Positions 1 through 64,000 of a stretch of 64,000 nucleotides of DNA are shown here, piece by piece. How positions within the stretch are numbered: position 1 is the stretch's first letter; every line of letters begins with the position of its first letter. This stretch comes from an uncultured Clostridia bacterium. Lineage in GTDB: Bacteria > Bacillota > Clostridia > Christensenellales > Borkfalkiaceae. Where the stretch lies: positions 62,001 to 126,000 of the forward strand of contig CANPZD010000002.1 in the NCBI GenBank assembly GCA_947589085.1, written 5' to 3'. The position numbers were made by a program, and so were the translations under genes. The notes beneath the pieces were generated by a model, which saw only the letters and a program-made list of their open reading frames with translations, did no database searches and was not told where the DNA came from.

Positions 1-519
1 CTCTTTATCTGCGGCGGCGCGTTTGTCGGGCTGGACCGCATCGTCGGCGCGCGCAAAGACGATTCCGGCCTCGGGTTCGGCGGCAAGGTCAAGCTCGGAG
101 AGCACGAGGTGGATTACTCGCTGTTGGAGGACGTCAAACCGCAGGATCTCACGAAGTTCGGCCTCATTCCGGAATTTGTGGGCCGCGTTCCCATTGTCGT
201 GAGCTTGCAGGCGCTCGATGAAAACGCGCTCGTCAACATTCTCACGCAGCCGAGAAACGCCATCATCAAGCAATATCAGAAGCTGGTGGGCATGGACGGC
301 GTAAAGCTCACGGTGGAGGACGAAGCGGTGCGCGAGATCGCCAATACCGCCATTCGCCTGAAAACGGGCGCGCGCGGACTTCGCACGATCATCGAGGGAC
401 TCATGACGGACGTGATGTTCGAACTTCCCAGCCAGAAGAACGTGGAAGAAGTCATCATTACGCGCGACTGCGTCGCCTCCGGCGCCAAACCCACGCTGAT
501 CTATAAAAAGACGGCATAA
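1..519 (+). CDS. clpX: ATP-dependent Clp protease ATP-binding subunit ClpX, C-terminal part (5' end outside window)
   Basis: Only the last 172 residues are present; the gene enters from the left edge in frame 1. ClpX is the AAA+ unfoldase that feeds substrates to the ClpP peptidase in the cytoplasm. The visible part starts just after the Walker B region (FICGGAF, then GLDRIV) and carries the ClpX-typical stretch DLTKFGLIPEFVGRVP, the sensor-2 arginine region TGARGLRTI and the small domain. The zinc-binding domain and Walker A motif lie outside the window. A GC-rich hairpin with a T run follows directly, so this is probably the end of its transcript. Identification is firm because the motifs are near-invariant. 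Confidence 0.95.
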   Translation, partial: LFICGGAFVGLDRIVGARKDDSGLGFGGKVKLGEHEVDYSLLEDVKPQDLTKFGLIPEFVGRVPIVVSLQALDENALVNILTQPRNAIIKQYQKLVGMDGVKLTVEDEAVREIANTAIRLKTGARGLRTIIEGLMTDVMFELPSQKNVEEVIITRDCVASGAKPTLIYKKTA

Positions 520-532
520 ATTCAATTCTTCG

Positions 533-568
533 CGCCCCGCTGCGGTCTGCAGCGAGGCGTATTTTTTT
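533..568 (+). terminator. Rho-independent terminator after clpX
   Basis: An 11-base stem (533-543 with 549-559, including one G-U pair) is followed by seven T residues at 562-568, 14 bases after the clpX stop. Confidence 0.8.
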
Positions 569-624
569 GTAAAGCGCCGCATTTCCGCGCGAGAAACAAT
601 TTTCGGCGAAAGGGCGGATTCCCG

Positions 625-653
625 TTGCAATTTTTTGCTTTTTGTTGTAAAAT
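625..653 (+). promoter_or_regulatory. SigA-type promoter for the orphan ABC ATPase
   Basis: TTGCAA (625-630) and TAAAAT (648-653) are separated by 17 bases, 30 bases ahead of the start codon at 684. Confidence 0.6.
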
Positions 654-683
654 AGATTCATAGAATCCTCAACGGAGTTTTTT

Positions 684-1964
684 ATGGCAGATTTACTTCT
701 CAAAGACGTCAACGAAGTGTATCCCGGCGGGACCCGCGCCCTGTTCGATTTGAATCTTACGGTACGGGATCGGGAACTGCTCGTGCTCGTCGGCCCCGCG
801 GAATGCGGAAAATCCACCGTGCTGCGGCTCATCGCAGGTCTGGAAGAGATCACTTCCGGCGAGATCTATATCGAAGGCAAACTTGTGAACGGCGTCGCGC
901 CCAAAGACAGGGATATCGCGATGGTATTTCAGAACAACGCGCCATTTCCGCAGCTCAACGTCTATGATAATATGGCGTTCAGCCTGAAAATGCGCAAACT
1001 GCCCGCGGAGATCATCGACGCCCGCGTCAAGCAAGCGGCCGTGCTGTTGGGGCTTTCCGATTGCCTCAACCGCAAGACGAAGTCTCTTACCGCCCTGCAA
1101 AAACAGCGCGTCGCGCTGGGACGCACCGTCGTGCGGGAGCCAAAGGTGATCCTTCTGGACGAGCCGTTCTCCAATCTCGACGCAAAACTCCGCGCACAGA
1201 TGCGCGAGGAGGTCTGCAAACTTCACGCCCGCGTCAACCGCACGTTTATTTTCGCCACGGAAAATCAGGCGGAAGCCATGACCATGGCGACCCGCATTGT
1301 CGTCATGAAGGACGGGTTTATGCAGCAGGCGGATACGCCGCGCAATCTCTATGATTATCCCGTCAACCTCTTTGTGGCGGATTTCATCGGCTCTCCCTCG
1401 ATGAATCTGTTCCGGGGAGCCTCCCTTGCGCAGGGGGAGAACGGCGTGAGCATCCGCTGCGGGGAAACGGAATTGCCCCTGCCGGAGGAGATCGTCTCCC
1501 GCATCAAAAACCGCGAAGCGTATGCGGATCCGCAGAAAAAAATTGTTTTCGGCATTCGGCCGGAGGATGTCCGCGTGACCGCCGACCCCGACGCCGCGGG
1601 CACGCTGCCCGCGCAGGTCGCGCAGCTTGAACCGTACGGCGCGCAGACGCTTGTCACCTGCGACTGCGATTTGGGAAAGGTCACGGCGTTTGTCCCTACG
1701 CGGGAAGGCGTACGGGAGGGCGACCGCGTGGCGTTGACGTTCGACGTCGCCCGCGCACATCTCTTCGATGAAGAGACGGATTATACGATGCTCGAACGAG
1801 ACGCAAATTACGAACGTCTTGCGGAAAACGCGGAGGCCGATTATCTTCCGCCCACGCCGCAGGAAATGCGGCGGCTGATCTCGGCGGCGGGCGCAAAAGA
1901 AAAACGTGCGGCCGGGCACGGCAAAACGAAGCGGAACGGCGTTCCGTCCGAGAAAAATCCATAA
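684..1964 (+). CDS. MalK/UgpC-like ABC transporter ATP-binding protein with degenerate motifs
   Basis: This 426-residue protein has the layout of carbohydrate-importer ATPases: nucleotide-binding domain at about 1-235 and a TOBE-type regulatory region (IVFGIRPEDVRV) after about 285. Walker A is GPAECGKST (37-45, normally GPSGCGKST), the Q-loop is Q83, and Walker B with catalytic Glu is D159-E160. The signature normally read as LSGGQ is LTALQ (135-139), and the H-loop histidine, normally in THDQ, is Glu193 in TENQ. By family knowledge both changes should cripple ATP hydrolysis. The C-terminal 40 residues are a basic tail. No permease or binding-protein gene is adjacent, so its partner is unknown. 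It could be a regulatory pseudo-ATPase or a shared subunit with unusual chemistry. The ATG follows a GGAG box. Confidence 0.8.
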   Translation: MADLLLKDVNEVYPGGTRALFDLNLTVRDRELLVLVGPAECGKSTVLRLIAGLEEITSGEIYIEGKLVNGVAPKDRDIAMVFQNNAPFPQLNVYDNMAFSLKMRKLPAEIIDARVKQAAVLLGLSDCLNRKTKSLTALQKQRVALGRTVVREPKVILLDEPFSNLDAKLRAQMREEVCKLHARVNRTFIFATENQAEAMTMATRIVVMKDGFMQQADTPRNLYDYPVNLFVADFIGSPSMNLFRGASLAQGENGVSIRCGETELPLPEEIVSRIKNREAYADPQKKIVFGIRPEDVRVTADPDAAGTLPAQVAQLEPYGAQTLVTCDCDLGKVTAFVPTREGVREGDRVALTFDVARAHLFDEETDYTMLERDANYERLAENAEADYLPPTPQEMRRLISAAGAKEKRAAGHGKTKRNGVPSEKNP

Positions 1965-1974
1965 CGATACCAAA

Positions 1975-1999
1975 GAGCGTTTCCCGGCGGGAGACGCTC
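1975..1999. other. GC-rich hairpin without T tail between two genes
   Basis: The ends GAGCGT and ACGCTC pair, and the inner bases extend the stem with a G-U pair. There is no clear U-run, so termination is uncertain. It lies between the ABC ATPase stop and the next promoter. Confidence 0.4.
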
Positions 2000-2014
2000 T
2001 GTTCGGCAAAACAG

Positions 2015-2043
2015 TTGACAAAATTCCGAAAACACGCTATATT
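2015..2043 (+). promoter_or_regulatory. Strong SigA-type promoter for the metal transporter operon
   Basis: TTGACA and TATATT are separated by 17 bases. The ribosome binding site GAGGAGGT lies shortly downstream and the start codon is at 2073. Confidence 0.75.
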
Positions 2044-2072
2044 GTTTCAGAAATCGAGAGGAGGTAAGGCCT

Positions 2073-3080
2073 ATGTGGGACGTCGCGCTGGATGCGCTTC
2101 TGGATACGCTCAAGTTGCTGCCTTTCCTCTTTGTTCTCTATATCCTGATCGAACTCATGGAGCACAACACCCGCGTCGGCAGGCCGCGCCGCGCGCTTTC
2201 GGGGAAGTGGGCGCCCGCGCTCGGCGCCTGTACCGGACTTGTGCCCATGTGCGGGTTTTCCGTGATGGCCGCAAAGCTCTACGAGCACCGTCATATTACG
2301 ATCGGGACGCTCATCGCCGTGTTCATCGCAACCAGCGACGAGGGTCTGTTGGTACTTCTTCTCTCCGAACATATCGCATGGGGTCCGAAATTATATTCGC
2401 TGCTCGCGATGTGCGGCTGCAAACTTGTTCTCGGGATCGCGGCCGGATACCTATTGGATCTGTTGGTGAGAAAAAAACCGTCGCCGCTTCCCGAACATAC
2501 CCATAACGGCGAGGCGCATATCCACGAAAAATCTGTCCACCATGTCCGCGAAGGAGCGCAATCGGACATCGGATCCCACGACCATGTCTGCGATGAGGAG
2601 AGCGAGGACCATGCCGACCATGCCCATGGCGCATGCGCATGCGACGAGCTTTCGCCCTGCGAGCACAAGAAGGAAAGCAAGGTGGAAATGTACCTTGTAT
2701 CTCCGCTCTTGCACGCTCTCGAAGTGGCGGCATTCGTGCTGCTTGCGAATCTTGCGTTCGGGTATCTGTTCTACGGATTGGGGGAAGAGAACGTGACGGC
2801 GTTCATGCAGGGCGCCGGCTATTGGATCCAGCCGATCGTATGCTCTCTGATCGGCGCGGTCCCGAATTGCGCTTCGTCCGTCGTTCTTGCGGAGGCATAT
2901 GCGCTCGGCGGGATCGGGTTCGGCGGACTGTTGGCCGGACTTTCGGTCAACGCGGGACTGGGGTATCTCGTTCTGATGAAAAAGAACAGTTGGAAGCAGG
3001 GACTTCTGATTCTGACGGGAATGTTTATTTTCGGCGTTGCCGTCGGCTATGCGGCAAATGCCGTCGGACTTGCATTTTGA
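2073..3080 (+). CDS. Putative multi-TM heavy-metal (manganese/arsenic-type) exporter, ArsP_2 family
   Basis: This 335-residue polytopic membrane protein resembles the family annotated as a putative 10-TM heavy-metal exporter (also called putative manganese transporter). Two hydrophobic halves (about 1-135 and 210-335) each carry a short conserved loop: TGLVPMCGFS with ATSDEG in the first, GAVPNCASS with AGLSVNAGLG in the second. They are joined by a hydrophilic loop at about 141-205 that is very rich in His, Asp, Glu and Cys, a likely metal-binding segment. The start is an ATG after GAGGAGGT behind a good promoter. The dehydrogenase-like gene follows after 27 bases, so they are probably co-transcribed. 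The transported metal cannot be read from the sequence. No known metal riboswitch was recognised in the leader. Confidence 0.75.
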   Translation: MWDVALDALLDTLKLLPFLFVLYILIELMEHNTRVGRPRRALSGKWAPALGACTGLVPMCGFSVMAAKLYEHRHITIGTLIAVFIATSDEGLLVLLLSEHIAWGPKLYSLLAMCGCKLVLGIAAGYLLDLLVRKKPSPLPEHTHNGEAHIHEKSVHHVREGAQSDIGSHDHVCDEESEDHADHAHGACACDELSPCEHKKESKVEMYLVSPLLHALEVAAFVLLANLAFGYLFYGLGEENVTAFMQGAGYWIQPIVCSLIGAVPNCASSVVLAEAYALGGIGFGGLLAGLSVNAGLGYLVLMKKNSWKQGLLILTGMFIFGVAVGYAANAVGLAF

Positions 3081-3107
3081 AAATTTCATGATCGTACAGA
3101 GGTGGAT

Positions 3108-4202
3108 ATGCCGATTTCCGGATATTCCGCACCTATGACGAACTCCCGCACGGGAGAAGAATACGAAAGAGGCGGACTTCGTTTCGGCTCGTCCGCGGAG
3201 GAAATTTCGGGGTTTCTCGCCCGCACGGCGGGAAAGGCGCTGCTCATTTCCGACGGGACTGCGCTCTCGGCGCTTGCCGCCGCGTCCGCCGCGCCGCGTA
3301 CCTGTTCGGTCGTGCTGGAAGAGGACGCGCTTCCGCTGTTTGCCATTTCCGACGGCGTCGGGGGCGTCGTCGCGTCGGGGAACGCTTGCACGCTACGCGC
3401 GGCGAGATGTTTTGCGGAGATCCACGGCATACCCTGCCTGCTCCTGCCCGTGTGCGGCGCGCTGGACGGCGTGTTCGAACGCACCGGAAGCATTGCGATC
3501 GACGGCGCAAGGGCAGAACTTCCGCTGGCGCAGGGCGAGGTCGTATGCGACTTGCCGCGCATGCGCAAGTCATTGCCGTTGTCCTATGCGCGGCTGCTCC
3601 TTTCGCGGCTGGCGATCTTCGAAGCGAAGGCGTTGGCGCGCTTTCGCATGGGGGAATATCCCTCTCTCTGCGAACGGGCGCTCTCCCAAATCGAATTTTC
3701 GGAGGATCCCGCAAAGATTGTGCTCTCCAACGCCGCGATCCGCAAGGCGGAAGCGGAGGGACTTCCCTCCGGAGAGGGGGCGGCGCTTTCGCGTGAGATC
3801 CCCGCGGAAACCGCCTATCGGGCGCTGTGCGCGCTCTACGGCGCATTCTTCCGAAGCGGCAAGCCGCGGCGCTATTTTACGCCCGATTACCGCGCCCGTG
3901 CGGCGGAAGCGCAGTGCGAGTTTTCCGCCTGCGTGCTGCCCACGCGGGAGGAATACGCGGCGCGCGCCCTTGCACTTGAGAGAATGCGCGGGGCATGCGA
4001 CGCGGAGCTTTCCTCGATCGTGCGGGAAAATCCGGCGCACCTGCGCAGGATCCGCGCGCTGGGGGGAGAGATCGCGGGAATCCGCGGGATCCCGCCGCAA
4101 CTGAAAACGCTTCCGGAAAAAAATCCCGGCGGGCTGTCCTCGGTGATCCGCGATTTCGGGCTGATGGAATGGGAGACGGCCGCATGCGTGCGCGGCGAGT
4201 AA
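3108..4202 (+). CDS. Degenerate iron-containing alcohol/glycerol-1-phosphate dehydrogenase-like protein
   Basis: The order of elements in this 364-residue protein recalls iron-containing alcohol or glycerol-1-phosphate dehydrogenases: a Rossmann-like start (ALLISDGTALSAL), a Gly-rich turn (SDGVGGVVASGNA), GIPCLLLPV, then ALDG with SIAIDG where relatives bind nucleotide. The family's Asp/His metal-ligand set was not found downstream, so if related it may lack catalysis. The start is uncertain: ATG 3108 was preferred over GTG 3102 because the AGAGGTGG box sits at 3098-3105, although that spacing is tight. It follows the metal transporter by 27 bases in an apparent two-gene operon. Treat the family call as tentative. 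Confidence 0.45.
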   Translation: MPISGYSAPMTNSRTGEEYERGGLRFGSSAEEISGFLARTAGKALLISDGTALSALAAASAAPRTCSVVLEEDALPLFAISDGVGGVVASGNACTLRAARCFAEIHGIPCLLLPVCGALDGVFERTGSIAIDGARAELPLAQGEVVCDLPRMRKSLPLSYARLLLSRLAIFEAKALARFRMGEYPSLCERALSQIEFSEDPAKIVLSNAAIRKAEAEGLPSGEGAALSREIPAETAYRALCALYGAFFRSGKPRRYFTPDYRARAAEAQCEFSACVLPTREEYAARALALERMRGACDAELSSIVRENPAHLRRIRALGGEIAGIRGIPPQLKTLPEKNPGGLSSVIRDFGLMEWETAACVRGE

Positions 4203-4263
4203 AAGATTTCGCAATAAGCGCGAAAAACGGCCGAAAGCGTGTTTTGCAGCCGTCCGGCCGTGT

Positions 4264-4269
4264 TATAAT
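4264..4269 (+). promoter_or_regulatory. -10 element for the sigma-factor cassette
   Basis: TATAAT at 4264-4269 lies 43 bases before the STAS gene. No convincing -35 hexamer is present at 16-18 bases (TTGCAG at 4244 leaves only 14), so the promoter may need an activator or another sigma factor. Confidence 0.5.
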
Positions 4270-4283
4270 AGAATCAATCAGGA

Positions 4284-4301
4284 CCGCGCCGAACGGCGCG
4301 G
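4284..4301 (+). other. Leader stem-loop directly upstream of the ribosome binding site
   Basis: A perfect GC-only stem of at least 7 pairs (CCGCGCC with GGCGCGG, loop GAAC) sits about 8 bases after the predicted transcription start and abuts GAGGAGGT. It could stabilise the 5' end or modulate access to the ribosome binding site. Confidence 0.6.
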
Positions 4302-4312
4302 AGGAGGTAATC

Positions 4313-4621
4313 ATGCAGGAACTTACGCTGATCTCCCGCACGCCCGAGCTGTGTTTCGGACTTTCGGGAGAGATCGATTCACAGAATGCCGACGAATTTT
4401 TTGCTGCCGTGTCGGAAGAGTATCGGAAGAATCCTTCCGATCTCGTGTTTGACTGCGCCAAGCTTGCCTTTATCGATTCGACGACCCTCGGCACATTTGT
4501 CAAACTTCTCAAGCGCGTAAAGGAGAAGGGGCACGTCATGAAACTCAAAAACCTGCAGCCGCGCCTCAAAAAGCTGTTTGTCATCTGCGCGCTCGATACG
4601 GTGATGGAGATCGAAGGATGA
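4313..4621 (+). CDS. STAS-domain anti-sigma factor antagonist (SpoIIAA/RsbV-like)
   Basis: This 102-residue single-domain STAS protein fits the family length. The conserved turn FIDSTTLG places the phosphorylatable serine at Ser56, matching the known SpoIIAA/RsbV site. In the family the unphosphorylated form binds the anti-sigma ATPase and frees the sigma factor; phosphorylation by that ATPase switches it off. It is the first gene of four overlapping ones (stop/start overlap ATGA with the next), strongly implying translational coupling and a partner-switching module. The ATG follows an excellent GAGGAGGT box. Whether it belongs to a sporulation or a general-stress pathway cannot be told from sequence; a forespore sigF operon is possible but the extra ATPase is atypical. 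Confidence 0.88.
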   Translation: MQELTLISRTPELCFGLSGEIDSQNADEFFAAVSEEYRKNPSDLVFDCAKLAFIDSTTLGTFVKLLKRVKEKGHVMKLKNLQPRLKKLFVICALDTVMEIEG

Positions 4622-4980
4622 AAACGCTATTGAAAATCTATGTCCCCTTGGGGAGCGAAATCATGACGACCCTGCGGCTTGCGACCGGCGGCGTCTGTTC
4701 TCTTGCGGGGTTGGATCTCGACGCGAGCGAGGACTGCAAGGTTTGCGTGACGGAGAGCCTGCTGCTCGTATCCCATGCAGGCTTTGCGGCGGCGGAGATC
4801 GAATTTTCGGAGGAGGACGGCCTCTGCGTCCGCGTCTGCGGCGCGGGAGCGCGCGGCGAGGCGAAACCTGCCGCGGAGGATGAGATCTCTGCGGCCCTTT
4901 TGGAAGCGCTTGCCGAGGGCGTGCGCACGGAGAAAGAGAACGCGGCGCTGCGCGGCGTCTCGTTCAAGTTCGGGGTTTGA
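4618..4980 (+). CDS. Degenerate RsbW/SpoIIAB-like anti-sigma ATPase domain
   Basis: This 120-residue protein aligns by eye with the start of anti-sigma regulatory kinases: a beta strand (IYVPLGSEI), then LRLATGGVCSLAGLDLDASEDCKV, then TES at 45-47. The N-box Asn that coordinates Mg-ATP should fall at position 50, four residues after Glu46, but is Leu. No glycine-rich lid motif is visible later. It therefore looks like a kinase-dead paralogue that may still bind sigma or the STAS protein. It overlaps its neighbours on both sides (ATGA, TGATG), so it is co-translated with the STAS protein and sigma factor. The family call is inferred from pattern and context. Confidence 0.65.
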   Translation: MKTLLKIYVPLGSEIMTTLRLATGGVCSLAGLDLDASEDCKVCVTESLLLVSHAGFAAAEIEFSEEDGLCVRVCGAGARGEAKPAAEDEISAALLEALAEGVRTEKENAALRGVSFKFGV

Positions 4981-5705
4981 TGGAAGAGCGGGAACTTTTT
5001 GAACGGTACCTGCAAACCGGCGACGTTGCCCTGCGCAATCGGATCGTCGAGAAGTACCTCTATATTGCGGCCGTCATCGCAAAGAAATTTGCGGGGCGCG
5101 GCGTCGAATACGACGACTTGTATCAGGTCGCCGCGCTGGCGCTCATCAAAGGCGTGGATCGTTTCGACCCCTCCAAGGGGATCAAATTTTCTACGTTCAT
5201 CACGCCCACGGTCACGGGAGAGATCAAAAATTATTTCCGGGATCGTTCGCGGTTGGTGCATTTGCCGCGCAAAGTGGCCGAACTCCGCACGGCGATCCGC
5301 AGAGTTTCGGAGGAGTTTTCCAAAGAGAACGGCAGAACGCCCACGGCGTGCGAGATCGCCCGAACGTTGAACGTCTCCGAGGAAGAGGTGGTGCGCTGCG
5401 CGGAAGCGGGCGGCGTCGTTTCGCTCGACTACCCCGCCGACGATGAGAACGGCGCAAGCTTCCATGACGTGATCCCAGAAGAGGGCGAGAACGAATTCGA
5501 AAAATGGGAAACGCGCGACGCCGTGGAATCCGCGCTCGGCACGCTTTCCGAAGCGGAGCGCATGCTCGTTCGTCTGCGCTTCGGGCAGGAACTTTCCCAG
5601 ACGGAGACGGCCCGCCGGATGAACGTTTCGCAGATGTACGTTTCGCGGATGGAACGCAAGGTGCTTGCCAAACTCAAAGAGACGATGAAAAAGGGGATGG
5701 CGTGA
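4980..5705 (+). CDS. Sigma-70 family RNA polymerase sigma factor, SigB/SigF/SigG group
   Basis: The 241-residue protein has region 2 (RNRIVEKYLYIAAVIAKKF, then DDLYQVAALALIKGVDRFDPSKG and FSTFITPTVTGEIKNYFRD), region 3 (RTPTACEIARTLNVSEEEV) and region 4 with a helix-turn-helix (LSQTETARRMNVSQMYVSRME). Length and domain order match the SigB/SigF/SigG group. The start is ATG 4980, overlapping the previous stop as TGATG; a TTG just upstream is less likely. Its stop overlaps the next ATG. Flanking by anti-sigma ATPase genes and a STAS antagonist shows that its activity is controlled by partner switching. Target promoters are unknown. Confidence 0.9.
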   Translation: MEERELFERYLQTGDVALRNRIVEKYLYIAAVIAKKFAGRGVEYDDLYQVAALALIKGVDRFDPSKGIKFSTFITPTVTGEIKNYFRDRSRLVHLPRKVAELRTAIRRVSEEFSKENGRTPTACEIARTLNVSEEEVVRCAEAGGVVSLDYPADDENGASFHDVIPEEGENEFEKWETRDAVESALGTLSEAERMLVRLRFGQELSQTETARRMNVSQMYVSRMERKVLAKLKETMKKGMA

Positions 5706-6058
5706 TGGAGATCCTCGACTACAATGCGATGAAAACCGCGCTCGCGCGGATGTGCGCGTGCTTTGCCGCGGAAAACGTGCCGGAAAACGCCGTTTTCGAC
5801 AGCAAACTCGTCGCGCACGAGTTGCTCGCCAACGCCCTGCAATACGGCGGCGGCAGGGCGTATTTCACGTTTGAGCGGCGCGGAGACGAGATCCGCATCA
5901 CGGTGCGCGGAGAAAGGGAATTTCGTCCCCCGGAAAAAACGGATCGCGTCGGCGTGGATGCGGAGCGGGGACGGGGACTTTTCCTCGTCGACGCGCTCTC
6001 CGCCGAAAGAAATTACAGCGCGGAAAACGGGATCAGCGTCGTCATTCTCATTCGCTGA
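5705..6058 (+). CDS. Anti-sigma factor serine kinase (RsbW/SpoIIAB-type HATPase)
   Basis: This 117-residue protein keeps the GHKL ATPase signatures: an N-box HELLANA with Glu39 and Asn43, and a glycine-containing lid RGRGLFLVD near residues 89-97. It should bind ATP, hold the sigma factor inactive and phosphorylate the STAS antagonist. The ATG overlaps the sigma stop (TGATG), so it is the last member of the four-gene operon; a bidirectional terminator follows. Standard operons place one ATPase between antagonist and sigma. Here the position between them is taken by the degenerate copy and the intact enzyme comes last. Confidence 0.78.
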   Translation: MEILDYNAMKTALARMCACFAAENVPENAVFDSKLVAHELLANALQYGGGRAYFTFERRGDEIRITVRGEREFRPPEKTDRVGVDAERGRGLFLVDALSAERNYSAENGISVVILIR

Positions 6059-6104
6059 TCAAAAGCGTACGGCATGGCTCGCATGAGATGTTTTTTCCAA
6101 AAAT

Positions 6105-6135
6105 AAAATTCCCCGCTTCCGAAGCGGGGAATTTT
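6105..6135. terminator. Bidirectional terminator
   Basis: A nearly uninterrupted palindrome with the core CCCCGCTTC / GAAGCGGGG is flanked by A-run and T-run arms. It can end both the sigma cassette (+) and, about 30 bases after its stop, the convergent membrane-protein gene (-). Confidence 0.85.
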
Positions 6136-6165
6136 CGTTTCATGCCCTTGCGGGCGTTTTTTGAC

Positions 6166-7791
6166 TTAAATGTGATTGATATAGTTGTAAATTTTCTCGA
6201 GCATTCCCGTGGAAATATAGGGACGGACCTTCCCGAGGTATACGAAGAAGTGACGGAAGAATTCCTCATTGTTGCCACCGATCTCGTAGACGGGCAATCC
6301 GAAGTTCCCGTGCACCAATCCGATGAACAGATCCCCGAATTCCTTCTTTTCGTCGTTCGAAAGACTGTTGAAGAAGGGATCGTACACATACTGCCCGTAG
6401 ATGAGCTGCTGCTGCGCGGGTTGCGGTGCGGGCTGCGGCGCATATGCGGGCGCGGGCGCTTGAGGCGCTGCGGGCGCGGGTTGTTCGGCTTCGGGCATTT
6501 CGCCTCTTGCGAGCGCCGCCATTCTATTTTCGAATTCGCTCATCGGCGTCTCTTCATAGGGAACGGGTTCCGCGGGCGCCTTGGGTGCGGGCTGCGGCGC
6601 GGCGGGCGCGACCTGCTGAATGACGGGCTGCATCACGGGCGCATAATAGGGAGCGGCCTGAATGGGATAGAACATCATCGGCTGCGGCATCGGCTGGGCG
6701 CCGGGTGCGCCGGCCGTCGCGGGAACCGTATTGATATTCGTCACATATGTGGGCGCGACATGATTCTTGACGACGGCTTCTTCGTCCTCCTCCTCGTCGT
6801 CGAAGAGTTCGTCGTAGAGTTCTCTCTTTCTCTGCGCGGATCTCTTGATGGCCAGCACAAGGAAGAAGATAAATGCAACGAAAAGAACCGCAAGCAGCAG
6901 AATGGTCGCGATCAGCTGCGAGGTTCCCTTGAACAGACCCGCAAAACTCTTGATCGAGAGCGCATAGAACACAAAGTAAAGCACAGCCGCGATCAACAGC
7001 AGGCAGTACCAGAATGCCTCAAACGCATAGCCGCGTTTTGCAAAGATGCGGCAAACTGAGATCACGACGCCGATCAGGAGCAGGTAGTAGAGAACGAATC
7101 CGATGAGGGTCTGGATCGCTTTGCCGCTCAGAAGGGAGATTTGTCCCGCGGCTGCGATGATCGCCGTGCCCGACATGGAAGAACCGGGGAAGGTGAAACC
7201 GAAATATGCGCACAGAGCGAGGACCACGCCGATACAGCCGATCACGCCGCGGCCCTTATTGACGATGATTGCCGTGACCCCGAGCAGGATCAGCGATACC
7301 GCCGCGATGATGCAGAGGGGAAGATCGAACGAAGAGACCGACAGTTTCTCGGACAGCAAGCGCACGGAAGCCACGGTCGCGAAGAGAAGATACGAAACGG
7401 TCACGAGGGACCCGCTGACCAACGCACAGGTCTTTGCCGAAGCCTTCGAACAGAGAGAAACGATCATGCAGATGATCGAGGCGAGCACTGCGATCACGAG
7501 CAGAATGACGAGAGCAAGTTCCAGATAGACCCAAATTCCGGTGACCGTTGCGGGATGCCCGCCGAAGAGCTGTTTGAATACGACCCATACAAAGGAAAAC
7601 AGCGAACCTTCCATTTTCTTCGGGCCGCCGACAACGGTAAAGGCGCCGGCGAATATGGCTTTCCACTGTGCGAGCATTCCGAGGAACAGGCCTCCGGCCG
7701 CAAGCACAAAAAAGATAATGGCAAAGGTGCGATAGAGGGCGGCATGATAGTTGACTTCCCGTACCTGGCCGTTTTCTTTATCGTTTTCCAT
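6166..7791 (-). CDS. Uncharacterised polytopic membrane protein with Pro/Ala-rich linker and C-terminal domain
   Basis: The 541 residues split in three. The first ~310 hold about eight hydrophobic spans. A cytoplasmic stretch follows with an acidic patch (ELFDDEEEDEE) and a long low-complexity linker rich in Pro, Ala, Gln and Met. The last ~70 residues form a compact ordered segment (FFNSLSNDEKKEFGDLF, then LPVYEIGGNNEEFF and MLEKIYNYI). The linker and globular tail suggest a cytosolic module tethered to the membrane. It is transcribed alone from a consensus promoter with a GGAGGT box and ends at a shared terminator. No function is recognised. The tail looks like a conserved domain of unknown function, which an HMM search could test. 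Confidence 0.8.
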   Translation of the reverse strand: MENDKENGQVREVNYHAALYRTFAIIFFVLAAGGLFLGMLAQWKAIFAGAFTVVGGPKKMEGSLFSFVWVVFKQLFGGHPATVTGIWVYLELALVILLVIAVLASIICMIVSLCSKASAKTCALVSGSLVTVSYLLFATVASVRLLSEKLSVSSFDLPLCIIAAVSLILLGVTAIIVNKGRGVIGCIGVVLALCAYFGFTFPGSSMSGTAIIAAAGQISLLSGKAIQTLIGFVLYYLLLIGVVISVCRIFAKRGYAFEAFWYCLLLIAAVLYFVFYALSIKSFAGLFKGTSQLIATILLLAVLFVAFIFFLVLAIKRSAQRKRELYDELFDDEEEDEEAVVKNHVAPTYVTNINTVPATAGAPGAQPMPQPMMFYPIQAAPYYAPVMQPVIQQVAPAAPQPAPKAPAEPVPYEETPMSEFENRMAALARGEMPEAEQPAPAAPQAPAPAYAPQPAPQPAQQQLIYGQYVYDPFFNSLSNDEKKEFGDLFIGLVHGNFGLPVYEIGGNNEEFFRHFFVYLGKVRPYISTGMLEKIYNYINHI

Positions 7792-7841
7792 AATTACAAA
7801 CCTCCGATGCTTTTCTGTATGAAAGCTACCTTATCGTATCT

Positions 7842-7870
7842 ATTATAGCATGCTTCCGAAAAAGTGTCAA
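7842..7870 (-). promoter_or_regulatory. Consensus promoter for the polytopic membrane protein
   Basis: On the minus strand TTGACA (7870-7865) and TATAAT (7847-7842) are 17 bases apart, about 50 bases ahead of the start codon. Confidence 0.8.
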
Positions 7871-7940
7871 CATTCCTTATGAAAAAAACTGTCGCAATTC
7901 GAATAAATGGCGCGAAATTTATTTTGCGCAAAAAAACGGC

Positions 7941-7968
7941 TTGTTTTTTTGCAAAAACGAGCTATAAT
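7941..7968 (+). promoter_or_regulatory. Promoter for the S41 protease
   Basis: TTGTTT and TATAAT (7963-7968) with a 16-base spacer. A short stem (CCCG/CGGG, 7983-8000) lies in the leader about 8 bases after the predicted start. Confidence 0.55.
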
Positions 7969-8044
7969 TGATAAATACGATCCCGAATTTTTTTGCGGGA
8001 ACGGGCGATACTCAAAGGCGCGTGCGGATTGAACGGAGGGGACC

Positions 8045-9352
8045 ATGAAAGAACGGAAAAACGAACAAACTCATGCGGATCGCGGGAAAACAAAACGCAG
8101 ACTGCTGTGGGCGTGCGGCGCGGTGATCCTTGCGCTTCTTTGTTTTGCGCTCGGCTGGATCCTGAGATGGCTGGCTCTCGGAAGCAACGCAAGGCGGCTT
8201 TTATGGGCGGTGGATACCGCAAAAGATCACTTTTACCGGGATGTTGACGAGGACGAGCTTTACGGCTCTCTTTACGACGCGCTGACGCCCGCGCTCGATC
8301 CTTATTCGGAATTTTTTACCGCGGAGGAGTATCGGCTGGAAACCCTGCGGGGCGAGGGAGAGACCGTCGGGATCGGCGTTTCGGTATGGCGCGCCTCGGA
8401 AACCCCGCGCATCTATTCCGTTTCGGGGAATTCGCCCGCCGAACGGGCGGGGATCCGGAGCGGCATGACCGTGTTCGCCTACGGCGCCGACGAGCTCGTC
8501 TCCGGTTCCCGCGAAGAATTCCTTGCCTTTACCCGCGCGCAGAGCGGAAAGTTCCGGATCAAATGCGGATTCGACGAAGCGCATGCCGAGATCTATACGG
8601 TCGCTCCCGAAACGTATCGCATTTCCTATTGCCGATATCGGGACGCGGAGATCTCCTGCAGGTTCGATCCCGAGACGATGGAGCAAGCGGAGATCGAAGC
8701 AGGCTCTGCCGAGATCCCCGAAAATGCGGCATATATCCGGATCGACGAATTTCACGGCACGGCGGCGGAAGAATTCGAGGCATGTCTGAATCTGATGAAA
8801 CAGCGGAAAAAGACCGATCTCATTCTCGATCTCCGCTCCAACGGAGGCGGATATCTCTCGGTTTTTCTCGAAATCGCATCCCATCTCGTAAAAAATGCGG
8901 AGGGGGATCATCCGCTCCTCGCGACGGCGCGCTATCGCGGCGGCAGTCAAAAACGCTATTTTGCGCCGAAAAACGACTACGGGAAATACTTTTCGGACGA
9001 CGCCCGGATCTATCTTCTTGCGGACGAAAATACGGCGTCCGCTTCAGAGTGTCTCATCGGGGCAATGGTCTCCTACGGTACGCTTTCCTACAGCGATATT
9101 CTTCTGCGCGAGGAGAACGGATCGGCCCGCACTTACGGGAAAGGGATCATGCAGACCACGTTTACCGACGCTTCCGGCAATGCCATGAAGCTCACCGTCG
9201 CGGAAATTTTCTGGCCGAACGGAAGAAGCATCCACGGCGTCGGGGTAAACTTGTCCGACGGCGCGCGGGGCGTGCAGGCGCCCCTGCTGCCCGGCGAAGA
9301 GGACGCGTTTTTGACGAAGGCCGTCCGCGCGATTTCAGGAGAGACGGCTTAA
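8045..9352 (+). CDS. S41 family C-terminal processing peptidase (CtpA-like), membrane anchored
   Basis: The 435-residue protein has a basic start, one membrane anchor at about 20-42, an N-terminal helical domain (YGSLYDALTPALDPYSEFF), a PDZ domain (GIGVSV through SPAERAGIRSGM) and the S41 catalytic domain (DLILDLRSNGGGY). The likely catalytic serine lies in ENTASASECLIG and the lysine in TYGKGIMQ, so the Ser-Lys dyad appears intact. It should act outside the membrane, trimming C-termini of envelope proteins; some relatives work in spore formation. It is monocistronic with its own promoter and overlaps the 3' end of the convergent small gene by 18 bases. Confidence 0.88.
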   Translation: MKERKNEQTHADRGKTKRRLLWACGAVILALLCFALGWILRWLALGSNARRLLWAVDTAKDHFYRDVDEDELYGSLYDALTPALDPYSEFFTAEEYRLETLRGEGETVGIGVSVWRASETPRIYSVSGNSPAERAGIRSGMTVFAYGADELVSGSREEFLAFTRAQSGKFRIKCGFDEAHAEIYTVAPETYRISYCRYRDAEISCRFDPETMEQAEIEAGSAEIPENAAYIRIDEFHGTAAEEFEACLNLMKQRKKTDLILDLRSNGGGYLSVFLEIASHLVKNAEGDHPLLATARYRGGSQKRYFAPKNDYGKYFSDDARIYLLADENTASASECLIGAMVSYGTLSYSDILLREENGSARTYGKGIMQTTFTDASGNAMKLTVAEIFWPNGRSIHGVGVNLSDGARGVQAPLLPGEEDAFLTKAVRAISGETA

Positions 9353-9571
9353 AAATTCTTCCAGAACTTTTTCCGACCCGACCGACGATTGCGGCCGGGT
9401 TTCTTGCGGCGTTTCATGCACCTCGGTTACGGGCATGGGCGCCTTATTTTGCGTCAACAATGCAAAAAGGTCGCGGTTTTCCCGGTAGAACGCGAGGAAA
9501 GAACGCAGCTGTTCGTGAAGTTGCGGATTGTTGTTTGCGGCAAACAGGAAAAAGAGAAGAATGAAATCCAT
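9335..9571 (-). CDS. Small membrane-associated hypothetical protein
   Basis: A 78-residue protein starts with a hydrophobic segment (MDFILLFFLFAANNN), followed by a helix-rich charged part (LRSFLAFYRENRDLFALL) and a polar tail. The shorter start at 9571 is chosen; an in-frame ATG at 9613 would begin inside the inverted repeat and also lacks a ribosome binding site. Only a weak GGAA precedes 9571. Similar small proteins with NNNPQL-type motifs seem common in Clostridia, but no function is known to me. It converges on the protease gene and diverges from the next small gene. Confidence 0.55.
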   Translation of the reverse strand: MDFILLFFLFAANNNPQLHEQLRSFLAFYRENRDLFALLTQNKAPMPVTEVHETPQETRPQSSVGSEKVLEEFLSRLS

Positions 9572-9575
9572 AGTT

Positions 9576-9620
9576 CCATGGTATGCAGCGAACACAAACG
9601 CGCGTTCCCGCATACCATGG
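9576..9620. repeat. 11-bp perfect inverted repeat between divergent small genes
   Basis: CCATGGTATGC (9576-9586) and its exact complement GCATACCATGG (9610-9620) are separated by 23 bases and occupy almost the whole interval between two divergent start codons. It could be an operator or an RNA hairpin. Confidence 0.7.
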
Positions 9621-9633
9621 AGAAGAGGTGACT

Positions 9634-9903
9634 ATGGAAGATTTTGCGAATTTCACGCCCAAAGATAACAAAAAGTCCGATGAAGAATGGGTGAAAGAGG
9701 CGCAGAGCGTCGTCGAAGCTTACCGCGGAAAGGGCGACGCCGAATTGCTCAAAGCGATCTATGCCCGCGCCGTCGAGGGAAAGAAAAACGGCACGCTCAC
9801 CAACGAGCAGATCGACGCTTTTTACGCCCAGCTCGCGCCGTTCCTCGACGGGATCAGAAAAAAACGCCTGAAAAAACTCGTGGAAGACCTCAAAAAGATG
9901 TAG
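9634..9903 (+). CDS. Small hypothetical charged protein
   Basis: The 89-residue protein is rich in Lys, Glu and Asp and predicted helical (MEDFANFTPKDNKKSDEEW and a C-terminal IRKKRLKKLVEDLKKM). It has no signal or membrane segment. ATG 9634 is chosen because AGAAGAGGTG lies 5-12 bases upstream; a longer reading frame would start inside the inverted repeat. Its stop lies one base from the end of the convergent cysteine desulfurase. No family is recognised with confidence. Confidence 0.7.
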   Translation: MEDFANFTPKDNKKSDEEWVKEAQSVVEAYRGKGDAELLKAIYARAVEGKKNGTLTNEQIDAFYAQLAPFLDGIRKKRLKKLVEDLKKM

Positions 9904-9904
9904 A

Positions 9905-11020
9905 TCAGATCTTTTTGAGCGCGCCGACGAGGGCGTTCACTTCGCGGATGCTCTGGAAGGGCGAAAAGGAAGCCCGCACCAGACCGTCCGGGAAAGTTCC
10001 CAGAGCTTTGTGCGCGAGCGGCGCGCAGTGAAGGCCTCCGCGCACGGCGATGTCGAAGCGGTCGGAAAGGATCCCCGCAACCTCTTCGGAGGGCAGCACG
10101 TTGTGCTTGAACGCCGCGATCCCGCATCCGTTCGGCGCGGAATATGCCGTATATTTGGGCATGGCCGCGAGCGCGGAAGCGAACGCCGAAGTGAGCCGGA
10201 GAAGATTTTGTTCGCCTTCCCGCCTTTGCGCCCGCACGGTGAGCAACCCCTCGAAAAGAGAACAGATCGCGGGATAGGAGAGCGTGCCGCTTTCGAGGCG
10301 GTCCGGATAGAAATCCGGCATATCGAGATTGAAGCTCTCGCTTCCCGTTCCGCCGAATAAGACGGGGTCGGGATTCAGCCGTTCCGAAAACAGGAGCGCC
10401 GCTGCGCCCTGGATCGCATGCAGGCCTTTGTGTCCGGCGAGCGCCAAGGCGTCGATCCCCGCCTGTTTCATGGAGATGGAAATATGTCCCGCGCCCTGCG
10501 CGCCGTCTACGATCAGAAAGACGCGCGCGGGAAGCGCCTTGCGGATGGCAATCAAGTCGGGCGTCTGTCCCGTCACGTTGGAGGCAGAAGTCACGCAGCA
10601 TATGCGCGTGTTTTCCTTTACGAGACCGGCGATCGTCTCGGGCCGCAGGATCCCGTCTTTGTCGAGCGGGGCGACGTCGTACTCGACGCCCTGCGTGCGT
10701 TTGAGATGTTCGAGCGGCCGAAGCACCGAGTTGTGTTCGAGCGCGGTGCAGACGGCATGGTCGCCCGGTTTCAATGTTCCGAGGATCGCATAATTGAGCG
10801 CCTCCGTGCAGGTCCGCGTGAATACGACGCGCTCATAGCCGTATCCTTCGAACGTCTCCGAAAGAAGATTGCGGCAGGCAAGCACGTGTTCCGCCAGAGC
10901 AAGCGAAAGGCGGTGTCCGCTTCTGCCGGGATTGGCGCTCACGCGCATTGCGGAGAGCACCGCGTTTTGTACAGATGCAGGTTTGAATCCGCCCGTTGCG
11001 GCGTTGTCGAGATAGATCAT
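9905..11020 (-). CDS. Cysteine desulfurase family protein (class V aminotransferase fold)
   Basis: A 371-residue PLP enzyme of the NifS/CsdB superfamily. It opens with the typical MIYLDNAATG; EHNSV and VDGAQGAGH bind cofactor, the Schiff-base lysine is in AGHKG, and the catalytic cysteine Cys332 is in GGLHCAPLAHK, 40 residues from the end. It would take sulfur (or selenium) from cysteine and pass it on as persulfide. The start at 11020 was chosen because it begins at the conserved N-terminus; longer frames run into the divergent gene. The divergent neighbour is a DUF3343 protein, a putative Se/S carrier, which supports a sulfur or selenium trafficking role rather than bulk Fe-S assembly. Confidence 0.88.
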   Translation of the reverse strand: MIYLDNAATGGFKPASVQNAVLSAMRVSANPGRSGHRLSLALAEHVLACRNLLSETFEGYGYERVVFTRTCTEALNYAILGTLKPGDHAVCTALEHNSVLRPLEHLKRTQGVEYDVAPLDKDGILRPETIAGLVKENTRICCVTSASNVTGQTPDLIAIRKALPARVFLIVDGAQGAGHISISMKQAGIDALALAGHKGLHAIQGAAALLFSERLNPDPVLFGGTGSESFNLDMPDFYPDRLESGTLSYPAICSLFEGLLTVRAQRREGEQNLLRLTSAFASALAAMPKYTAYSAPNGCGIAAFKHNVLPSEEVAGILSDRFDIAVRGGLHCAPLAHKALGTFPDGLVRASFSPFQSIREVNALVGALKKI

Positions 11021-11072
11021 AGTTCGCTCCCATAGACATAATATTGTATTATACGAAGGCAGGGAATCAATC

Positions 11073-11309
11073 ATGACGGTTTTAGCGGTATTCCGTTCCC
11101 GCGCGCAGACGCTGGATTTTTTGAGCAGATTGAAGGCGTCGGGCGTGCCCGCGCAGGCGGTTTCCACTCCCGGAGAGGCCGGCGTAGGGTGCGGCATCTC
11201 CGCGCGTTTCGACGCGCGTTTCATGGAACGGGCCAAAAGTTTGCTCGCAAAAAGGCCGTATTCGTCGTTTGCGGGATTCTTGCGCGACGGATCCGATTGC
11301 CGCGGATAA
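11073..11309 (+). CDS. DUF3343 putative Se/S carrier-like protein
   Basis: This 78-residue protein matches the DUF3343 pattern: an opening strand with FRSRAQTLDFLSRL, then TPGEAGVGCGISARF and a closing Arg/Lys plus PYSSFAGF segment. Proteins of this family are often annotated as putative Se/S carrier-like. The GCG cysteine is the only obvious reactive residue near the centre. It is transcribed away from the cysteine desulfurase across a 52-base interval, so both could share regulation. GGCAGGGA upstream serves as ribosome binding site. Its actual sulfur or selenium acceptor is not visible in this window. Confidence 0.75.
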   Translation: MTVLAVFRSRAQTLDFLSRLKASGVPAQAVSTPGEAGVGCGISARFDARFMERAKSLLAKRPYSSFAGFLRDGSDCRG

Positions 11310-11313
11310 ACGC

Positions 11314-11342
11314 TTGCGGTTTTCGAAAAAATGCGGTATAAT
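11314..11342 (+). promoter_or_regulatory. Promoter implying a leaderless nth mRNA
   Basis: TTGCGG (11314-11319) and TATAAT (11337-11342) with a 17-base spacer. The ATG at 11349 lies exactly where transcription should start, and no ribosome binding site is seen. Confidence 0.65.
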
Positions 11343-11348
11343 GCACAT

Positions 11349-11987
11349 ATGAACAATCAGGCAATTCTGGACGAGCTTAAGCGGCTCTATCCCGACGCAA
11401 AGCCCGCCCTGCATTTTCGCGACGCGTACGAATTGCTCGTGGCGGTCATTCTTTCCGCACAGTGCACGGACGAACGCGTCAACAAGGTCACGGCGGAACT
11501 GTTCCGCAAATACAATACGCCGCAAAGCATGCTCACGCTCTCGCAGGAAGAACTCGAAAAATACATTTTCTCCTGCGGATTTTATCGGAACAAGGCGGCG
11601 CATATTTTATCGGCTTCCGCGGATATCGTGGAAAAGTTCGGCGGTCGCGTCCCGGAAACGCTGGAAGAACTCCGTACGCTCGCGGGCGTGGGAAGAAAGA
11701 CGGCGAACGTTGTCTATTCCGTGGCGTTCGGCGGCGACGCCATCGCCGTGGATACGCACGTGTTCCGCGTATCCAACCGGCTGGGACTTGCGGAAGGCAA
11801 AACGCCGGAGGCCGTGGAGCAGGCGCTCATGAAGGCGATCCCGCAGAAAGACTGGTCGAGCGCACACCATTGGCTGATCTTTCACGGCCGCAGAGTGTGC
11901 CATTCGCAAAAGCCTTCCTGCCGGACGTGCACGCTTGCCGGCCTCTGCAAATACAGGCGCGAGCATCCCGATCCGGATCCTGTCTGA
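11349..11987 (+). CDS. nth: Endonuclease III (DNA glycosylase/AP lyase)
   Basis: This 212-residue base-excision-repair enzyme removes oxidised pyrimidines and nicks the abasic site. Seen in order: the helix-hairpin-helix LAGVGRKTANVV with the catalytic Lys, the catalytic Asp in AVDTHVFRV, and the [4Fe-4S] loop with Cys spacing 6-2-5 (CHSQKPSCRTCTLAGLC). Length is normal. The ATG at 11349 is preferred over one at 11331, which would lie inside the promoter. The start appears leaderless. A strong hairpin with T run follows the stop. Confidence 0.95.
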   Translation: MNNQAILDELKRLYPDAKPALHFRDAYELLVAVILSAQCTDERVNKVTAELFRKYNTPQSMLTLSQEELEKYIFSCGFYRNKAAHILSASADIVEKFGGRVPETLEELRTLAGVGRKTANVVYSVAFGGDAIAVDTHVFRVSNRLGLAEGKTPEAVEQALMKAIPQKDWSSAHHWLIFHGRRVCHSQKPSCRTCTLAGLCKYRREHPDPDPV

Positions 11988-12005
11988 AAGGCCGCGTTTT
12001 TCGTG

Positions 12006-12011
12006 TATAAA
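12006..12011 (+). promoter_or_regulatory. Possible -10 element ahead of the coat-protein pair
   Basis: TATAAA with TGTCTG (11981-11986) about 19 bases upstream is a weak promoter candidate. If used, the transcript would begin within the hairpin that covers the next ribosome binding site. Confidence 0.3.
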
Positions 12012-12051
12012 AACCTCCCGCGATGGGCAAAACCCATGCAGGAGGTTTTTT
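12009..12051 (+). terminator. Terminator of nth whose 3' arm contains the next gene's Shine-Dalgarno
   Basis: AAAAACCTCC (12009-12018) pairs with GGAGGTTTTT (12041-12050), with an inner ATGGG/CCCAT stem. The AGGAGGT on the 3' arm is also the only ribosome binding site for the ATG at 12053, and the T run ends one base before that ATG. It can therefore terminate nth and sequester translation of the coat gene. Confidence 0.75.
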
Positions 12052-12052
12052 C

Positions 12053-12247
12053 ATGACCAATTTGACCGCAAAAGATCTGGACGTGCTCGTCCAAATACTC
12101 ACCGGAGAAGAAATGGCGTGCAAAAAGGCGCGCGTGTTCGCGAACACGCTCACGGACGCCGCGCTCGCGCAGGAAATGGAACAGATTGCGATGCAACACG
12201 AACAGCGTTTCAACACGCTCTTCACGATGTTGGGAGGTACGAAATGA
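12053..12247 (+). CDS. Small spore-coat-associated (CotF-partner-like) protein
   Basis: The 64-residue all-helical protein (LTAKDLDVLVQILTGEEMACKKARVFANTL, then EMEQIAMQHEQRFNTLFTML) resembles the short proteins encoded next to CotF-type coat proteins in Clostridia. It overlaps the following CotF-like gene by four bases (ATGA). ATG 12053 follows AGGAGGT; the upstream in-frame start would lie in the hairpin loop. The function is inferred from shape and neighbour only. Confidence 0.6.
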   Translation: MTNLTAKDLDVLVQILTGEEMACKKARVFANTLTDAALAQEMEQIAMQHEQRFNTLFTMLGGTK

Positions 12248-12540
12248 AACAGTCGAAGAAAGATATCACGCTCTCGGAAAAGGACGCCCTTCAGGATCTG
12301 CTCGATTGCGAAAAGCTGCTCATGAACTACTATGCGGCGGCGCTCACCGAAGGAAGTTCGCAGGCCTTCCGCAAGGCGGTCCTCAAAAATTATACGGCGC
12401 ACGCGGAAACGCAGTTTCAGGTCTTTGAACAGATGCTCGCCCGCGGCTACTATGAGGTGCAGCCCGCGGCCAAGATGATGATCGACCAGAACGCGGAAAA
12501 ATTCGGAAAAATCAAAAAGCAGATCTGCGCCGCCCAATAA
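12244..12540 (+). CDS. CotF-family spore coat protein
   Basis: This 98-residue protein carries the CotF pattern: LSEKDALQDLLDCEKLLMNYYAAALTE, then a helix with HAETQFQVFEQMLARGYYEVQPA. In the family these helical hairpin proteins coat the spore surface. The start ATG overlaps the previous stop (ATGA), giving translational coupling. The presence of sigK elsewhere in the window supports a spore-former. Expression timing is not evident because no SigK-type promoter was recognised upstream. Confidence 0.8.
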   Translation: MKQSKKDITLSEKDALQDLLDCEKLLMNYYAAALTEGSSQAFRKAVLKNYTAHAETQFQVFEQMLARGYYEVQPAAKMMIDQNAEKFGKIKKQICAAQ

Positions 12541-12588
12541 GCCGCATACTTTTTCTGCCGGGCGCGCATACTGCAGCGGGAGGAACGT

Positions 12589-12717
12589 ATGGCAAAAAAG
12601 AAGAACCGCAAGAAAAAGCAGGATCTCGAATATGCGCATAATCCCCGCTATTGCATGATCCTGCCCGACGCCTCCAAGGAGTATGAGAAAGACATCTCGT
12701 CTACGGGGCAATCGTAA
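12589..12717 (+). CDS. Small basic hypothetical protein (42 residues)
   Basis: An ATG after GGGAGGA opens a 42-residue frame. The first ten residues are Lys/Arg-rich (MAKKKNRKKKQDLEYAHNPR) and the rest contains a single Cys and acidic residues. A good terminator follows two bases after the stop. Ribosome binding site, terminator and spacing support a real gene, perhaps cotranscribed with the coat genes 48 bases upstream. The basic end could bind nucleic acid or target the spore; no family is recognised. Confidence 0.6.
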   Translation: MAKKKNRKKKQDLEYAHNPRYCMILPDASKEYEKDISSTGQS

Positions 12718-12718
12718 C

Positions 12719-12752
12719 AAAAAACGGCTCACGGATTTCCGGAGCCGTTTTT
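12719..12752 (+). terminator. Rho-independent terminator
   Basis: AAAACGGCTC pairs with GAGCCGTTTT, ending in five T residues, directly after the 42-residue gene. Confidence 0.85.
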
Positions 12753-12792
12753 CACGGCCCGCGGCGGGATCGCGCAAAAGATCATTCATAGT

Positions 12793-12820
12793 TTGAAACG
12801 GCCGCAGCATACGATAGAAT
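12793..12820 (+). promoter_or_regulatory. Promoter abutting the beta-helix gene start
   Basis: TTGAAA (12793-12798) and TAGAAT (12815-12820), 16-base spacer. The first ATG lies two bases after the -10 element, so a leaderless transcript is implied. Confidence 0.5.
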
Positions 12821-12824
12821 CATG

Positions 12825-13466
12825 ATGACGGACGATATCACCGTTTCTTCGCTCTTCGATCTCACGCACTCGCTTGCGGGCGGATTTTTATCGCATTTTA
12901 CATATCCTTGGCAGGCAATTCCGCACATTTCAAGGCAAATTTGCATTATTTCGAAATCGATCGAAATAAACTACCGCGAAGTGATGCCGGGCGTTTTTAT
13001 CCATCCGAGCGCCGCCGTATCCGGTACCGCATGCATATGTGCGCCATGTATCATCGGCGCAAATGCACAGGTGCGCCACGGAGCATATATCCGCGGAAGC
13101 GTGCTGATCGGGGATAACTGCGTCGTGGGAAATTCCACGGAACTCAAAAATTGTATTTTATTCGACGGCGTTCAGGCGCCGCACTTCAACTATATCGGCG
13201 ATTCCATTCTGGGATTCCGGGCGCACCTCGGCGCGGGCGCGATCCTCTCCAACGTCAAGGGCGACCGATCGGAAGTTTCGATCCGCTGCGAAGACTGCCG
13301 TTTTCCCACGGGACTGAAAAAATGCGGCTCCTTTCTCGGCGACGGCGCGGAGATCGGCTGTAATTCCGTGCTCAATCCCGGCTCCGTCGTGGGCCGCCGC
13401 GCACGGATCTATCCGCTCGTATCGCTGCGCGGCTGCGTCCCCGAAGGAAGTGTGATAAAAAAATGA
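12825..13466 (+). CDS. Left-handed beta-helix transferase-like protein (GlmU C-terminal-like)
   Basis: This 213-residue protein starts with a short helical part (VSSLFDLTHSLAGGFLSHFTYPWQAIPHI) found in proteins annotated as UDP-N-acetylglucosamine pyrophosphorylase-like. It continues with hexapeptide repeats (IHPSAAVSGTACICAPCIIG, VLIGDNCVVGNSTELKN, IGDSILGFRAHLGAGAILSNVKGD, LGDGAEIGCNSVLNPGSVVG). Such folds bind sugar nucleotides or acyl groups; the GlmU pyrophosphorylase domain is absent. The start is 12825, or 12822 in frame; no ribosome binding site is seen and the promoter sits immediately upstream. It converges on ychF with a shared terminator. The substrate is unknown. Confidence 0.75.
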   Translation: MTDDITVSSLFDLTHSLAGGFLSHFTYPWQAIPHISRQICIISKSIEINYREVMPGVFIHPSAAVSGTACICAPCIIGANAQVRHGAYIRGSVLIGDNCVVGNSTELKNCILFDGVQAPHFNYIGDSILGFRAHLGAGAILSNVKGDRSEVSIRCEDCRFPTGLKKCGSFLGDGAEIGCNSVLNPGSVVGRRARIYPLVSLRGCVPEGSVIKK

Positions 13467-13495
13467 GACGGCGCTCAGAGGCGCCGTCTCATTTT
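13460..13495. terminator. Bidirectional terminator between convergent genes
   Basis: AAAATGAGACGGCGC pairs with GCGCCGTCTCATTTT around a short loop. It serves the beta-helix gene (+) and ychF (-). Confidence 0.85.
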
Positions 13496-13505
13496 CGGAA
13501 AAATT

Positions 13506-14606
13506 TCAGACATTGAAGCGGAAGAGAACGACGTCGCCGTCTTTCATCACATAATCCTTGCCTTCCGAACGCACTTTTCCCTTTTCGCGCGCGCCCGCAA
13601 GGCCGCCGCATGCGAGAAGCGTTTCATAGTCCACGACTTCCGCGCGGATGAATCCCTTTTCGAAATCGGTATGGATCTTTCCCGCCGCCTGCGGCGCTTT
13701 GGTGCCGTTTACGATCGTCCACGCGCGCGTCTCCTTTTCTCCCGCCGTAAGGTAGGAAATCAGTCCGAGAAGCGAATAGGAAGCCTTGATCAGCTTGTCG
13801 AGGCCGCTCTCTTTCAAGCCGAATTCTTCTAAAAAGAGCGCTCTGTCCTGCTCGTCCATCTGCGCAAGCTCTTCCTCCGTTTCGGCGCAGACGACCACCG
13901 TCTCCGCGTTGTGCGCGGAGGCGTATTGTTTTACGGCGCAAACAAAGGGCAGCGAATCCTCCGGTTTTCCCATATCGGACTCCCGGATGTTCGCGCAGTA
14001 GATCACGGGTTTCGCCGTAAGCAAAAACAGGTTGTCGAGCAGGGGTTTTTCATCGTCCGTCAGAGCGAGCGAACTTGCGGGCCGTTCTTCTTCGAGATGC
14101 TTCAGGAGCTTTTCGAGGAAGGCGTATTCGGCCGCGGCCGACTTGTCCGCGCCGCCGCGCGCGGCGTTTCTGATGCGGTCCAGCCGCTTTTGAACGGCTT
14201 CGATATCGGCAAGGATCAATTCCAGATTGATGGTCTCGATATCGCGTACGGGATCCACGGAATTTTCAACATGGGTGATGTTTTCGTCCTCGAAACAGCG
14301 TACGACATGGACGATGGCGTCCACTTCGCGGATGTTAGAAAGAAATTTATTGCCCAGCCCTTCGCCGCGGCTCGCGCCTTTTACAAGTCCTGCGATATCC
14401 ACGAATTCCACGACGGCCGGCGTCACTTTTTTGCTCGAATAGAGCTTTGCGAGCCGATCGAGACGTTCGTCCGGCACCGCCACCACGCCGACGTTCGGCT
14501 CGATGGTGCAGAAGGGATAGTTGGCTGCCTCCGCGCCCGCGTGCGTGATCGCATTGAAGAGCGTGGATTTGCCGACGTTGGGAAGGCCTACGATTCCTAA
14601 CTTCAT
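13506..14606 (-). CDS. ychF: Redox-regulated ATPase/GTP-binding protein YchF
   Basis: The 366-residue OBG-family P-loop protein has G1 [15 protein letters not shown] at the N-terminus, a switch region with [20 protein letters not shown], a coiled-coil insertion, and a C-terminal TGS domain ending in [15 protein letters not shown]. YchF binds ATP in preference to GTP and associates with ribosomes in stress responses. Length matches the family. It has its own promoter, divergent from argS, and ends at a terminator shared with the convergent gene. Confidence 0.97.
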
Positions 14607-14639
14607 AGAAACTCCTTGCGCAATGTAGATTCAAGTTCC

Positions 14640-14668
14640 ATTATATAACTTTTTCCGCGAAACGGCAA
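14640..14668 (-). promoter_or_regulatory. ychF promoter
   Basis: On the minus strand TTGCCG (14668-14663) and TATAAT (14645-14640), 17 bases apart. Confidence 0.65.
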
Positions 14669-14677
14669 GTCATTCGG

Positions 14678-14706
14678 TTGTCAAATTTTTGAAAATATGT
14701 TAGAAT
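14678..14706 (+). promoter_or_regulatory. argS promoter
   Basis: TTGTCA (14678-14683) and TAGAAT (14701-14706), 17 bases apart, back to back with the ychF promoter. Confidence 0.65.
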
Positions 14707-14737
14707 AGTCCGTGAAAAATCTTACGGAGCGTACAGG

Positions 14738-16429
14738 ATGGATTACAGAGCGTATATTGCCGAAAGACTCTCTGCGGAGGGCGTCACAAAAGAGGAATTC
14801 AAGGAGGCGATTGTCGTTCCGCCGGATACTTCCCTCGGGGATTATGCCTTGCCCTGCTTCAAATTTGCAAGGACGCTCAGAAAACCGCCCGCAAAGATCG
14901 CGGAGGAACTCGCGGCGCGATTCGGTGCGGACGGCGTGATCGAGAGCGTCGCCCCCGTAAACGGATATCTGAACTTCAGAATCTCGAAAAAGGGGTTGGC
15001 AGAAGAAGTGCTTTCGCGCATCGAATCCGAAAAATCGAAGTACGGTTCCTCAGACATGGGTGGGGGGAAAGTGATCTGCATCGATTATTCCTCCGTCAAT
15101 ATCGCAAAGCCTTTCCATATCGGGCACCTCTCTACGACGGTTCTGGGCGGAGCGCTGTACCGCATTTTTAATTTTTTGGGATATAAGGCCGTGGGGATCA
15201 ACCATCTCGGGGATTACGGCACGCAATTCGGCAAACTCATCTCCGCGTACAAGCATTGGGGGAACCGCGAAGAGGTGCAAAAGGGCGGCATCCACGCCGT
15301 CAACGACCTCTATGTTCGATTCAACAACGAGGCCACGGAGGAGATGGAGGCGGAGGCGCGCGATTATTTCCGCCTGATCGAGAACGGCGACGAGGAAGCG
15401 AACGCGCTCTTCGACTGGTTCAAAGAGATCACGCTCGCCTATGTCGAAAAGATCTATCGGCGGCTGCGCATCACGTTCGACAGTTACGCCGGGGAACGCT
15501 TTTATACGGATAAGATGCAGCCCGTGGTCGAGGAACTTGAAGAAAAAGGACTGCTCGCGGAGAGTCAGGGGGCCAAGATCGTGGATCTCGAGCCGTACGG
15601 CATGCCGCCCTGCCTGATCCTGCGTTCGGACGGCGCATCTCTGTATGCGACCCGCGATCTGGCAGCCGCGATCTACCGCAAGAACACCTACGACTTTTAC
15701 AAGTGCCTGTATGTCGTTGCCTATCAGCAGAACCTGCATTTCAAACAGGTTTTCAAAGTGCTCGAGCTTATGGGAAAAGAGTGGGCGAAAGATCTCGTGC
15801 ACGTGGCGTACGGCATGGTCAGCCTCGAGGACGGCGCAATGGCCACCCGCAAGGGGAATGTCGTATGGTTGGAAGATGTGATCTCCCGCTGCGTGGAAAA
15901 GGCGAAGAATATCCTTTCGGAAAAGAATCCTTCCCTCGAAAACAAGGACGAAGTCGCCGAGAAAGTGGGCGTCGGCGCGGTCGTGTTCGGCGCGCTTTAC
16001 AACAACAAGATCAAGGATATCGTGTTCTCCTATGACAAAGCGTTGAACTTCGACGGCGAGACGAGCGTATATGTTCAATATACCTGCGCGCGCACGAATT
16101 CGGTGCTCGGAAAGGCGCGGGAAAGCGGAATTGCATGGATGGGGTCGGAAATTCCGGAACCTTGCCCGCAGGAAGCAGAATTGTTGAAGGCGCTTGCGGA
16201 TTTCCCGGACGCGGTGCGGAATTCCGCTAAAAATTACGAGCCGAGCATCGTGGCCCGCTATTGCGTGGATACGGCGCAGAAGTTCAATAAATTCTATATC
16301 GATTGCAAGATCATGCAGGCAGAAACCGCACAACTGCGCGCGTTCCGTCTGCGCCTGACGGAAGCGACGCTCATAACGCTCACAAACGCGCTGACGCTGC
16401 TCGGGATCGGCGTTCCGGAGAAGATGTGA
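14738..16429 (+). CDS. argS: Arginyl-tRNA synthetase
   Basis: This 563-residue class I aminoacyl-tRNA synthetase charges tRNA-Arg. Seen: the N-terminal Add1 domain (to about residue 90), the HIGH motif in NIAKPFHIGHLSTT, the Rossmann core, the region MATRKGNVVWLEDV that replaces KMSKS in many ArgRS, and the C-terminal anticodon domain (YVQYTCARTNSVL). Length is typical. The stop overlaps the next ATG (TGATG), coupling it to the HAD phosphatase gene. Confidence 0.97.
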   Translation: MDYRAYIAERLSAEGVTKEEFKEAIVVPPDTSLGDYALPCFKFARTLRKPPAKIAEELAARFGADGVIESVAPVNGYLNFRISKKGLAEEVLSRIESEKSKYGSSDMGGGKVICIDYSSVNIAKPFHIGHLSTTVLGGALYRIFNFLGYKAVGINHLGDYGTQFGKLISAYKHWGNREEVQKGGIHAVNDLYVRFNNEATEEMEAEARDYFRLIENGDEEANALFDWFKEITLAYVEKIYRRLRITFDSYAGERFYTDKMQPVVEELEEKGLLAESQGAKIVDLEPYGMPPCLILRSDGASLYATRDLAAAIYRKNTYDFYKCLYVVAYQQNLHFKQVFKVLELMGKEWAKDLVHVAYGMVSLEDGAMATRKGNVVWLEDVISRCVEKAKNILSEKNPSLENKDEVAEKVGVGAVVFGALYNNKIKDIVFSYDKALNFDGETSVYVQYTCARTNSVLGKARESGIAWMGSEIPEPCPQEAELLKALADFPDAVRNSAKNYEPSIVARYCVDTAQKFNKFYIDCKIMQAETAQLRAFRLRLTEATLITLTNALTLLGIGVPEKM

Positions 16430-17076
16430 TGCCGGAGGGCGTATTTTTCGATCTGGACGGGACGCTGCTCGATACGCTTCCCGATATTCGCGCTTGCCTC
16501 AACGCGTCGCTGGAAGAATACGGCTGCGATCCGCTCACCGAGCGGCAGGTGCGGGCCTTTGTGGGCGACGGGGCGCGGCGGCTTGTCTTGCGGGCGCTTC
16601 CCGGGAAGCAAGCTCTTGCCGAAGCCGTCTACCGTTCGTTTTTAACGCGTTACAATGCGAGCGAAAACCCGCATACGCGGATCTTCGACGGCATGGAGAA
16701 CGTCGTGCGCGGACTGAAAGCGCGCGGCGTAAAGCTCGCCGTGGTCACGAACAAGCCGCAGGAAGCGGCGCGGCGCGCGGTTGAGCAATTTTTCCCGGGG
16801 ATATTCGACTGCATTCTGGGAGACAGCGGCATGTTTCCTTGCAAACCCGATCCGACCTCCGTGCGGTATGCGGCGCTCGGAATGCATACGGCGATCGGCC
16901 GCTGTGTGTTCGTGGGCGACGGAGAAGCGGACGTTCTTACGGCGTCGAACGCGGGCATGGCGGGGGTATTTGTTCTCTGGGGGTATCGCACGCGCGAACA
17001 GCTCGAGCAGGCCGGCGCGCGGAATTTTGCGGAAACGCCCGCGGAACTCGAAAATTTTTTTGCGAAATTTATTTGA
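16429..17076 (+). CDS. gph: HAD-family hydrolase, phosphoglycolate phosphatase-like
   Basis: The 215-residue HAD phosphatase has motif I FFDLDGTLLDT (nucleophile Asp), motif II VVTNKP, motif III lysine in CKPDP and motif IV VGDGEADVLTA. A helical cap follows motif I, as in phosphoglycolate phosphatases and PpaX. The start overlaps the argS stop, so it is translated with argS; longer upstream frames are antisense-like readings of argS. The exact substrate (phosphoglycolate, pyrophosphate or another small phosphate ester) cannot be settled from motifs. Confidence 0.82.
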   Translation: MPEGVFFDLDGTLLDTLPDIRACLNASLEEYGCDPLTERQVRAFVGDGARRLVLRALPGKQALAEAVYRSFLTRYNASENPHTRIFDGMENVVRGLKARGVKLAVVTNKPQEAARRAVEQFFPGIFDCILGDSGMFPCKPDPTSVRYAALGMHTAIGRCVFVGDGEADVLTASNAGMAGVFVLWGYRTREQLEQAGARNFAETPAELENFFAKFI

Positions 17077-17081
17077 AAACA

Positions 17082-17110
17082 TTGTAATTCGGGGCGCGTT
17101 GTGATATAAT
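17082..17110 (+). promoter_or_regulatory. Rubrerythrin promoter
   Basis: TTGTAA (17082-17087) and TATAAT (17105-17110), 17 bases apart, with AAGGAG before the ATG. Confidence 0.7.
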
Positions 17111-17143
17111 TCAGCCAAGATCGATCATAAGGAGATTACAACG

Positions 17144-17668
17144 ATGAAAAGATGCGCGGTTTGCGGCGAGATCGTCGCCGACGATGTGGAAGTCTGCCCC
17201 GTCTGCAAGGCGAGAAAATTCGAACCCATCGAAGAAAAGGGATTTGCGTGCGAGCATCGCGTCGGCGACGGCGCGGTGGAGGACAAGGAAGTTTTAGAGG
17301 GCCTTCGCGCGAATTTTACGGGCGAATGCACCGAAGTGGGCATGTATCTCGCCATGTCGAGAGCGGCGGAACGCGAGGGATATCCCGAGATCGCCGAAGC
17401 CTATAAGCGGTATGCGTTCGAGGAAGCGGAGCATGCGGCAAAATTTGCCGAACTTTTGGGCGAAGTGGTCACGCCTTCCACCAAAAAGAATCTCGAGCTA
17501 CGCGCGGCGGCCGAAGCGGGCGCCTGCGAAGGGAAATTGGCGCTTGCAAAGCGCGCAAAAGAACTCGGGTACGACGCGGTGCACGACACCGTGCACGAAA
17601 TGGCGAAGGACGAAGCTCGTCACGGCGCCGGATTCAAGGGACTCTTAAAGCGTTATTTCAACGCGTAA
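17144..17668 (+). CDS. Reverse rubrerythrin (N-terminal rubredoxin domain plus di-iron ferritin-like domain)
   Basis: This 174-residue protein carries an N-terminal rubredoxin-like iron site (CAVC at 4-7, CPVC at 18-21) followed by a four-helix di-iron domain with paired Glu and ExxH ligands ([17 protein letters not shown] with [26 protein letters not shown] with [10 protein letters not shown]). The domain order is that of reverse rubrerythrins, which reduce hydrogen peroxide in anaerobes using NADH or rubredoxin reductases. It is monocistronic, with its own promoter and terminator. This supports an anaerobic lifestyle. Confidence 0.92.
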
Positions 17669-17686
17669 GAAGCACATAAGAGAAAA

Positions 17687-17718
17687 AAGGACGGGCAAAG
17701 TTCCGTCCTTTTGATTTT
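17687..17718 (+). terminator. Terminator after rubrerythrin
   Basis: AAAGGACGG pairs with CCGTCCTTT, followed by a T-rich tail. Confidence 0.75.
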
Positions 17719-17749
17719 TCCCGAAAGAAAAACGCACCGCATTTTAGCG

Positions 17750-17782
17750 TAGAGTTTGAATTTCACACTCTACTCACAGTAG
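17750..17782. promoter_or_regulatory. Overlapping palindromes upstream of the XRE regulator
   Basis: TAGAGT (17750-17755) mirrors ACTCTA (17767-17772), and CTACT-CAC-AGTAG (17770-17782) is a second perfect palindrome, immediately ahead of the -35 element. They are candidates for autoregulatory operators. Confidence 0.5.
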
Positions 17783-17787
17783 AAAGG

Positions 17788-17816
17788 TTGACATTTGCGC
17801 GCGTGCGCGCTATAAT
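17788..17816 (+). promoter_or_regulatory. Perfect consensus promoter of the XRE regulator
   Basis: TTGACA and TATAAT with a 17-base spacer that is itself an alternating GC palindrome. ATG 17823 is seven bases after the -10, implying a leaderless or nearly leaderless mRNA. Confidence 0.8.
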
Positions 17817-17822
17817 GGAGCT

Positions 17823-18431
17823 ATGGAAGAAAAAGATCTGGCGGAAATCATCGGCAAAAACATCATGCGTCTCCGCAAGATGGCGAACATGACCCAGCTG
17901 GAGCTTGCGGAAAAGCTCAATTATTCGGACAAATCCGTTTCGAAGTGGGAACAGGGGAACGGCGTGCCGGACATTCGCATTCTCGTGCAGATCGCCGGAG
18001 TATTCAACGTTACGGTCGACGATCTGATCTGCGAGCATGTCGAGCGGCCGGTCATGCCCAAGCGAACGCGTTTTCTGCGCCGCCTCATCATTATGCTGTG
18101 CAGCGTGGGGCTGTGCTGGCTGGTCGCGGTTGCGTGTTTCGTGATCGGAGGGATCATTGCTCCTGCGCAGAAATTGTTCTGGCTCGCGTTTGTCTATGCG
18201 ATCCCCGTATCCGCGGTGATCGTTCTCGTTTTCAGCAGTATCTGGTCCTACAAGTGGGCGAGGCTCGTCTCGGTCTCCGTTCTGATCTGGACGACGCTCA
18301 CCTGCATCTATCTGACGGTGTATTTCCTCGTCCCGCATCCGACGATGTGGCTGATTTTCCTCATCGGCGTGCCGCTTCAGGTGCTCGCGCTTTTCTTCTT
18401 CCTTTGGTGGAAGCGCGTCCGCGTCAGATAA
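17823..18431 (+). CDS. XRE-family transcriptional regulator with C-terminal membrane domain
   Basis: This 202-residue protein has an N-terminal helix-turn-helix (IGKNIMRLRKMANMTQLELAEKL, SDKSVSKWEQGNGVPDI) and then about four hydrophobic spans from residue 85 to the end. Such membrane-tethered XRE regulators are common in Firmicutes; how they sense signals is mostly unknown. It has a perfect promoter with palindromes around it, suggesting autoregulation. The next gene, also a membrane protein, follows after 53 bases with no terminator, so the operon could extend into mcsA-mcsB-clpC. Confidence 0.88.
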   Translation: MEEKDLAEIIGKNIMRLRKMANMTQLELAEKLNYSDKSVSKWEQGNGVPDIRILVQIAGVFNVTVDDLICEHVERPVMPKRTRFLRRLIIMLCSVGLCWLVAVACFVIGGIIAPAQKLFWLAFVYAIPVSAVIVLVFSSIWSYKWARLVSVSVLIWTTLTCIYLTVYFLVPHPTMWLIFLIGVPLQVLALFFFLWWKRVRVR

Positions 18432-18484
18432 ACTTTTTTCGCGCCCCTCCGCGGGCGCGGTTTTCAAATGAAAGGAGTGTGTTT

Positions 18485-19552
18485 ATGAAAGAAATTCCTC
18501 TGCCGCAAACGCAATCGGACCGGGCGCGCAAACGGGCGTCTCTGCGCCGGGTCTGCACGCTGCTCGGGGTTTTGACCGTCGTGTGCGCCGTGGCCGCCGT
18601 TCTGCTTCTTCTGGGCGTGATCGCCGCGGTGATCGTCGCCGAATTTCATCCCGCCGTGTCGCTGCTCTGTTACATTCTCTCGGGCGCGTTCGCGGGCGGC
18701 GCGATCGTCTTTGCCATGCTGGCGATCCTGTTCGGAAAAGCATCGTCGCGCATGAACCGCCGTACAAGCGATTTTTGCGAGCGCTGCGACGATGAGAACA
18801 GCTTTTATATCGGGGAAGGCACGCTTGCCACGTTCGGCGCGACGCAGATGCGGATCCACGGAGAAACCGGCGGCAAGGAGATCTTCGTGCCGTACAGCGA
18901 GATCCGCACGTTTTCCGTCTGCATGCGCAAGGCGCCCCGCGAACGGGGGGAATGGTCGGTCGTATTCGAGATCCCCGCCCATTATCTTTTGAAAGACGGA
19001 GCTTCCGGCGACGCGGAACCCGCGCTCGTCCAGACGGATGCAAAAGATCGGCTGTACAGGGTGCTTTCGCAGTGCGGGATCCCGCTGCTCGGAGAGACGC
19101 CCGCGCCCGATGCGAAAAATGTGAAATTCAAGCCGGACAGAAAATTCTATCTTCCCAACCGCAAGAAGCGCAAACGCGCGCTGATCCTGCTGGCCGCGGG
19201 GGCGGTACTGATCGCTGCGGCCGTGCCCGTGGCCGTTTTGCTCGATTCCGCCGTGGGCGCGGTGATCGGGGTGTTCGGCCTGTTCTTCGGCGGAAGAGCG
19301 CTCATCGCGTTTTTGGGCGCGCGGGCGATGCTGGCATTTTATCCGGAAGGCCTCTTCTGGCGGGAATCCGAACGGAACGAGAGCATGTTTCTCAAATGGA
19401 GCGAGATCGAAAGCATTCGGGCGGAGGAGCAGAAAGGATTCCCCGTGCTCACCCTGGAATGTATGTACGGCGCCTACCGCGTTCCGCGCGTTGCAGGATC
19501 GCTGGAATATCTGCAAAATTACCGCCCGGAGAAGATCGGAAAAGACGCATGA
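18485..19552 (+). CDS. Uncharacterised membrane protein with PH/YcxB-like segments
   Basis: The 355-residue protein has two pairs of hydrophobic spans (about 22-50 with 58-84, and 222-240 with 246-270). Each pair is followed by a beta-rich segment with a FxxxG...W/YSEI pattern (TQMRIHGETGGKEIFVPYSEI; EGLFWRESERN then LKWSEIESI), recalling bacterial PH-like/YcxB-type domains. It looks like an internal duplication. AAAGGAG precedes the ATG at 18485. The stop overlaps the start of the DUF1653 gene (ATGA), coupling them. Function is unknown. Confidence 0.7.
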   Translation: MKEIPLPQTQSDRARKRASLRRVCTLLGVLTVVCAVAAVLLLLGVIAAVIVAEFHPAVSLLCYILSGAFAGGAIVFAMLAILFGKASSRMNRRTSDFCERCDDENSFYIGEGTLATFGATQMRIHGETGGKEIFVPYSEIRTFSVCMRKAPRERGEWSVVFEIPAHYLLKDGASGDAEPALVQTDAKDRLYRVLSQCGIPLLGETPAPDAKNVKFKPDRKFYLPNRKKRKRALILLAAGAVLIAAAVPVAVLLDSAVGAVIGVFGLFFGGRALIAFLGARAMLAFYPEGLFWRESERNESMFLKWSEIESIRAEEQKGFPVLTLECMYGAYRVPRVAGSLEYLQNYRPEKIGKDA

Positions 19553-19794
19553 ACAAACTCGTGATCGGCGGCAAGTACCGTCATTTCAAGGGGAATTATT
19601 ACCGCGTCGAGGGTACGGCAAAGGACAGCGAATCGGGCGGGATCTTGGTGCTGTACCGCCAATTGTACGGGGAAGGGGCGCTCTGGGCGCGGCCGCTCGG
19701 AATGTTTCTTTCCGAAGTCGACCGGAACAAGTATCCCGACGCCGATCAACTGTATCGGTTCGAATACGTCGAAGAGACGGCGCAAACGCCGTAA
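19549..19794 (+). CDS. DUF1653 family protein
   Basis: This 81-residue protein matches DUF1653 closely: GGKYRHFKGNYYRVEGTAKDSE, VLYRQLYGEGALWARPLGMF and FEYVEE. The family is a small beta-rich domain of unknown role. It overlaps the preceding membrane-protein stop by four bases and is followed 12 bases later by mcsA, so it is likely expressed together with the McsAB-ClpC proteolysis genes. Confidence 0.85.
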   Translation: MNKLVIGGKYRHFKGNYYRVEGTAKDSESGGILVLYRQLYGEGALWARPLGMFLSEVDRNKYPDADQLYRFEYVEETAQTP

Positions 19795-19806
19795 GGAGGG
19801 AAGAAC

Positions 19807-20304
19807 GTGCTCTGTGCAAGCTGTGGGCGCAACGGCGCAAAGCTCTACAAGCGGAACGTCGACGGAAAGGAAATTTCACTCACGCTCTGCGCCGCGTGCT
19901 ACGAAAAGCTGTATCCCGAACGCGAAGAAGAGAGCGATTTTTTCGCTTCGTTTGTGGGAAAAGGCGGCGCGGACGCGCGCGCCTGTCCCGTATGCGGCAC
20001 GACGCTCGAGGATTTCCGGCATACCGGTCTGTTGGGCTGCGCGTTCTGCTATACGGCGTTTCGCGAGGAACTTCTCCCCGCCGTTCGCTATGCGCAGGGC
20101 AAAGTCCGGCATGAGGGAAAGGCTCCCAGCGGCGAAGCGGACGAGAAATACGATCTCATCCGCGCGCTTGTCCATGAACAGGAACGCTTGAAACTGCGCA
20201 TCCGTTCGGCCGAGGAACAAGGCGACGAGGGTCTGACGAAACAGCTCAAAACCCAGCTTGCCGCTCTCAACCGCCGCCTTTACGGAGGGGAGACCGAAGA
20301 ATGA
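19807..20304 (+). CDS. mcsA: Protein arginine kinase activator McsA
   Basis: The 165-residue protein has four CxxC zinc-binding pairs (CASC, CAAC, CPVC, CAFC) in its first ~80 residues and a UVR motif at the C-terminus (LIRALVHEQERLKLRIRSAEEQGDEGLT). McsA activates the arginine kinase McsB and links it to ClpC. The start is GTG 19807 after AAGGAGGG. It overlaps mcsB by four bases (ATGA). A ctsR repressor gene, normally directly upstream, is absent. Confidence 0.92.
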   Translation: MLCASCGRNGAKLYKRNVDGKEISLTLCAACYEKLYPEREEESDFFASFVGKGGADARACPVCGTTLEDFRHTGLLGCAFCYTAFREELLPAVRYAQGKVRHEGKAPSGEADEKYDLIRALVHEQERLKLRIRSAEEQGDEGLTKQLKTQLAALNRRLYGGETEE

Positions 20305-21344
20305 AACCCAAGATCGAATACGAGAGCGTCGCGGTCTCTTCGCGGATCCGGCTGGCGCGCAACTTCAAGGACTATCCGTTTCCCTCCCGTCTTTTGCGGG
20401 ACCCGCATGCGGAAGAACAGGCGAGCGAAATGATCCGCTTGCTCGCGGGCGAACTGACGAGCATGGAGGAGTTCCGTCTCTATCGCATGGACGAAGTTTC
20501 CGACGAAGAGGCCGGACTTTTGCAGGAACGGTACCTCATTTCCCGCGATCTCATCAATCACCGCGGGATCTCCGCCGTACTCGTTTCGGAGGACGAAAGC
20601 ATCTCCGTCATGATCAACGAGGAGGACCATGTCCGCGAACAGTACTTCATGAAAGGGCTGGACCTTGCCCGCGCTTACGAACGGATCTCGGGGATCGACG
20701 ATATTATTTCCGATTCCATTCCCTTTGCTTACGATGAAGATCTGGGATATCTCACGGCTTGTCCGACCAATCTCGGCACGGGACTTCGCGCTTCGGTGAT
20801 GCTCTTTCTGCCCGCGCTTTCCCGCAGGGGAAGGCTGAAACGCGTGCTGCCGATCCTCACCCGTCTGGGACTTACGGTGCGGGGCGTATTCGGCGAAGGG
20901 AGCGGCGCGGAAGGCGACCTGTTCCAGATCAGCAACGAGGTGACATTGGGCCTCTCGGAGACGGAGATCCTCGACGTCGTGGGGCAGGCGGTCGTCAAAC
21001 TCGTGGATATGGAACTTTCGGAAAGGATCCGCATGAAAGTGGAGGAGGGGTTGGCTTTGGAGGACGCCGTATTCCGCGCATACGGAATCCTGACCCATTG
21101 CCGCTTGCTCGACGAGCGGGAATTCACAAAGCGCATATCCGACCTCAAACTCGGCGTGGCGCTCGGATTTTTCGGCGGCGAGAACGGCGGAGAGGATGCC
21201 ATGGAACGGCTGGACGCGCTTGTGATCTCCATGCGGCCGGGCGGACTGAACCGCAGGGCCGGAGAAACGCTATCCGCGGAGCGGCAGAAAGAACTGCGCG
21301 CGGAATACGTCGCGCAGGCGTTGGCCGGAATGAATCTGTTTTAA
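20301..21344 (+). CDS. mcsB: Protein arginine kinase McsB
   Basis: The 347-residue guanido-kinase-like enzyme phosphorylates protein arginines to mark them for ClpCP. Seen: SSRIRLARNFKDYPFP near the N-terminus, SVMINEEDHVREQ (substrate and phosphate loop), the YLTACPTNLGTGLRASVMLFLPAL active-site block with the key Cys, and the RGVFGEGSGAEGDLFQISNE nucleotide loop. It starts by overlapping mcsA and is followed by clpC after 20 bases. Confidence 0.95.
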   Translation: MKPKIEYESVAVSSRIRLARNFKDYPFPSRLLRDPHAEEQASEMIRLLAGELTSMEEFRLYRMDEVSDEEAGLLQERYLISRDLINHRGISAVLVSEDESISVMINEEDHVREQYFMKGLDLARAYERISGIDDIISDSIPFAYDEDLGYLTACPTNLGTGLRASVMLFLPALSRRGRLKRVLPILTRLGLTVRGVFGEGSGAEGDLFQISNEVTLGLSETEILDVVGQAVVKLVDMELSERIRMKVEEGLALEDAVFRAYGILTHCRLLDEREFTKRISDLKLGVALGFFGGENGGEDAMERLDALVISMRPGGLNRRAGETLSAERQKELRAEYVAQALAGMNLF

Positions 21345-21364
21345 TCGATCGGGAGGGAACTCTT

Positions 21365-23869
21365 TTGAACGACATCAATTATTCGGAACACATGCAGCAG
21401 GTCATCACAATCGCGCAAGACGCCGCCGCACGGTACAATACTTCGTACATCGGAAGCGAGCATCTCGTCGCGGGAATGCTCTGCGTGAGCGACAGCACCG
21501 CGGGGAAATTGCTCGCACAGGAGGGCGTGACGCTCGATAAATATATCGAGCGGTTCAAGCGCGTCATCCAGCACGACAGTCCCTATCACGGGTATACGCC
21601 GCGGACCAAAAAGCTCTTCGAGCGCGCGCTGGAATTCTCTTTGCAGAACAATTCTTACAGCGCCATCGTCGGTACGGAGCATGTGCTGCTGGCGATGCTC
21701 ATGGTCGAGGATTGCATTGCGGTGCGCATTCTCAAAAGTCTCGGGGTCAACATCGAGGAGCTTGAAGAAAAGGTCGCGCAATTCGTCGGCACGGAGGACG
21801 ATGAGCGCTCGTCGCCCAATTATCCCTCGGCGACTCCCAAATTTTCCTCGGGAGAAAATTTCAAGCGGCCGTCGGAATCGTACAGAAGCATCCTGCAACC
21901 GGAGGAGGACAATCAACTTTCCGGGGACATCCTGAAATACGGCACGGACCTGACGCAGCGGGCGCGGGAGGGAAGGCTCGATCCCGTGATCGGCAGGAGA
22001 AAGGAGATCGAAAAGGTCATTCAGATCCTTTCCCGCAGAACGAAGAACAATCCCGTGCTCGTGGGCGAGCCGGGCGTTGGAAAGAGCGCCGTCGTCGAGG
22101 GGTTGGCCCGCGCGATCGTGGCGGGGGAAGTCCCCGAACTCTTGCGCAACAAAAAAGTTTTTTCGCTCAACCTCACGGGTCTGCTCGCCGGTTCGCGGTA
22201 TCGCGGCGATTTCGAAGAACGGCTCAAATCGGTGACGGACACCATCATGCAGGATAAGAATATCATTTTGTTCATCGATGAGATCCATATGATCGTCGGG
22301 GCGGGCAGTTCCGCGGAAAACACGATGGACGCTTCGAACATCTTAAAGCCCATGCTTGCCCGCGGCGACCTGCAAACGGTGGGGGCGACCACCAACGAAG
22401 AGTATCGGAAATTTATCGAAAAGGACACGGCGCTCGAACGCAGGTTCACGCCCGTTCTCGTGGAACAGCCGAGCGTGGAGGACGCGATCGTCATTCTGCA
22501 GGGATTGAAAGACAGGTACGAAGCGCATCATAACGTCGCCATTACGGACGCGGCCATCGAGGCGGCCGTCAAGCTTTCCGATCGCTACGTGACGGATAGA
22601 TTCCTGCCCGATAAGGCCATCGATCTCATCGATGAAGCCGCTTCGCGGGCAAGGCTGAATTCCTATAACGGGCCTGCGGAGCTTCGCGAGCTGGAAGATA
22701 AGATCGCAAGGCTCACGGCGGAACGCGAAAAAGCGGTCAAGTGGGAAGATTTCATGCGCGCCGCGAAAGTCAAAGATCAGATCGAAGAACTCAAACGCAA
22801 GCATGAAACGCTGAAAAGCGAATGGAACAGCAAGCGCAGCGAGACGCACCTCTCCATCGGGAGCGAAGAGATCGCCGAGATCGTCAGCGACTGGACGGGA
22901 GTGCCCGTTGCCAAGCTCACGGAGGAGGAGAGCGCGCGGCTTATGCATCTGGAAGAGGATCTTCACCGGCGCATTGTCGGGCAGAACGACGCGGTTGCCG
23001 CCGTTGCGCGTGCGATCCGCCGCGCCCGCGCGGGACTCAAAGATCCCAACCGTCCCATCGGTTCGTTCATCTTCGTGGGGCCGACGGGCGTGGGCAAAAC
23101 GGATCTTACCAAGGCGCTTGCGGAAAGTTTATTCGGCGACGAGCGCACGATGATCCGTCTCGATATGTCCGAATTCATGGAGAAAAGCTCGGTGAGCAAA
23201 CTTATCGGCGCGCCTCCCGGGTACGTCGGGTTCGACGATTCGCAGGGCACGCTCACCGAACGGGTGCGGAAAAAGCCGTATTCCGTCGTACTCTTCGACG
23301 AGATCGAAAAAGCGCATCCGGATGTGTTCAACCTGCTCTTGCAGATCCTCGACGACGGCAGACTTTCCGACAGCCGCGGAAGAGTGGTGTCCTTCAAGAA
23401 TACCGTCGTCATTCTCACTTCGAATATCGGCGCGCACGAGGTCGGCGACGTATCCAAACTCGGCTTCGGCGCAGGCGAAGGGGACGGCGCTTACGATGAT
23501 ATGAAGGATCGCATCGAGCAAGCGCTCAAAAAGCAGTTCAAGCCGGAATTTCTCAACCGCATCGACGAGATCGTGATTTTCCATAAACTTTCCCGCGAGG
23601 ACGCCGCGCAGATCTGCGATAAGATCCTGCAATCCCTGCAAACGCGGCTCGGCGAGAAAAAGATCATCATCCGCGTGAGCGATCACGCAAAGGATAAACT
23701 CATCGAAGAGGGTTACAGCGAAGAGTTCGGCGCGCGGCCGTTGAAGCGCGTCATTCAGCGCCGCGTGGAGGATCTCCTCTCCGAGGAACTGTTGTCCGGC
23801 AAAATTTCCGGAAATACGACCGTGATGCTCGATGAAAACAACGGAGAGTTCTTCTTCCGCATGGTTTGA
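21365..23869 (+). CDS. clpC: ATP-dependent Clp protease ATP-binding subunit ClpC
   Basis: This 834-residue class I Clp ATPase has N-terminal Clp repeats (residues about 1-145), AAA1 with Walker A GEPGVGKSA, a middle domain with UVR-like coiled coil (WEDFMRAAKVKDQIEELK), AAA2 with Walker A GPTGVGKTD and the pore loop GYVGFD, and a D2-small C-terminus. It unfolds arginine-phosphorylated proteins for ClpP. TTG 21365 is chosen as start because GGGAGGG lies about 8 bases upstream and translation begins right at the conserved N-terminus (NDINYSEHMQQVI). A long hairpin terminator closes the operon. Confidence 0.96.
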   Translation: MNDINYSEHMQQVITIAQDAAARYNTSYIGSEHLVAGMLCVSDSTAGKLLAQEGVTLDKYIERFKRVIQHDSPYHGYTPRTKKLFERALEFSLQNNSYSAIVGTEHVLLAMLMVEDCIAVRILKSLGVNIEELEEKVAQFVGTEDDERSSPNYPSATPKFSSGENFKRPSESYRSILQPEEDNQLSGDILKYGTDLTQRAREGRLDPVIGRRKEIEKVIQILSRRTKNNPVLVGEPGVGKSAVVEGLARAIVAGEVPELLRNKKVFSLNLTGLLAGSRYRGDFEERLKSVTDTIMQDKNIILFIDEIHMIVGAGSSAENTMDASNILKPMLARGDLQTVGATTNEEYRKFIEKDTALERRFTPVLVEQPSVEDAIVILQGLKDRYEAHHNVAITDAAIEAAVKLSDRYVTDRFLPDKAIDLIDEAASRARLNSYNGPAELRELEDKIARLTAEREKAVKWEDFMRAAKVKDQIEELKRKHETLKSEWNSKRSETHLSIGSEEIAEIVSDWTGVPVAKLTEEESARLMHLEEDLHRRIVGQNDAVAAVARAIRRARAGLKDPNRPIGSFIFVGPTGVGKTDLTKALAESLFGDERTMIRLDMSEFMEKSSVSKLIGAPPGYVGFDDSQGTLTERVRKKPYSVVLFDEIEKAHPDVFNLLLQILDDGRLSDSRGRVVSFKNTVVILTSNIGAHEVGDVSKLGFGAGEGDGAYDDMKDRIEQALKKQFKPEFLNRIDEIVIFHKLSREDAAQICDKILQSLQTRLGEKKIIIRVSDHAKDKLIEEGYSEEFGARPLKRVIQRRVEDLLSEELLSGKISGNTTVMLDENNGEFFFRMV

Positions 23870-23893
23870 AACAACATCTTGCGATGATTCAGA

Positions 23894-23933
23894 CGTGTGC
23901 CCGCCGAAAGAATCGGCGGGCACACGATTTTTT
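23894..23933 (+). terminator. Strong terminator of the mcsA-mcsB-clpC operon
   Basis: CGTGTGCCCGCCG (23894-23906) pairs perfectly with CGGCGGGCACACG (23914-23926), followed by a T run. Confidence 0.9.
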
Positions 23934-23986
23934 ATGGAATCATTCCAAACGCCGCAAGACAGCGTCGGACGGGGGCATGTCGGCGG

Positions 23987-24655
23987 TCAAGCGTTCAGAT
24001 CCCAATTTACGGGCGGAATGCCGTTGGCCGTGAGATACGCGTTGGTTTTGGAATAATGCCGGCAGCCGAAGAATCCGTTATAGGCCGAGAGCGGCGAAGG
24101 ATGCGCGCATTCGAGGATCAGATGTTTGCCGGCGTCGATCAGCGGCTTTTTCCTGCGCGCATTTCCGCCCCAGAGAAGGAATACGAGATGTTCTTTCTGT
24201 TCGCTCAAAAGAGAGATCACGCTGTCGGTGAACCAACTCCAACCGCAGGCGGCGTGCGAATTTGCCTGATGCGCCCGAACGGTGAGCGCGGTATTGAGGA
24301 GCAGCACGCCTTCCCGCGCCCATTTCGAGAGATCGCCGGACTTCGGCGCTTCGAACCCGAGGTCGTCTTTGAGTTCTTTGAGCATATTTTCGAGAGAAGG
24401 CGGTTTGGGAACGCCCGCCTTGACCGAAAAACAAAGTCCGTGCGCCTGACCTTCGTTGTGATAGGGATCCTGCCCGAGCAGTACGACTTTAACGTTCGCA
24501 TACGGCGTGTAGCGGAAGCAATTATAGAGGTCGTACATATCGGGATAGACCGTATAATGCGAATATTCATATTTGAGAAACTCGCGGATCTTAAGATAGC
24601 GTTCGTCTGCAAAGAGGGGCGCGAGCGGTTCCTTCCAATCTCCCAGATCGATCAT
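23987..24655 (-). CDS. ung: Uracil-DNA glycosylase, family 1
   Basis: The 222-residue enzyme removes uracil from DNA. The water-activating motif GQDPYHNEGQAHGLCFSV, the LLLNTALTV block and the HPSPLSAYNGFFGCRHYSKTN leucine-loop motif are all present. The start at 24655 begins at MIDLGDWKEPL after AAAGGAG. It follows mtnN by 17 bases on the same strand, so the two form a small leftward operon. Confidence 0.97.
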   Translation of the reverse strand: MIDLGDWKEPLAPLFADERYLKIREFLKYEYSHYTVYPDMYDLYNCFRYTPYANVKVVLLGQDPYHNEGQAHGLCFSVKAGVPKPPSLENMLKELKDDLGFEAPKSGDLSKWAREGVLLLNTALTVRAHQANSHAACGWSWFTDSVISLLSEQKEHLVFLLWGGNARRKKPLIDAGKHLILECAHPSPLSAYNGFFGCRHYSKTNAYLTANGIPPVNWDLNA

Positions 24656-24672
24656 TCTTTTCTCCTTTGTAT

Positions 24673-25335
24673 TTATTTTTCGAGGCTGTCGGAAATGTCC
24701 GGCAAAAACGTTTTCATATTGAGAAGCGCGTTCCGATAATTGCGCTTGAACATCTCCGTCGTGCTGCCCGAGCCGTACACGTCGGAGATCGCTTTCACGG
24801 AGCAGAGAGGAAGTCCCGCATACTTGCAGACCTCCGCGATCGCGCCCGCCTCCATATCGCGGATTTCGCACCCCATCTCCAATAAAAGCGCATGATCCGC
24901 GGGGGAATCGTTGAAGCGGTCGCCCGTGCCGAGCGCGCGTTTCGGAAGATCGAGCAGAGGGGGACAGAAAAGCGGAAGGAAGTTCTCCGTTTCTCCGTCG
25001 AGCGTGCCGATCTTCGTGCCGTTGAGCTGCGTTAAGTCGAAATCGTATTGCACGGCGCGATCGATGAGATACACTTCGCCCACCTCGGTATTTTCGGGTT
25101 TCAATCCGCCCGCAACGCCGAAATTCAATATGACGTCCGCGCCCGCGGAGATCGCCGCGCACGCCCCCGCGGCGGCGTTCACTTTTCCTACCCCGCACAC
25201 CGTAAGCGCGATCCTGTGCCCGAAGGCAGTGCCGACGCGCACGGTCTTTCCGTACATGGTACGGGTATTTTCGATTTTCATGCTTTCAAGCAAGATCTCC
25301 GCCTCGCTGTCCATTGCAATGACGCAACCGATCAT
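24673..25335 (-). CDS. mtnN: 5'-methylthioadenosine/S-adenosylhomocysteine nucleosidase
   Basis: This 220-residue nucleoside phosphorylase-fold protein starts IGCVIAMDSEAEILL, has NFGVAGGLKPENTEVGEVY and the catalytic-site EMGCEIRDMEAGAIAEVCKYAGLP followed by the Asp of AISDVYG. It cleaves adenine from MTA and SAH, recycling methyl-cycle by-products. The start at 25335 follows AAAAGGAG. It is first in an operon with ung, driven by a promoter at 25387-25415. Confidence 0.85.
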   Translation of the reverse strand: MIGCVIAMDSEAEILLESMKIENTRTMYGKTVRVGTAFGHRIALTVCGVGKVNAAAGACAAISAGADVILNFGVAGGLKPENTEVGEVYLIDRAVQYDFDLTQLNGTKIGTLDGETENFLPLFCPPLLDLPKRALGTGDRFNDSPADHALLLEMGCEIRDMEAGAIAEVCKYAGLPLCSVKAISDVYGSGSTTEMFKRNYRNALLNMKTFLPDISDSLEK

Positions 25336-25386
25336 ATTCAAGCTCCTTTTCCGCTCGCCGAAAGCGAATTGCGGAATTTCAAGGGT

Positions 25387-25415
25387 ATTATAACAATTTT
25401 TCAAGGAATTTGCAA
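25387..25415 (-). promoter_or_regulatory. mtnN-ung promoter
   Basis: On the minus strand TTGCAA (25415-25410) and TATAAT (25392-25387), 17 bases apart. Confidence 0.7.
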
Positions 25416-25471
25416 CCGTGCGAATACTTTTTTCGGGGAAAGGAAAAACTTTCCGCAAAGGAGGACTCATA

Positions 25472-26719
25472 ATGAATCCGTTTGAATTGACGCCGCAGAG
25501 GGCGGAGAAGATTTTTACTTCCTGGAATAAAGTGCTCGTGAAGCCATACGATAAGAATACCGTCGACCCGTATACCCGTACCCGCGTGATCCTGATGTCC
25601 GGTACGGAGTTCGAAAGCGTGCGGCTTTCCAATTCCTTCACGCGCAGCTGCTGCAACAACGACGTGAGAAGAAGGCTCGCCCGCATGCGCCGCGGAGAAC
25701 AGATCCAGCAAAAGCGCATCGCCTCCTTGAAGCCGGCCAACGAGAGCATTCTCGAGCATACCATCGGATACGAACAGCTTGCCGTCGATCTTACGGCCAA
25801 TCTTGCGATCTCCGAAAAGAACAGCTATGTCAAAAAGCAGTTGGATTTTGCGCTTCTCGAAGATTTCGACCACCTTTACCGCTATTCCGATCTCATGGAG
25901 ATCGAAAAAGGCGGGGATCCGAAGCGCCTTGTCGGAAATTACACCGAGATCATGCCGGGCCGCCCGACGGTCGCCGAGTACCGCCATCCCAGCGACGACG
26001 TGAATTTTTATATCAATGCGAATCTGAGCGATCTGAAAACCAAGTTGAATGTGAATATCATCACCGGCGCGGAACAGCAGACGATGAATTTCTATATGAA
26101 TGTCGCCAATCTCTATGCTTCGCCGCTCGGCAGAAAGCTCTATAACGAGATCGCCATGATCGAGGAGCAGCACGTCACGGGGTACGGCAGCCTCAAAGAT
26201 CCTTCGATGACGTGGTGGGAATGCCTGCTCATGAACGAATACACGGAATGCTATCTCTATTATTCCTGCTTTATGGACGAAAAGGACGAGCGCATCAAAA
26301 AGATCTGGGAGATGCACTTCGAGGAAGAGGTCGCGCACTTGCATGAGGCGGCGGATCTGCTCAAGACGTACGAGGGAAAGGTCTGGCAGCAGGTGCTGCC
26401 CGAGGGCGGCGAGTTCCCCGAGCTTCTGAAACTGCGTTCGCAGAAAGAGTACGTGCGGGAAGTGCTGAAAAGCGTGCGGCTCACGGGCGTCGAAGAGGGT
26501 TGGGAGGAGCTGGATCGAGTCCCCGATTCCTTCCGCTATTTCAATTACAATTCCCGGATCAACGGCAACCCGCCGCATGTCGGCACGCATACCGTCATCG
26601 AAAAGGCCATCAAGCGGCTGGGACAGGATTACCGCATCCAGAATTCGGAGCACCCCGTCAAGGCGCTCTCGAACCGCAAAGAGGACAATCTCGACGTCGC
26701 CCGCGTCAAGGGAAAATGA
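25472..26719 (+). CDS. Large ferritin-like domain protein of unknown function
   Basis: The 415-residue protein is predicted almost all helical and carries metal-ligand patterns of di-iron ferritin-like proteins: LLEDFDHLYRYSDLMEIE near residue 130, AMIEEQHVTGYG with E231/E232 and H234, NEYTECYLYYSCF, and FEEEVAHLHEAADLL near residue 285. It is far longer than ferritins or rubrerythrins (about 150-190 residues) and lacks a rubredoxin site. ATG 25472 follows AAAGGAGG; an upstream in-frame ATG at 25418 has no such box. It is divergent from mtnN and ends at a terminator. I do not recognise a characterised family; iron storage, peroxide reduction or metal oxidation are possible. Confidence 0.7.
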   Translation: MNPFELTPQRAEKIFTSWNKVLVKPYDKNTVDPYTRTRVILMSGTEFESVRLSNSFTRSCCNNDVRRRLARMRRGEQIQQKRIASLKPANESILEHTIGYEQLAVDLTANLAISEKNSYVKKQLDFALLEDFDHLYRYSDLMEIEKGGDPKRLVGNYTEIMPGRPTVAEYRHPSDDVNFYINANLSDLKTKLNVNIITGAEQQTMNFYMNVANLYASPLGRKLYNEIAMIEEQHVTGYGSLKDPSMTWWECLLMNEYTECYLYYSCFMDEKDERIKKIWEMHFEEEVAHLHEAADLLKTYEGKVWQQVLPEGGEFPELLKLRSQKEYVREVLKSVRLTGVEEGWEELDRVPDSFRYFNYNSRINGNPPHVGTHTVIEKAIKRLGQDYRIQNSEHPVKALSNRKEDNLDVARVKGK

Positions 26720-26732
26720 GCCGAAAAGGCTG

Positions 26733-26765
26733 CGCTCTCCGCATGCATGCGGGGAGCTTTTTTTC
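26733..26765 (+). terminator. Terminator after the ferritin-like gene
   Basis: GCTCTCCGCATGC pairs with GCATGCGGGGAGC (one G-U), then seven T residues. Confidence 0.8.
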
Positions 26766-26797
26766 GCCGTGCGCCCCGGGAAAACGTTGAAAATACT

Positions 26798-26825
26798 TTG
26801 TATTGCGGCGCGGATATGGTATAAT
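26798..26825 (+). promoter_or_regulatory. Promoter for the C_GCAxxG_C_C protein
   Basis: TTGTAT with TATAAT (26820-26825), 16 bases apart. Confidence 0.6.
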
Positions 26826-26832
26826 GTTTCCG

Positions 26833-26851
26833 CGGACCGCCACGCGGTCCG
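26833..26851 (+). other. 5'-terminal stem-loop of the transcript
   Basis: CGGACCGC-CAC-GCGGTCCG is a perfect 8-bp hairpin starting within one or two bases of the predicted transcription start, followed directly by the GAGGGAG ribosome binding site. Confidence 0.65.
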
Positions 26852-26862
26852 AGGGAGCAACC

Positions 26863-27315
26863 ATGAAGAAATCGGAAATTGCGGTCGGATTATTCCGTGA
26901 AGGATATAACTGCGCGGAATCCGTTGCGCTCGCTTTCGCGGAGGAAACGGGGATCCCGCGCGAGACGTTGCGGCGCGTTGCGCTTCCGCTCGGCGCGGGC
27001 GTGGGGCGGCTTCGTCAGATCTGCGGCGCCGTGAGCGGCGCGGCCGTGTGCCTCGGACTGATCTTTCCCGAGCGATCCAAGAGCGAGATCTATGCCCTCG
27101 TGCAAAAATTTGCATGCGAGTTCCGCAAGAGACGGGGAAGCCTCGTATGCAGAGAACTTCTGCAAAATGCCGGCTGCGAACCGGACGATTCCCCGTTGCC
27201 CGAAGCGCGCACGGAGCGTTTTTACGAGACCCGTCCCTGCGCGGCGCTGGTCGGCGAAGCCGCCGGCTTGCTCGAAGCCATCCTTACCGGATCCGAAGAA
27301 CCGTCTGACGTATAA
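26863..27315 (+). CDS. C_GCAxxG_C_C family redox-type protein
   Basis: The 150-residue protein fits the family named for its cysteine pattern: an N-terminal GYNCAESVALAFAEE, LGAGVGRLRQICGAVSGAAVCLGL, then further Cys (KFACEFRKRRG, LVCRELL, CAALV). Members are thought to bind metal or act in redox reactions, with no proven role. ATG 26863 follows GAGGGAG behind a leader hairpin. Its stop codon overlaps the -10 element of the downstream lipoprotein gene. Confidence 0.82.
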   Translation: MKKSEIAVGLFREGYNCAESVALAFAEETGIPRETLRRVALPLGAGVGRLRQICGAVSGAAVCLGLIFPERSKSEIYALVQKFACEFRKRRGSLVCRELLQNAGCEPDDSPLPEARTERFYETRPCAALVGEAAGLLEAILTGSEEPSDV

Positions 27316-27318
27316 TTG
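27313..27318 (+). promoter_or_regulatory. -10 element overlapping a stop codon
   Basis: TATAAT contains the TAA stop of the preceding gene. It lies about 27 bases before the lipoprotein ATG. No clear -35 was found. Confidence 0.45.
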
Positions 27319-27344
27319 TTCTGCGCAAAGCAAATACTTTGCAC

Positions 27345-27767
27345 ATGAGGAAAATTTTTCTTGGATCGGCAGTTGCGCTTGCGCTCGCATGCGCCGTATT
27401 CGGACTTACGGCCTGCGACACGGAAAAAGAACTTGGGTCGTTGGAGGATTTTTCCAAACCCTATACGGGCATCTACGAATGCGAGGAACTTACGCTTGGG
27501 GGTGAGGACAAGCTGGACGCGTTTGACTATATCAAGCTCGATCTCGGCGACGACGGAAATTTTACGCTTTCGTACAAGACGCAGCAGGGCAATGCAGGCT
27601 CTCTGGACGGCGCGTACCGGATGGATCCCGCGCGGGAAGAGATCACGTTCCGCGCGGCGCGGGGCGGCGCGAGAATGTCGCGGACGTTTCCCGTTCGGAA
27701 CGGCGTGATCTGCATCGACGCCAACGTGCTCGGCCGTCTCGTCTATGCGGAATTCAGAATGGAATAG
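27345..27767 (+). CDS. Small lipoprotein of unknown function
   Basis: This 140-residue protein has a lipoprotein signal: MRKIF, a hydrophobic stretch, and lipobox LTAC with Cys24. The mature part is beta-rich (YTGIYECEELTLGG, FDYIKLDLGDDGNFTLSYK, LDGAYRMDPAREEITF), like a lipocalin-type or META-like barrel. ATG 27345 is chosen over an in-frame TTG at 27339. No good Shine-Dalgarno is visible; the leader instead has an inverted repeat GCAAAG/CTTTGC just before the start. A terminator follows. No binding partner is known. Confidence 0.75.
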   Translation: MRKIFLGSAVALALACAVFGLTACDTEKELGSLEDFSKPYTGIYECEELTLGGEDKLDAFDYIKLDLGDDGNFTLSYKTQQGNAGSLDGAYRMDPAREEITFRAARGGARMSRTFPVRNGVICIDANVLGRLVYAEFRME

Positions 27768-27789
27768 ATCTTGTTCAGAATAGAATTTT

Positions 27790-27819
27790 TACCGCTCCGC
27801 AGTTCGGAGCGGTTTTTCG
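27790..27819 (+). terminator. Terminator after the lipoprotein
   Basis: ACCGCTCCG pairs with CGGAGCGGT, followed by five T residues. Confidence 0.85.
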
Positions 27820-27865
27820 TATTGCAGAAAATTTTCGGACATTTGCGTTTGCCGCTTGTGAAAAC

Positions 27866-27894
27866 TTGACATTTTTTTCCGCAGGGATTACAAT
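27866..27894 (+). promoter_or_regulatory. aspS promoter
   Basis: TTGACA (27866-27871) and TACAAT (27889-27894), 17 bases apart. Confidence 0.75.
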
Positions 27895-27924
27895 AATGAA
27901 AAATTGCTTCCGAAGGTAGTTACC

Positions 27925-29682
27925 ATGAAGTACAGAACGTGCAACTGCAATCAGCTTCGCGCGGAGGACGCGGGCAAGAGGGTCAAAATCGCGGGTTGGC
28001 TGGATTCCAAACGCGATAAGGGCGGCCTGTTGTTTGCGATCCTGCGGGATTTTTACGGTACGACGCAGGTCGTTTTTTCCGAAGAGCCGCTGCTCTCCGA
28101 GATCCGCGCGATCCCGACCGAATCGACGGTTGCCGTAGAGGGAACGGTCGTATTGCGTTCCGCGCCGAACGAAAAACTTCCCACGGGACTGATCGAGATC
28201 GTGCCCGAGAAAGTGGAAGTGCTCGGCCGCCGCACGACCGCCGCTCTGCCCTTTGAAATTTCGCACTCGACCGAAGCGGGCGAGGACGCAAGGCTGCGCT
28301 ATCGTTTTCTCGATCTGCGCAATCCCGCCGTGAGAGACAAGATCGTTTTGCGTTCGAAGATCGTCGCAGACCTCAGAAAACTCATGACGGAACAGGGATT
28401 TTACGAGATCTCCACGCCCATTCTCACAAGTTCTTCGCCCGAAGGCGCACGCGATTACATTGTGCCCAGCCGTATTTATCCGGGGGAATTCTATGCGCTA
28501 CCGCAGGCGCCGCAGCAATATAAACAGCTTCTGATGTGCTCGGGGTTCGATAAATATTTCCAAATCGCGCCCTGCTTCCGCGACGAGGACGCCCGTGCAG
28601 ACCGGTCTCCCGGGGAATTTTATCAGCTCGATATCGAAATGGCGTTCGCAACGCAGGAGGACGTTTTCGAGGTGCTCGAAGCGGTGCTTCCGCCCGTGTT
28701 CGCGAAATATTCCGGCTGGGAAGCGGATCGGCCCCCGTTCCGCCGCATCGCCTACCGCGAAGCGCTGGAACAATTCGGCACGGATAAACCGGATCTACGC
28801 AATCCGCTGCGGATCTGCGACGTATCCGATCTCGTACATGGTTGCGGCTTTGCCGCCTTAGAGGGCAAGATCGTGAAGGCCGTCGCCGTACCCGGGTTCA
28901 AAGAGTCGCGAAAATTTATCGATAAAACGGCCGAGGACTTCAAAACCAACACGGAGGGGGGTACCATGTACTGGTTCCGCCTCGACGAAACGAATCAGCC
29001 CGTGGGGGGGATCTCCAAATTTCTCGGGAATAACCTCGCCGCTTTGCGGGAAAAACTCGGCGTCGGCGCGGGAAGCTTCGTCGCGCTCGTCGCAGAGGAC
29101 AAGCTCGCGCTCGCCCAGAAACGCGCGGGCATTCTTCGCACGATGCTCGGCCGGGGGCTGGATCTCATCGAGAAAAACGTGTACCGTTTTTGCTGGATCG
29201 TCGATTTCCCGATGTACGAGATCGGCGAGGAGAGCGGCGAACTCGAATTCTGCCACAATCCTTTTTCCATGCCGCAGGGGGGGCTGAAAGCGCTGGAAGA
29301 AGAGGATCCGCTTGAGATTCTCGCCTATCAATATGATATCGTCTGCAACGGCGTGGAACTCTCTTCGGGCGCCGTGCGGAATCACGACCCCGAGATCATG
29401 CTCAAAGCGTTTTCCCTCGTCGGGATCGGAAAAGAAGAGGTGGAGAGCAAATTCCCCGCGCTCTATCATGCGTTCGAATACGGCGCGCCGCCGCACGCGG
29501 GCGTTGCGCCCGGCGTGGACAGAATGGTCATGCTCATCTGCGACACCGTGAATATCCGCGAGGTCATCGCTTTCCCGATGAACGCCAAGGCGCGGGATCT
29601 CATGATGAACGCGCCCTCGCCCGTCGAGAAAAAGCAGCTCGACGAAGTGCACATCGAAATCAAGAAACAAAAAATTCAATAA
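27925..29682 (+). CDS. aspS: Aspartyl-tRNA synthetase
   Basis: The 585-residue class II synthetase has an N-terminal OB-fold anticodon domain (VKIAGWLDSKRDKGGLLFAILRD), motif 1, motif 2 (FQIAPCFRDEDARADRSPGEFYQLDIEM), a bacterial GAD insertion at about 290-400 and motif 3 (PPHAGVAPGVDRMVMLI). Length is that of bacterial rather than archaeal AspRS. ATG 27925 (MKYRTC) is preferred to an upstream in-frame ATG. A membrane-protein gene follows after 12 bases with AAGGAG, so they may be co-transcribed. Confidence 0.97.
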   Translation: MKYRTCNCNQLRAEDAGKRVKIAGWLDSKRDKGGLLFAILRDFYGTTQVVFSEEPLLSEIRAIPTESTVAVEGTVVLRSAPNEKLPTGLIEIVPEKVEVLGRRTTAALPFEISHSTEAGEDARLRYRFLDLRNPAVRDKIVLRSKIVADLRKLMTEQGFYEISTPILTSSSPEGARDYIVPSRIYPGEFYALPQAPQQYKQLLMCSGFDKYFQIAPCFRDEDARADRSPGEFYQLDIEMAFATQEDVFEVLEAVLPPVFAKYSGWEADRPPFRRIAYREALEQFGTDKPDLRNPLRICDVSDLVHGCGFAALEGKIVKAVAVPGFKESRKFIDKTAEDFKTNTEGGTMYWFRLDETNQPVGGISKFLGNNLAALREKLGVGAGSFVALVAEDKLALAQKRAGILRTMLGRGLDLIEKNVYRFCWIVDFPMYEIGEESGELEFCHNPFSMPQGGLKALEEEDPLEILAYQYDIVCNGVELSSGAVRNHDPEIMLKAFSLVGIGKEEVESKFPALYHAFEYGAPPHAGVAPGVDRMVMLICDTVNIREVIAFPMNAKARDLMMNAPSPVEKKQLDEVHIEIKKQKIQ

Positions 29683-29694
29683 GGAGATACCATC

Positions 29695-30294
29695 ATGCAA
29701 CAAGAAGAAAATGCAACTTCGGCAAACGTGCAGAGCACGGTCATCGCAGAGAAAAGCACGTATGTATTCGTGATTTCCATCATCATGATCGTGATCGGCG
29801 CTGTGGTCGGGATCGGATTTATTGCGGTCGGCGTCATTCTTTTGAAGTCCAATCCCATTGCGATCGGCGCGGCTCTCATGGCGGCCGGAGTCCTGATCGC
29901 GGGGATTTTGTTCGGGTTTTACGTTCCGCAGCTCGTCATTCTGTGCGGCAGTCCGAAAGCGCTCATCATGCTCAACGATCTCACGTATACCTGTTGGTGC
30001 GGAAAGAAGCTCGGATATGTGAATTTCGAATCCGATCGGATCCGGTCCGCATTGCCCGCAAGCGGAATTTGGAATTCCAACCTGATCATGCTTCTCATCG
30101 GGCACTATGATGCGGCGCTCAAGATCACGGATGTTTCCGGGAATCTCTACAAGATCCCGTATGTGCGCGACGTCAGGACGATCGCGAACAATATCCAGAA
30201 TTTTTGCGCGCAGGTGAACCTTGCGAAAGCGCAGGCCGCCGCCGTGGCTTCCGCGCAGCAGCCGGACGGCTCCGACGGAACGCCCCGCGCATAA
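29695..30294 (+). CDS. Two-TM membrane protein with cytosolic beta-rich domain
   Basis: The 199-residue protein has two adjacent hydrophobic spans (about 23-52 and 57-80), then a soluble ~90-residue domain (LVILCGSPKALIMLNDLTYTCW to FCAQVNLAKAQ) and a short Ala/Gln tail. The soluble domain has a strand-turn pattern ending in a helix, reminiscent of PH-like/YcxB domains; this is only a shape impression. It lies 12 bases behind aspS and is closed by a terminator. Function unknown. Confidence 0.65.
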   Translation: MQQEENATSANVQSTVIAEKSTYVFVISIIMIVIGAVVGIGFIAVGVILLKSNPIAIGAALMAAGVLIAGILFGFYVPQLVILCGSPKALIMLNDLTYTCWCGKKLGYVNFESDRIRSALPASGIWNSNLIMLLIGHYDAALKITDVSGNLYKIPYVRDVRTIANNIQNFCAQVNLAKAQAAAVASAQQPDGSDGTPRA

Positions 30295-30311
30295 CGCGTC
30301 GAACAATTTGC

Positions 30312-30341
30312 AGCCGCCCTTTTCCGGGGCGGCTTTTTTTG
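30312..30341 (+). terminator. Terminator after the aspS operon
   Basis: AGCCGCCC pairs with GGGGCGGCT and runs into seven T residues. Confidence 0.85.
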
Positions 30342-30360
30342 TTTTCATGCGGCTTTTTTC

Positions 30361-30388
30361 ATAGGACAAATTCTCTCTTTCATAGGAT
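30361..30388 (+). promoter_or_regulatory. SigE-like promoter of sigK
   Basis: ATAGGA and CATAGGAT are 14 bases apart, matching the known mother-cell SigE pattern (ATA in -35; CATA followed by T in -10). TTTCATAGGA occurs twice 21 bases apart, which creates this arrangement. Confidence 0.6.
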
Positions 30389-30404
30389 AGGGAAGAGGTG
30401 TCGT

Positions 30405-31106
30405 ATGATAGAAATGCTGTATGCCGTGCTTGCACGGCTGTTCTTCTTCACGGGCGCGTTTGCGGACGGAAGCTCTTACCCCAAACCGCTCTCCCGGGAG
30501 GAAGAAGAAAAATATCTGAAACTCGCGCGGGAGGGCGACGCGCACGCCAAGGATATGCTGATCCGCCACAATATGCGGCTGGTCGCGCACATCGTAAAAA
30601 AATATGCGGGCGCCGCCGAAACGGACGATATGATCTCGGTCGGCTCCATCGGACTTATCAAGGCGATCAATACTTACGAGCCGGGGCACGGGACGCGGCT
30701 TGCAACGTATACGGCGCGGTGCATTGAAAACGAGATCCTCATGCTCATCCGTTCGGGCAAAAAGCACAAGAGCACCGTGCTGCTCTCCGACCCCGTCGGC
30801 ACCGATAAAGACGGCAACGAGCTTACGCTGATGGATCTTCTGTTCGAAAAGGAAGAAAAGGTCTTTGCGGGCGTAGAGCAGAGCCTCATGCAGGAAAAAT
30901 TTCTGCATGCGATCCGATCCGTGCTCACCGAGCGGGAAACGGAGATCATCTGCATGCGCTATGCGCTTACGGGCGGGGCGCCGCTTGCGCAGCGCGAAGT
31001 GGCCCAGATCCTCAAAATTTCCCGTTCCTATGTCAGCAGGATCGAGAAAAAGGCGCTTGAAAAACTTCGGAAAAAGCTCAAACGGGAGGATTTTTTCGAC
31101 GAATAG
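30405..31106 (+). CDS. sigK: Sporulation sigma factor SigK (pro-sigma-K)
   Basis: The 233-residue sigma factor has a hydrophobic N-terminal pro-sequence (MIEMLYAVLARLFFFTGAF) followed by SSYPKPLSREEEEKYL, corresponding to the site where SpoIVFB cuts pro-SigK. Region 2 (DAHAKDMLIRHNMRLVAHIVKKY, DMISVGSIGLIKAINTYEPGHGTRLATYTARCIENEILM) and region 4 (QREVAQILKISRSYVSRIEKKALEKL) are complete. It directs late mother-cell transcription of coat genes. The gene is uninterrupted, so no skin-type element is needed. A SigE-like promoter precedes it, consistent with known regulation. Confidence 0.95.
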   Translation: MIEMLYAVLARLFFFTGAFADGSSYPKPLSREEEEKYLKLAREGDAHAKDMLIRHNMRLVAHIVKKYAGAAETDDMISVGSIGLIKAINTYEPGHGTRLATYTARCIENEILMLIRSGKKHKSTVLLSDPVGTDKDGNELTLMDLLFEKEEKVFAGVEQSLMQEKFLHAIRSVLTERETEIICMRYALTGGAPLAQREVAQILKISRSYVSRIEKKALEKLRKKLKREDFFDE

Positions 31107-31114
31107 CAAACTTC

Positions 31115-31142
31115 GGCCGCGGGATCTTTGCCGCGGCCGTCT
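31115..31142 (+). terminator. Hairpin after sigK
   Basis: CGGCCGCGG pairs with CCGCGGCCG around a 7- to 8-base loop. Only a short T-rich tail follows. Confidence 0.6.
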
Positions 31143-31211
31143 TATAAAATAAGTTTATAGGTCACATAAAAATTGTTTAATTTTCGCAAGGCCGAAATCT
31201 CTTCGAAACGT

Positions 31212-31240
31212 TTGACTTCAAAGCGCAAAAATCATATAAT
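31212..31240 (+). promoter_or_regulatory. Promoter of the glutamine synthetase gene
   Basis: TTGACT (31212-31217) and TATAAT (31235-31240), 17 bases apart. The leader is about 85 bases, GC-rich and potentially structured; no known riboswitch was recognised in it. Confidence 0.7.
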
Positions 31241-31333
31241 TGTAGAGAAATCAAGAGGCTCCGGGGCGGCGGATCCGTAAGGCGCCCGCCGTTCCGCACC
31301 GAAACGGACAAATTTTACAGAAGGAGTGCGCAT

Positions 31334-33412
31334 ATGAACTTGACCGAACTGTTCGGTTGCAACGTATTCAACGACGACGTCATGAAAAACTCGTTGCCGA
31401 AGGAGGTTTACAAGTCCCTGAAGAGGACGATCGACGAGGGAGCGCCTCTCGATTCCTCCATTGCAAGCGCCGTCGCCAACGCCATGAAAGACTGGGCGGT
31501 TTCGAAGGGCGCCACGCATTACACCCATTGGTTTCAGCCTCTTACCAATCTCACGGCGGAGAAGCACGACAGCTTTATCGAACCTTCGGGCGATAAGATC
31601 ATTCTGCAGCTTACGGGCAAGAACCTGATCGTCGGCGAGCCGGACGCATCCTCGTTCCCCTCCGGGGGAACGCGCGCGACCTCGGCGGCCCGCGGCTATA
31701 CGGCGTGGGATCCGACGTCTCCCGCATTCGTCAAGGAAGGCACGCTGTATATCCCCACGGTCTTTGTCTCGTATACGGGCGAGACGCTGGATAAGAAAGC
31801 GCCGCTTCTCAAATCCATGACCGCGCTCGACGCGCAGGCCAAACGGCTTCTGAAACTCTTCGGGATCGATTGCAGAAAGGTCGCGACGACGGTCGGCCCC
31901 GAACAGGAATATTTCCTCATCGACGAAGAACTGTTCAATCAGAGAAAAGATCTCGTTCTCACGGGCAGAACGCTCTTCGGGGCGCCTCCCACGAGAGGGC
32001 AGGAGCTGGAAGATCATTATTTCGGTTCCCTCAAAGAGCGCGTCTCCTCGTTCATGCGCGATCTCGATGAAACGCTCTGGAGCTATGGCATCTTTGCAAA
32101 GACCAAACACAACGAGGTCGCTCCCGCGCAGCACGAGCTTGCGCCCGTTTTCACGACGACGAACGTCGCCGTAGACGCCAACCAGCTCACCATGGAGCTT
32201 ATGAAAAAGGTCGCCAAGAGACACGGCCTCGTATGTCTGCTTCACGAGAAGCCCTTCGAAGGGGTCAACGGGTCGGGCAAACACAACAACTGGTCGCTCT
32301 CCACCGATTGGGGGCTGAACCTGCTGGATCCCGGGGAGAATCCGGAAAACAACCGCCTGTTCATGCTCGTTCTTGCCTGCGTGATCGCGGCCGTCGATCA
32401 TTATCAGGGGATCCTGCGCGCGTCCGTTGCCACGGCTGCGAACGATCACCGTCTGGGCGCGAACGAGGCGCCCCCTGCGATCATTTCCGTCTACCTCGGA
32501 GATCAGCTCGGCGCGATCGTCGATTCGATCGTCAACGGCAGGGCGTATGTGCCGAAAAAAGCGATCCCCGGCTCCATCGGCGTTCCGTCGTCTCCCATTT
32601 TCCCGATCGACACGACGGACCGCAACCGCACTTCTCCCTTTGCATTTACGGGCAACAAGTTCGAATTTCGCATGCTCGGGTCGCAGGCTTCCGTCGCAGA
32701 TCCCAATATCGTGCTCAACACGATCGTCGCGCAGGCCTTTTCCGAAGCGGTCGAAGCGCTTTCGGGCGCGGAGGATTTTGACGCCGCCTGCAAACAATAT
32801 ACCGAGAAACTGCTCAAAGATCACTACCGCATCATCTTCAATTACAACGGTTACGGCCCCGAATGGGAGCCGGAAGCGGAGAGAAGGGGACTTCTCAACA
32901 ACAAGACGACGGCCGACGCCGTTCCCGAATTTTTCAAACGGGAGAATATCGACGTGTTCGTCAAGCAGGGCGTCTACACCGAAAAGGAAGTCGTTGCCCG
33001 CGCGAACATTGCGTTGGAGAATTACATCAAGACGATCAATATCGAGGCGCTCACGATGGCGGAAATGGCGCGGCAGGATATCTATCCTTCCGTCAACGGA
33101 TACGTTGCGGAGCTATGTTCCGTGATCGCGGCAAAGCGCGCCGTGAGCGAGAAATTAGCCTGCGCCGCGGATACGGCGCTCGCGGAGAAGCTCTCCGCAA
33201 TGAACGATAAAATGATGAAAGCCGTCGAAAAGCTGGAAAAAGACCTTGCGCACATGCCCGAGGGCGAGCGCGCCGCGTCCCGGAAGATGGCGCACACGAT
33301 CGTTCCCGATATGGAGGCCGTCCGTTCCTATGCCGACGCGATGGAACAGTTGACTTCTTCCGATTATTGGCCTTATCCGAAATATACGGATCTCCTGTAC
33401 AGCGTAAAATAA
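31334..33412 (+). CDS. glnN: Type III glutamine synthetase
   Basis: This 692-residue enzyme is far longer than type I enzymes (about 440-470) and matches [21 protein letters not shown] at the start, [21 protein letters not shown], the Gly-rich [20 protein letters not shown], the [16 protein letters not shown] block, [12 protein letters not shown] and [20 protein letters not shown]. It makes glutamine from glutamate, ammonia and ATP. It has its own promoter with AAGGAG and a strong terminator. No GlnR or P-II gene is adjacent, so its nitrogen regulation is not visible here. Confidence 0.96.
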
Positions 33413-33420
33413 CATCGATC

Positions 33421-33448
33421 GCCCGCCGGGATCCCGGCGGGCATTTGA
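33421..33448 (+). terminator. Terminator after glutamine synthetase
   Basis: GCCCGCCGG pairs with CCGGCGGGC, then a T-rich tail. Confidence 0.75.
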
Positions 33449-33489
33449 TTTTCGCAAAAAAAAGCGCGCCGTTTCCTTGCGCCGTTCGG

Positions 33490-33518
33490 TTGACAAAATC
33501 CCGTCGGCGATGTATTCT
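33490..33518 (+). promoter_or_regulatory. dut-trmB promoter
   Basis: TTGACA (33490-33495) and TATTCT (33513-33518), 17 bases apart. Confidence 0.7.
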
Positions 33519-33537
33519 GTAAACAAGAGGTTTTTTT

Positions 33538-33969
33538 ATGAAAGTCAATGTGAAAAAGCTGAACGAAAGGGCAAAGCTGCCCGTCTACGGTTCGCAATTT
33601 GCGGCGGGGGCCGATCTGTATGCGTCGGAAGGCGCGGAGATCCCCGCGGGGGAGACCCGCTTTGTGCATACCGGCATCGCGGTGGAACTTCCGGCCGGTA
33701 CGGTGGGACTTGTGTATGCGCGGAGCGGCCTCGCCTGCAAACAGGATCTTGCGCCCGCGAACAAAGTGGGCGTGATCGACTGCGATTATCGCGGCGAGAT
33801 CATGGTCGCGCTTCACAATCACGGCAAAGAGACGAGAACGGTCTGCGCGGGCGACCGCGTCGCCCAATTCGTCGTCGCGCCCTATTATGCGTGCGAATTC
33901 GAGGAAGCGGAAGCGCTCTCCGAGACCGTGCGCGGCGCGGGCGGTTTCGGTTCGACGGGGCGGAAGTGA
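33538..33969 (+). CDS. dut: dUTP diphosphatase
   Basis: The 143-residue trimeric dUTPase has all five motifs: AAGADLYA, ARSGLA, GVIDCDYRGEI, RVAQFVV and the C-terminal GAGGFGSTG. It hydrolyses dUTP to dUMP, complementing the ung gene of this window in keeping uracil out of DNA. A ribosome binding site (AAGAGGT) lies just ahead of the ATG. trmB follows after 55 bases with no terminator between. Confidence 0.96.
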   Translation: MKVNVKKLNERAKLPVYGSQFAAGADLYASEGAEIPAGETRFVHTGIAVELPAGTVGLVYARSGLACKQDLAPANKVGVIDCDYRGEIMVALHNHGKETRTVCAGDRVAQFVVAPYYACEFEEAEALSETVRGAGGFGSTGRK

Positions 33970-34024
33970 GCAGGAAGCTCTTGCGGGCTACCATGTCCGC
34001 AGACAGCGGTCGGGAGAAATCGTC

Positions 34025-34705
34025 ATGAGAATGCGAAAAAAGCGCAACCTCGAGCCGCGCATGCAGCGCTGTGCGGCCGTGCTGATCGCAAGAGGTTCGC
34101 CGTGTAAAAATCTCAAAGAGGCGGCGGAGCGGTTCCGTGCGCCGCTCTCTTTTGAAGCGATCTTCGGCAACGATCATCCCGTGGAACTCGAGGTGGGGTG
34201 CGGAAACGGCAAATTCATCGCGGAACTTGCGCGGCGCAGTCCCGGGATCAATTACCTTGCCGCAGAGCTATGTACGAACGTGATCCTCACCGCGATGGAG
34301 CGCGTGATCGCAGAGGGGATCCCCAACGTGAGATTCCTCAATATTCCCGCCGAAATTCTCGGCTGCTATCTGCCGCCGGAGAGCGTCGGCGCGATCTATC
34401 TCAATTTTTCCACGCCGCTTCCCGGGAGCACGCACGAAAGGCAGAGGCTCACGTCCGGCAGATTCCTTTCGATCTACAAACAGATCCTCAAACCGGGGGG
34501 AAGGATCGAGCAAAAGACGGACTCCGAATTCTTCTTTGAATATTCTTTGGAGAAATATGCGGAAAACGGATTCGAGGTCGTCGACGTCACGCGCGATCTG
34601 CATGCAAGCCGCTGGGCGGAGCAGAACATCGTTACGGAGTACGAGGCGAACTTTACGGCAAAGGGACTTCCCATCTTCCGCGCAGTCGCCCTATTGAGAT
34701 CTTGA
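34025..34705 (+). CDS. trmB: tRNA (guanine-N7-)-methyltransferase TrmB
   Basis: The 226-residue SAM-dependent enzyme modifies G46 of tRNAs. Seen: the SAM-binding VELEVGCGNGKFI, ELARRSPGINYLAAEL, the NFSTPLP motif (family DPWPK-type position, here divergent as STPLPGSTHERQRL), FLSIYKQILKPGGRIEQKTDSEFFFEY and TEYEANFTAKGLPIFR. The substitution of the usual N-F-P/S-D-P-W-P motif by STPLP is notable. ATG 34025 follows GGGAG. It ends at a terminator shared with convergent radA. Confidence 0.9.
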   Translation: MRMRKKRNLEPRMQRCAAVLIARGSPCKNLKEAAERFRAPLSFEAIFGNDHPVELEVGCGNGKFIAELARRSPGINYLAAELCTNVILTAMERVIAEGIPNVRFLNIPAEILGCYLPPESVGAIYLNFSTPLPGSTHERQRLTSGRFLSIYKQILKPGGRIEQKTDSEFFFEYSLEKYAENGFEVVDVTRDLHASRWAEQNIVTEYEANFTAKGLPIFRAVALLRS

Positions 34706-34713
34706 TCAACCGA

Positions 34714-34742
34714 AAAGCGCCCGGCACAGCTGGGCGCTTCGT
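34714..34742. terminator. Bidirectional terminator between trmB and radA
   Basis: AAGCGCCC pairs with GGGCGCTT, with A-rich and T-rich flanks on opposite sides. Confidence 0.75.
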
Positions 34743-34743
34743 T

Positions 34744-36096
34744 TTACGGAAATAGCGCTTTGATCATCTGTGAAACATAGACGACGGGAACAAGTTCGAG
34801 CTTATCCTTGTATTTTTCGCAGGCTTTCATGTTCTTTGCGGGAAGGATCACGCGCTTGAATCCCATTTTCATGCACTCGTTCACGCGTTTATCCGCAAAA
34901 TTGACGGCGCGCACTTCGCCTGTGAGGCCGACTTCTCCAAAGACCGCCGTGTATTTTTCGACGGCGATCCCGCGGTCGGCCGAGGCAAGCGCGGCGCATA
35001 CGGCAAGATCCGCGCTCGGTTCGTTCAATCGGATTCCGCCCATGGCGTTGACATAGATATCCTGCGTTCCGAGCGCGAGGCCGCATCGCTTTTCCAGCAC
35101 GGCGATGAGTACGATCAACCGGTTGATTTCGATCCCGAGGGACATCCTGCGCGGCAGACCGTAAGCCGTCTTTGCCATGAGCGTCTGCAGTTCCACCATC
35201 ATGCAGCGGTTGCCCGTCTCGCTGGGCGTGACTGCCGCGCCCGCCGCGATCCCGCGGCTGTCCGAAAGAAAGAGCGAGGAATAATCGGACACGCCGAAAA
35301 TTCCCTCGCCGGTCATCTCGAACACGCCCACCTCCTGCACGGAACCGAATCGGTTTTTAACGGCCCGCAGGATCTTGAAATTTTCCGTCCGCTCGCCTTC
35401 GAAATAGAGGACGGCGTCCATGATATGTTCGAGCACTTTTGGACCGGCAAGCGTGCCTTCCTTTGTGACGTGCCCTATGATAAAAAAGGTCACGCCGCGC
35501 GACTTGGCGATCCGCATGATCCGCGACGCGCATTCGCGGACCTGCGCGACGCTTCCCGCGGCCGAGGAGAGCGCCTCCGTATAGATCGCCTGAATGGAAT
35601 CCACGATCACGTATTCCGCGTCGTAAAACGCCTCCTCCGCCGCGTCGAGGTTCGTTTCGTTGAGAAGAAGAAAGTCCGAATCAAGCCCCAGCCTCTGCGT
35701 GCGGAGTTTGACCTGCGAACAGCTCTCTTCGGCGGAGAGATAGAGTACTTTGTGGTCCTTGGAAAGGTGCGCCGCGACCTGCGTGAGCAGCGTGGATTTT
35801 CCGACGCCCGGATCGCCGCCCACGAGCACGAGCGAACCGCGCACGATCCCGCCCCCGAGAACGATATCGAGTTCCGAGATCCCGGAGGAGACGCGCTCGT
35901 ATTTTTCGAACGCGACCTGTGAGAGCGGAACGGCGCGCGATGGCTTGATCGCAGGCATGGCGCCCGCTTTTTTCGTCGGAGGGGGCGCGACGACCTCCTC
36001 CGTAAGGGTATTGAATTTCCCGCAGCCGAGGCAGCGTCCCAACCATTTCGGACTTGTATAGCCGCATTCCGAACAGACGAATTGCGTTTTTGTCAT
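34744..36096 (-). CDS. radA: DNA repair protein RadA
   Basis: This 450-residue RecA-like protein promotes branch migration in recombinational repair. Seen: a C4 zinc finger (CSECGYTSPKWLGRCLGCGKF), Walker A GGDPGVGKSTLL, the RadA-specific KNRFG motif (VKNRFGSVQEVGVFEM) and a C-terminal Lon-like domain (MGGIRLNEPSADLAVCAALAS). It is the last gene of the leftward rqcP-ispDF-radA operon, 10 bases after ispDF, with its 3' end overlapping the shared terminator region. Confidence 0.97.
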   Translation of the reverse strand: MTKTQFVCSECGYTSPKWLGRCLGCGKFNTLTEEVVAPPPTKKAGAMPAIKPSRAVPLSQVAFEKYERVSSGISELDIVLGGGIVRGSLVLVGGDPGVGKSTLLTQVAAHLSKDHKVLYLSAEESCSQVKLRTQRLGLDSDFLLLNETNLDAAEEAFYDAEYVIVDSIQAIYTEALSSAAGSVAQVRECASRIMRIAKSRGVTFFIIGHVTKEGTLAGPKVLEHIMDAVLYFEGERTENFKILRAVKNRFGSVQEVGVFEMTGEGIFGVSDYSSLFLSDSRGIAAGAAVTPSETGNRCMMVELQTLMAKTAYGLPRRMSLGIEINRLIVLIAVLEKRCGLALGTQDIYVNAMGGIRLNEPSADLAVCAALASADRGIAVEKYTAVFGEVGLTGEVRAVNFADKRVNECMKMGFKRVILPAKNMKACEKYKDKLELVPVVYVSQMIKALFP

Positions 36097-36106
36097 GTTG
36101 TTTCTC

Positions 36107-37294
36107 CTATGCGTTTCCGTCTTTCAGCGGGGAGATTGCGGGATCCGGATCGCCCTTTTTTCCGAGTAGCACGGCGGCATAGGCCGTGATCCCGCGTCCT
36201 TCGCCGATATAGCCGAGTTTTTCGTTCGTGCCCGCTGCGATTGCGACCGTTTCGCACGCGATCGCAGCGCGCAGATTTTCCCGCATGGCTTCGATATAGG
36301 GGGAGAGTTTCGGGCGTTCCGCAAGAATGGAAATGCTCGCGTTCTTTACAAAAAATCCGCCCCCATGCACCATTTTCATGACGCGATCCAGCAGTTTCAT
36401 GCTGTCTGCATTCCGATAGGCGGGGTCGGTATCGGGGAAATGAAAGCCGATATCGCGCGCGCCGATCGCGGAAAGAAGCGCGTCCATGAGCGCATGGATC
36501 GCAACGTCGCCGTCGCTGTGCGCTTCAACGGCGCGGTCGGAGGGGATCGTGACGCCGCACAGGCGGATATAGTTGAGATTCAGCCGCGCGATCCCCCGGT
36601 CGATCTCGTCCTGATGCGCAAACGCATGCGTATCCGTGCCGAAGCCGACCCGCTCGGCGGGCAGAAAATCCTCCCGAAAGGTGAGTTTTCTGTTGGCCGC
36701 ATCGCCCGGAACGATCGGGGGAGGCGCAAGATAGGCGGCATATACGCCGCTGTCGTCGGTAAATTCCTTTTCGCGCCTGTCGGCGAATGCTCTTTCGTAG
36801 GCAAAAAGAAGTTTTTCGGTAAGAAATCCCTGCGGCGTTTGCAGGGCGTAGAGCGCGTCTCTTGGGGGCATGTCGCAGATCCTGCCCTCACGAATGTGCG
36901 CCACGGTGTCCGTTACGGGCACGGCGGCAACGCCCGCGCCGAATCGTTTGACGGACGCTATGCACGCTTCGATGACCTTTCCCGTGACAAAGGGGCGCGC
37001 CGCGTCGTGTACGAGCACGACGTCTCCTCTTGCTTCCCGCAGGGCGGCGTAAACGCTTTCGGCGCGCGTTGCGCCCCCGCATACGCATTTTGCGGCGGGG
37101 AAGGGCGCAAGAAGCGCGGCGACGCGCGCTTCGTCCGTCTTTCTGCACGCGACGAGAATTTCGTCCGCATAGGGGGCGAACGCCGAAAGGGTGCAGGTGA
37201 GCACGGGAAGTCCGTTGAGTTCCCTGAAGATCTTATTTTCCGCGAAACCCGTTCGCGTGCCGCTGCCCGCGGCGCAAATCACGGCGGTGATCAT
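36107..37294 (-). CDS. ispDF: Bifunctional IspD/IspF enzyme of the MEP isoprenoid pathway
   Basis: The 395-residue fusion protein joins IspD (2-C-methyl-D-erythritol 4-phosphate cytidylyltransferase, residues about 1-225: AVICAAGSGTRTG, VLVHDAARPFV, ALQTPQGF) to IspF (MECDP synthase, residues about 230-385: RVGFGTDTHAF, HSDGDVAIHALMDALLSAIGARDIGFHFPDTDP, the GTNEKLGYIGEGRGI signature). It makes two consecutive-in-module steps toward isopentenyl diphosphate. The start at 37294 follows AGGAGGATCCC on the minus strand. It lies between rqcP and radA. Confidence 0.95.
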   Translation of the reverse strand: MITAVICAAGSGTRTGFAENKIFRELNGLPVLTCTLSAFAPYADEILVACRKTDEARVAALLAPFPAAKCVCGGATRAESVYAALREARGDVVLVHDAARPFVTGKVIEACIASVKRFGAGVAAVPVTDTVAHIREGRICDMPPRDALYALQTPQGFLTEKLLFAYERAFADRREKEFTDDSGVYAAYLAPPPIVPGDAANRKLTFREDFLPAERVGFGTDTHAFAHQDEIDRGIARLNLNYIRLCGVTIPSDRAVEAHSDGDVAIHALMDALLSAIGARDIGFHFPDTDPAYRNADSMKLLDRVMKMVHGGGFFVKNASISILAERPKLSPYIEAMRENLRAAIACETVAIAAGTNEKLGYIGEGRGITAYAAVLLGKKGDPDPAISPLKDGNA

Positions 37295-37307
37295 GGGATC
37301 CTCCTTT

Positions 37308-37550
37308 TCAGCCGATGACTTCGTACAGACTTGCCGCTTCATCCTTTTTCACCGTCTCCTTGATTTCGAGAATGCGGAATTTCAGCGTGCCGGAGAGGAA
37401 ACAAACTTCGACGACGTCGCCCGGCTTTACGCGGTGGGAGGGTTTGACCTCTTTTCCGTTGACGGAGATCTTGCCCGCCGCGGCGGCTTCCTGCGCCACG
37501 GTGCGGCGTTTCAGGATCCTGCTGATTTTCAGAAATTTATCGATGCGCAT
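37308..37550 (-). CDS. rqcP: RqcP ribosome-quality-control RNA-binding protein (S4 domain)
   Basis: This 80-residue single S4 domain protein begins MRIDKFLKISRILKRRTVAQEA and contains GKISVNGKEVKPSHRVKPGDVVEV, the Hsp15/YabO pattern. RqcP acts with RqcH to add alanine tails to stalled nascent chains on 50S subunits. The length is typical. It is the first gene of a leftward operon with ispDF and radA, whose promoter appears to lie 240 bases away, facing the rpoB-side promoter. Confidence 0.92.
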   Translation of the reverse strand: MRIDKFLKISRILKRRTVAQEAAAAGKISVNGKEVKPSHRVKPGDVVEVCFLSGTLKFRILEIKETVKKDEAASLYEVIG

Positions 37551-37677
37551 GACTTCCTCTCACCCGCGCGCGGGGAAAACTTGCAGGCAAGATCTCCGAA
37601 AAACGCGCGGATTTTCATAAAAAAATCACTTTTTTTGTCGAATTTGCAAAAAATTTTTTTTCCGCGCGCAAAACGAG

Positions 37678-37706
37678 TTGACATCTTTTTGCCGACGCGA
37701 TATAAT
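37678..37706 (+). promoter_or_regulatory. Consensus promoter reading toward rpoB
   Basis: TTGACA (37678-37683) and TATAAT (37701-37706), 17 bases apart; it leaves a leader of about 208 bases before rpoB. Confidence 0.8.
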
Positions 37707-37790
37707 GGCATACTGTATCATTATGTTTAGAATGCGCCTTTCGGCGGTTTCGGCGGATTTTCGGGAATTTCCCGCCGGCCCGTTCTCCCC

Positions 37791-37819
37791 ATTATAGCGT
37801 TTTTTTCCGCGTTTGTAAA
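37791..37819 (-). promoter_or_regulatory. Promoter reading toward rqcP-ispDF-radA
   Basis: On the minus strand TTTACA (37819-37814) and TATAAT (37796-37791), 17 bases apart. It faces the rightward promoter, so the two transcripts would overlap by roughly 70 bases. Confidence 0.65.
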
Positions 37820-37920
37820 GGGGTAAGGCAAATTTCATTGACATTTCGGTTTTTATCGATGAAAAGATATACTCGGTAGACCGTCAAGTGATAACAACGC
37901 AGAAAGGAGTTATTTGACGG

Positions 37921-40900
37921 ATGAATTTACCAATCTACAAGTACGGCAAAACCGAGCGAAGAAAGTTCGGGTCGATCAACGAAGTCATCAACATTCCCGA
38001 TCTCGTCGAGATCCAGAAGGAAAGTTATGCTTCGTTCGTTCAGGAGGGGATCGCGGAGATTTTTGAAGATTATTCTCCGATCACCGATTTTTCCGACCAC
38101 TTCGAACTGTTCTTCGGCGATTTCGAGTTGGGGCCTAAACCGAAGTACGACGAAAAGGAATGCCGCAACCGCGACGCAACGTATGCGCTTCCTCTCCGCG
38201 TAAAGGTCCGCCTCAACAACAAGGTGAAAGACGAGCAGATCGAACAGACCGTTTTCATGGGCGATTTCCCGCTCATGACGGAAAACGGCTCTTTCATCAT
38301 CAACGGCGCGGAGCGCGTGATCGTCTCCCAGCTCGTGCGTTCGCCCGGCGTCAACAACGTCTCCGAGACGGACAAGACCGGCAAACAGATGTACGAGACG
38401 ACGGTGATCCCCAACCGCGGCGCATGGCTCGAATTCAAACAGGACGCGCAGGGCGTGCTCTGGGTGAACGTCGACCGCCGCAGAAAGCTCACCGCGACGG
38501 TGCTTCTCCGCGCGCTCGGCTACGGTTCGGACCGCGCGCTCGAAGATCTGTTCGGCGGAGATAAGATGATCGCCGCCGCCATCGCCAAGGATAGAAAGGA
38601 AGAGTCTCCCATCAGTTCGGAATCGGACGGGTTGATCGCGCTTTACAGGCGGCTGCGTCCCGGCGAAGTTCCCACCGAGGAATCCGTGCGTCAGCACCTC
38701 AACAATCTGTTCTTCGATCCCCGCCGCTACGACGTGGTAAAAGTGGGCAGATATAAATTCAACAAAAAGCTCAATCTTGCATACCGTCTCGTCGATTGCA
38801 GGGTCGCGGAGCGCATCATCCATCCCGAGACGGGCGAGATCCTTGCAAACGACAGAGACGTCATCAAAACGCAGGAACAGGCGCTCGCCATTCAGAACGC
38901 GGGCAGCTTGCTCCGCGCAAGAAGGGTCACCTATCAGGGGAATTTCGTCCCCAAGGGCAAAAACCCGCTGCATATCTCCGAAATCGTCCGCGACGAACAG
39001 ACGGGCGAGATCACAGCGATCAAAAACGACGCCGGCGAGACGATCCTTCGCCCGTGGGACTGCGTGACGGAATACTTCGTGGAGGATCTCCGCAGCGAGG
39101 GATTCGCCGTGGATACCGTGCGGGAAAACTCGGTATTCGTCTATGTGAACGATCCCGTGGAGGGCGAGATCCGGCATAAGATCATCGCGAACAATACGGT
39201 GGATTTCGCAGCGCTTTCCCATAAAAATCATAAGGCGTTCGGGCTGCTTTCCACGGTGTATTATCCCAATTTCATCTTCTCCCAAAAGATCGCCGAGGCG
39301 TGCAAGACGCAGTCCGTCGAAGAAGTCGCCCGGCTCTTCCAGGACGAGATCAACGCCATTTATTACACGCACGAAACGGATCCCGAGGCCGATGAGAAGC
39401 AGGAAGAGAAGAAAAACCGCGAAAAGCGCAAGGATAACCGCGAGAAATTCGTTGCGGCCTGCAAGCTCTTCCACGAGCTTCTTGCGCGCGAGGACGCGCC
39501 CGCCGATCCTGCCGCGCCCGTGGACCTCGACGCACAGCAGCGCATTCTCGGCGTGACGCCGCAGGAAAAGAAACTCATCAAACCGCTCGTCGAAAAGCTC
39601 AACCATAAGTGCATTACGGTGGACGATATCGTGGCTGCGGTTTCGACCAACCTCGATCTGAGATACGGGATCGGCACGATCGACGAGATCGACCACCTCG
39701 GCAACCGCCGCGTCCGTTCGGTTGGCGAACTTCTTCAGAATCAGCTTCGCATCGGCATGTCCCGTCTGGAACGTCTCATCAAAGAGCGCATGGCGACGGC
39801 GGATCCCATGGACGTCACGCCTTCCAGCCTGATCAACGTCCGGCCCATTTCCGCCGTGATCCGCGAGTTCTTCGGTTCTTCGCAGCTCTCGCAATTCATG
39901 GATCAGACCAACCCGATCGCAGAACTTACGCATAAGCGCAAACTTTCCGCGCTCGGCCCCGGCGGCCTCAACCGCGACCGCGCCACCTTCGAAGTGCGCG
40001 ACGTGCACCACTCCCACTACGGGCGCATGTGCCCCATCGAGACGCCGGAAGGTCAGAATATCGGCCTGATCTCCTCGCTGGCGACGTTCAGCAAGGTCAG
40101 CGAATTCGGCTTTATCATGGCGCCTTACCGCAAGGTGGACAAGAATACCGGCGTCGTCACGGACGAAGTCGTCTATCTCACGGCGGACGAAGAGGACCGC
40201 TATGTGGTCGCGCAGGCGAACGAGCCGCTCGACGCAGAGGGCAGATTCGTCAATGCGCGCGTCGGCTGCCGCTATCGCGAACTCATTACGGAATATCCGC
40301 GCGAGCGCGTGGACTATATGGATGTCAGCCCCAAACAGCTCGTTTCGGTCGCGACCGCGCTCATTCCGTTCCTGGAAAACGACGATACCAACCGCGCCCT
40401 CATGGGTTCGAACATGCAGCGGCAGGCGGTGCCTCTGCTTACGACGGAGCCGTCTATTGTGGCGACGGGCATCGAAGCGGCGATCGCGCGCGATTCCGGC
40501 GTCATCGTGCGCGCAAAGGAAGCGGGCACGGCGATCGCAGTCTCTTCCGACAGGATTGTCATCCGCGAAAACGATGGCAACGAACGCGAATACAAACTGA
40601 AAAAATTCGAACGTTCCAACCAGGGAACGTGCCTGAATCAACGGCCGATCGTCTCCACGGGAGACAAGGTGGAAAAAGACGAGGTGATCGCAGACGGTCC
40701 CTCCACCAACAACGGCGAGCTTGCCCTCGGCAAGAACATTCTCGTCGGATTCATGGAGTGGGAGGGGTACAACTACGAGGACGCGATCCTCATCTCCGAA
40801 AAACTCGTGCAGGACGACGTGTTCACCTCCATTCACATCGAGGAATACGAGACGGAGGCGCGCGATACAAAACTCGGCGAAGAAGAGATCACGCGCGATA

Positions 40901-42213
40901 TTCCCAACATGGGCGACGACGCGCTCAAAGATCTCGACGAGGACGGTATCGTCAGGATCGGCGCAGAAGTCGGCAGCGGCGATATTCTCGTCGGGAAAGT
41001 GACGCCCAAGGGCGAGACCGAACTTACGCCCGAAGAGCGTCTGCTCCGCGCCATTTTCGGCGAAAAGTCGAGGGAGGTCCGCGATACGTCGCTCCGCGTT
41101 CCGCACGGAGAGGGCGGGATCGTCGTGGACGTCAAGATCTTCACGCGCGAGAACAAGGACGAGCTTTCGCCCGGCGTGAATAAACTCGTGCGCGTGTATA
41201 TCGCGCAGAAACGTAAAATTCAGGTCGGCGACAAGATGGCCGGCCGCCACGGCAACAAGGGCGTCATTTCCCGCGTGCTGCCGCAGTGCGATATGCCGTT
41301 CCTGCCCGACGGCACGCCCTTGCAGATCCTGCTCAATCCGCTCGGCGTTCCTTCGCGTATGAATATCGGACAGGTCCTTGAAGTGCATCTCGGGTATGTC
41401 TGCCGCCAGCTCGGGTGGAAGATCGCGACCCCCGTCTTTGACGGCGCGACCGAACAGGATATCGAACAGCTGTTCAAAGAGAACAATCTCATCGGTCCCG
41501 AGGGCAAAGTGGACGGGAAATTCCAGGTCTTTGACGGACGCACGGGCGAACCGTTCGAGAACAGGGTGACGATCGGCATCATGTACATGATCAAGCTTAT
41601 TCACCTCGTCGACGATAAGATCCACGCGCGTTCCATCGGGCCTTACAGCATGGTCACCCAGCAGCCGCTCGGCGGCAAGGCGCAGTTCGGCGGACAGCGT
41701 TTCGGCGAAATGGAAGTCTGGGCGCTTGAAGCATACGGCGCGGCGCACATCCTGCAAGAGATCCTCACGGTCAAATCGGATGATATCGTCGGCCGCGTCA
41801 AGACGTATGAGAGCATCGTAAAGGGCAACAATATCTCCGAGCCGGGCATTCCGGAAGCGTTCAAAGTGCTTCTCAAAGAGCTGCAGTCGCTCGCGCTGGA
41901 CGTGAAAGTGCTCACGGAGAACAACGAAGAGCTTATCATCCGCGAATTCGAGGACGACGACAGGGACGAACCCCGCCGCCCCGAACCCAAGGAAGCGGAG
42001 GAACAGGATTTCAACTTCGGTCTCGAGGACGAGGAAGAGGAGATCGAGGGCATCGGCTCCATCTTCGACGAGGCCGGCGAGGACGAGGACTTCGTCTCCG
42101 AAGACGTCTTCGGAGAGAACGAGGAAGAGGACGATCTTTCCGATGTGGAAGAACAGTTCTCTTTCGGCGATCTCTTCGACGACGATGACGACAGCGACGA
42201 CAAGGACGAATAA
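37921..42213 (+). CDS. rpoB: DNA-directed RNA polymerase subunit beta
   Basis: The 1430-residue beta subunit forms half of the catalytic cleft. The rifampicin pocket ([34 protein letters not shown]) has the residues usual in sensitive strains. RHGNKGVIS and the C-terminal [23 protein letters not shown] clamp motif are intact. Two oddities: a Lys/Glu-rich stretch near residues 480-510 ([19 protein letters not shown]) and an acidic extension from about 1343 to the end, dominated by Asp and Glu, where related subunits stop soon after the conserved helix. The gene precedes rpoC by 21 bases. rplJ-rplL are not directly upstream, unlike in most bacteria. Confidence 0.97.
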
Positions 42214-42234
42214 TCAGAGGAGGGAAGTGAGTAT

Positions 42235-46137
<3,903 letters not shown>

Positions 46138-46175
46138 AAATTTTAACGATCCCGAAATCGCATTTCGGGCGAATC

Positions 46176-46211
46176 GAGAAAAAACAGCGGGGGATCCCGC
46201 TGTTTTTTCTC
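46176..46211 (+). terminator. Terminator of the rpoBC operon
   Basis: AAAACAGCGGG pairs with CCCGCTGTTTT and ends in six T residues. Confidence 0.88.
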
Positions 46212-46251
46212 TCGAAGCCGTTGCATTTCCGAAAAAAATTTATAAAAAATG

Positions 46252-46274
46252 AATGATTTTAGTTCATCATTCAT
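46252..46274. promoter_or_regulatory. Small inverted repeat upstream of a lipoprotein gene
   Basis: GAATGA and TCATTC are 10 bases apart just ahead of a weak -10 (TATGAT, 46287-46292). Operator or chance; no clear -35 is seen. Confidence 0.35.
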
Positions 46275-46323
46275 GAAATTTTGTGATATGATATCGGTAT
46301 AGGAAAAAAAGGAGGATTTTTTT

Positions 46324-47391
46324 ATGAAAAAACATCTTGTGATCGTTTCGCTCGCGCTTGCGGGAGCCGCGATGTTCGGCTTTGCGGCCTGCAAGGGAGA
46401 CGAAGGGAAAAACCCCTCCGACGGCAAGGAAGTAGGTACGTATCAGGGGATCGAGAGCGTGGAATCGGTGTACGCCGTGGGCGCTGTCACGACGGCGAAA
46501 CTTCTTTCGCTTTCCATGCCCGCCGCGCAGACGTCGGCGCAGGCGCAGACCGTTGCGGAGAGTGATACGGATTACGGACTTCCCGAGAACGGCACGGACG
46601 CGGAACAGGCGCAGCAGCAAGCGGAAAAATTCAATAAGTATTTCAACATGCTGGACAGCTTCCTCGATAAATCCGCCACAAAGACGGTCGTCACGGAGAA
46701 CACGGAAACGGAAGCGCCGCTTGCCGTCTATCAGTACAAGCTCACCGTGGAAGGCAAGGACGCCGACGGACAAACCGTCTCGCACACCATTTATTATACG
46801 GAGAAATTTCTTTCCGAGAGCAACGATAAGCTGAACGGCCTGCATCGCGCGGAATATCAGTTGAACGGCTTGGTCGTGATGAACACGGCGGAGGACGCCG
46901 CGCCTACCTATTATTATATGTCCGGGACGCATTCTCTGCGCACGGAGACGGAGGGCAGCGAAACGGAAACCTCGGAGACGATCCGCATCCGCGCTTCCCT
47001 CGAACCGTCCGATATTCTCAATTACGTGGAGCTTCTGCATGAGACGGAACGGGAGGAAGAACCGGGAGAAAACGAGACGGAAACGTTGTACACGTACAGC
47101 GTATACCGCGCAGGCCTTCTTGTGGAAAAGACCGAGATCGAATTCGAGCAGGAAGAGGAAAAAGGCGGCGTGGAGACGGAGTACGAAGTGCGCTTCGTTA
47201 CGGGCATCTCGCTGGGAACGTATGAGATCGAGCGCGTGGAAAAGAGCGGCAAAACGTGGATCGAAGTCGAATATCTGATCGACGGCGCGAAGGGGAAATT
47301 CGTCATTCTCAAAAATCCGGACGGGACATATCGTTATAAATACTCCCAAAACGCTTCGGACGACAAAACGCTGAAAGATTATTGGGATTGA
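46324..47391 (+). CDS. Large lipoprotein of unknown function
   Basis: This 355-residue protein has a lipoprotein signal (MKKHLVIVSLALAGAAMFGF, lipobox FAAC, Cys23). The mature protein is acidic with long Thr/Glu-rich beta segments (LAVYQYKLTVEGKDADGQ, SHTIYYTEKFLSESNDKLNG, TEYEVRFVTGISLGTYEIERVEKSGKTW). The pattern suggests a beta-sandwich or barrel displayed outside the membrane. AAAGGAGG precedes the ATG. It is monocistronic and starts an island of envelope genes. No family is recognised. Confidence 0.75.
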   Translation: MKKHLVIVSLALAGAAMFGFAACKGDEGKNPSDGKEVGTYQGIESVESVYAVGAVTTAKLLSLSMPAAQTSAQAQTVAESDTDYGLPENGTDAEQAQQQAEKFNKYFNMLDSFLDKSATKTVVTENTETEAPLAVYQYKLTVEGKDADGQTVSHTIYYTEKFLSESNDKLNGLHRAEYQLNGLVVMNTAEDAAPTYYYMSGTHSLRTETEGSETETSETIRIRASLEPSDILNYVELLHETEREEEPGENETETLYTYSVYRAGLLVEKTEIEFEQEEEKGGVETEYEVRFVTGISLGTYEIERVEKSGKTWIEVEYLIDGAKGKFVILKNPDGTYRYKYSQNASDDKTLKDYWD

Positions 47392-47441
47392 ATTTATCTG
47401 AAAGGCCGGATCGTCTTTTTGCAAAAAATTGCTTTGACCGC

Positions 47442-47470
47442 TTGACAGCAACTTCAAACCATGATAAAAT
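47442..47470 (+). promoter_or_regulatory. Promoter of the TetR-ABC exporter operon
   Basis: TTGACA (47442-47447) and TAAAAT (47465-47470), 17 bases apart, overlapped by the palindrome that follows. Confidence 0.75.
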
Positions 47471-47499
47471 AACAATCGTTATATAACGGTTGTTATTTT
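47466..47499. promoter_or_regulatory. 34-bp palindromic operator for the TetR regulator
   Basis: An A/T-rich palindrome centred between 47482 and 47483 has one mismatched pair (arms AACAATCGTTAT and ATAACGGTTGTT inside A and T runs). It covers the -10 element and transcription start, ideal for repression by the adjacent TetR protein. Confidence 0.8.
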
Positions 47500-47513
47500 T
47501 TTACGGAGGGCGC

Positions 47514-48074
47514 ATGCGGAAAGGAAGGATCACGCGGGAGAGCGTGCTCTGCGCGGCAGCGGAGATCGTGAAAGAAGCGGGGGTATCCGCGCTCAATGCG
47601 CGCGCCGTTGCGAAACAGCTCGGCGCGAGCACGCAGCCCGTCTATTCTCTTTTTACGGGCATGGAGGAGCTGAAAGCCGCGCTTCTGGAAGAGGGAAAGG
47701 CGCGGTACCGCCGGTTCATCGAGGGGTACTTTCTTCAATCGAAGAGCAAATACGAATCGTACGGAATGGGATTCGTGAAATTCGCACGGGAGGAGCGCGG
47801 ATTCTACCGCATGCTCTTTCTCGAATCGCCGCCGGGCGCCGATCCCTTTCTCGAAGAGATTCTTGCGGAGATGGTGGGTTTCTATCGCATGCCCGAAGAG
47901 ACGGCGCGCGCGTTTCACCGAGATATGTCCGTCTTTTCTTTCGGGCTTGCCTCGATGGTTTCGGCGGGCGCGGCGCTTTCGGAAGCGGAAATCGACGCGG
48001 CGCTTTCCCGCCAGTTTTACGCGCTCTATGCGCTGTATTTTCCGACTCGTCCGCGCTTTTGGGAGGGATCATGA
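47514..48074 (+). CDS. TetR/AcrR-family transcriptional regulator
   Basis: The 186-residue protein opens with a TetR helix-turn-helix (TRESVLCAAAEIVKEAGVSALNARAVAKQLGASTQPVYSLFTGMEEL) and has a variable helical ligand domain after residue 60. ATG 47514 follows GGAGGG; a longer frame would begin inside the operator. It overlaps the ATPase gene (ATGA) and is preceded by a long palindrome, so it probably represses its own operon and responds to a compound exported by the transporter. Confidence 0.9.
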   Translation: MRKGRITRESVLCAAAEIVKEAGVSALNARAVAKQLGASTQPVYSLFTGMEELKAALLEEGKARYRRFIEGYFLQSKSKYESYGMGFVKFAREERGFYRMLFLESPPGADPFLEEILAEMVGFYRMPEETARAFHRDMSVFSFGLASMVSAGAALSEAEIDAALSRQFYALYALYFPTRPRFWEGS

Positions 48075-48979
48075 ACATCATCGAAATCGAACATCTCAAA
48101 AAATATTACGGCGACGTCAAGGCGGTGGACGACATTTCGTTTTCCGTTCGGGACGGGGAATTCTTCGCTTTCCTCGGCGTGAACGGCGCGGGGAAGAGCA
48201 CGACCATCTCCGTGCTCTGCGGAACGGAAAAGCGTACGGCAGGCGAAGTGCGTATCGGCGGGCAGGATATCGCTCGGCAGCCGGACGGGGCGAAACGCCG
48301 GCTGGGCGTGGTGTTTCAGGAGAGCGTGCTCGACCGTTCGCTCTCCGTATACGACAACCTCAAATATCGGGCTGCGCTCTATGGGTTGTCGGGAAAGGCG
48401 TTTGAAATGCGCCTGCGCGGGATCTCCGAACTTTTTTCGCTCGACGAGATCCTGAAAAGGCGGGTGGGAAAACTCTCGGGCGGCCAGCGCCGCCGAGTGG
48501 ATATCGCCCGCGCGCTCATTCACGATCCGCAGATCCTCATTCTCGACGAGCCGACGACGGGACTTGATCCGCAGACGCGCAGATCGGTCTGGCAGACGGT
48601 GCACGCGCTGCGCAAGGCGCGGAATCTGACGGTTTTCCTCACGACGCACTATATGGAAGAGGCCGCGGACGCCGACCGCGTTGTGATCATCGATGCGGGC
48701 CGCGTGATGGCGAACGATACGCCGCTGGGGTTGAAGGAACGGTACACGGGCGACTTCATCACGCTGTACCATGTCCGCGAAGAGGAGATCGCAAAGATGA
48801 ACGTACCCTATGAAAAGATCGGGGAGACGTTCCGGATCGCCGTTGCGGATCCCCGGCAGGCGACCGAATTGATCGTAAAATATCCCGCGGTTTTTCACGA
48901 TTACGAGATTGCAAAGGGCAAGATGGACGATGTGTTCCTTGCCGTCACGGGTAAAAATATCGAAGGAGACAACGTATGA
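48071..48979 (+). CDS. ABC exporter ATP-binding protein (DrrA/daunorubicin-type)
   Basis: The 302-residue ATPase has intact Walker A (GVNGAGKST), Q-loop (VFQESVL), signature LSGGQRRRVDIARAL, Walker B LILDEPTTGLDP and H-loop His in LTTHYMEEA. A C-terminal extension (after about 215) resembles that of drug and bacteriocin exporters. It overlaps the TetR gene and the permease gene at both ends (ATGA), a tightly coupled operon. Likely substrate: a drug, toxin or surface molecule. Confidence 0.9.
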   Translation: MNIIEIEHLKKYYGDVKAVDDISFSVRDGEFFAFLGVNGAGKSTTISVLCGTEKRTAGEVRIGGQDIARQPDGAKRRLGVVFQESVLDRSLSVYDNLKYRAALYGLSGKAFEMRLRGISELFSLDEILKRRVGKLSGGQRRRVDIARALIHDPQILILDEPTTGLDPQTRRSVWQTVHALRKARNLTVFLTTHYMEEAADADRVVIIDAGRVMANDTPLGLKERYTGDFITLYHVREEEIAKMNVPYEKIGETFRIAVADPRQATELIVKYPAVFHDYEIAKGKMDDVFLAVTGKNIEGDNV

Positions 48980-49878
48980 TCGCGCTTCGCGCTCTGATCG
49001 CTCGCAATACAAAGATCTATTTCCGCGACAAGGGGGTGTTTTTGCCCTCGCTGCTGTCGCCGCTCATTCTGCTCTTTCTCTTCATCGTATTTTTGGGGAA
49101 CGTATACAGAAATTCTATTCTCGACGTCGTAGAAGGTTTTTCTCTCTCCCGTTCCGCGGTGGAGAGCATCGTGTCCGGCTGGCTGATCTCCTCGCTTCTG
49201 GCCGTATGTACCGTGACGATCGCGTTTACGGCCAATCTTGCGATGGTACAGGATCGGGCGACGGGAAGGAGCAAGGACCTCGAGGTTTCTCCCGTGCCGC
49301 GTTCGACGGTGGCGCTCGCCTATTTCATTTCCACGTTTCTGGTGACCGCGGTCGTCAGTTTCACCGCGCTGGCCGCGGGGTTTGTGTATATCGCCGCGTC
49401 GGGTTGGCATCTTTCGGCGGGGGACGTCTTTGCAACGCTTGCGGATACGCTGCTGCTCACCCTGTTCGGCACGGCGCTTTCTTCCGTCGTCTGCAATTTT
49501 TTGAGATCGCAGGGTGCGGTCGTGGCGGTACAGGCTACCGTCTCTTCGGCATACGGATTTCTCTGCGGCGCATACATGCCGTTTTCCAACGTGACGCAGT
49601 GGATGCGGGATCTGCTGATGTGCCTGCCGGGATCGTACGGGACGGGACTTCTGCACGAACATCTCATGGGCGGCGCCATCGAAGCCGTCGTTGCGGAGGG
49701 GATCCCCGCAGAATATGTTGCCGCGCTCAAAGACGCCTTTGATTGCCGTCTCGGTTTCTTCGGAAGCGCGGTGCCCGAATGGATCTGCTATGTTGTGCTT
49801 GCGGCGGCTTCGCTGCTGCTTGTGGGCGCTTATGTTGCGCTGTGCGCCCGAAAACGCTTCAAACGCGGCGCCGTCTGA
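48976..49878 (+). CDS. ABC-2 type exporter permease
   Basis: The 300-residue integral membrane protein has a cytoplasmic start (LIARNTKIYFRDKGVF), then about six hydrophobic spans (near 20-40, 60-82, 105-130, 140-165, 175-195 and 262-282), matching ABC-2/DrrB permeases. It pairs with the ATPase just upstream (four-base overlap) as a two-component exporter. A strong terminator follows. Confidence 0.88.
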   Translation: MIALRALIARNTKIYFRDKGVFLPSLLSPLILLFLFIVFLGNVYRNSILDVVEGFSLSRSAVESIVSGWLISSLLAVCTVTIAFTANLAMVQDRATGRSKDLEVSPVPRSTVALAYFISTFLVTAVVSFTALAAGFVYIAASGWHLSAGDVFATLADTLLLTLFGTALSSVVCNFLRSQGAVVAVQATVSSAYGFLCGAYMPFSNVTQWMRDLLMCLPGSYGTGLLHEHLMGGAIEAVVAEGIPAEYVAALKDAFDCRLGFFGSAVPEWICYVVLAAASLLLVGAYVALCARKRFKRGAV

Positions 49879-49897
49879 TCCGGTTGCCGATGTTTTT

Positions 49898-49934
49898 GGG
49901 GCGCGCAACGTTGTTTTGCGCGCCCTTCTTTTTT
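49898..49934 (+). terminator. Terminator of the TetR-ABC operon
   Basis: GGGCGCGCAA pairs with TTGCGCGCCC, then a T-rich tail. Confidence 0.85.
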
Positions 49935-49938
49935 TCGC

Positions 49939-49966
49939 TTGCAATTTTCCCGGGATATGATATAAT
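49939..49966 (+). promoter_or_regulatory. Promoter of the 1218-residue surface protein
   Basis: TTGCAA (49939-49944) and TATAAT (49961-49966), 16 bases apart. Confidence 0.65.
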
Positions 49967-49997
49967 AGAATAGAGTGATTGTAAGGAGGAAACCGTC

Positions 49998-52900
49998 ATG
50001 AAAAAAGCGATCGCGGCCGCGGCTCTCATTCTGTTCGGCGCGGCAGTTTCCGCGGCAGTGCCGGCGCGTGCGGGCGCGGCTGTGCGGGCCTCGGTTTCCG
50101 CTTACGACTTTTCCCGCGCGGGCGATCTCGAATTTTCCGCGTACGGCGCGGAGAAGTTGCTCGAAAACGATCTGCATATCGCGATCGGGGAGACGGAACG
50201 CGCATATCTTTCCGCATGTTCTTCGTTCCGCCTGCGTTACAGCGAAACGGTGGGCGCGGCGAACGTCGACGCGGATTTCAACGAGGAGACGGGCGCGCTT
50301 TCCGTTACGGCGCATCCGTATTCCTATGCGGCGAAGAACGGCGAAACGGTGACATGGACGCCCGCGGATCTCAACGGCGACGCGCTTTCCGCTTCAAACG
50401 GCTATACATGGACAAACCCTTCCGTCACGAATTCGGACGGGGACTACGTAAGGGCGGGTTACGAGACGGAATTCTTCGTGGATCGGGAAACCGTGAACGA
50501 AGTTCTCAACGAGACGTACCATGCCGCGGCAGCCGCGTCGCAAAAGCTTGCCGAAGAACAGACGCGCTATGAAGAGGCGCAAAAGGCGTATGCCGACGCG
50601 CTTGCGGAATACGAAGCGTATCTGCATGCCAAAGAGCAGTACGCCGCGGATACGGCCGCGTATGAGGCATATCTGCGCGAATATAATATATGGAAGTCCG
50701 CAGACGACGCGTATCGGAAATACCAACAGGAGTACGCGCAGTATCTCGCGGAGAGGAAGGCGTACGAAGAATACGACAGCGTGCTCGCGGCGTACGGCGT
50801 AGCCTACCAGAAATATCAGGACTATTTGGCCGCATGCGAAAAATACGAACGCGATTGCGAAGAATATCGGAAAAAATTCGATTCCGGCGACGCGCAGACG
50901 GTCGTCAAACAGATCTCTTATCTCGATTTTCTTCTGACGCCTGCCTATGTGGCGGGAAAATCTTCGCCGCGCACCCTGTACGGGGCGATCACAGGCTCCG
51001 CGGTGACGCAGGTCCTCAAAGAACGGGATACGCTCATCAAGCAGCTCGGCGTGCCGGAAAAAGTGATCGTGCTTGCGGAAAACGCCACCTATAATTTGCG
51101 GAACGACATTCTTCCCGAATTCGTATGGCGCTCCACGCGCGAAGAGAAATACATGTATTATCTCTCTTATTACGAAAAGCTGCGGGACAATCTCGTGGAT
51201 CTTTTGCGCGCCCTCGACTATCTCTATCACGATCCCAAAACATGCAGCGGCGTTCGCAACGCCATCCGGTCCAAAAACGCGCAGCCGGAGTTCGAAATCC
51301 TTCTCGCGCAGCTCTACTACATCTGCAACCTGCTCGTCGACGGCGATATTCCCAACTACAACCGGCTGAATAACCCCATTCCCGGATCTACCCGCTATAA
51401 TTTCGACGAAAATTACCGGATCTATCACGATAAAAAGACGATGCTCGATCCGGCGCAGATCCTTGCGGGGGTCGACGTTCCCGCGGACGAAAATCACGCC
51501 GCGCCGCTGACGAACGGATTCAGTTTCCCCGCGGAGCCGACCGCGCCCAAACCCGTCGACAATCCCGGCGCGCCTCCGCAGCAGCCGCGGCTTCCGGCCG
51601 AACCGGAACGGGTGGCCCCGCCCGGCGCGGCGCCGAAAGAGGTGAAACATCCCGTTTTGCCCGCAGAGACCGCGGAGCCGGAGCTTCCCGAACCATATGC
51701 GCCCACGCAATGGGAAACCGAACTTTCGGCCGCATACCGCGGCGGTACGCTCTCGGAGCGCGAACCGCTTGCGCAGGGCGTGACCGTAAAGATCCGCACG
51801 GAAGTCATTCGGTACTTCCGCAACGCAAAAGTCATTCTGGTGCGTTTCTATCTTCACGAGGGGGATGCGGAGCCGGCGTACGAGACGGAGATTTCCCGCG
51901 GGGACTATGCGGACGCTTCCTCGCTGCATCCCGAAAAGGATCGGACGGGTTATACCTGCACGTTCGAGTATTGGGCGGATGCGGACGGAAACAAGGTCGA
52001 TCTCACGCAGAAGATCTTTTCGGAGGACGGCATCCTCGAACTGTATCCGCATTTCCGTGAGACGGCGAATCCTTATCGCGTCGTCTGGATCATAGACGGG
52101 CAGAACGTTTTGAGCGACTGTCTCTACGGCGAGCGGCCCGTGTACCCGGGCACGCCGGTCAAAGCGGCGCAGGGGGGGCGGGAATACCGCTTCACCGGAT
52201 GGCGGAAGCAGGGCGGCGGATATTTCGAAGCAAATCGGCCGCTCGACGTCATGACGACTGAAACCGTCCGTTACGAGGCCGTGTTCGAGGAGAGCCTGAT
52301 CGTCACTTGGGTGATCAACGGAACGCGCCTTACGGCTCCCGTGTGGCGGGGAGATGTTCCCGCATACGAGGGGACGCCGGAGATCGGATACAATCATCTC
52401 TATCGATTTGTCTTTCTCGGATGGGACCGTCCGCTCGTCCCCGCGACGGAGGACGTCACCTATACGGCGCAAATTTCCCGCCGCGCGCTTGTGGGCATGG
52501 CGGATACTCCCGCGCCCGTGACGGAAGGAGACGGCGTGTATGAGGCGAATTGCATTTCTTCCGCGGCGGATACCTATACCGTGTGCGAACTGTTTGCGCT
52601 TGCTTCCGGGAAAGGCGCGGGCGTCAAGCTGACGTTTGCGGGTTTTTCGCTCTCCTTTGCGGCGCAGGCCGTAAGCGCCGTGGCGGAGAGCGGCGCGCAG
52701 ACGCTCGTTGCCAACGTCTCCCAAACGGGGACGAATTGCTATCGTTACGGCGTGTTCTTTTTCACGGCGGAAGAAAAAGCGGTCGTCCCGGATTGCGCGT
52801 TCACCATGCGCGCGAACGGCGTTTTCGACGCGGAGAATTCCTACCTCGAGCGCGAAGGCAATGCCGACGCGATCCGCTTCGAACTCGAAGCCGGCCGCAA

Positions 52901-53654
52901 TGCGATCGTTTTTTCCATGCGGGCGGGAGCGAATTATGAGATTTCCCCGCAGTATGCCGTGAATCTGATCCCCTCGCAATATGTGGAATTTCAAGCGGAC
53001 GCGGCGCCCCGCGCACGGGCGGGCGAAGCGGTCACGGTGACGTTCGGGGAATTCGCCCCGGGGAAATATGCCGAAGCCGTCTATGTCGTGGACGCGGAGG
53101 GGAACGAGATCCCGGCGGCGGGCAACGTTTTCATCATGCCCGCATGCGCGGTGAGCGTCGGCGTGCGCTGTGCCGATTATGAATATACGATCCGCTTCCT
53201 TGCGGAAGGGCGCGTGGTTTATTCGCAGATCTGCCGCTACGGAGACAAGATCCAGCTGCCGCCCGCCGATCCTTTGAAACCGGACGACGACGAATATTCC
53301 TATACGTTCTCCGGCTGGGATACGCAGCCGGATATCTGCACGGGCGACGCGGACTTCCATGCGCAGTTCACGCGGAAGGATCGCCCGCCGCGCGAAACGT
53401 ACGGAGCGAGCAAATTATACCGCATCCTGCTTGCGATCGAGATCGGCGGCCCCATTGCCGTTGTCGCGCTGGCGGGGGGGATCACGGCATTCGTCCTTCT
53501 TCGCAGGCGCCGCCGTGCCGTGAAAAACGCTTCCGCCGGGGACGGAGAGGTCTCTTCCGCGGAAGAAAAAACCGTGCAATCCGAAGAAAGCGTCGGAAAC
53601 GAGAGGGAAAATTTCCCGGAAAAGGAAAATATTAACGGCGAACAGGACGAATAA
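49998..53654 (+). CDS. Large cell-surface protein with Tyr-rich coiled coil, InlB-like repeats and C-terminal membrane anchor
   Basis: The 1218 residues contain a signal peptide (MKKAIAAAALILFGAAVSAA, cut near residue 28). A helical Glu/Ala/Tyr-rich stretch at about 175-295 has tyrosines at near-regular intervals (YEEAQKAY, YEAYL, YQQEYAQYL, YQKYQDYL). A Pro-rich spacer lies at about 510-575. Several beta modules (YRVVWIIDGQNVL, LIVTWVINGTRLT, YTIRFLAEGRVVY) end in a Gly-Trp turn, as in InlB B-repeats. A transmembrane span lies near 1145-1168, followed by RRRRR and a short acidic cytoplasmic tail. No LPXTG signal is seen, so it is anchored by the membrane span. The ATG follows AAGGAGG. Ligand unknown; an adhesin is possible. 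Confidence 0.8.
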   Translation: MKKAIAAAALILFGAAVSAAVPARAGAAVRASVSAYDFSRAGDLEFSAYGAEKLLENDLHIAIGETERAYLSACSSFRLRYSETVGAANVDADFNEETGALSVTAHPYSYAAKNGETVTWTPADLNGDALSASNGYTWTNPSVTNSDGDYVRAGYETEFFVDRETVNEVLNETYHAAAAASQKLAEEQTRYEEAQKAYADALAEYEAYLHAKEQYAADTAAYEAYLREYNIWKSADDAYRKYQQEYAQYLAERKAYEEYDSVLAAYGVAYQKYQDYLAACEKYERDCEEYRKKFDSGDAQTVVKQISYLDFLLTPAYVAGKSSPRTLYGAITGSAVTQVLKERDTLIKQLGVPEKVIVLAENATYNLRNDILPEFVWRSTREEKYMYYLSYYEKLRDNLVDLLRALDYLYHDPKTCSGVRNAIRSKNAQPEFEILLAQLYYICNLLVDGDIPNYNRLNNPIPGSTRYNFDENYRIYHDKKTMLDPAQILAGVDVPADENHAAPLTNGFSFPAEPTAPKPVDNPGAPPQQPRLPAEPERVAPPGAAPKEVKHPVLPAETAEPELPEPYAPTQWETELSAAYRGGTLSEREPLAQGVTVKIRTEVIRYFRNAKVILVRFYLHEGDAEPAYETEISRGDYADASSLHPEKDRTGYTCTFEYWADADGNKVDLTQKIFSEDGILELYPHFRETANPYRVVWIIDGQNVLSDCLYGERPVYPGTPVKAAQGGREYRFTGWRKQGGGYFEANRPLDVMTTETVRYEAVFEESLIVTWVINGTRLTAPVWRGDVPAYEGTPEIGYNHLYRFVFLGWDRPLVPATEDVTYTAQISRRALVGMADTPAPVTEGDGVYEANCISSAADTYTVCELFALASGKGAGVKLTFAGFSLSFAAQAVSAVAESGAQTLVANVSQTGTNCYRYGVFFFTAEEKAVVPDCAFTMRANGVFDAENSYLEREGNADAIRFELEAGRNAIVFSMRAGANYEISPQYAVNLIPSQYVEFQADAAPRARAGEAVTVTFGEFAPGKYAEAVYVVDAEGNEIPAAGNVFIMPACAVSVGVRCADYEYTIRFLAEGRVVYSQICRYGDKIQLPPADPLKPDDDEYSYTFSGWDTQPDICTGDADFHAQFTRKDRPPRETYGASKLYRILLAIEIGGPIAVVALAGGITAFVLLRRRRRAVKNASAGDGEVSSAEEKTVQSEESVGNERENFPEKENINGEQDE

Positions 53655-53699
53655 CGTCGAAAAAAAGCGGGAATCCGGTGAAAAAATTCCATTTACTTC

Positions 53700-53728
53700 T
53701 TGACTTATGTGAAAAAATAGATTAGAAT
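53700..53728 (+). promoter_or_regulatory. Promoter of the 1572-residue surface protein
   Basis: TTGACT (53700-53705) and TAGAAT (53723-53728), 17 bases apart. Confidence 0.7.
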
Positions 53729-53829
53729 ATAGGCGTTGAATTATATTTTTCGGTAAATTCGGCAAAAACGGCAAGGTTTGTCGTCTTTGTCGCGTTTCGC
53801 ATATCACGTATCATTAAGGGAGACCATTT

Positions 53830-56800
53830 ATGAAACGAATTGGCAAAAGGCTGACGCTCGTATTGTTGCTTCTCCTCTCCTTCGTTCTGATGATCGGCGG
53901 AGCGACCGCGATGCTCCTTTCCGCGCGTGCGGAAAGCGATCCTGCGGCCGAACCCGTCGTGAAAACGTACGGCGGAGATTCGACCTTCTACAAGCTCGAA
54001 TACAATCAGACGGAGAAACAGGTAACGCTCCTGCTCGACGCGGGACTTTGGGATTACCTGGACGCTTCCGGCAGCGATTTCAACGAGCTGATCAACGGAC
54101 TTTCCGAGGCGGCGAAAGATATCGTCGTCAACGGGATCCTCAACGCGGGTTCCGAAGCGCAGCCCGTTGCGGTCGCAACGATCGCGTCTCTTCCGGGCGA
54201 TTTACCTTTCGATCCCGATAACGTCGATCTGGGCGCGATCGAGGACTACGTAAAGGAACACCTCTACGACGAAGAGGCCCTCGGCGACTTCCTCGACGGG
54301 AAGTACGACATGCTGTTCCAGTTTGCCGTAGAGAAGTATGTCGACGAACACGGACAGGACGCCTATACCGACGTTATGGAGAAATTCGACAAACTGCTCG
54401 GCGACGCCATCGATGAAGTATACAAAGACAGCGAGTCGGTCGATCGCGAAACCTTGAAAGACAGTTTCCGCGACAAGGCGCAGGAACTCGTCGATGTGGT
54501 CGAACAGAACGACGGCAAGATGCCCGTTCCCGCACCCGGCGAACTTCTGGGGCTTCTCACCGACGTGAAGGCCAACGGCACCGTGATCTTCGAGGACGGA
54601 CAGCTTGTAGCGGCGGGACTCAAAACGCTTCTTACCGATCTTCCCCGGCCGATGGAGCTTGCCCACTACACGGATGACCAGTTCAAATCGCTGCTCGATT
54701 ACGATGTGGACGTCACGACGTCGTACGGCGACTTCTCGTTCTCGTTGACGGTCGGCTTCGACGGCGATTGCTCCACGCTTCGCACCGGATTCAAATATCT
54801 CGCGCAGACGGTGGATATCTCCACGGAGGGCAGCACCAAGGTCATCACGATCAAGACGCCCGAAATTTTCACGAAAGCGCTTCTCACCTTTGCGGAGACG
54901 GATCGTCTCACCGAAGCGCAAAAGAATGCCGTGTTCTCCCTGTTCGGCAAAACAACGGGCGAAATATTCGATTACGCCGATCAGAACAATGCGGATACGT
55001 TCCGCCAGATCCTCGATCTGTTCAAATCGGTGGATTATCAGAATTGGTTCTCCAATCTCATCAATGCGGATTATATCAAGAGCTATGTCGGCAAATATCT
55101 TTCCGACGGTCAGGCCGATTCGATCACAGACGAGAAGATCGACGAGTTCCTCGATAAGCTCTGCGACTTCGCAGTTCCCAAGCTGAATAACTTTACATAC
55201 GAGTCCGTCGAGAATTTCCTCAAAACGCAATTCCCGAAACTCGACGAGATCCCCGAGAAACTCGAGAGCGCGATCAAGACGCTCGTCAGGTTCCTCAACA
55301 AAGTGGACTGGGAGAAGTTCAACGCCGCGTATATCCGCGATCTCCTCGCCAACAAATCCGACTTCAACGATGTGATCTACGATTATATCGACAAGGCCGG
55401 CGATCATCAGGAACTTTACGATACGTTCATGTCTTATGCGGAGAAGCTCTTCAACAAGCTTCCCGAGAGGATCAAAGAGGGGACGTTCCTCGATCTCTAC
55501 AAGGGCGACGGCCTTCTTTCCTACCGCGAATACGAGAAGCTGAACAGCCTGATCGACGGGTTGCAGAACTTCCTCGAACGCAGACATTTCAATCAGGCCG
55601 CGGACTATATCGACGCATTGATGATGTATCTCGACGATACCGATTATGCGTTGGATTTCCGCTTTGAGTTCCAGCTGAAAGACGTCTATAAGGTCTCCTA
55701 CAGCGTGGAAGGCAAAGTCGTGAGAGAAGGGTTGCTTCCCGTCGGCGCCGACGTCACGCTCTTCGACAACCTCGAACAGGTCCAGAACTATGACGTGCTC
55801 TACTGGGTAGACGAGAACGGCGACGAGGTCGAAACCATGCCCGCGGGCGATCTTACGGTTTACCCGGCGACCGATTTTGCCGTAACGCTCGATCCCGACA
55901 GCATCGCTGCCGCATACGATCCCGATACAACTTACACCGTTCTTCCGACCGTCGAAGGCGTCGACTATGCGGAATATACATATGTATGGTATAAGGACGG
56001 CGAACTCTACGAAGGCACGGTTGCGGATGATCAATCGATTGCGCTCAATACGGTTGCCGACAGCGGCGAATATACCCTCGTCGTAACCGATACGTTCACG
56101 AAACACAGCGTAACGTCCGAGCCGCTTGTCGTCGACATCGCGAAGCAGACGGTCAATCTCGAATACAGCTGGGCGGAGACAAAGACCCTTGTCTATACGT
56201 CCGAGGCGCAGACCTTTACGGGCGACGTCGTCGTAACGCTCGGCGCGGATAAGACGGCGCCCGAAGCGGTAGATTCCGTCGTGACCGTGACCAAGGGCGG
56301 CGACTGGACAAAGACCGATGTCGGAACTTATACGGCAACGATCACCGTGGCTTTGGTCGATGAGGCCAACTACGAATTGGCAGAGGGCAGCGAGGCTTCC
56401 GCCGAGATGGAGTGGAACATTTCCGCGGCGACCGTGACGGTCGACACCTCGAAGATCAAGCTCGTCAAGTCTGTATTTACCTTCGGGGAAACGGTGCAGC
56501 TGACGCTCGACGAAACGGCTTTCAATACCGCCGTCACCGTAACGGGCGGCAACGCAAACGTGAATAAAAAGACGCTCGTGAGCGCTGCGCTCAGCGGAGC
56601 GGATCTAGGCAAGACGGCCGTCGGCAATTACAAGGTGACCGTGACCTTCACGCTCACGGATAAGAACTATGCCTTCTCCGGCGGCAGCGCAACGGTTACC
56701 GCGCAGCTCGATTGGAGCATCGTCGCAAAGACGATCGATCTCAGCAAGTGCGAGTGGCAGGCGACCGACGGCTTGACCGTGACGTACGACGGCAAAGATC

Positions 56801-58548
56801 ACTATGCTTCCGTCAGCATCAAGAATCTTCCCGCGGAATATACGTCGCTCGTACGCATTTACTGGACGAACAGCAAGAATGAGAGAGTGACCAAAGCCAT
56901 CGACGCGGGCGTATATAAGGTCAACGTGGAAGCGACGTCCGGCACGGGTTACACCGTTACCGGTCTCAATCCCGCAACGTTCACGATCAATGCGGCTGTC
57001 GTCAAGGTCTCCGAACTCAATCTCGAATGGGATTACAGCGGGGCGATCGAATACGACGGCAAAGACCACACCGTAACGATCTTGACCGAATTGCCCGAAT
57101 ATCTCACGGTCGATTATCAAGATAATGTCAAGTCCGCCGTCGGCAAATATACCGCGGTCGCGACGTTCCAATCGACGGATCCGAACTATGTACTCGACGC
57201 GGAAGATAACACCGCCACGCTCGATTGGGAAATCAAATCAAACGAGGTAGTCAACCCCGAGCCGGAAACCGTGTATCAGAACGAAGGCGACGGCGTATAC
57301 ATCTTCGATGAGGACGGCACTTTCGATTTCGATAACGAGACCCATGCGGACAGCGTTTCCGACTATAAGGACTATGAGAAACGCGTCAAGGATTTCCTGA
57401 AAGACAGCGATAACGAAGATCTGAAAGGCAAAGTCGGTACCGTCGGAAAGGCGTTTGATATCCACTTTACCGATCCGGACGGCAACGAAGTGCACAATCC
57501 CGGCCGTCTGCTCATCAGATTGCGTATCCCGACCGATCTGCTGGGCGAAGGCAGGACGCTTGCGGTGGTGCACTTCCTCGACGACGGCAACGTGGAGATG
57601 ATGGAGTCCGAACGCGTTACCTACAACAACGCGGAATGCATGCAGTTCTATGCGGATGAATTCTCCGTCTATGCGATCGTCGAATTGACCGACGAAACCG
57701 CCGCAAATCTTTGGTGGCTGTGGCTGCTCATTGCGATCATCGTCGTACTTCTCATCATTACGGTCGTTCTCCTCGTGCTTCTGCTGAAAAAGAAGAACGA
57801 GCCGGAAGAAACGGCAGAGGAGACCGAGGAAGCGGTCGCTGCCGACGAACCGGCACAAGAAGAACAGACCGTGGTCGTGGAGGACTCCGTAGAAGAGGTC
57901 GTCAAGGAAGAAGAACCCGCGCCCTCGACGGGATTCGTGCTCGTACCCACGATCCCCGTTCCCACGGACGGCACGTACTATGTTTACGACAAGAGCTTTA
58001 CGGCGCGTCTGTCGCAGGCGCACGAGATCGTAAAGATGTTCTATTCCTCGCTGAAGAACGAACTTCTCTCCTATAAGGGCGTGAAGTCGCGCATCAGTTG
58101 GGGGTATGATTCCTTCAACAGAGGAAGAACGAAGTGCGTGAAGTTGCAGATCAAGGGCAAGACGCTCGTCATGTATATTGCGCTCGATCCCGAAACGCTG
58201 AACGTGAACAAGTATCACCACAAGAACGTCTCCGATCTCGCGAAGTATCAGGAGCTTCCGACCAAGCTCAAGATCAAGAGTCCTCGTTCGCTGAAATATG
58301 CGAAGGAACTCATCGAGATCCTGATGAGCACACTGGGCGCTGTCCGCGTCGAAACGGAGCAAGTCAACTACGATGTGCCTTATCAGAGCACGGAAGCGCT
58401 TCTTCAGGTTGGGCTGATCAAAATCAAGCAGGCGCCTCTTCCCGATTTTTGGGCGGCGCCCGCAGCGAAAGAGGATGACGGCGAAGTGGCCGCAGCCGAT
58501 TCCGAGGAAAGCGGGAACGACGCGCAGCCGGACGATGACGCCAACTGA
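53830..58548 (+). CDS. Giant single-pass surface protein with MBG-like repeats and a cytoplasmic domain
   Basis: The 1572 residues form a receptor-like architecture: signal peptide (to about 36); a ~570-residue helix-rich ectodomain; an InlB-like module (about 615-685); an Ig-like module (about 690-765, YTYVWYKDGELYEG); four MBG-like repeats of about 85-90 residues (about 765-1135); a folded pre-membrane domain (about 1150-1290); a transmembrane span near 1295-1320 (WWLWLLIAIIVVLLIITVVL) ending in KKK; an acidic linker; and a cytoplasmic domain at about 1380-1535 (FTARLSQAHEIVKMFYSSLK, ELLSYKGVKSRISWGYDSF, RGRTKCVKLQIKGKTLVMYI). That last part looks conserved and ordered but is not a known kinase or phosphatase. 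The gene has its own promoter, an AAGGGAG box and a terminator. Confidence 0.8.
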   Translation: MKRIGKRLTLVLLLLLSFVLMIGGATAMLLSARAESDPAAEPVVKTYGGDSTFYKLEYNQTEKQVTLLLDAGLWDYLDASGSDFNELINGLSEAAKDIVVNGILNAGSEAQPVAVATIASLPGDLPFDPDNVDLGAIEDYVKEHLYDEEALGDFLDGKYDMLFQFAVEKYVDEHGQDAYTDVMEKFDKLLGDAIDEVYKDSESVDRETLKDSFRDKAQELVDVVEQNDGKMPVPAPGELLGLLTDVKANGTVIFEDGQLVAAGLKTLLTDLPRPMELAHYTDDQFKSLLDYDVDVTTSYGDFSFSLTVGFDGDCSTLRTGFKYLAQTVDISTEGSTKVITIKTPEIFTKALLTFAETDRLTEAQKNAVFSLFGKTTGEIFDYADQNNADTFRQILDLFKSVDYQNWFSNLINADYIKSYVGKYLSDGQADSITDEKIDEFLDKLCDFAVPKLNNFTYESVENFLKTQFPKLDEIPEKLESAIKTLVRFLNKVDWEKFNAAYIRDLLANKSDFNDVIYDYIDKAGDHQELYDTFMSYAEKLFNKLPERIKEGTFLDLYKGDGLLSYREYEKLNSLIDGLQNFLERRHFNQAADYIDALMMYLDDTDYALDFRFEFQLKDVYKVSYSVEGKVVREGLLPVGADVTLFDNLEQVQNYDVLYWVDENGDEVETMPAGDLTVYPATDFAVTLDPDSIAAAYDPDTTYTVLPTVEGVDYAEYTYVWYKDGELYEGTVADDQSIALNTVADSGEYTLVVTDTFTKHSVTSEPLVVDIAKQTVNLEYSWAETKTLVYTSEAQTFTGDVVVTLGADKTAPEAVDSVVTVTKGGDWTKTDVGTYTATITVALVDEANYELAEGSEASAEMEWNISAATVTVDTSKIKLVKSVFTFGETVQLTLDETAFNTAVTVTGGNANVNKKTLVSAALSGADLGKTAVGNYKVTVTFTLTDKNYAFSGGSATVTAQLDWSIVAKTIDLSKCEWQATDGLTVTYDGKDHYASVSIKNLPAEYTSLVRIYWTNSKNERVTKAIDAGVYKVNVEATSGTGYTVTGLNPATFTINAAVVKVSELNLEWDYSGAIEYDGKDHTVTILTELPEYLTVDYQDNVKSAVGKYTAVATFQSTDPNYVLDAEDNTATLDWEIKSNEVVNPEPETVYQNEGDGVYIFDEDGTFDFDNETHADSVSDYKDYEKRVKDFLKDSDNEDLKGKVGTVGKAFDIHFTDPDGNEVHNPGRLLIRLRIPTDLLGEGRTLAVVHFLDDGNVEMMESERVTYNNAECMQFYADEFSVYAIVELTDETAANLWWLWLLIAIIVVLLIITVVLLVLLLKKKNEPEETAEETEEAVAADEPAQEEQTVVVEDSVEEVVKEEEPAPSTGFVLVPTIPVPTDGTYYVYDKSFTARLSQAHEIVKMFYSSLKNELLSYKGVKSRISWGYDSFNRGRTKCVKLQIKGKTLVMYIALDPETLNVNKYHHKNVSDLAKYQELPTKLKIKSPRSLKYAKELIEILMSTLGAVRVETEQVNYDVPYQSTEALLQVGLIKIKQAPLPDFWAAPAAKEDDGEVAAADSEESGNDAQPDDDAN

Positions 58549-58647
58549 AGGGAATTGAATTGAGGTTGTCTTGCGGGCCGGCTCCGCCCGGGATGCCGCG
58601 GATCCGAAAAGACGGCTTCCAAATACGGCCCTTTGGGTAAAACAACA

Positions 58648-58684
58648 AAAAAAACAGCGAGGATCGCCTCGCTGTTTTTTTGTC
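58648..58684 (+). terminator. Terminator of the giant surface gene
   Basis: AAAAAACAGCGAGG pairs with CCTCGCTGTTTTTT, about 100 bases after the stop. Confidence 0.85.
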
Positions 58685-58878
58685 GTTCTCTTTCCGTTTT
58701 TGCGGAAAAAACCTTACATGGGTCGCGACGGCGGCAAAACGCGGGGCGGCGGGCAAAGTTACGCGGTAACAAACTGTGAAAACCTCGGTCATCTATCCGG
58801 ATATTTGTGTCATCTAAATACAAAAAATAAACGGAGAAAAGGAAAATAGGCGCAATAACATAATATTCATACAATCAG

Positions 58879-58906
58879 TTGCCTTTTTTGTCCGAAAGGT
58901 TATAAT
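58879..58906 (+). promoter_or_regulatory. Promoter of the second ABC exporter operon
   Basis: TTGCCT (58879-58884) and TATAAT (58901-58906), 16 bases apart. A 6-bp inverted repeat GTCCGA/TCGGAC (58890-58895, 58915-58920) brackets the -10 element. Confidence 0.6.
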
Positions 58907-58915
58907 TTATCCTGT

Positions 58916-58941
58916 CGGACGCGATCGATCTTCTGCGTCCG
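58916..58941 (+). other. Leader hairpin near the 5' end of the ABC exporter mRNA
   Basis: CGGACGC (58916-58922) pairs perfectly with GCGTCCG (58935-58941) around a 12-base loop, beginning about three bases after the predicted transcription start. It overlaps the downstream half of the promoter palindrome. Confidence 0.55.
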
Positions 58942-59038
58942 TCTGAATGTTTCATAAAAAATACGAACGGAGGACAAGCTATCGGAGCCGGGGCAAATAC
59001 GAAAGCGGTTGCCGCGGCCATGAAGCTGATTTCGATCT

Positions 59039-59761
59039 ATGTTGGAAGTAATTGATTTTTCGAAAAAATACAGAAATAACAAGAATTACTCCGCGCAGCA
59101 CATCAATTTTTCCGTATCGGAAGGAGAGGTGGTCGGGCTGGTCGGAAGCAACGGCGCGGGGAAGTCCACGATCATCAAGAGCATCATCGGGGTGCTTCCT
59201 TTTTCGGAAGGCGCGATCAAAATCGGCGGCTACGACGTCATAAAGCAATCGGAGGCTGCGAAGAAACTTATCGGTTACGTTCCCGACGACCATTCCGTCT
59301 ATGAAAAGCTGACGGGCAGGGAATATATCAACTATATCGGCAGCTTGTACGGGGCGACCAAATCGCAGAAAAAGTATGTGACGGACGACCTTGCCGAGCA
59401 ATTCGAACTGACGTATGCGCTGGATAGGCAGATCGCGGGTTATTCTCATGGAATGCGGCAGAAGATCTGCATTCTGGGCGCACTTGTGCACAACCCGAAG
59501 CTCTGGATTCTGGACGAGCCGATGGTCGGTCTGGATCACCAGACGATGGACTTCCTCTGCAATTTTATCCGCGGGTATGCAGACGCCGAGCATGCGGTGC
59601 TGTTTTCGTCGCACAATCTCGAAGTCGTGCGCAAAACGTGCGACAAGGTCGTGTTTATCAAACAGGGCGCGGTGGCGAGCATCGTCGATCTTACACAGAA
59701 AAAGGACTTCGATCTCAATGCGTATTACGCGGAATTGAACGAGGTAAAACGCGATGCGTGA
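59039..59761 (+). CDS. ABC exporter ATP-binding protein
   Basis: The 240-residue ATPase has Walker A GSNGAGKST, Q-loop-region YVPDDHSVYEKL, a variant signature YSHGMRQKICILGAL (usually LSGGQ), Walker B LWILDEPMVGLD and H-loop SSHNLE. SHGM is a known variant in BcrA/YhaQ-like exporter ATPases, so activity is expected. The ATG 59039 has no clear ribosome binding site; a GGAGG lies about 65 bases upstream. It overlaps the permease gene by eight bases. Confidence 0.85.
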   Translation: MLEVIDFSKKYRNNKNYSAQHINFSVSEGEVVGLVGSNGAGKSTIIKSIIGVLPFSEGAIKIGGYDVIKQSEAAKKLIGYVPDDHSVYEKLTGREYINYIGSLYGATKSQKKYVTDDLAEQFELTYALDRQIAGYSHGMRQKICILGALVHNPKLWILDEPMVGLDHQTMDFLCNFIRGYADAEHAVLFSSHNLEVVRKTCDKVVFIKQGAVASIVDLTQKKDFDLNAYYAELNEVKRDA

Positions 59762-61358
59762 ATTTATCCGCCTGCAGCTCAAATTGAAATGGGGCTATAA
59801 CCGCAACAACAATAAGGCAAGCGCGGTCATGACGGCGATCGCGACGTTCCTCGGCGTTGTCATCGTACTGACGCTCGTCTGGGCGCTTTCTTATGTGCTG
59901 AAGGCGAGCATCATCGGGGTCTCGGCAAAACGCCTTGCGGAACTGTATCTCACGATCATCATGTTGGGCCTTACGGTTGCCGCGACGGGAATGCAGGTAA
60001 AGCGGCTCTATCGCCCGGGCGATCTTCTCATCACGGCCCGCTTCCCGCTGAGTCCGTTCAAGCTGTTCGCCGGCTATCTTGTTCTCAATTATATCGATTT
60101 GTGCATCTATTCCGCGATCCTGCTCCTGCCCGTCATGATCGTATTCGGCATTGCGGCGCATTGCATCACGTTCGTGTATATCTTGGGCGTATTGCTCGGC
60201 GTGATTTTTATGCCGGTCATACCTTTCGGACTGTCGGTATTTCTTGCGATCCCCATGGTATATCTTTCGTCCATGCTGGAAAAGCATAAGATCGCCGGAC
60301 TGGTTGTCTTTATTCTCCTTTTGGTCGGTGCGTTTTTGCTTTACGATTATATTCTTACAGTTCTGGCGCAATTTTTCATTCACAAAAATTTTACGGCCGG
60401 GACGCTTGCGATCTGGGAGAAACTTCTTACGGGACTGGACAAATTCTATAATCCCGCATACTATCTCGGCAACATGATCTTTTTCAAGCGTTTCTGGCTG
60501 GGATTCGGCGTTTTGCTGGGCGCGGGACTTGTTCTGATCGCAGGGGGCGTTGCCTTGGCGCGCGTCGTTTGCACGAGCCTCCGCAACAAGGCGCTCGAAA
60601 GCGGGATCGGGATCGGCGAAAAACGTTCCGAAACGGACGGGTTCGGCAGCGTGCGGGCGATATTCCGTTACAGTTTCAAGGAGATCCTGCGCACAAAAAC
60701 GTACTCATATTTTTATCTCGGCGTTGCGATTTCCACCCCCGTCATGGTATTTTTCTGCAACCGTCTCGTGACTATGGTGGGCGAAGCGCAGATCGGCGCG
60801 GGCATCAATTTCGGTGCGTCTATGCTCGTCATCTCCGTGTTTATGGCGATGATCTGCTCCTTTTCGGGAACGGTTCTGAGCGTTGAGGGCAGGAATTTTT
60901 ACATCACGAAGCTCATTCCCGTCTCATACCGCCGGCAACTTCTCATCAAGGGGATTCTGCATATCGCGGTGAGCGCGGTGGCGCTGATCATCAGCACGGC
61001 GGTCATCGGCAGCCTGGGGTTCGTAAACGCCGCGCAGATGGCGACGCTGATCGTAACGGAACTTCTTCTTGCCGCCGGTCTGGTGTTCAACGGCGTCAAT
61101 CTGAATCTTGCTAATCCCAACCTGAAGCCGAAGGCGAACGGCGAGACCGAGGAGATCAATATTACGTTTATGCTTCTCATCGGACTTGCGATCGCCGCGA
61201 TCCTGGGGGCGAGCTGCATTATTCTGCCGAAACTCTCCAAAGACGGGGCGACGGCGGCGTATTGCATCGCCGTGGGGGTCGCGCTCGTCTATGCGGTGAT
61301 CAACTTCCTTGTGTTCTGGTTCACGGTCGATAGAAAATATCGTAAAATCGAAGCTTAA
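59754..61358 (+). CDS. ABC exporter membrane protein
   Basis: The 534-residue polytopic protein has roughly 12 hydrophobic spans arranged in two halves around a soluble segment (residues about 275-315, including LRNKALESGIGIGEKRSE). The layout matches large exporter permeases of the type annotated 'putative ABC exporter'. It overlaps the ATPase gene and precedes a Big_2 surface protein gene by 13 bases. The transported substrate is unknown; the neighbour suggests a role at the envelope. Confidence 0.8.
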   Translation: MREFIRLQLKLKWGYNRNNNKASAVMTAIATFLGVVIVLTLVWALSYVLKASIIGVSAKRLAELYLTIIMLGLTVAATGMQVKRLYRPGDLLITARFPLSPFKLFAGYLVLNYIDLCIYSAILLLPVMIVFGIAAHCITFVYILGVLLGVIFMPVIPFGLSVFLAIPMVYLSSMLEKHKIAGLVVFILLLVGAFLLYDYILTVLAQFFIHKNFTAGTLAIWEKLLTGLDKFYNPAYYLGNMIFFKRFWLGFGVLLGAGLVLIAGGVALARVVCTSLRNKALESGIGIGEKRSETDGFGSVRAIFRYSFKEILRTKTYSYFYLGVAISTPVMVFFCNRLVTMVGEAQIGAGINFGASMLVISVFMAMICSFSGTVLSVEGRNFYITKLIPVSYRRQLLIKGILHIAVSAVALIISTAVIGSLGFVNAAQMATLIVTELLLAAGLVFNGVNLNLANPNLKPKANGETEEINITFMLLIGLAIAAILGASCIILPKLSKDGATAAYCIAVGVALVYAVINFLVFWFTVDRKYRKIEA

Positions 61359-61371
61359 GAGGAACTGCGCT

Positions 61372-64000
61372 ATGAAAAAACTAATGGTGTCGACGATCAT
61401 AATATTGCCTCTTCTGATCCTTGCGATCATGCTCGTGAGCGGTGCGATCATGAGTTTCGTCACGCATATCTATGTGGAATCCGTGGAGTTCGTCGAAAAT
61501 GAAACGCTGGTGCTTGTGATGAACGACGAGCAAACGCCGCCGTCGCAGAAACTTGAAGTCAATGTGCTGCCGTGGAAGGCGAAGAATCGCGAACTGATCT
61601 ACACGGCCGCAGATGAAAATATCGCCGCGGTGGATCAAACGGGCGTCGTGACCGCGAAATACTATGGTGAGACCTATATCACCGTTGCGAGCGCGGAGAA
61701 CCGTGCGGCGACCGCCACGCGCAAGGTGATCGTGACGGATCTCGACGTTCATGCCGTCACGATCAAGGAATATCGGAAAGATATGTATCGGGGCGAGAGC
61801 CAGAAACTTCTCGCCGAGGTCTTGCCTCACGAGGCGGCCAACAAGAATCTCGTTTGGCGCTCCTCCGACGACGGCGTACTTTCCGTCACGCAGAGCGGAG
61901 AAGTGACCTGCAAAGCGGTCGGCTCGGCGACGATCACCGCGACTTCCGTCGATCGGCCCGAGATCTCGGCAACGGCGGAGATCCGCTGTCATGAACCCCT
62001 CCAAGGCATCTCCGCAGACCAAACCCCCGTCGTCACCGCGCGCACGAGCGAAAAATTTCCCGCGATCGTGCCTTCGCCCGCAAATGCGACCTATACGGTG
62101 CAATATTCCTCTTCGAACGAAGAGATCGCAGAGGTCGATGAGGCGGGGGAGATCTCGTTCTATCGGGCGGGATCCGTGCTCATTACGGCGACCGCGGCCG
62201 ACGGCGCAGGAAATTCTTACAGCGTTTCGGTCAAGTACGACTGCACATACGGCTATTACGCCGGCTCGCTGTTTGCCCGAGAGAATTACCCCGTCGATTA
62301 CGACAGCTTTGCGGGACGGGAGCTTGAGATCGGCCTTCAAAAGACTCCCGCCGGCTCCGATCGGGAGATCCTCTCGGCCGAGATCGACCGGACGGATCTG
62401 ATTTCTTTCGATAAGACCGCGGAAAAATTCACGCTGAAAGCCGTCGGCGACGAAACGCCGCTCGGCCCCGTGAAAATTACGCTGCACGCGAAAAAATACA
62501 GTGAAAAGAGCGGCGAGATCGAGGAATTCGATACCGACGTCTGCACGGTCACGATCACGCGGAACACGCAGGATATCTCCTTTGTCGAGCCGGACGGCGA
62601 AAAGATCGCCGCGACGACGATCACGGCAGACAGCATCACTTTGACGGAAGAATTGTCGGGAGGGCGGCCTTCGAGCGGCCTCGGCGTGCTTGCCTCTCCC
62701 GCAAACCGTACCGATACGCTTTCTTACGCGCTCGAACAGGGCGGCGAGATCGCGCGGCTGAACGGCAAAACGCTCGAGTTCTCCCGGACGGGCGAGGCGG
62801 TCGTCGCGGTGACGGCGGGCGGCGGAACGGTCAAAGCGCGGCTCTTCGTCACCTATGTCAAAGAGGGCAAGACGGAAAAGATCATTCCGGCGGACGGCGA
62901 ACGGCGCGCGTCTCTGAATTACGAAGACGGCGATAATTTCCAGACGGGCATTCTGCAATTTACGACGCCCGAGGGCTATACGGCGCACTGCGTTTCTTCC
63001 GACGATGAGATCGTGCGCGTCAAAAACGAGGACGGGATCCGTCTCGTCCCGGGGAAAGGCGGCTTTGCAACGATCACCGTCAACTTCGAACCGGACGGCG
63101 CCGCGCCCGCCGCGCTGCTCTCCGCACCGTCCTCCGTCGACATTCTTATCTATGTGGACCGTCGCGTGGCGCCCGCCAATCTCGGCTTCGACAAGGCGGA
63201 CGGCTATATGACGTCGCGCGAGGAGATCGGCTATGCCGTCGAACTCAACGTACCCGCAGATGCGATGGAGGGAAAAGAGATCTTTGTCTGCGGTGAAAAG
63301 AAAGAGTTTGCGCAGGAGAACGGAAAGCTTGTCGTGCGGATGAACGCGGCATTCGGAAGCAAGAGCGATCTGCTGCTCACTGTTTCCGTGAGATACGCCG
63401 AGCGTGTAAAAACGTACGACGCCGCAAAGGCTGGCGAACTGTGCAAGGCCGAATGCACCTTGCATTCGACGCACGGGGATCTTTCCGAGCGGTGCGCGCC
63501 AACGGTAACGTGCGAGGGCAAACCGCTGTCCGCCGCGGGCAATTCGCTTGTATTTACAAATATCGGCGACAAGATCGTGCTGAATATCGCCGTGACGGAT
63601 CCCGTCCCGCACGATTTCATCCTGTCCGAAGATAAGATTAAGTTCACGACGAAGAAAGAAAAAACGTATTTCTCGGTCGATGTGGCCATAACGGGGAACT
63701 CCGCTGCGGTGACGCTCACCGCGTTAGAGGGAACTTACGGCAAAGAGGAGGCCGATCTGCGGGTCGCGGGGCATTCCTTCGGGATCGTGTTCGATATCGG
63801 CGTGCTCGCCGATAAACTTACGGTAAAGTACGGCGGCGCCGAGCTGTCGCAGGGGCAGGCGTATTCCACGTTTCTTTCGTCGCTCGATCTCACCGTGCAG
63901 CTCTCCCGTCTTGACGGGAAACCGATCACGGAGGCGAGCAAGACGGCGCAATGTTTCTTCGGGGACGTCGCGCTTCCCGCCGGCAGGGGAGATGTTTTCT
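61372..64000 (+). CDS. Big_2 Ig-like domain surface protein, 3' end beyond the window
   Basis: 876 residues are visible and the frame is open at the right edge. An N-terminal hydrophobic segment (MKKLMVSTIIILPLLILAIM) has no obvious cleavage site, so it may be a signal anchor. Repeated Ig-like Big_2 modules follow (for example at about 40-115, 120-205 and 208-285) with typical features: W-K/R-SS-D, 'VDQTGVVTAK', 'ATITATS'. Later modules are longer and more diverged. It starts 13 bases after the exporter permease with GAGGA, so the ABC exporter may act on or export it, or share its regulation. Confidence 0.85.
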   Translation, partial: MKKLMVSTIIILPLLILAIMLVSGAIMSFVTHIYVESVEFVENETLVLVMNDEQTPPSQKLEVNVLPWKAKNRELIYTAADENIAAVDQTGVVTAKYYGETYITVASAENRAATATRKVIVTDLDVHAVTIKEYRKDMYRGESQKLLAEVLPHEAANKNLVWRSSDDGVLSVTQSGEVTCKAVGSATITATSVDRPEISATAEIRCHEPLQGISADQTPVVTARTSEKFPAIVPSPANATYTVQYSSSNEEIAEVDEAGEISFYRAGSVLITATAADGAGNSYSVSVKYDCTYGYYAGSLFARENYPVDYDSFAGRELEIGLQKTPAGSDREILSAEIDRTDLISFDKTAEKFTLKAVGDETPLGPVKITLHAKKYSEKSGEIEEFDTDVCTVTITRNTQDISFVEPDGEKIAATTITADSITLTEELSGGRPSSGLGVLASPANRTDTLSYALEQGGEIARLNGKTLEFSRTGEAVVAVTAGGGTVKARLFVTYVKEGKTEKIIPADGERRASLNYEDGDNFQTGILQFTTPEGYTAHCVSSDDEIVRVKNEDGIRLVPGKGGFATITVNFEPDGAAPAALLSAPSSVDILIYVDRRVAPANLGFDKADGYMTSREEIGYAVELNVPADAMEGKEIFVCGEKKEFAQENGKLVVRMNAAFGSKSDLLLTVSVRYAERVKTYDAAKAGELCKAECTLHSTHGDLSERCAPTVTCEGKPLSAAGNSLVFTNIGDKIVLNIAVTDPVPHDFILSEDKIKFTTKKEKTYFSVDVAITGNSAAVTLTALEGTYGKEEADLRVAGHSFGIVFDIGVLADKLTVKYGGAELSQGQAYSTFLSSLDLTVQLSRLDGKPITEASKTAQCFFGDVALPAGRGDVF

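Follow-up and report, generated by a model that had tools for sequence, protein, structure and literature searches.

The window, as we call the 64,000-nucleotide stretch of an uncultured Clostridia genome analyzed here, carries four overlapping genes that encode a STAS antagonist, an ATPase-like protein, a sigma factor and a second ATPase, in this order. We consider it probable that this cassette, from a group of gut Clostridia, works as a SigB-like switch of the general-stress, partner-switching type and divides between two proteins what RsbW and SpoIIAB each do alone: the ATPase-like protein, a pseudo-ATPase, would be the anti-sigma factor, and the ATPase encoded last would be the kinase. 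In the textbook switch, nucleotide state and sigma release are coupled, because one protein holds sigma and also uses ATP on the antagonist. A conserved natural split of these jobs within a single operon would make this coupling testable. The work on the cassette also yields a candidate sensor (a PAS-PP2C protein with four cysteines), a promoter motif and an initial set of target genes.

The coordinates of the cassette (Table 1) agree with those given in an earlier sequence-only reading of the same DNA; the three overlaps measure 4, 1 and 1 bases. The host genome comprises 1.38 Mb in 28 contigs and is 96.4% complete, and several genomes of Candidatus Gallimonas are among the named relatives found with its sigma gene (68-73% identity). 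Contig C19 of the same genome holds a separate spoIIAA-spoIIAB-sigF operon (L001) with complete ATPase motifs, which rules out that the cassette is the sporulation operon.

Table 1. Features of the four-gene cassette and its immediate surroundings (positions in the window).
Feature	Position	Strand	Remarks
Putative SigB-type promoter GTTTTGC-N14-GTTATA	4241..4267	+	Weak copy of the conserved GTTTGAA-N14/15-GGTATA
Ribosome-binding site GGAGGAGGT	4300..4308	+	5' of the STAS gene; direct sequence reading
STAS anti-sigma antagonist, 102 aa	4313..4621	+	D55-S56-T57 invariant, 94/94
Pseudo-ATPase, 120 aa, probable nucleotide-independent anti-sigma factor	4618..4980	+	Leu50 where the N box should have Asn; R20, D39, K41, T45, E46 invariant, 95/95
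SigB/SigF/SigG-type sigma factor, 241 aa	4980..5705	+	Other possible start TTG 4977
Second GHKL ATPase (HATPase_c_2), 117 aa, probable STAS kinase judging by its sequence	5705..6058	+	E39/N43 of the N box and G89-R90-G91 present; Gly69 in place of the G1-box Asp
Perfect inverted repeat, likely bidirectional terminator	6105..6135; arms 6105-6119 and 6121-6135	.	Direct sequence reading; separates the cassette from the convergent gene (6166-7791)

Directly 5' of the cassette lies a gene for 366 amino acids (3102-4202, + strand) without Pfam match; in some relatives the DNA upstream of the cassette appears, by eye, to hold a different C-terminus than that of this gene. Farther upstream are an ArsP_2-type heavy-metal exporter with a His-rich stretch (2073-3080, + strand) and, at the window edge (109-519, + strand), the C-terminal part of a Clp-type ATPase (ClpB_D2-small domain). 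The convergent gene on the other side (6166-7791, - strand, 541 aa) encodes a membrane-protein-like product with a Pro/Ala/Gln-rich C-terminal half, also without Pfam match.

The sequence-only reading had noticed a Leu in the first ATPase-like protein where the N-box Asn should be, and the alignment with RsbW bears this out: Leu50 stands four residues past the invariant Glu46, and the Asn of RsbW likewise stands four residues past its Glu. None of the 95 pseudo-ATPases of the family has the Asn (81 have Leu, 11 Ile, 2 Met and 1 Val), nor does any of the 43 found order-wide, so that homologues with an intact N-box are absent from both sets. The degeneration goes beyond what had been claimed, since the G1 box, the G2 box and the lid are lost as well; neither DxGxG nor GxGL occurs in residues 75-100. 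The protein has no Pfam match and only weak matches to RsbW over residues 4-54. In a profile search of the PDB, the best match is RsbW of 6m36 (E 2.2e-7), followed by the chains 8jzt_B and 8ih8_C, annotated as "Anti-sigma-F factor RsbW" (E 3.5e-5 and 3.9e-5), which we take to be mycobacterial UsfX and which have Arg rather than Asn at the N-box position of the profile alignment. AlphaFold, run on the 95 sequences, confidently predicts a strand, two helices, two strands, a helix and two strands (pLDDT 95.4). Judged by topology, this order is GHKL-like.

Loss of the ATP site has not been accompanied by loss of the residues for partner contact. RsbW contacts RsbV in the crystal through Arg23, Asp42, Lys44/Ser48, Glu49 and Tyr118, and SpoIIAA Glu21 and SigF Asp148 would clash (PMC7340262). 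R20, D39, K41, T45 and E46 of the pseudo-ATPase align with RsbW Arg23, Asp42, Lys44, Ser48 and Glu49 (RsbW numbers matched through the offset of the RsbW5-145 construct). Order-wide, Glu46 and Asp39 are found in 43/43 sequences, Arg20 in 42/43, and K or R at position 41 in 42/43; T45 is conserved in the family only. The Arg20 of SpoIIAB contacts sigma. Measured against the bifunctional RsbW and SpoIIAB, the pseudo-ATPase thus lacks the N-box Asn, G1, G2 and lid, and retains the STAS-contact residues, with T45 in place of Ser48. It resembles proteins of the UsfX/RsbW1 kind in that it is GHKL-like, as far as the model can tell, has no catalytic motifs and adjoins the sigma gene. Since it occupies the spoIIAB/rsbW position and keeps the contact residues, and since the last ATPase has no conserved contact Arg, the pseudo-ATPase would most likely be the anti-sigma factor itself, acting independently of nucleotide, rather than an extra branch of the switch. 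A decayed pseudogene is ruled out by the residues that are invariant across 95 sequences. What holds up from the sequence-only reading is that a partner-switching operon contains a constrained pseudo-ATPase next to another ATPase.

The second ATPase had been described as intact, which holds only in part. Glu39, Asn43 and Gly89-Arg90-Gly91 are invariant in 95/95 sequences, and the match to PF13581 is above the cut-off (38.6 versus 27.4 bits). The G1-box Asp, the adenine-contacting residue of GHKL proteins, is lost in 93/95, of which 92 have Gly, Ser, Ala or Cys there and the remaining one has Glu; D is found in 2/95, and an Asp stands one place after the G1 position in 6/95. ATP binding by the second ATPase is therefore doubtful in the family of the window. 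Among 21 second ATPases from other families, 17 have the N box, the full DxGxG of the G1 box and the G2 box, next to a pseudo-ATPase without the Asn; these 21 rows were placed by automatic alignment, which may have shifted individual residues, and the 17 include several close relatives from one genus. The four without full G1 box are L136 and L158 (f29), L146 (f2) and L147 (f22). The second ATPase of L147 seems decayed, with Ile for the N-box Asn and Gly-Ser-Arg for Gly-Arg-Gly.

A conserved contact Arg is missing from the second ATPase: an ungapped count from Glu39 arrives at L13, and no conserved Arg stands at A12 or R15 either. Its model, from an alignment of 94 sequences (L087, where the gene is cut, was omitted), has a pLDDT of 91.6, with values of 69-78 over residues 71-90. 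The profile matches RsbW in the PDB (E 0.0013), and a PDB search with the single sequence gave irrelevant matches only. The natural reading of these sequence features is that the second ATPase would be a dedicated STAS kinase. In a tree of the sigma factors, the G1 states of the accompanying second ATPases cluster; this tree, which draws 18 of its 60 rows from the family set of 95, has an unresolved backbone, and the number of G1 losses is not readable from it. Two of its rows (L158 and L184), with branches near 6, were taken as wrongly cut sequences, and the label "none" for L149 and L167 reflects contig ends only.

The gene-neighborhood search that the sequence-only reading had proposed returned the same gene order in 108 of the 109 related loci, so that the arrangement is not due to chance; in the order, seven further families have it too. 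The lone exception (L053) has no STAS gene and starts inside the cassette at a contig end. The 109 loci are the best 80 of 481 sigma matches plus 29 found with the pseudo-ATPase in family genomes, the window itself (L083) being excluded from the latter; many are one genome from two collections, and there are 93 or 94 unique sequences per gene. At E < 1e-10, the pseudo-ATPase is found in 63 of 151 family genomes, and two further genomes have matches of only about 0.01. Across the order, the profile matches in 67 of 297 genomes and 30 of 125 genera. Forty-three order-wide places were inspected with STAS and ATPase models built from the window's family, which may miss distant genes. The four-gene cassette is present at 21 of them outside this family (f2, f17, f21, f22, f25, f29 and f31) and at five within it. 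Two places are cut by contig ends, two loci in f31 have STAS, pseudo-ATPase and sigma without a second ATPase, twelve in f4 and f23 have pseudo-ATPase and sigma only, and one pseudo-ATPase is solitary.

Phylum-wide, the pseudo-ATPase profile finds matches in 23 of 398 genomes at 1e-5. Nine of the loci (L227-L235, in f125, f34 and f38) are like the cassette in that an ATPase-like protein without N-box Asn, G1 or G2 lies between STAS and sigma. They are unlike it in having an Asn one or two residues before the N-box position, and in that a wider look around four of these lineages' loci found no second ATPase with the family-built models, which distant ones may escape. Eight further matches (L237 and L241 among them) are ordinary RsbW with Asn. 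As the family-built models found no second ATPase at the twelve loci in f4 and f23, the two in f31 and the four outside the order, one is not obligatory beside a pseudo-ATPase.

Both Pfam and NCBIfam name the STAS protein an anti-sigma antagonist, and at its partner positions F53, S56 and K87 are conserved in 94/94 sequences, I91 in 93/94, D22 in 79/94 and R84 in 66/94. The sigma factor has all three Pfam regions (2, 3 and 4) above cut-off and scores 223.1 bits with TIGR02980, just under the cut-off of 234.35. Its acidic residues E135 (95/95) and E136 (E or D in 91/95) lie where the alignment places SigF Asp148 and its neighbors, and may be exact equivalents. To judge by sequence, the genome appears to have what a SigB-type switch calls for, a STAS protein with Ser56 (94/94) and PP2C phosphatase genes.

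There are two SpoIIE-type PP2C genes in the host genome, and one of them tracks the cassette. It encodes 352 residues with a PAS domain (L113:997-2052, contig C3) and is not linked to the cassette. Counted at E < 1e-80 (61 genomes), phosphatase and cassette occur together in 60 of the 151 family genomes, the cassette alone in 3 (G002, G012 and G142), the phosphatase alone in 1 (G104, without cassette match) and neither in 87 (Fisher p 3e-37, kinship ignored). The co-occurrence follows genera, in that 5/6 genera with cassette and 0/12 others have the phosphatase; weaker matches in other genera span the PP2C part only. All eight loci inspected (the host genome and seven others of the same genus) share C-x6-C-x5-C-x2-C in the PAS part, and the protein could possibly serve as a redox or metal sensor. 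By eye, its gene lies directly behind a diacylglycerol kinase-like gene.

The DNA 5' of the operon has a conserved promoter-like motif. A pattern composed after inspection of the sequences, GTTT-N13/19-GKTAYA, is present in 69 of 94 unique upstream regions, whereas 20 shuffles gave a mean of 0.4 and never more than 2. Its common form, GTTTGAA-N14/15-GGTATA, resembles the sigma-B consensus. Earlier patterns had found a B. subtilis-like form in 18/109 regions and a TATAAT-like box in 78/109. The window's own promoter is ambiguous because a sigma-A-like TATAAT (4264-4269) overlaps it. The loose motif has four hits in the window (0.61 expected), namely the operon and 16641, 37926 and 49224; behind the latter three we saw no convincing gene start. 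In the host genome, a looser motif has five sites (control 0). Genes for hsp20 and an HslV-type protease are clear, one site (L195) lies, by eye, ahead of an acetyltransferase-like frame, and no convincing gene was seen at the other two (L193 and L197).

With the strict motif, we found 52 sites in 36 of the 61 genomes of the genus (control 5), of which 50 were examined, leaving out G428:C4 and G429:C7. These sites precede hsp20 (16), the operon (12), flavin reductase (4), CobW-type (2) and membrane protein genes without Pfam match (2), as well as 14 single genes that include those for a trypsin-like protease, a band-7 protein, LemA and SecB. In L259 a contig end cuts the locus and leaves a short frame only. 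Two of the 12 operon copies (L219 and L223) were called in the wrong frame, and are counted because they share their spacers with the operon's upstream sites in L070 and L005. The strict motif has 47 sites in 38 of the 63 cassette genomes (reversed control 7), and 14 sites in 12 of the 88 other family genomes (control 12), where it is not enriched. A chance origin of the motif is ruled out by the shuffles and the reversed-pattern controls. Presumably it is the cassette sigma, not SigF, that reads it.

Together, the computed gene order and conservation, the loss of ATP motifs, the retention of contact residues, the co-occurring phosphatase, and the promoter motif with the genes that it precedes suggest a model, for which we infer all binding, kinase and phosphatase steps and the stress signal. 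The pseudo-ATPase would hold sigma and need no ATP for it. Unphosphorylated STAS would dock on the sigma-holding face of the pseudo-ATPase and displace sigma. The last ATPase would not hold sigma, and would instead phosphorylate Ser56 of STAS, which would keep STAS off the pseudo-ATPase. Under stress, the PAS-PP2C protein, encoded elsewhere, would dephosphorylate STAS and so free sigma, which would then transcribe hsp20 and other genes as well as the cassette operon itself. Several observations tell against the model: the lost G1 Asp of the supposed kinase, the loci where no second ATPase was found next to the pseudo-ATPase, the variability of T45 beyond the family, the unlinked phosphatase with its genus-wise distribution and four exceptional genomes, the poor match of the window's own promoter, and the three loose motif sites of the window behind which no convincing gene was seen.

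The state of the G1 box bears on what the second ATPase does in this family. It is conceivable, if rather unlikely, that a single-operon split switch is widespread in the order, and that the family's kinase half, which has no G1 Asp and keeps the N box and Gly-Arg-Gly, uses another nucleotide or is a non-catalytic partner, which would leave sigma under a switch that lacks any ordinary ATP-binding anti-sigma kinase. We think it unlikely that the second ATPase has ceased to be a kinase altogether and, like the RsbW3 of Mycobacterium smegmatis, is a non-catalytic partner of the pseudo-ATPase that releases sigma, with Ser56 kept for binding only. The G1 Asp lost in 93/95 would fit, and a precedent exists, since RsbW3 is described as an antagonist of RsbW1, which it binds, and as increasing SigF-dependent expression although it does not bind SigF (PMC7693655). 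However, mere protein pairing would not demand the invariant N43 and G89-R90-G91, and the invariant Ser56 and the co-occurring PP2C phosphatase also argue against the idea.

The sequence-only reading had proposed a switch with a second branch, added by the pseudo-ATPase, so that sigma would be bound by both ATPase-like proteins, one under nucleotide control and the other not. Both are indeed GHKL relatives within one operon, but the second ATPase lacks the conserved partner-contact Arg, and the separate kinase of M. smegmatis does not bind SigF (PMC7693655). With the pseudo-ATPase in the spoIIAB/rsbW position and in possession of the contact residues, a linear, divided switch is simpler, and we regard the two-branch arrangement as very unlikely. 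It is still possible to think of the second ATPase as RsbT-like, that is, as an activator of the PP2C phosphatase instead of a STAS kinase, and in B. subtilis the sigB operon does include RsbT, a second GHKL protein. We consider this most improbable, as stressosome STAS partners were not found and the phosphatase carries its own PAS domain. The only two STAS matches in the genome (96% complete) are that of the cassette and spoIIAA, which rules out a stressosome of the B. subtilis type (RsbR/S/T).

Our preferred reading, the divided switch, has relatives among known systems. Like rsbV-rsbW-sigB and spoIIAA-spoIIAB-sigF of B. subtilis, the cassette has the gene order STAS, ATPase-like anti-sigma, sigma, and it shares with these systems the partner-contact residues, a PP2C phosphatase and a SigB-like promoter motif. 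RsbW and SpoIIAB of B. subtilis are anti-sigma factor and kinase in one, whereas in the cassette their counterpart lacks the ATP site, and the operon goes on with another ATPase gene. The premise that known sigB-type systems have a single ATPase proved too narrow, since the B. subtilis sigB operon has RsbT besides RsbW, and M. smegmatis has both RsbW1 and RsbW2. Among the titles and abstracts of open-licence PMC papers listed, we found no description of the four-gene operon or, for Clostridia, of an RsbW without kinase function, and among the matches listed there was no paper on the general stress sigma of these Clostridia.

The split of anti-sigma factor and kinase is nevertheless already known, because it has been shown in M. 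smegmatis. There, RsbW1 is the anti-sigma factor and RsbW2 a kinase that does not bind SigF and is the sole phosphorylator of the STAS protein RsfB (Oh et al., 2020; PMC7693655). The cassette would be like this SigF system in that a kinase-less anti-sigma factor is encoded next to sigma, and STAS has a GHKL kinase of its own. It differs in that M. smegmatis has separate loci, rsbW1-sigF and rsfB-rsbW2, whereas the Clostridia have all four genes in one overlapping operon, and in that RsbW2 keeps its N, G1 and G2 motifs, whereas the second ATPase of the window's family has lost the G1 Asp (PMC7693655 for RsbW2). This G1 loss is a puzzle; the cassette as a whole would be a single-operon variant of the known split.
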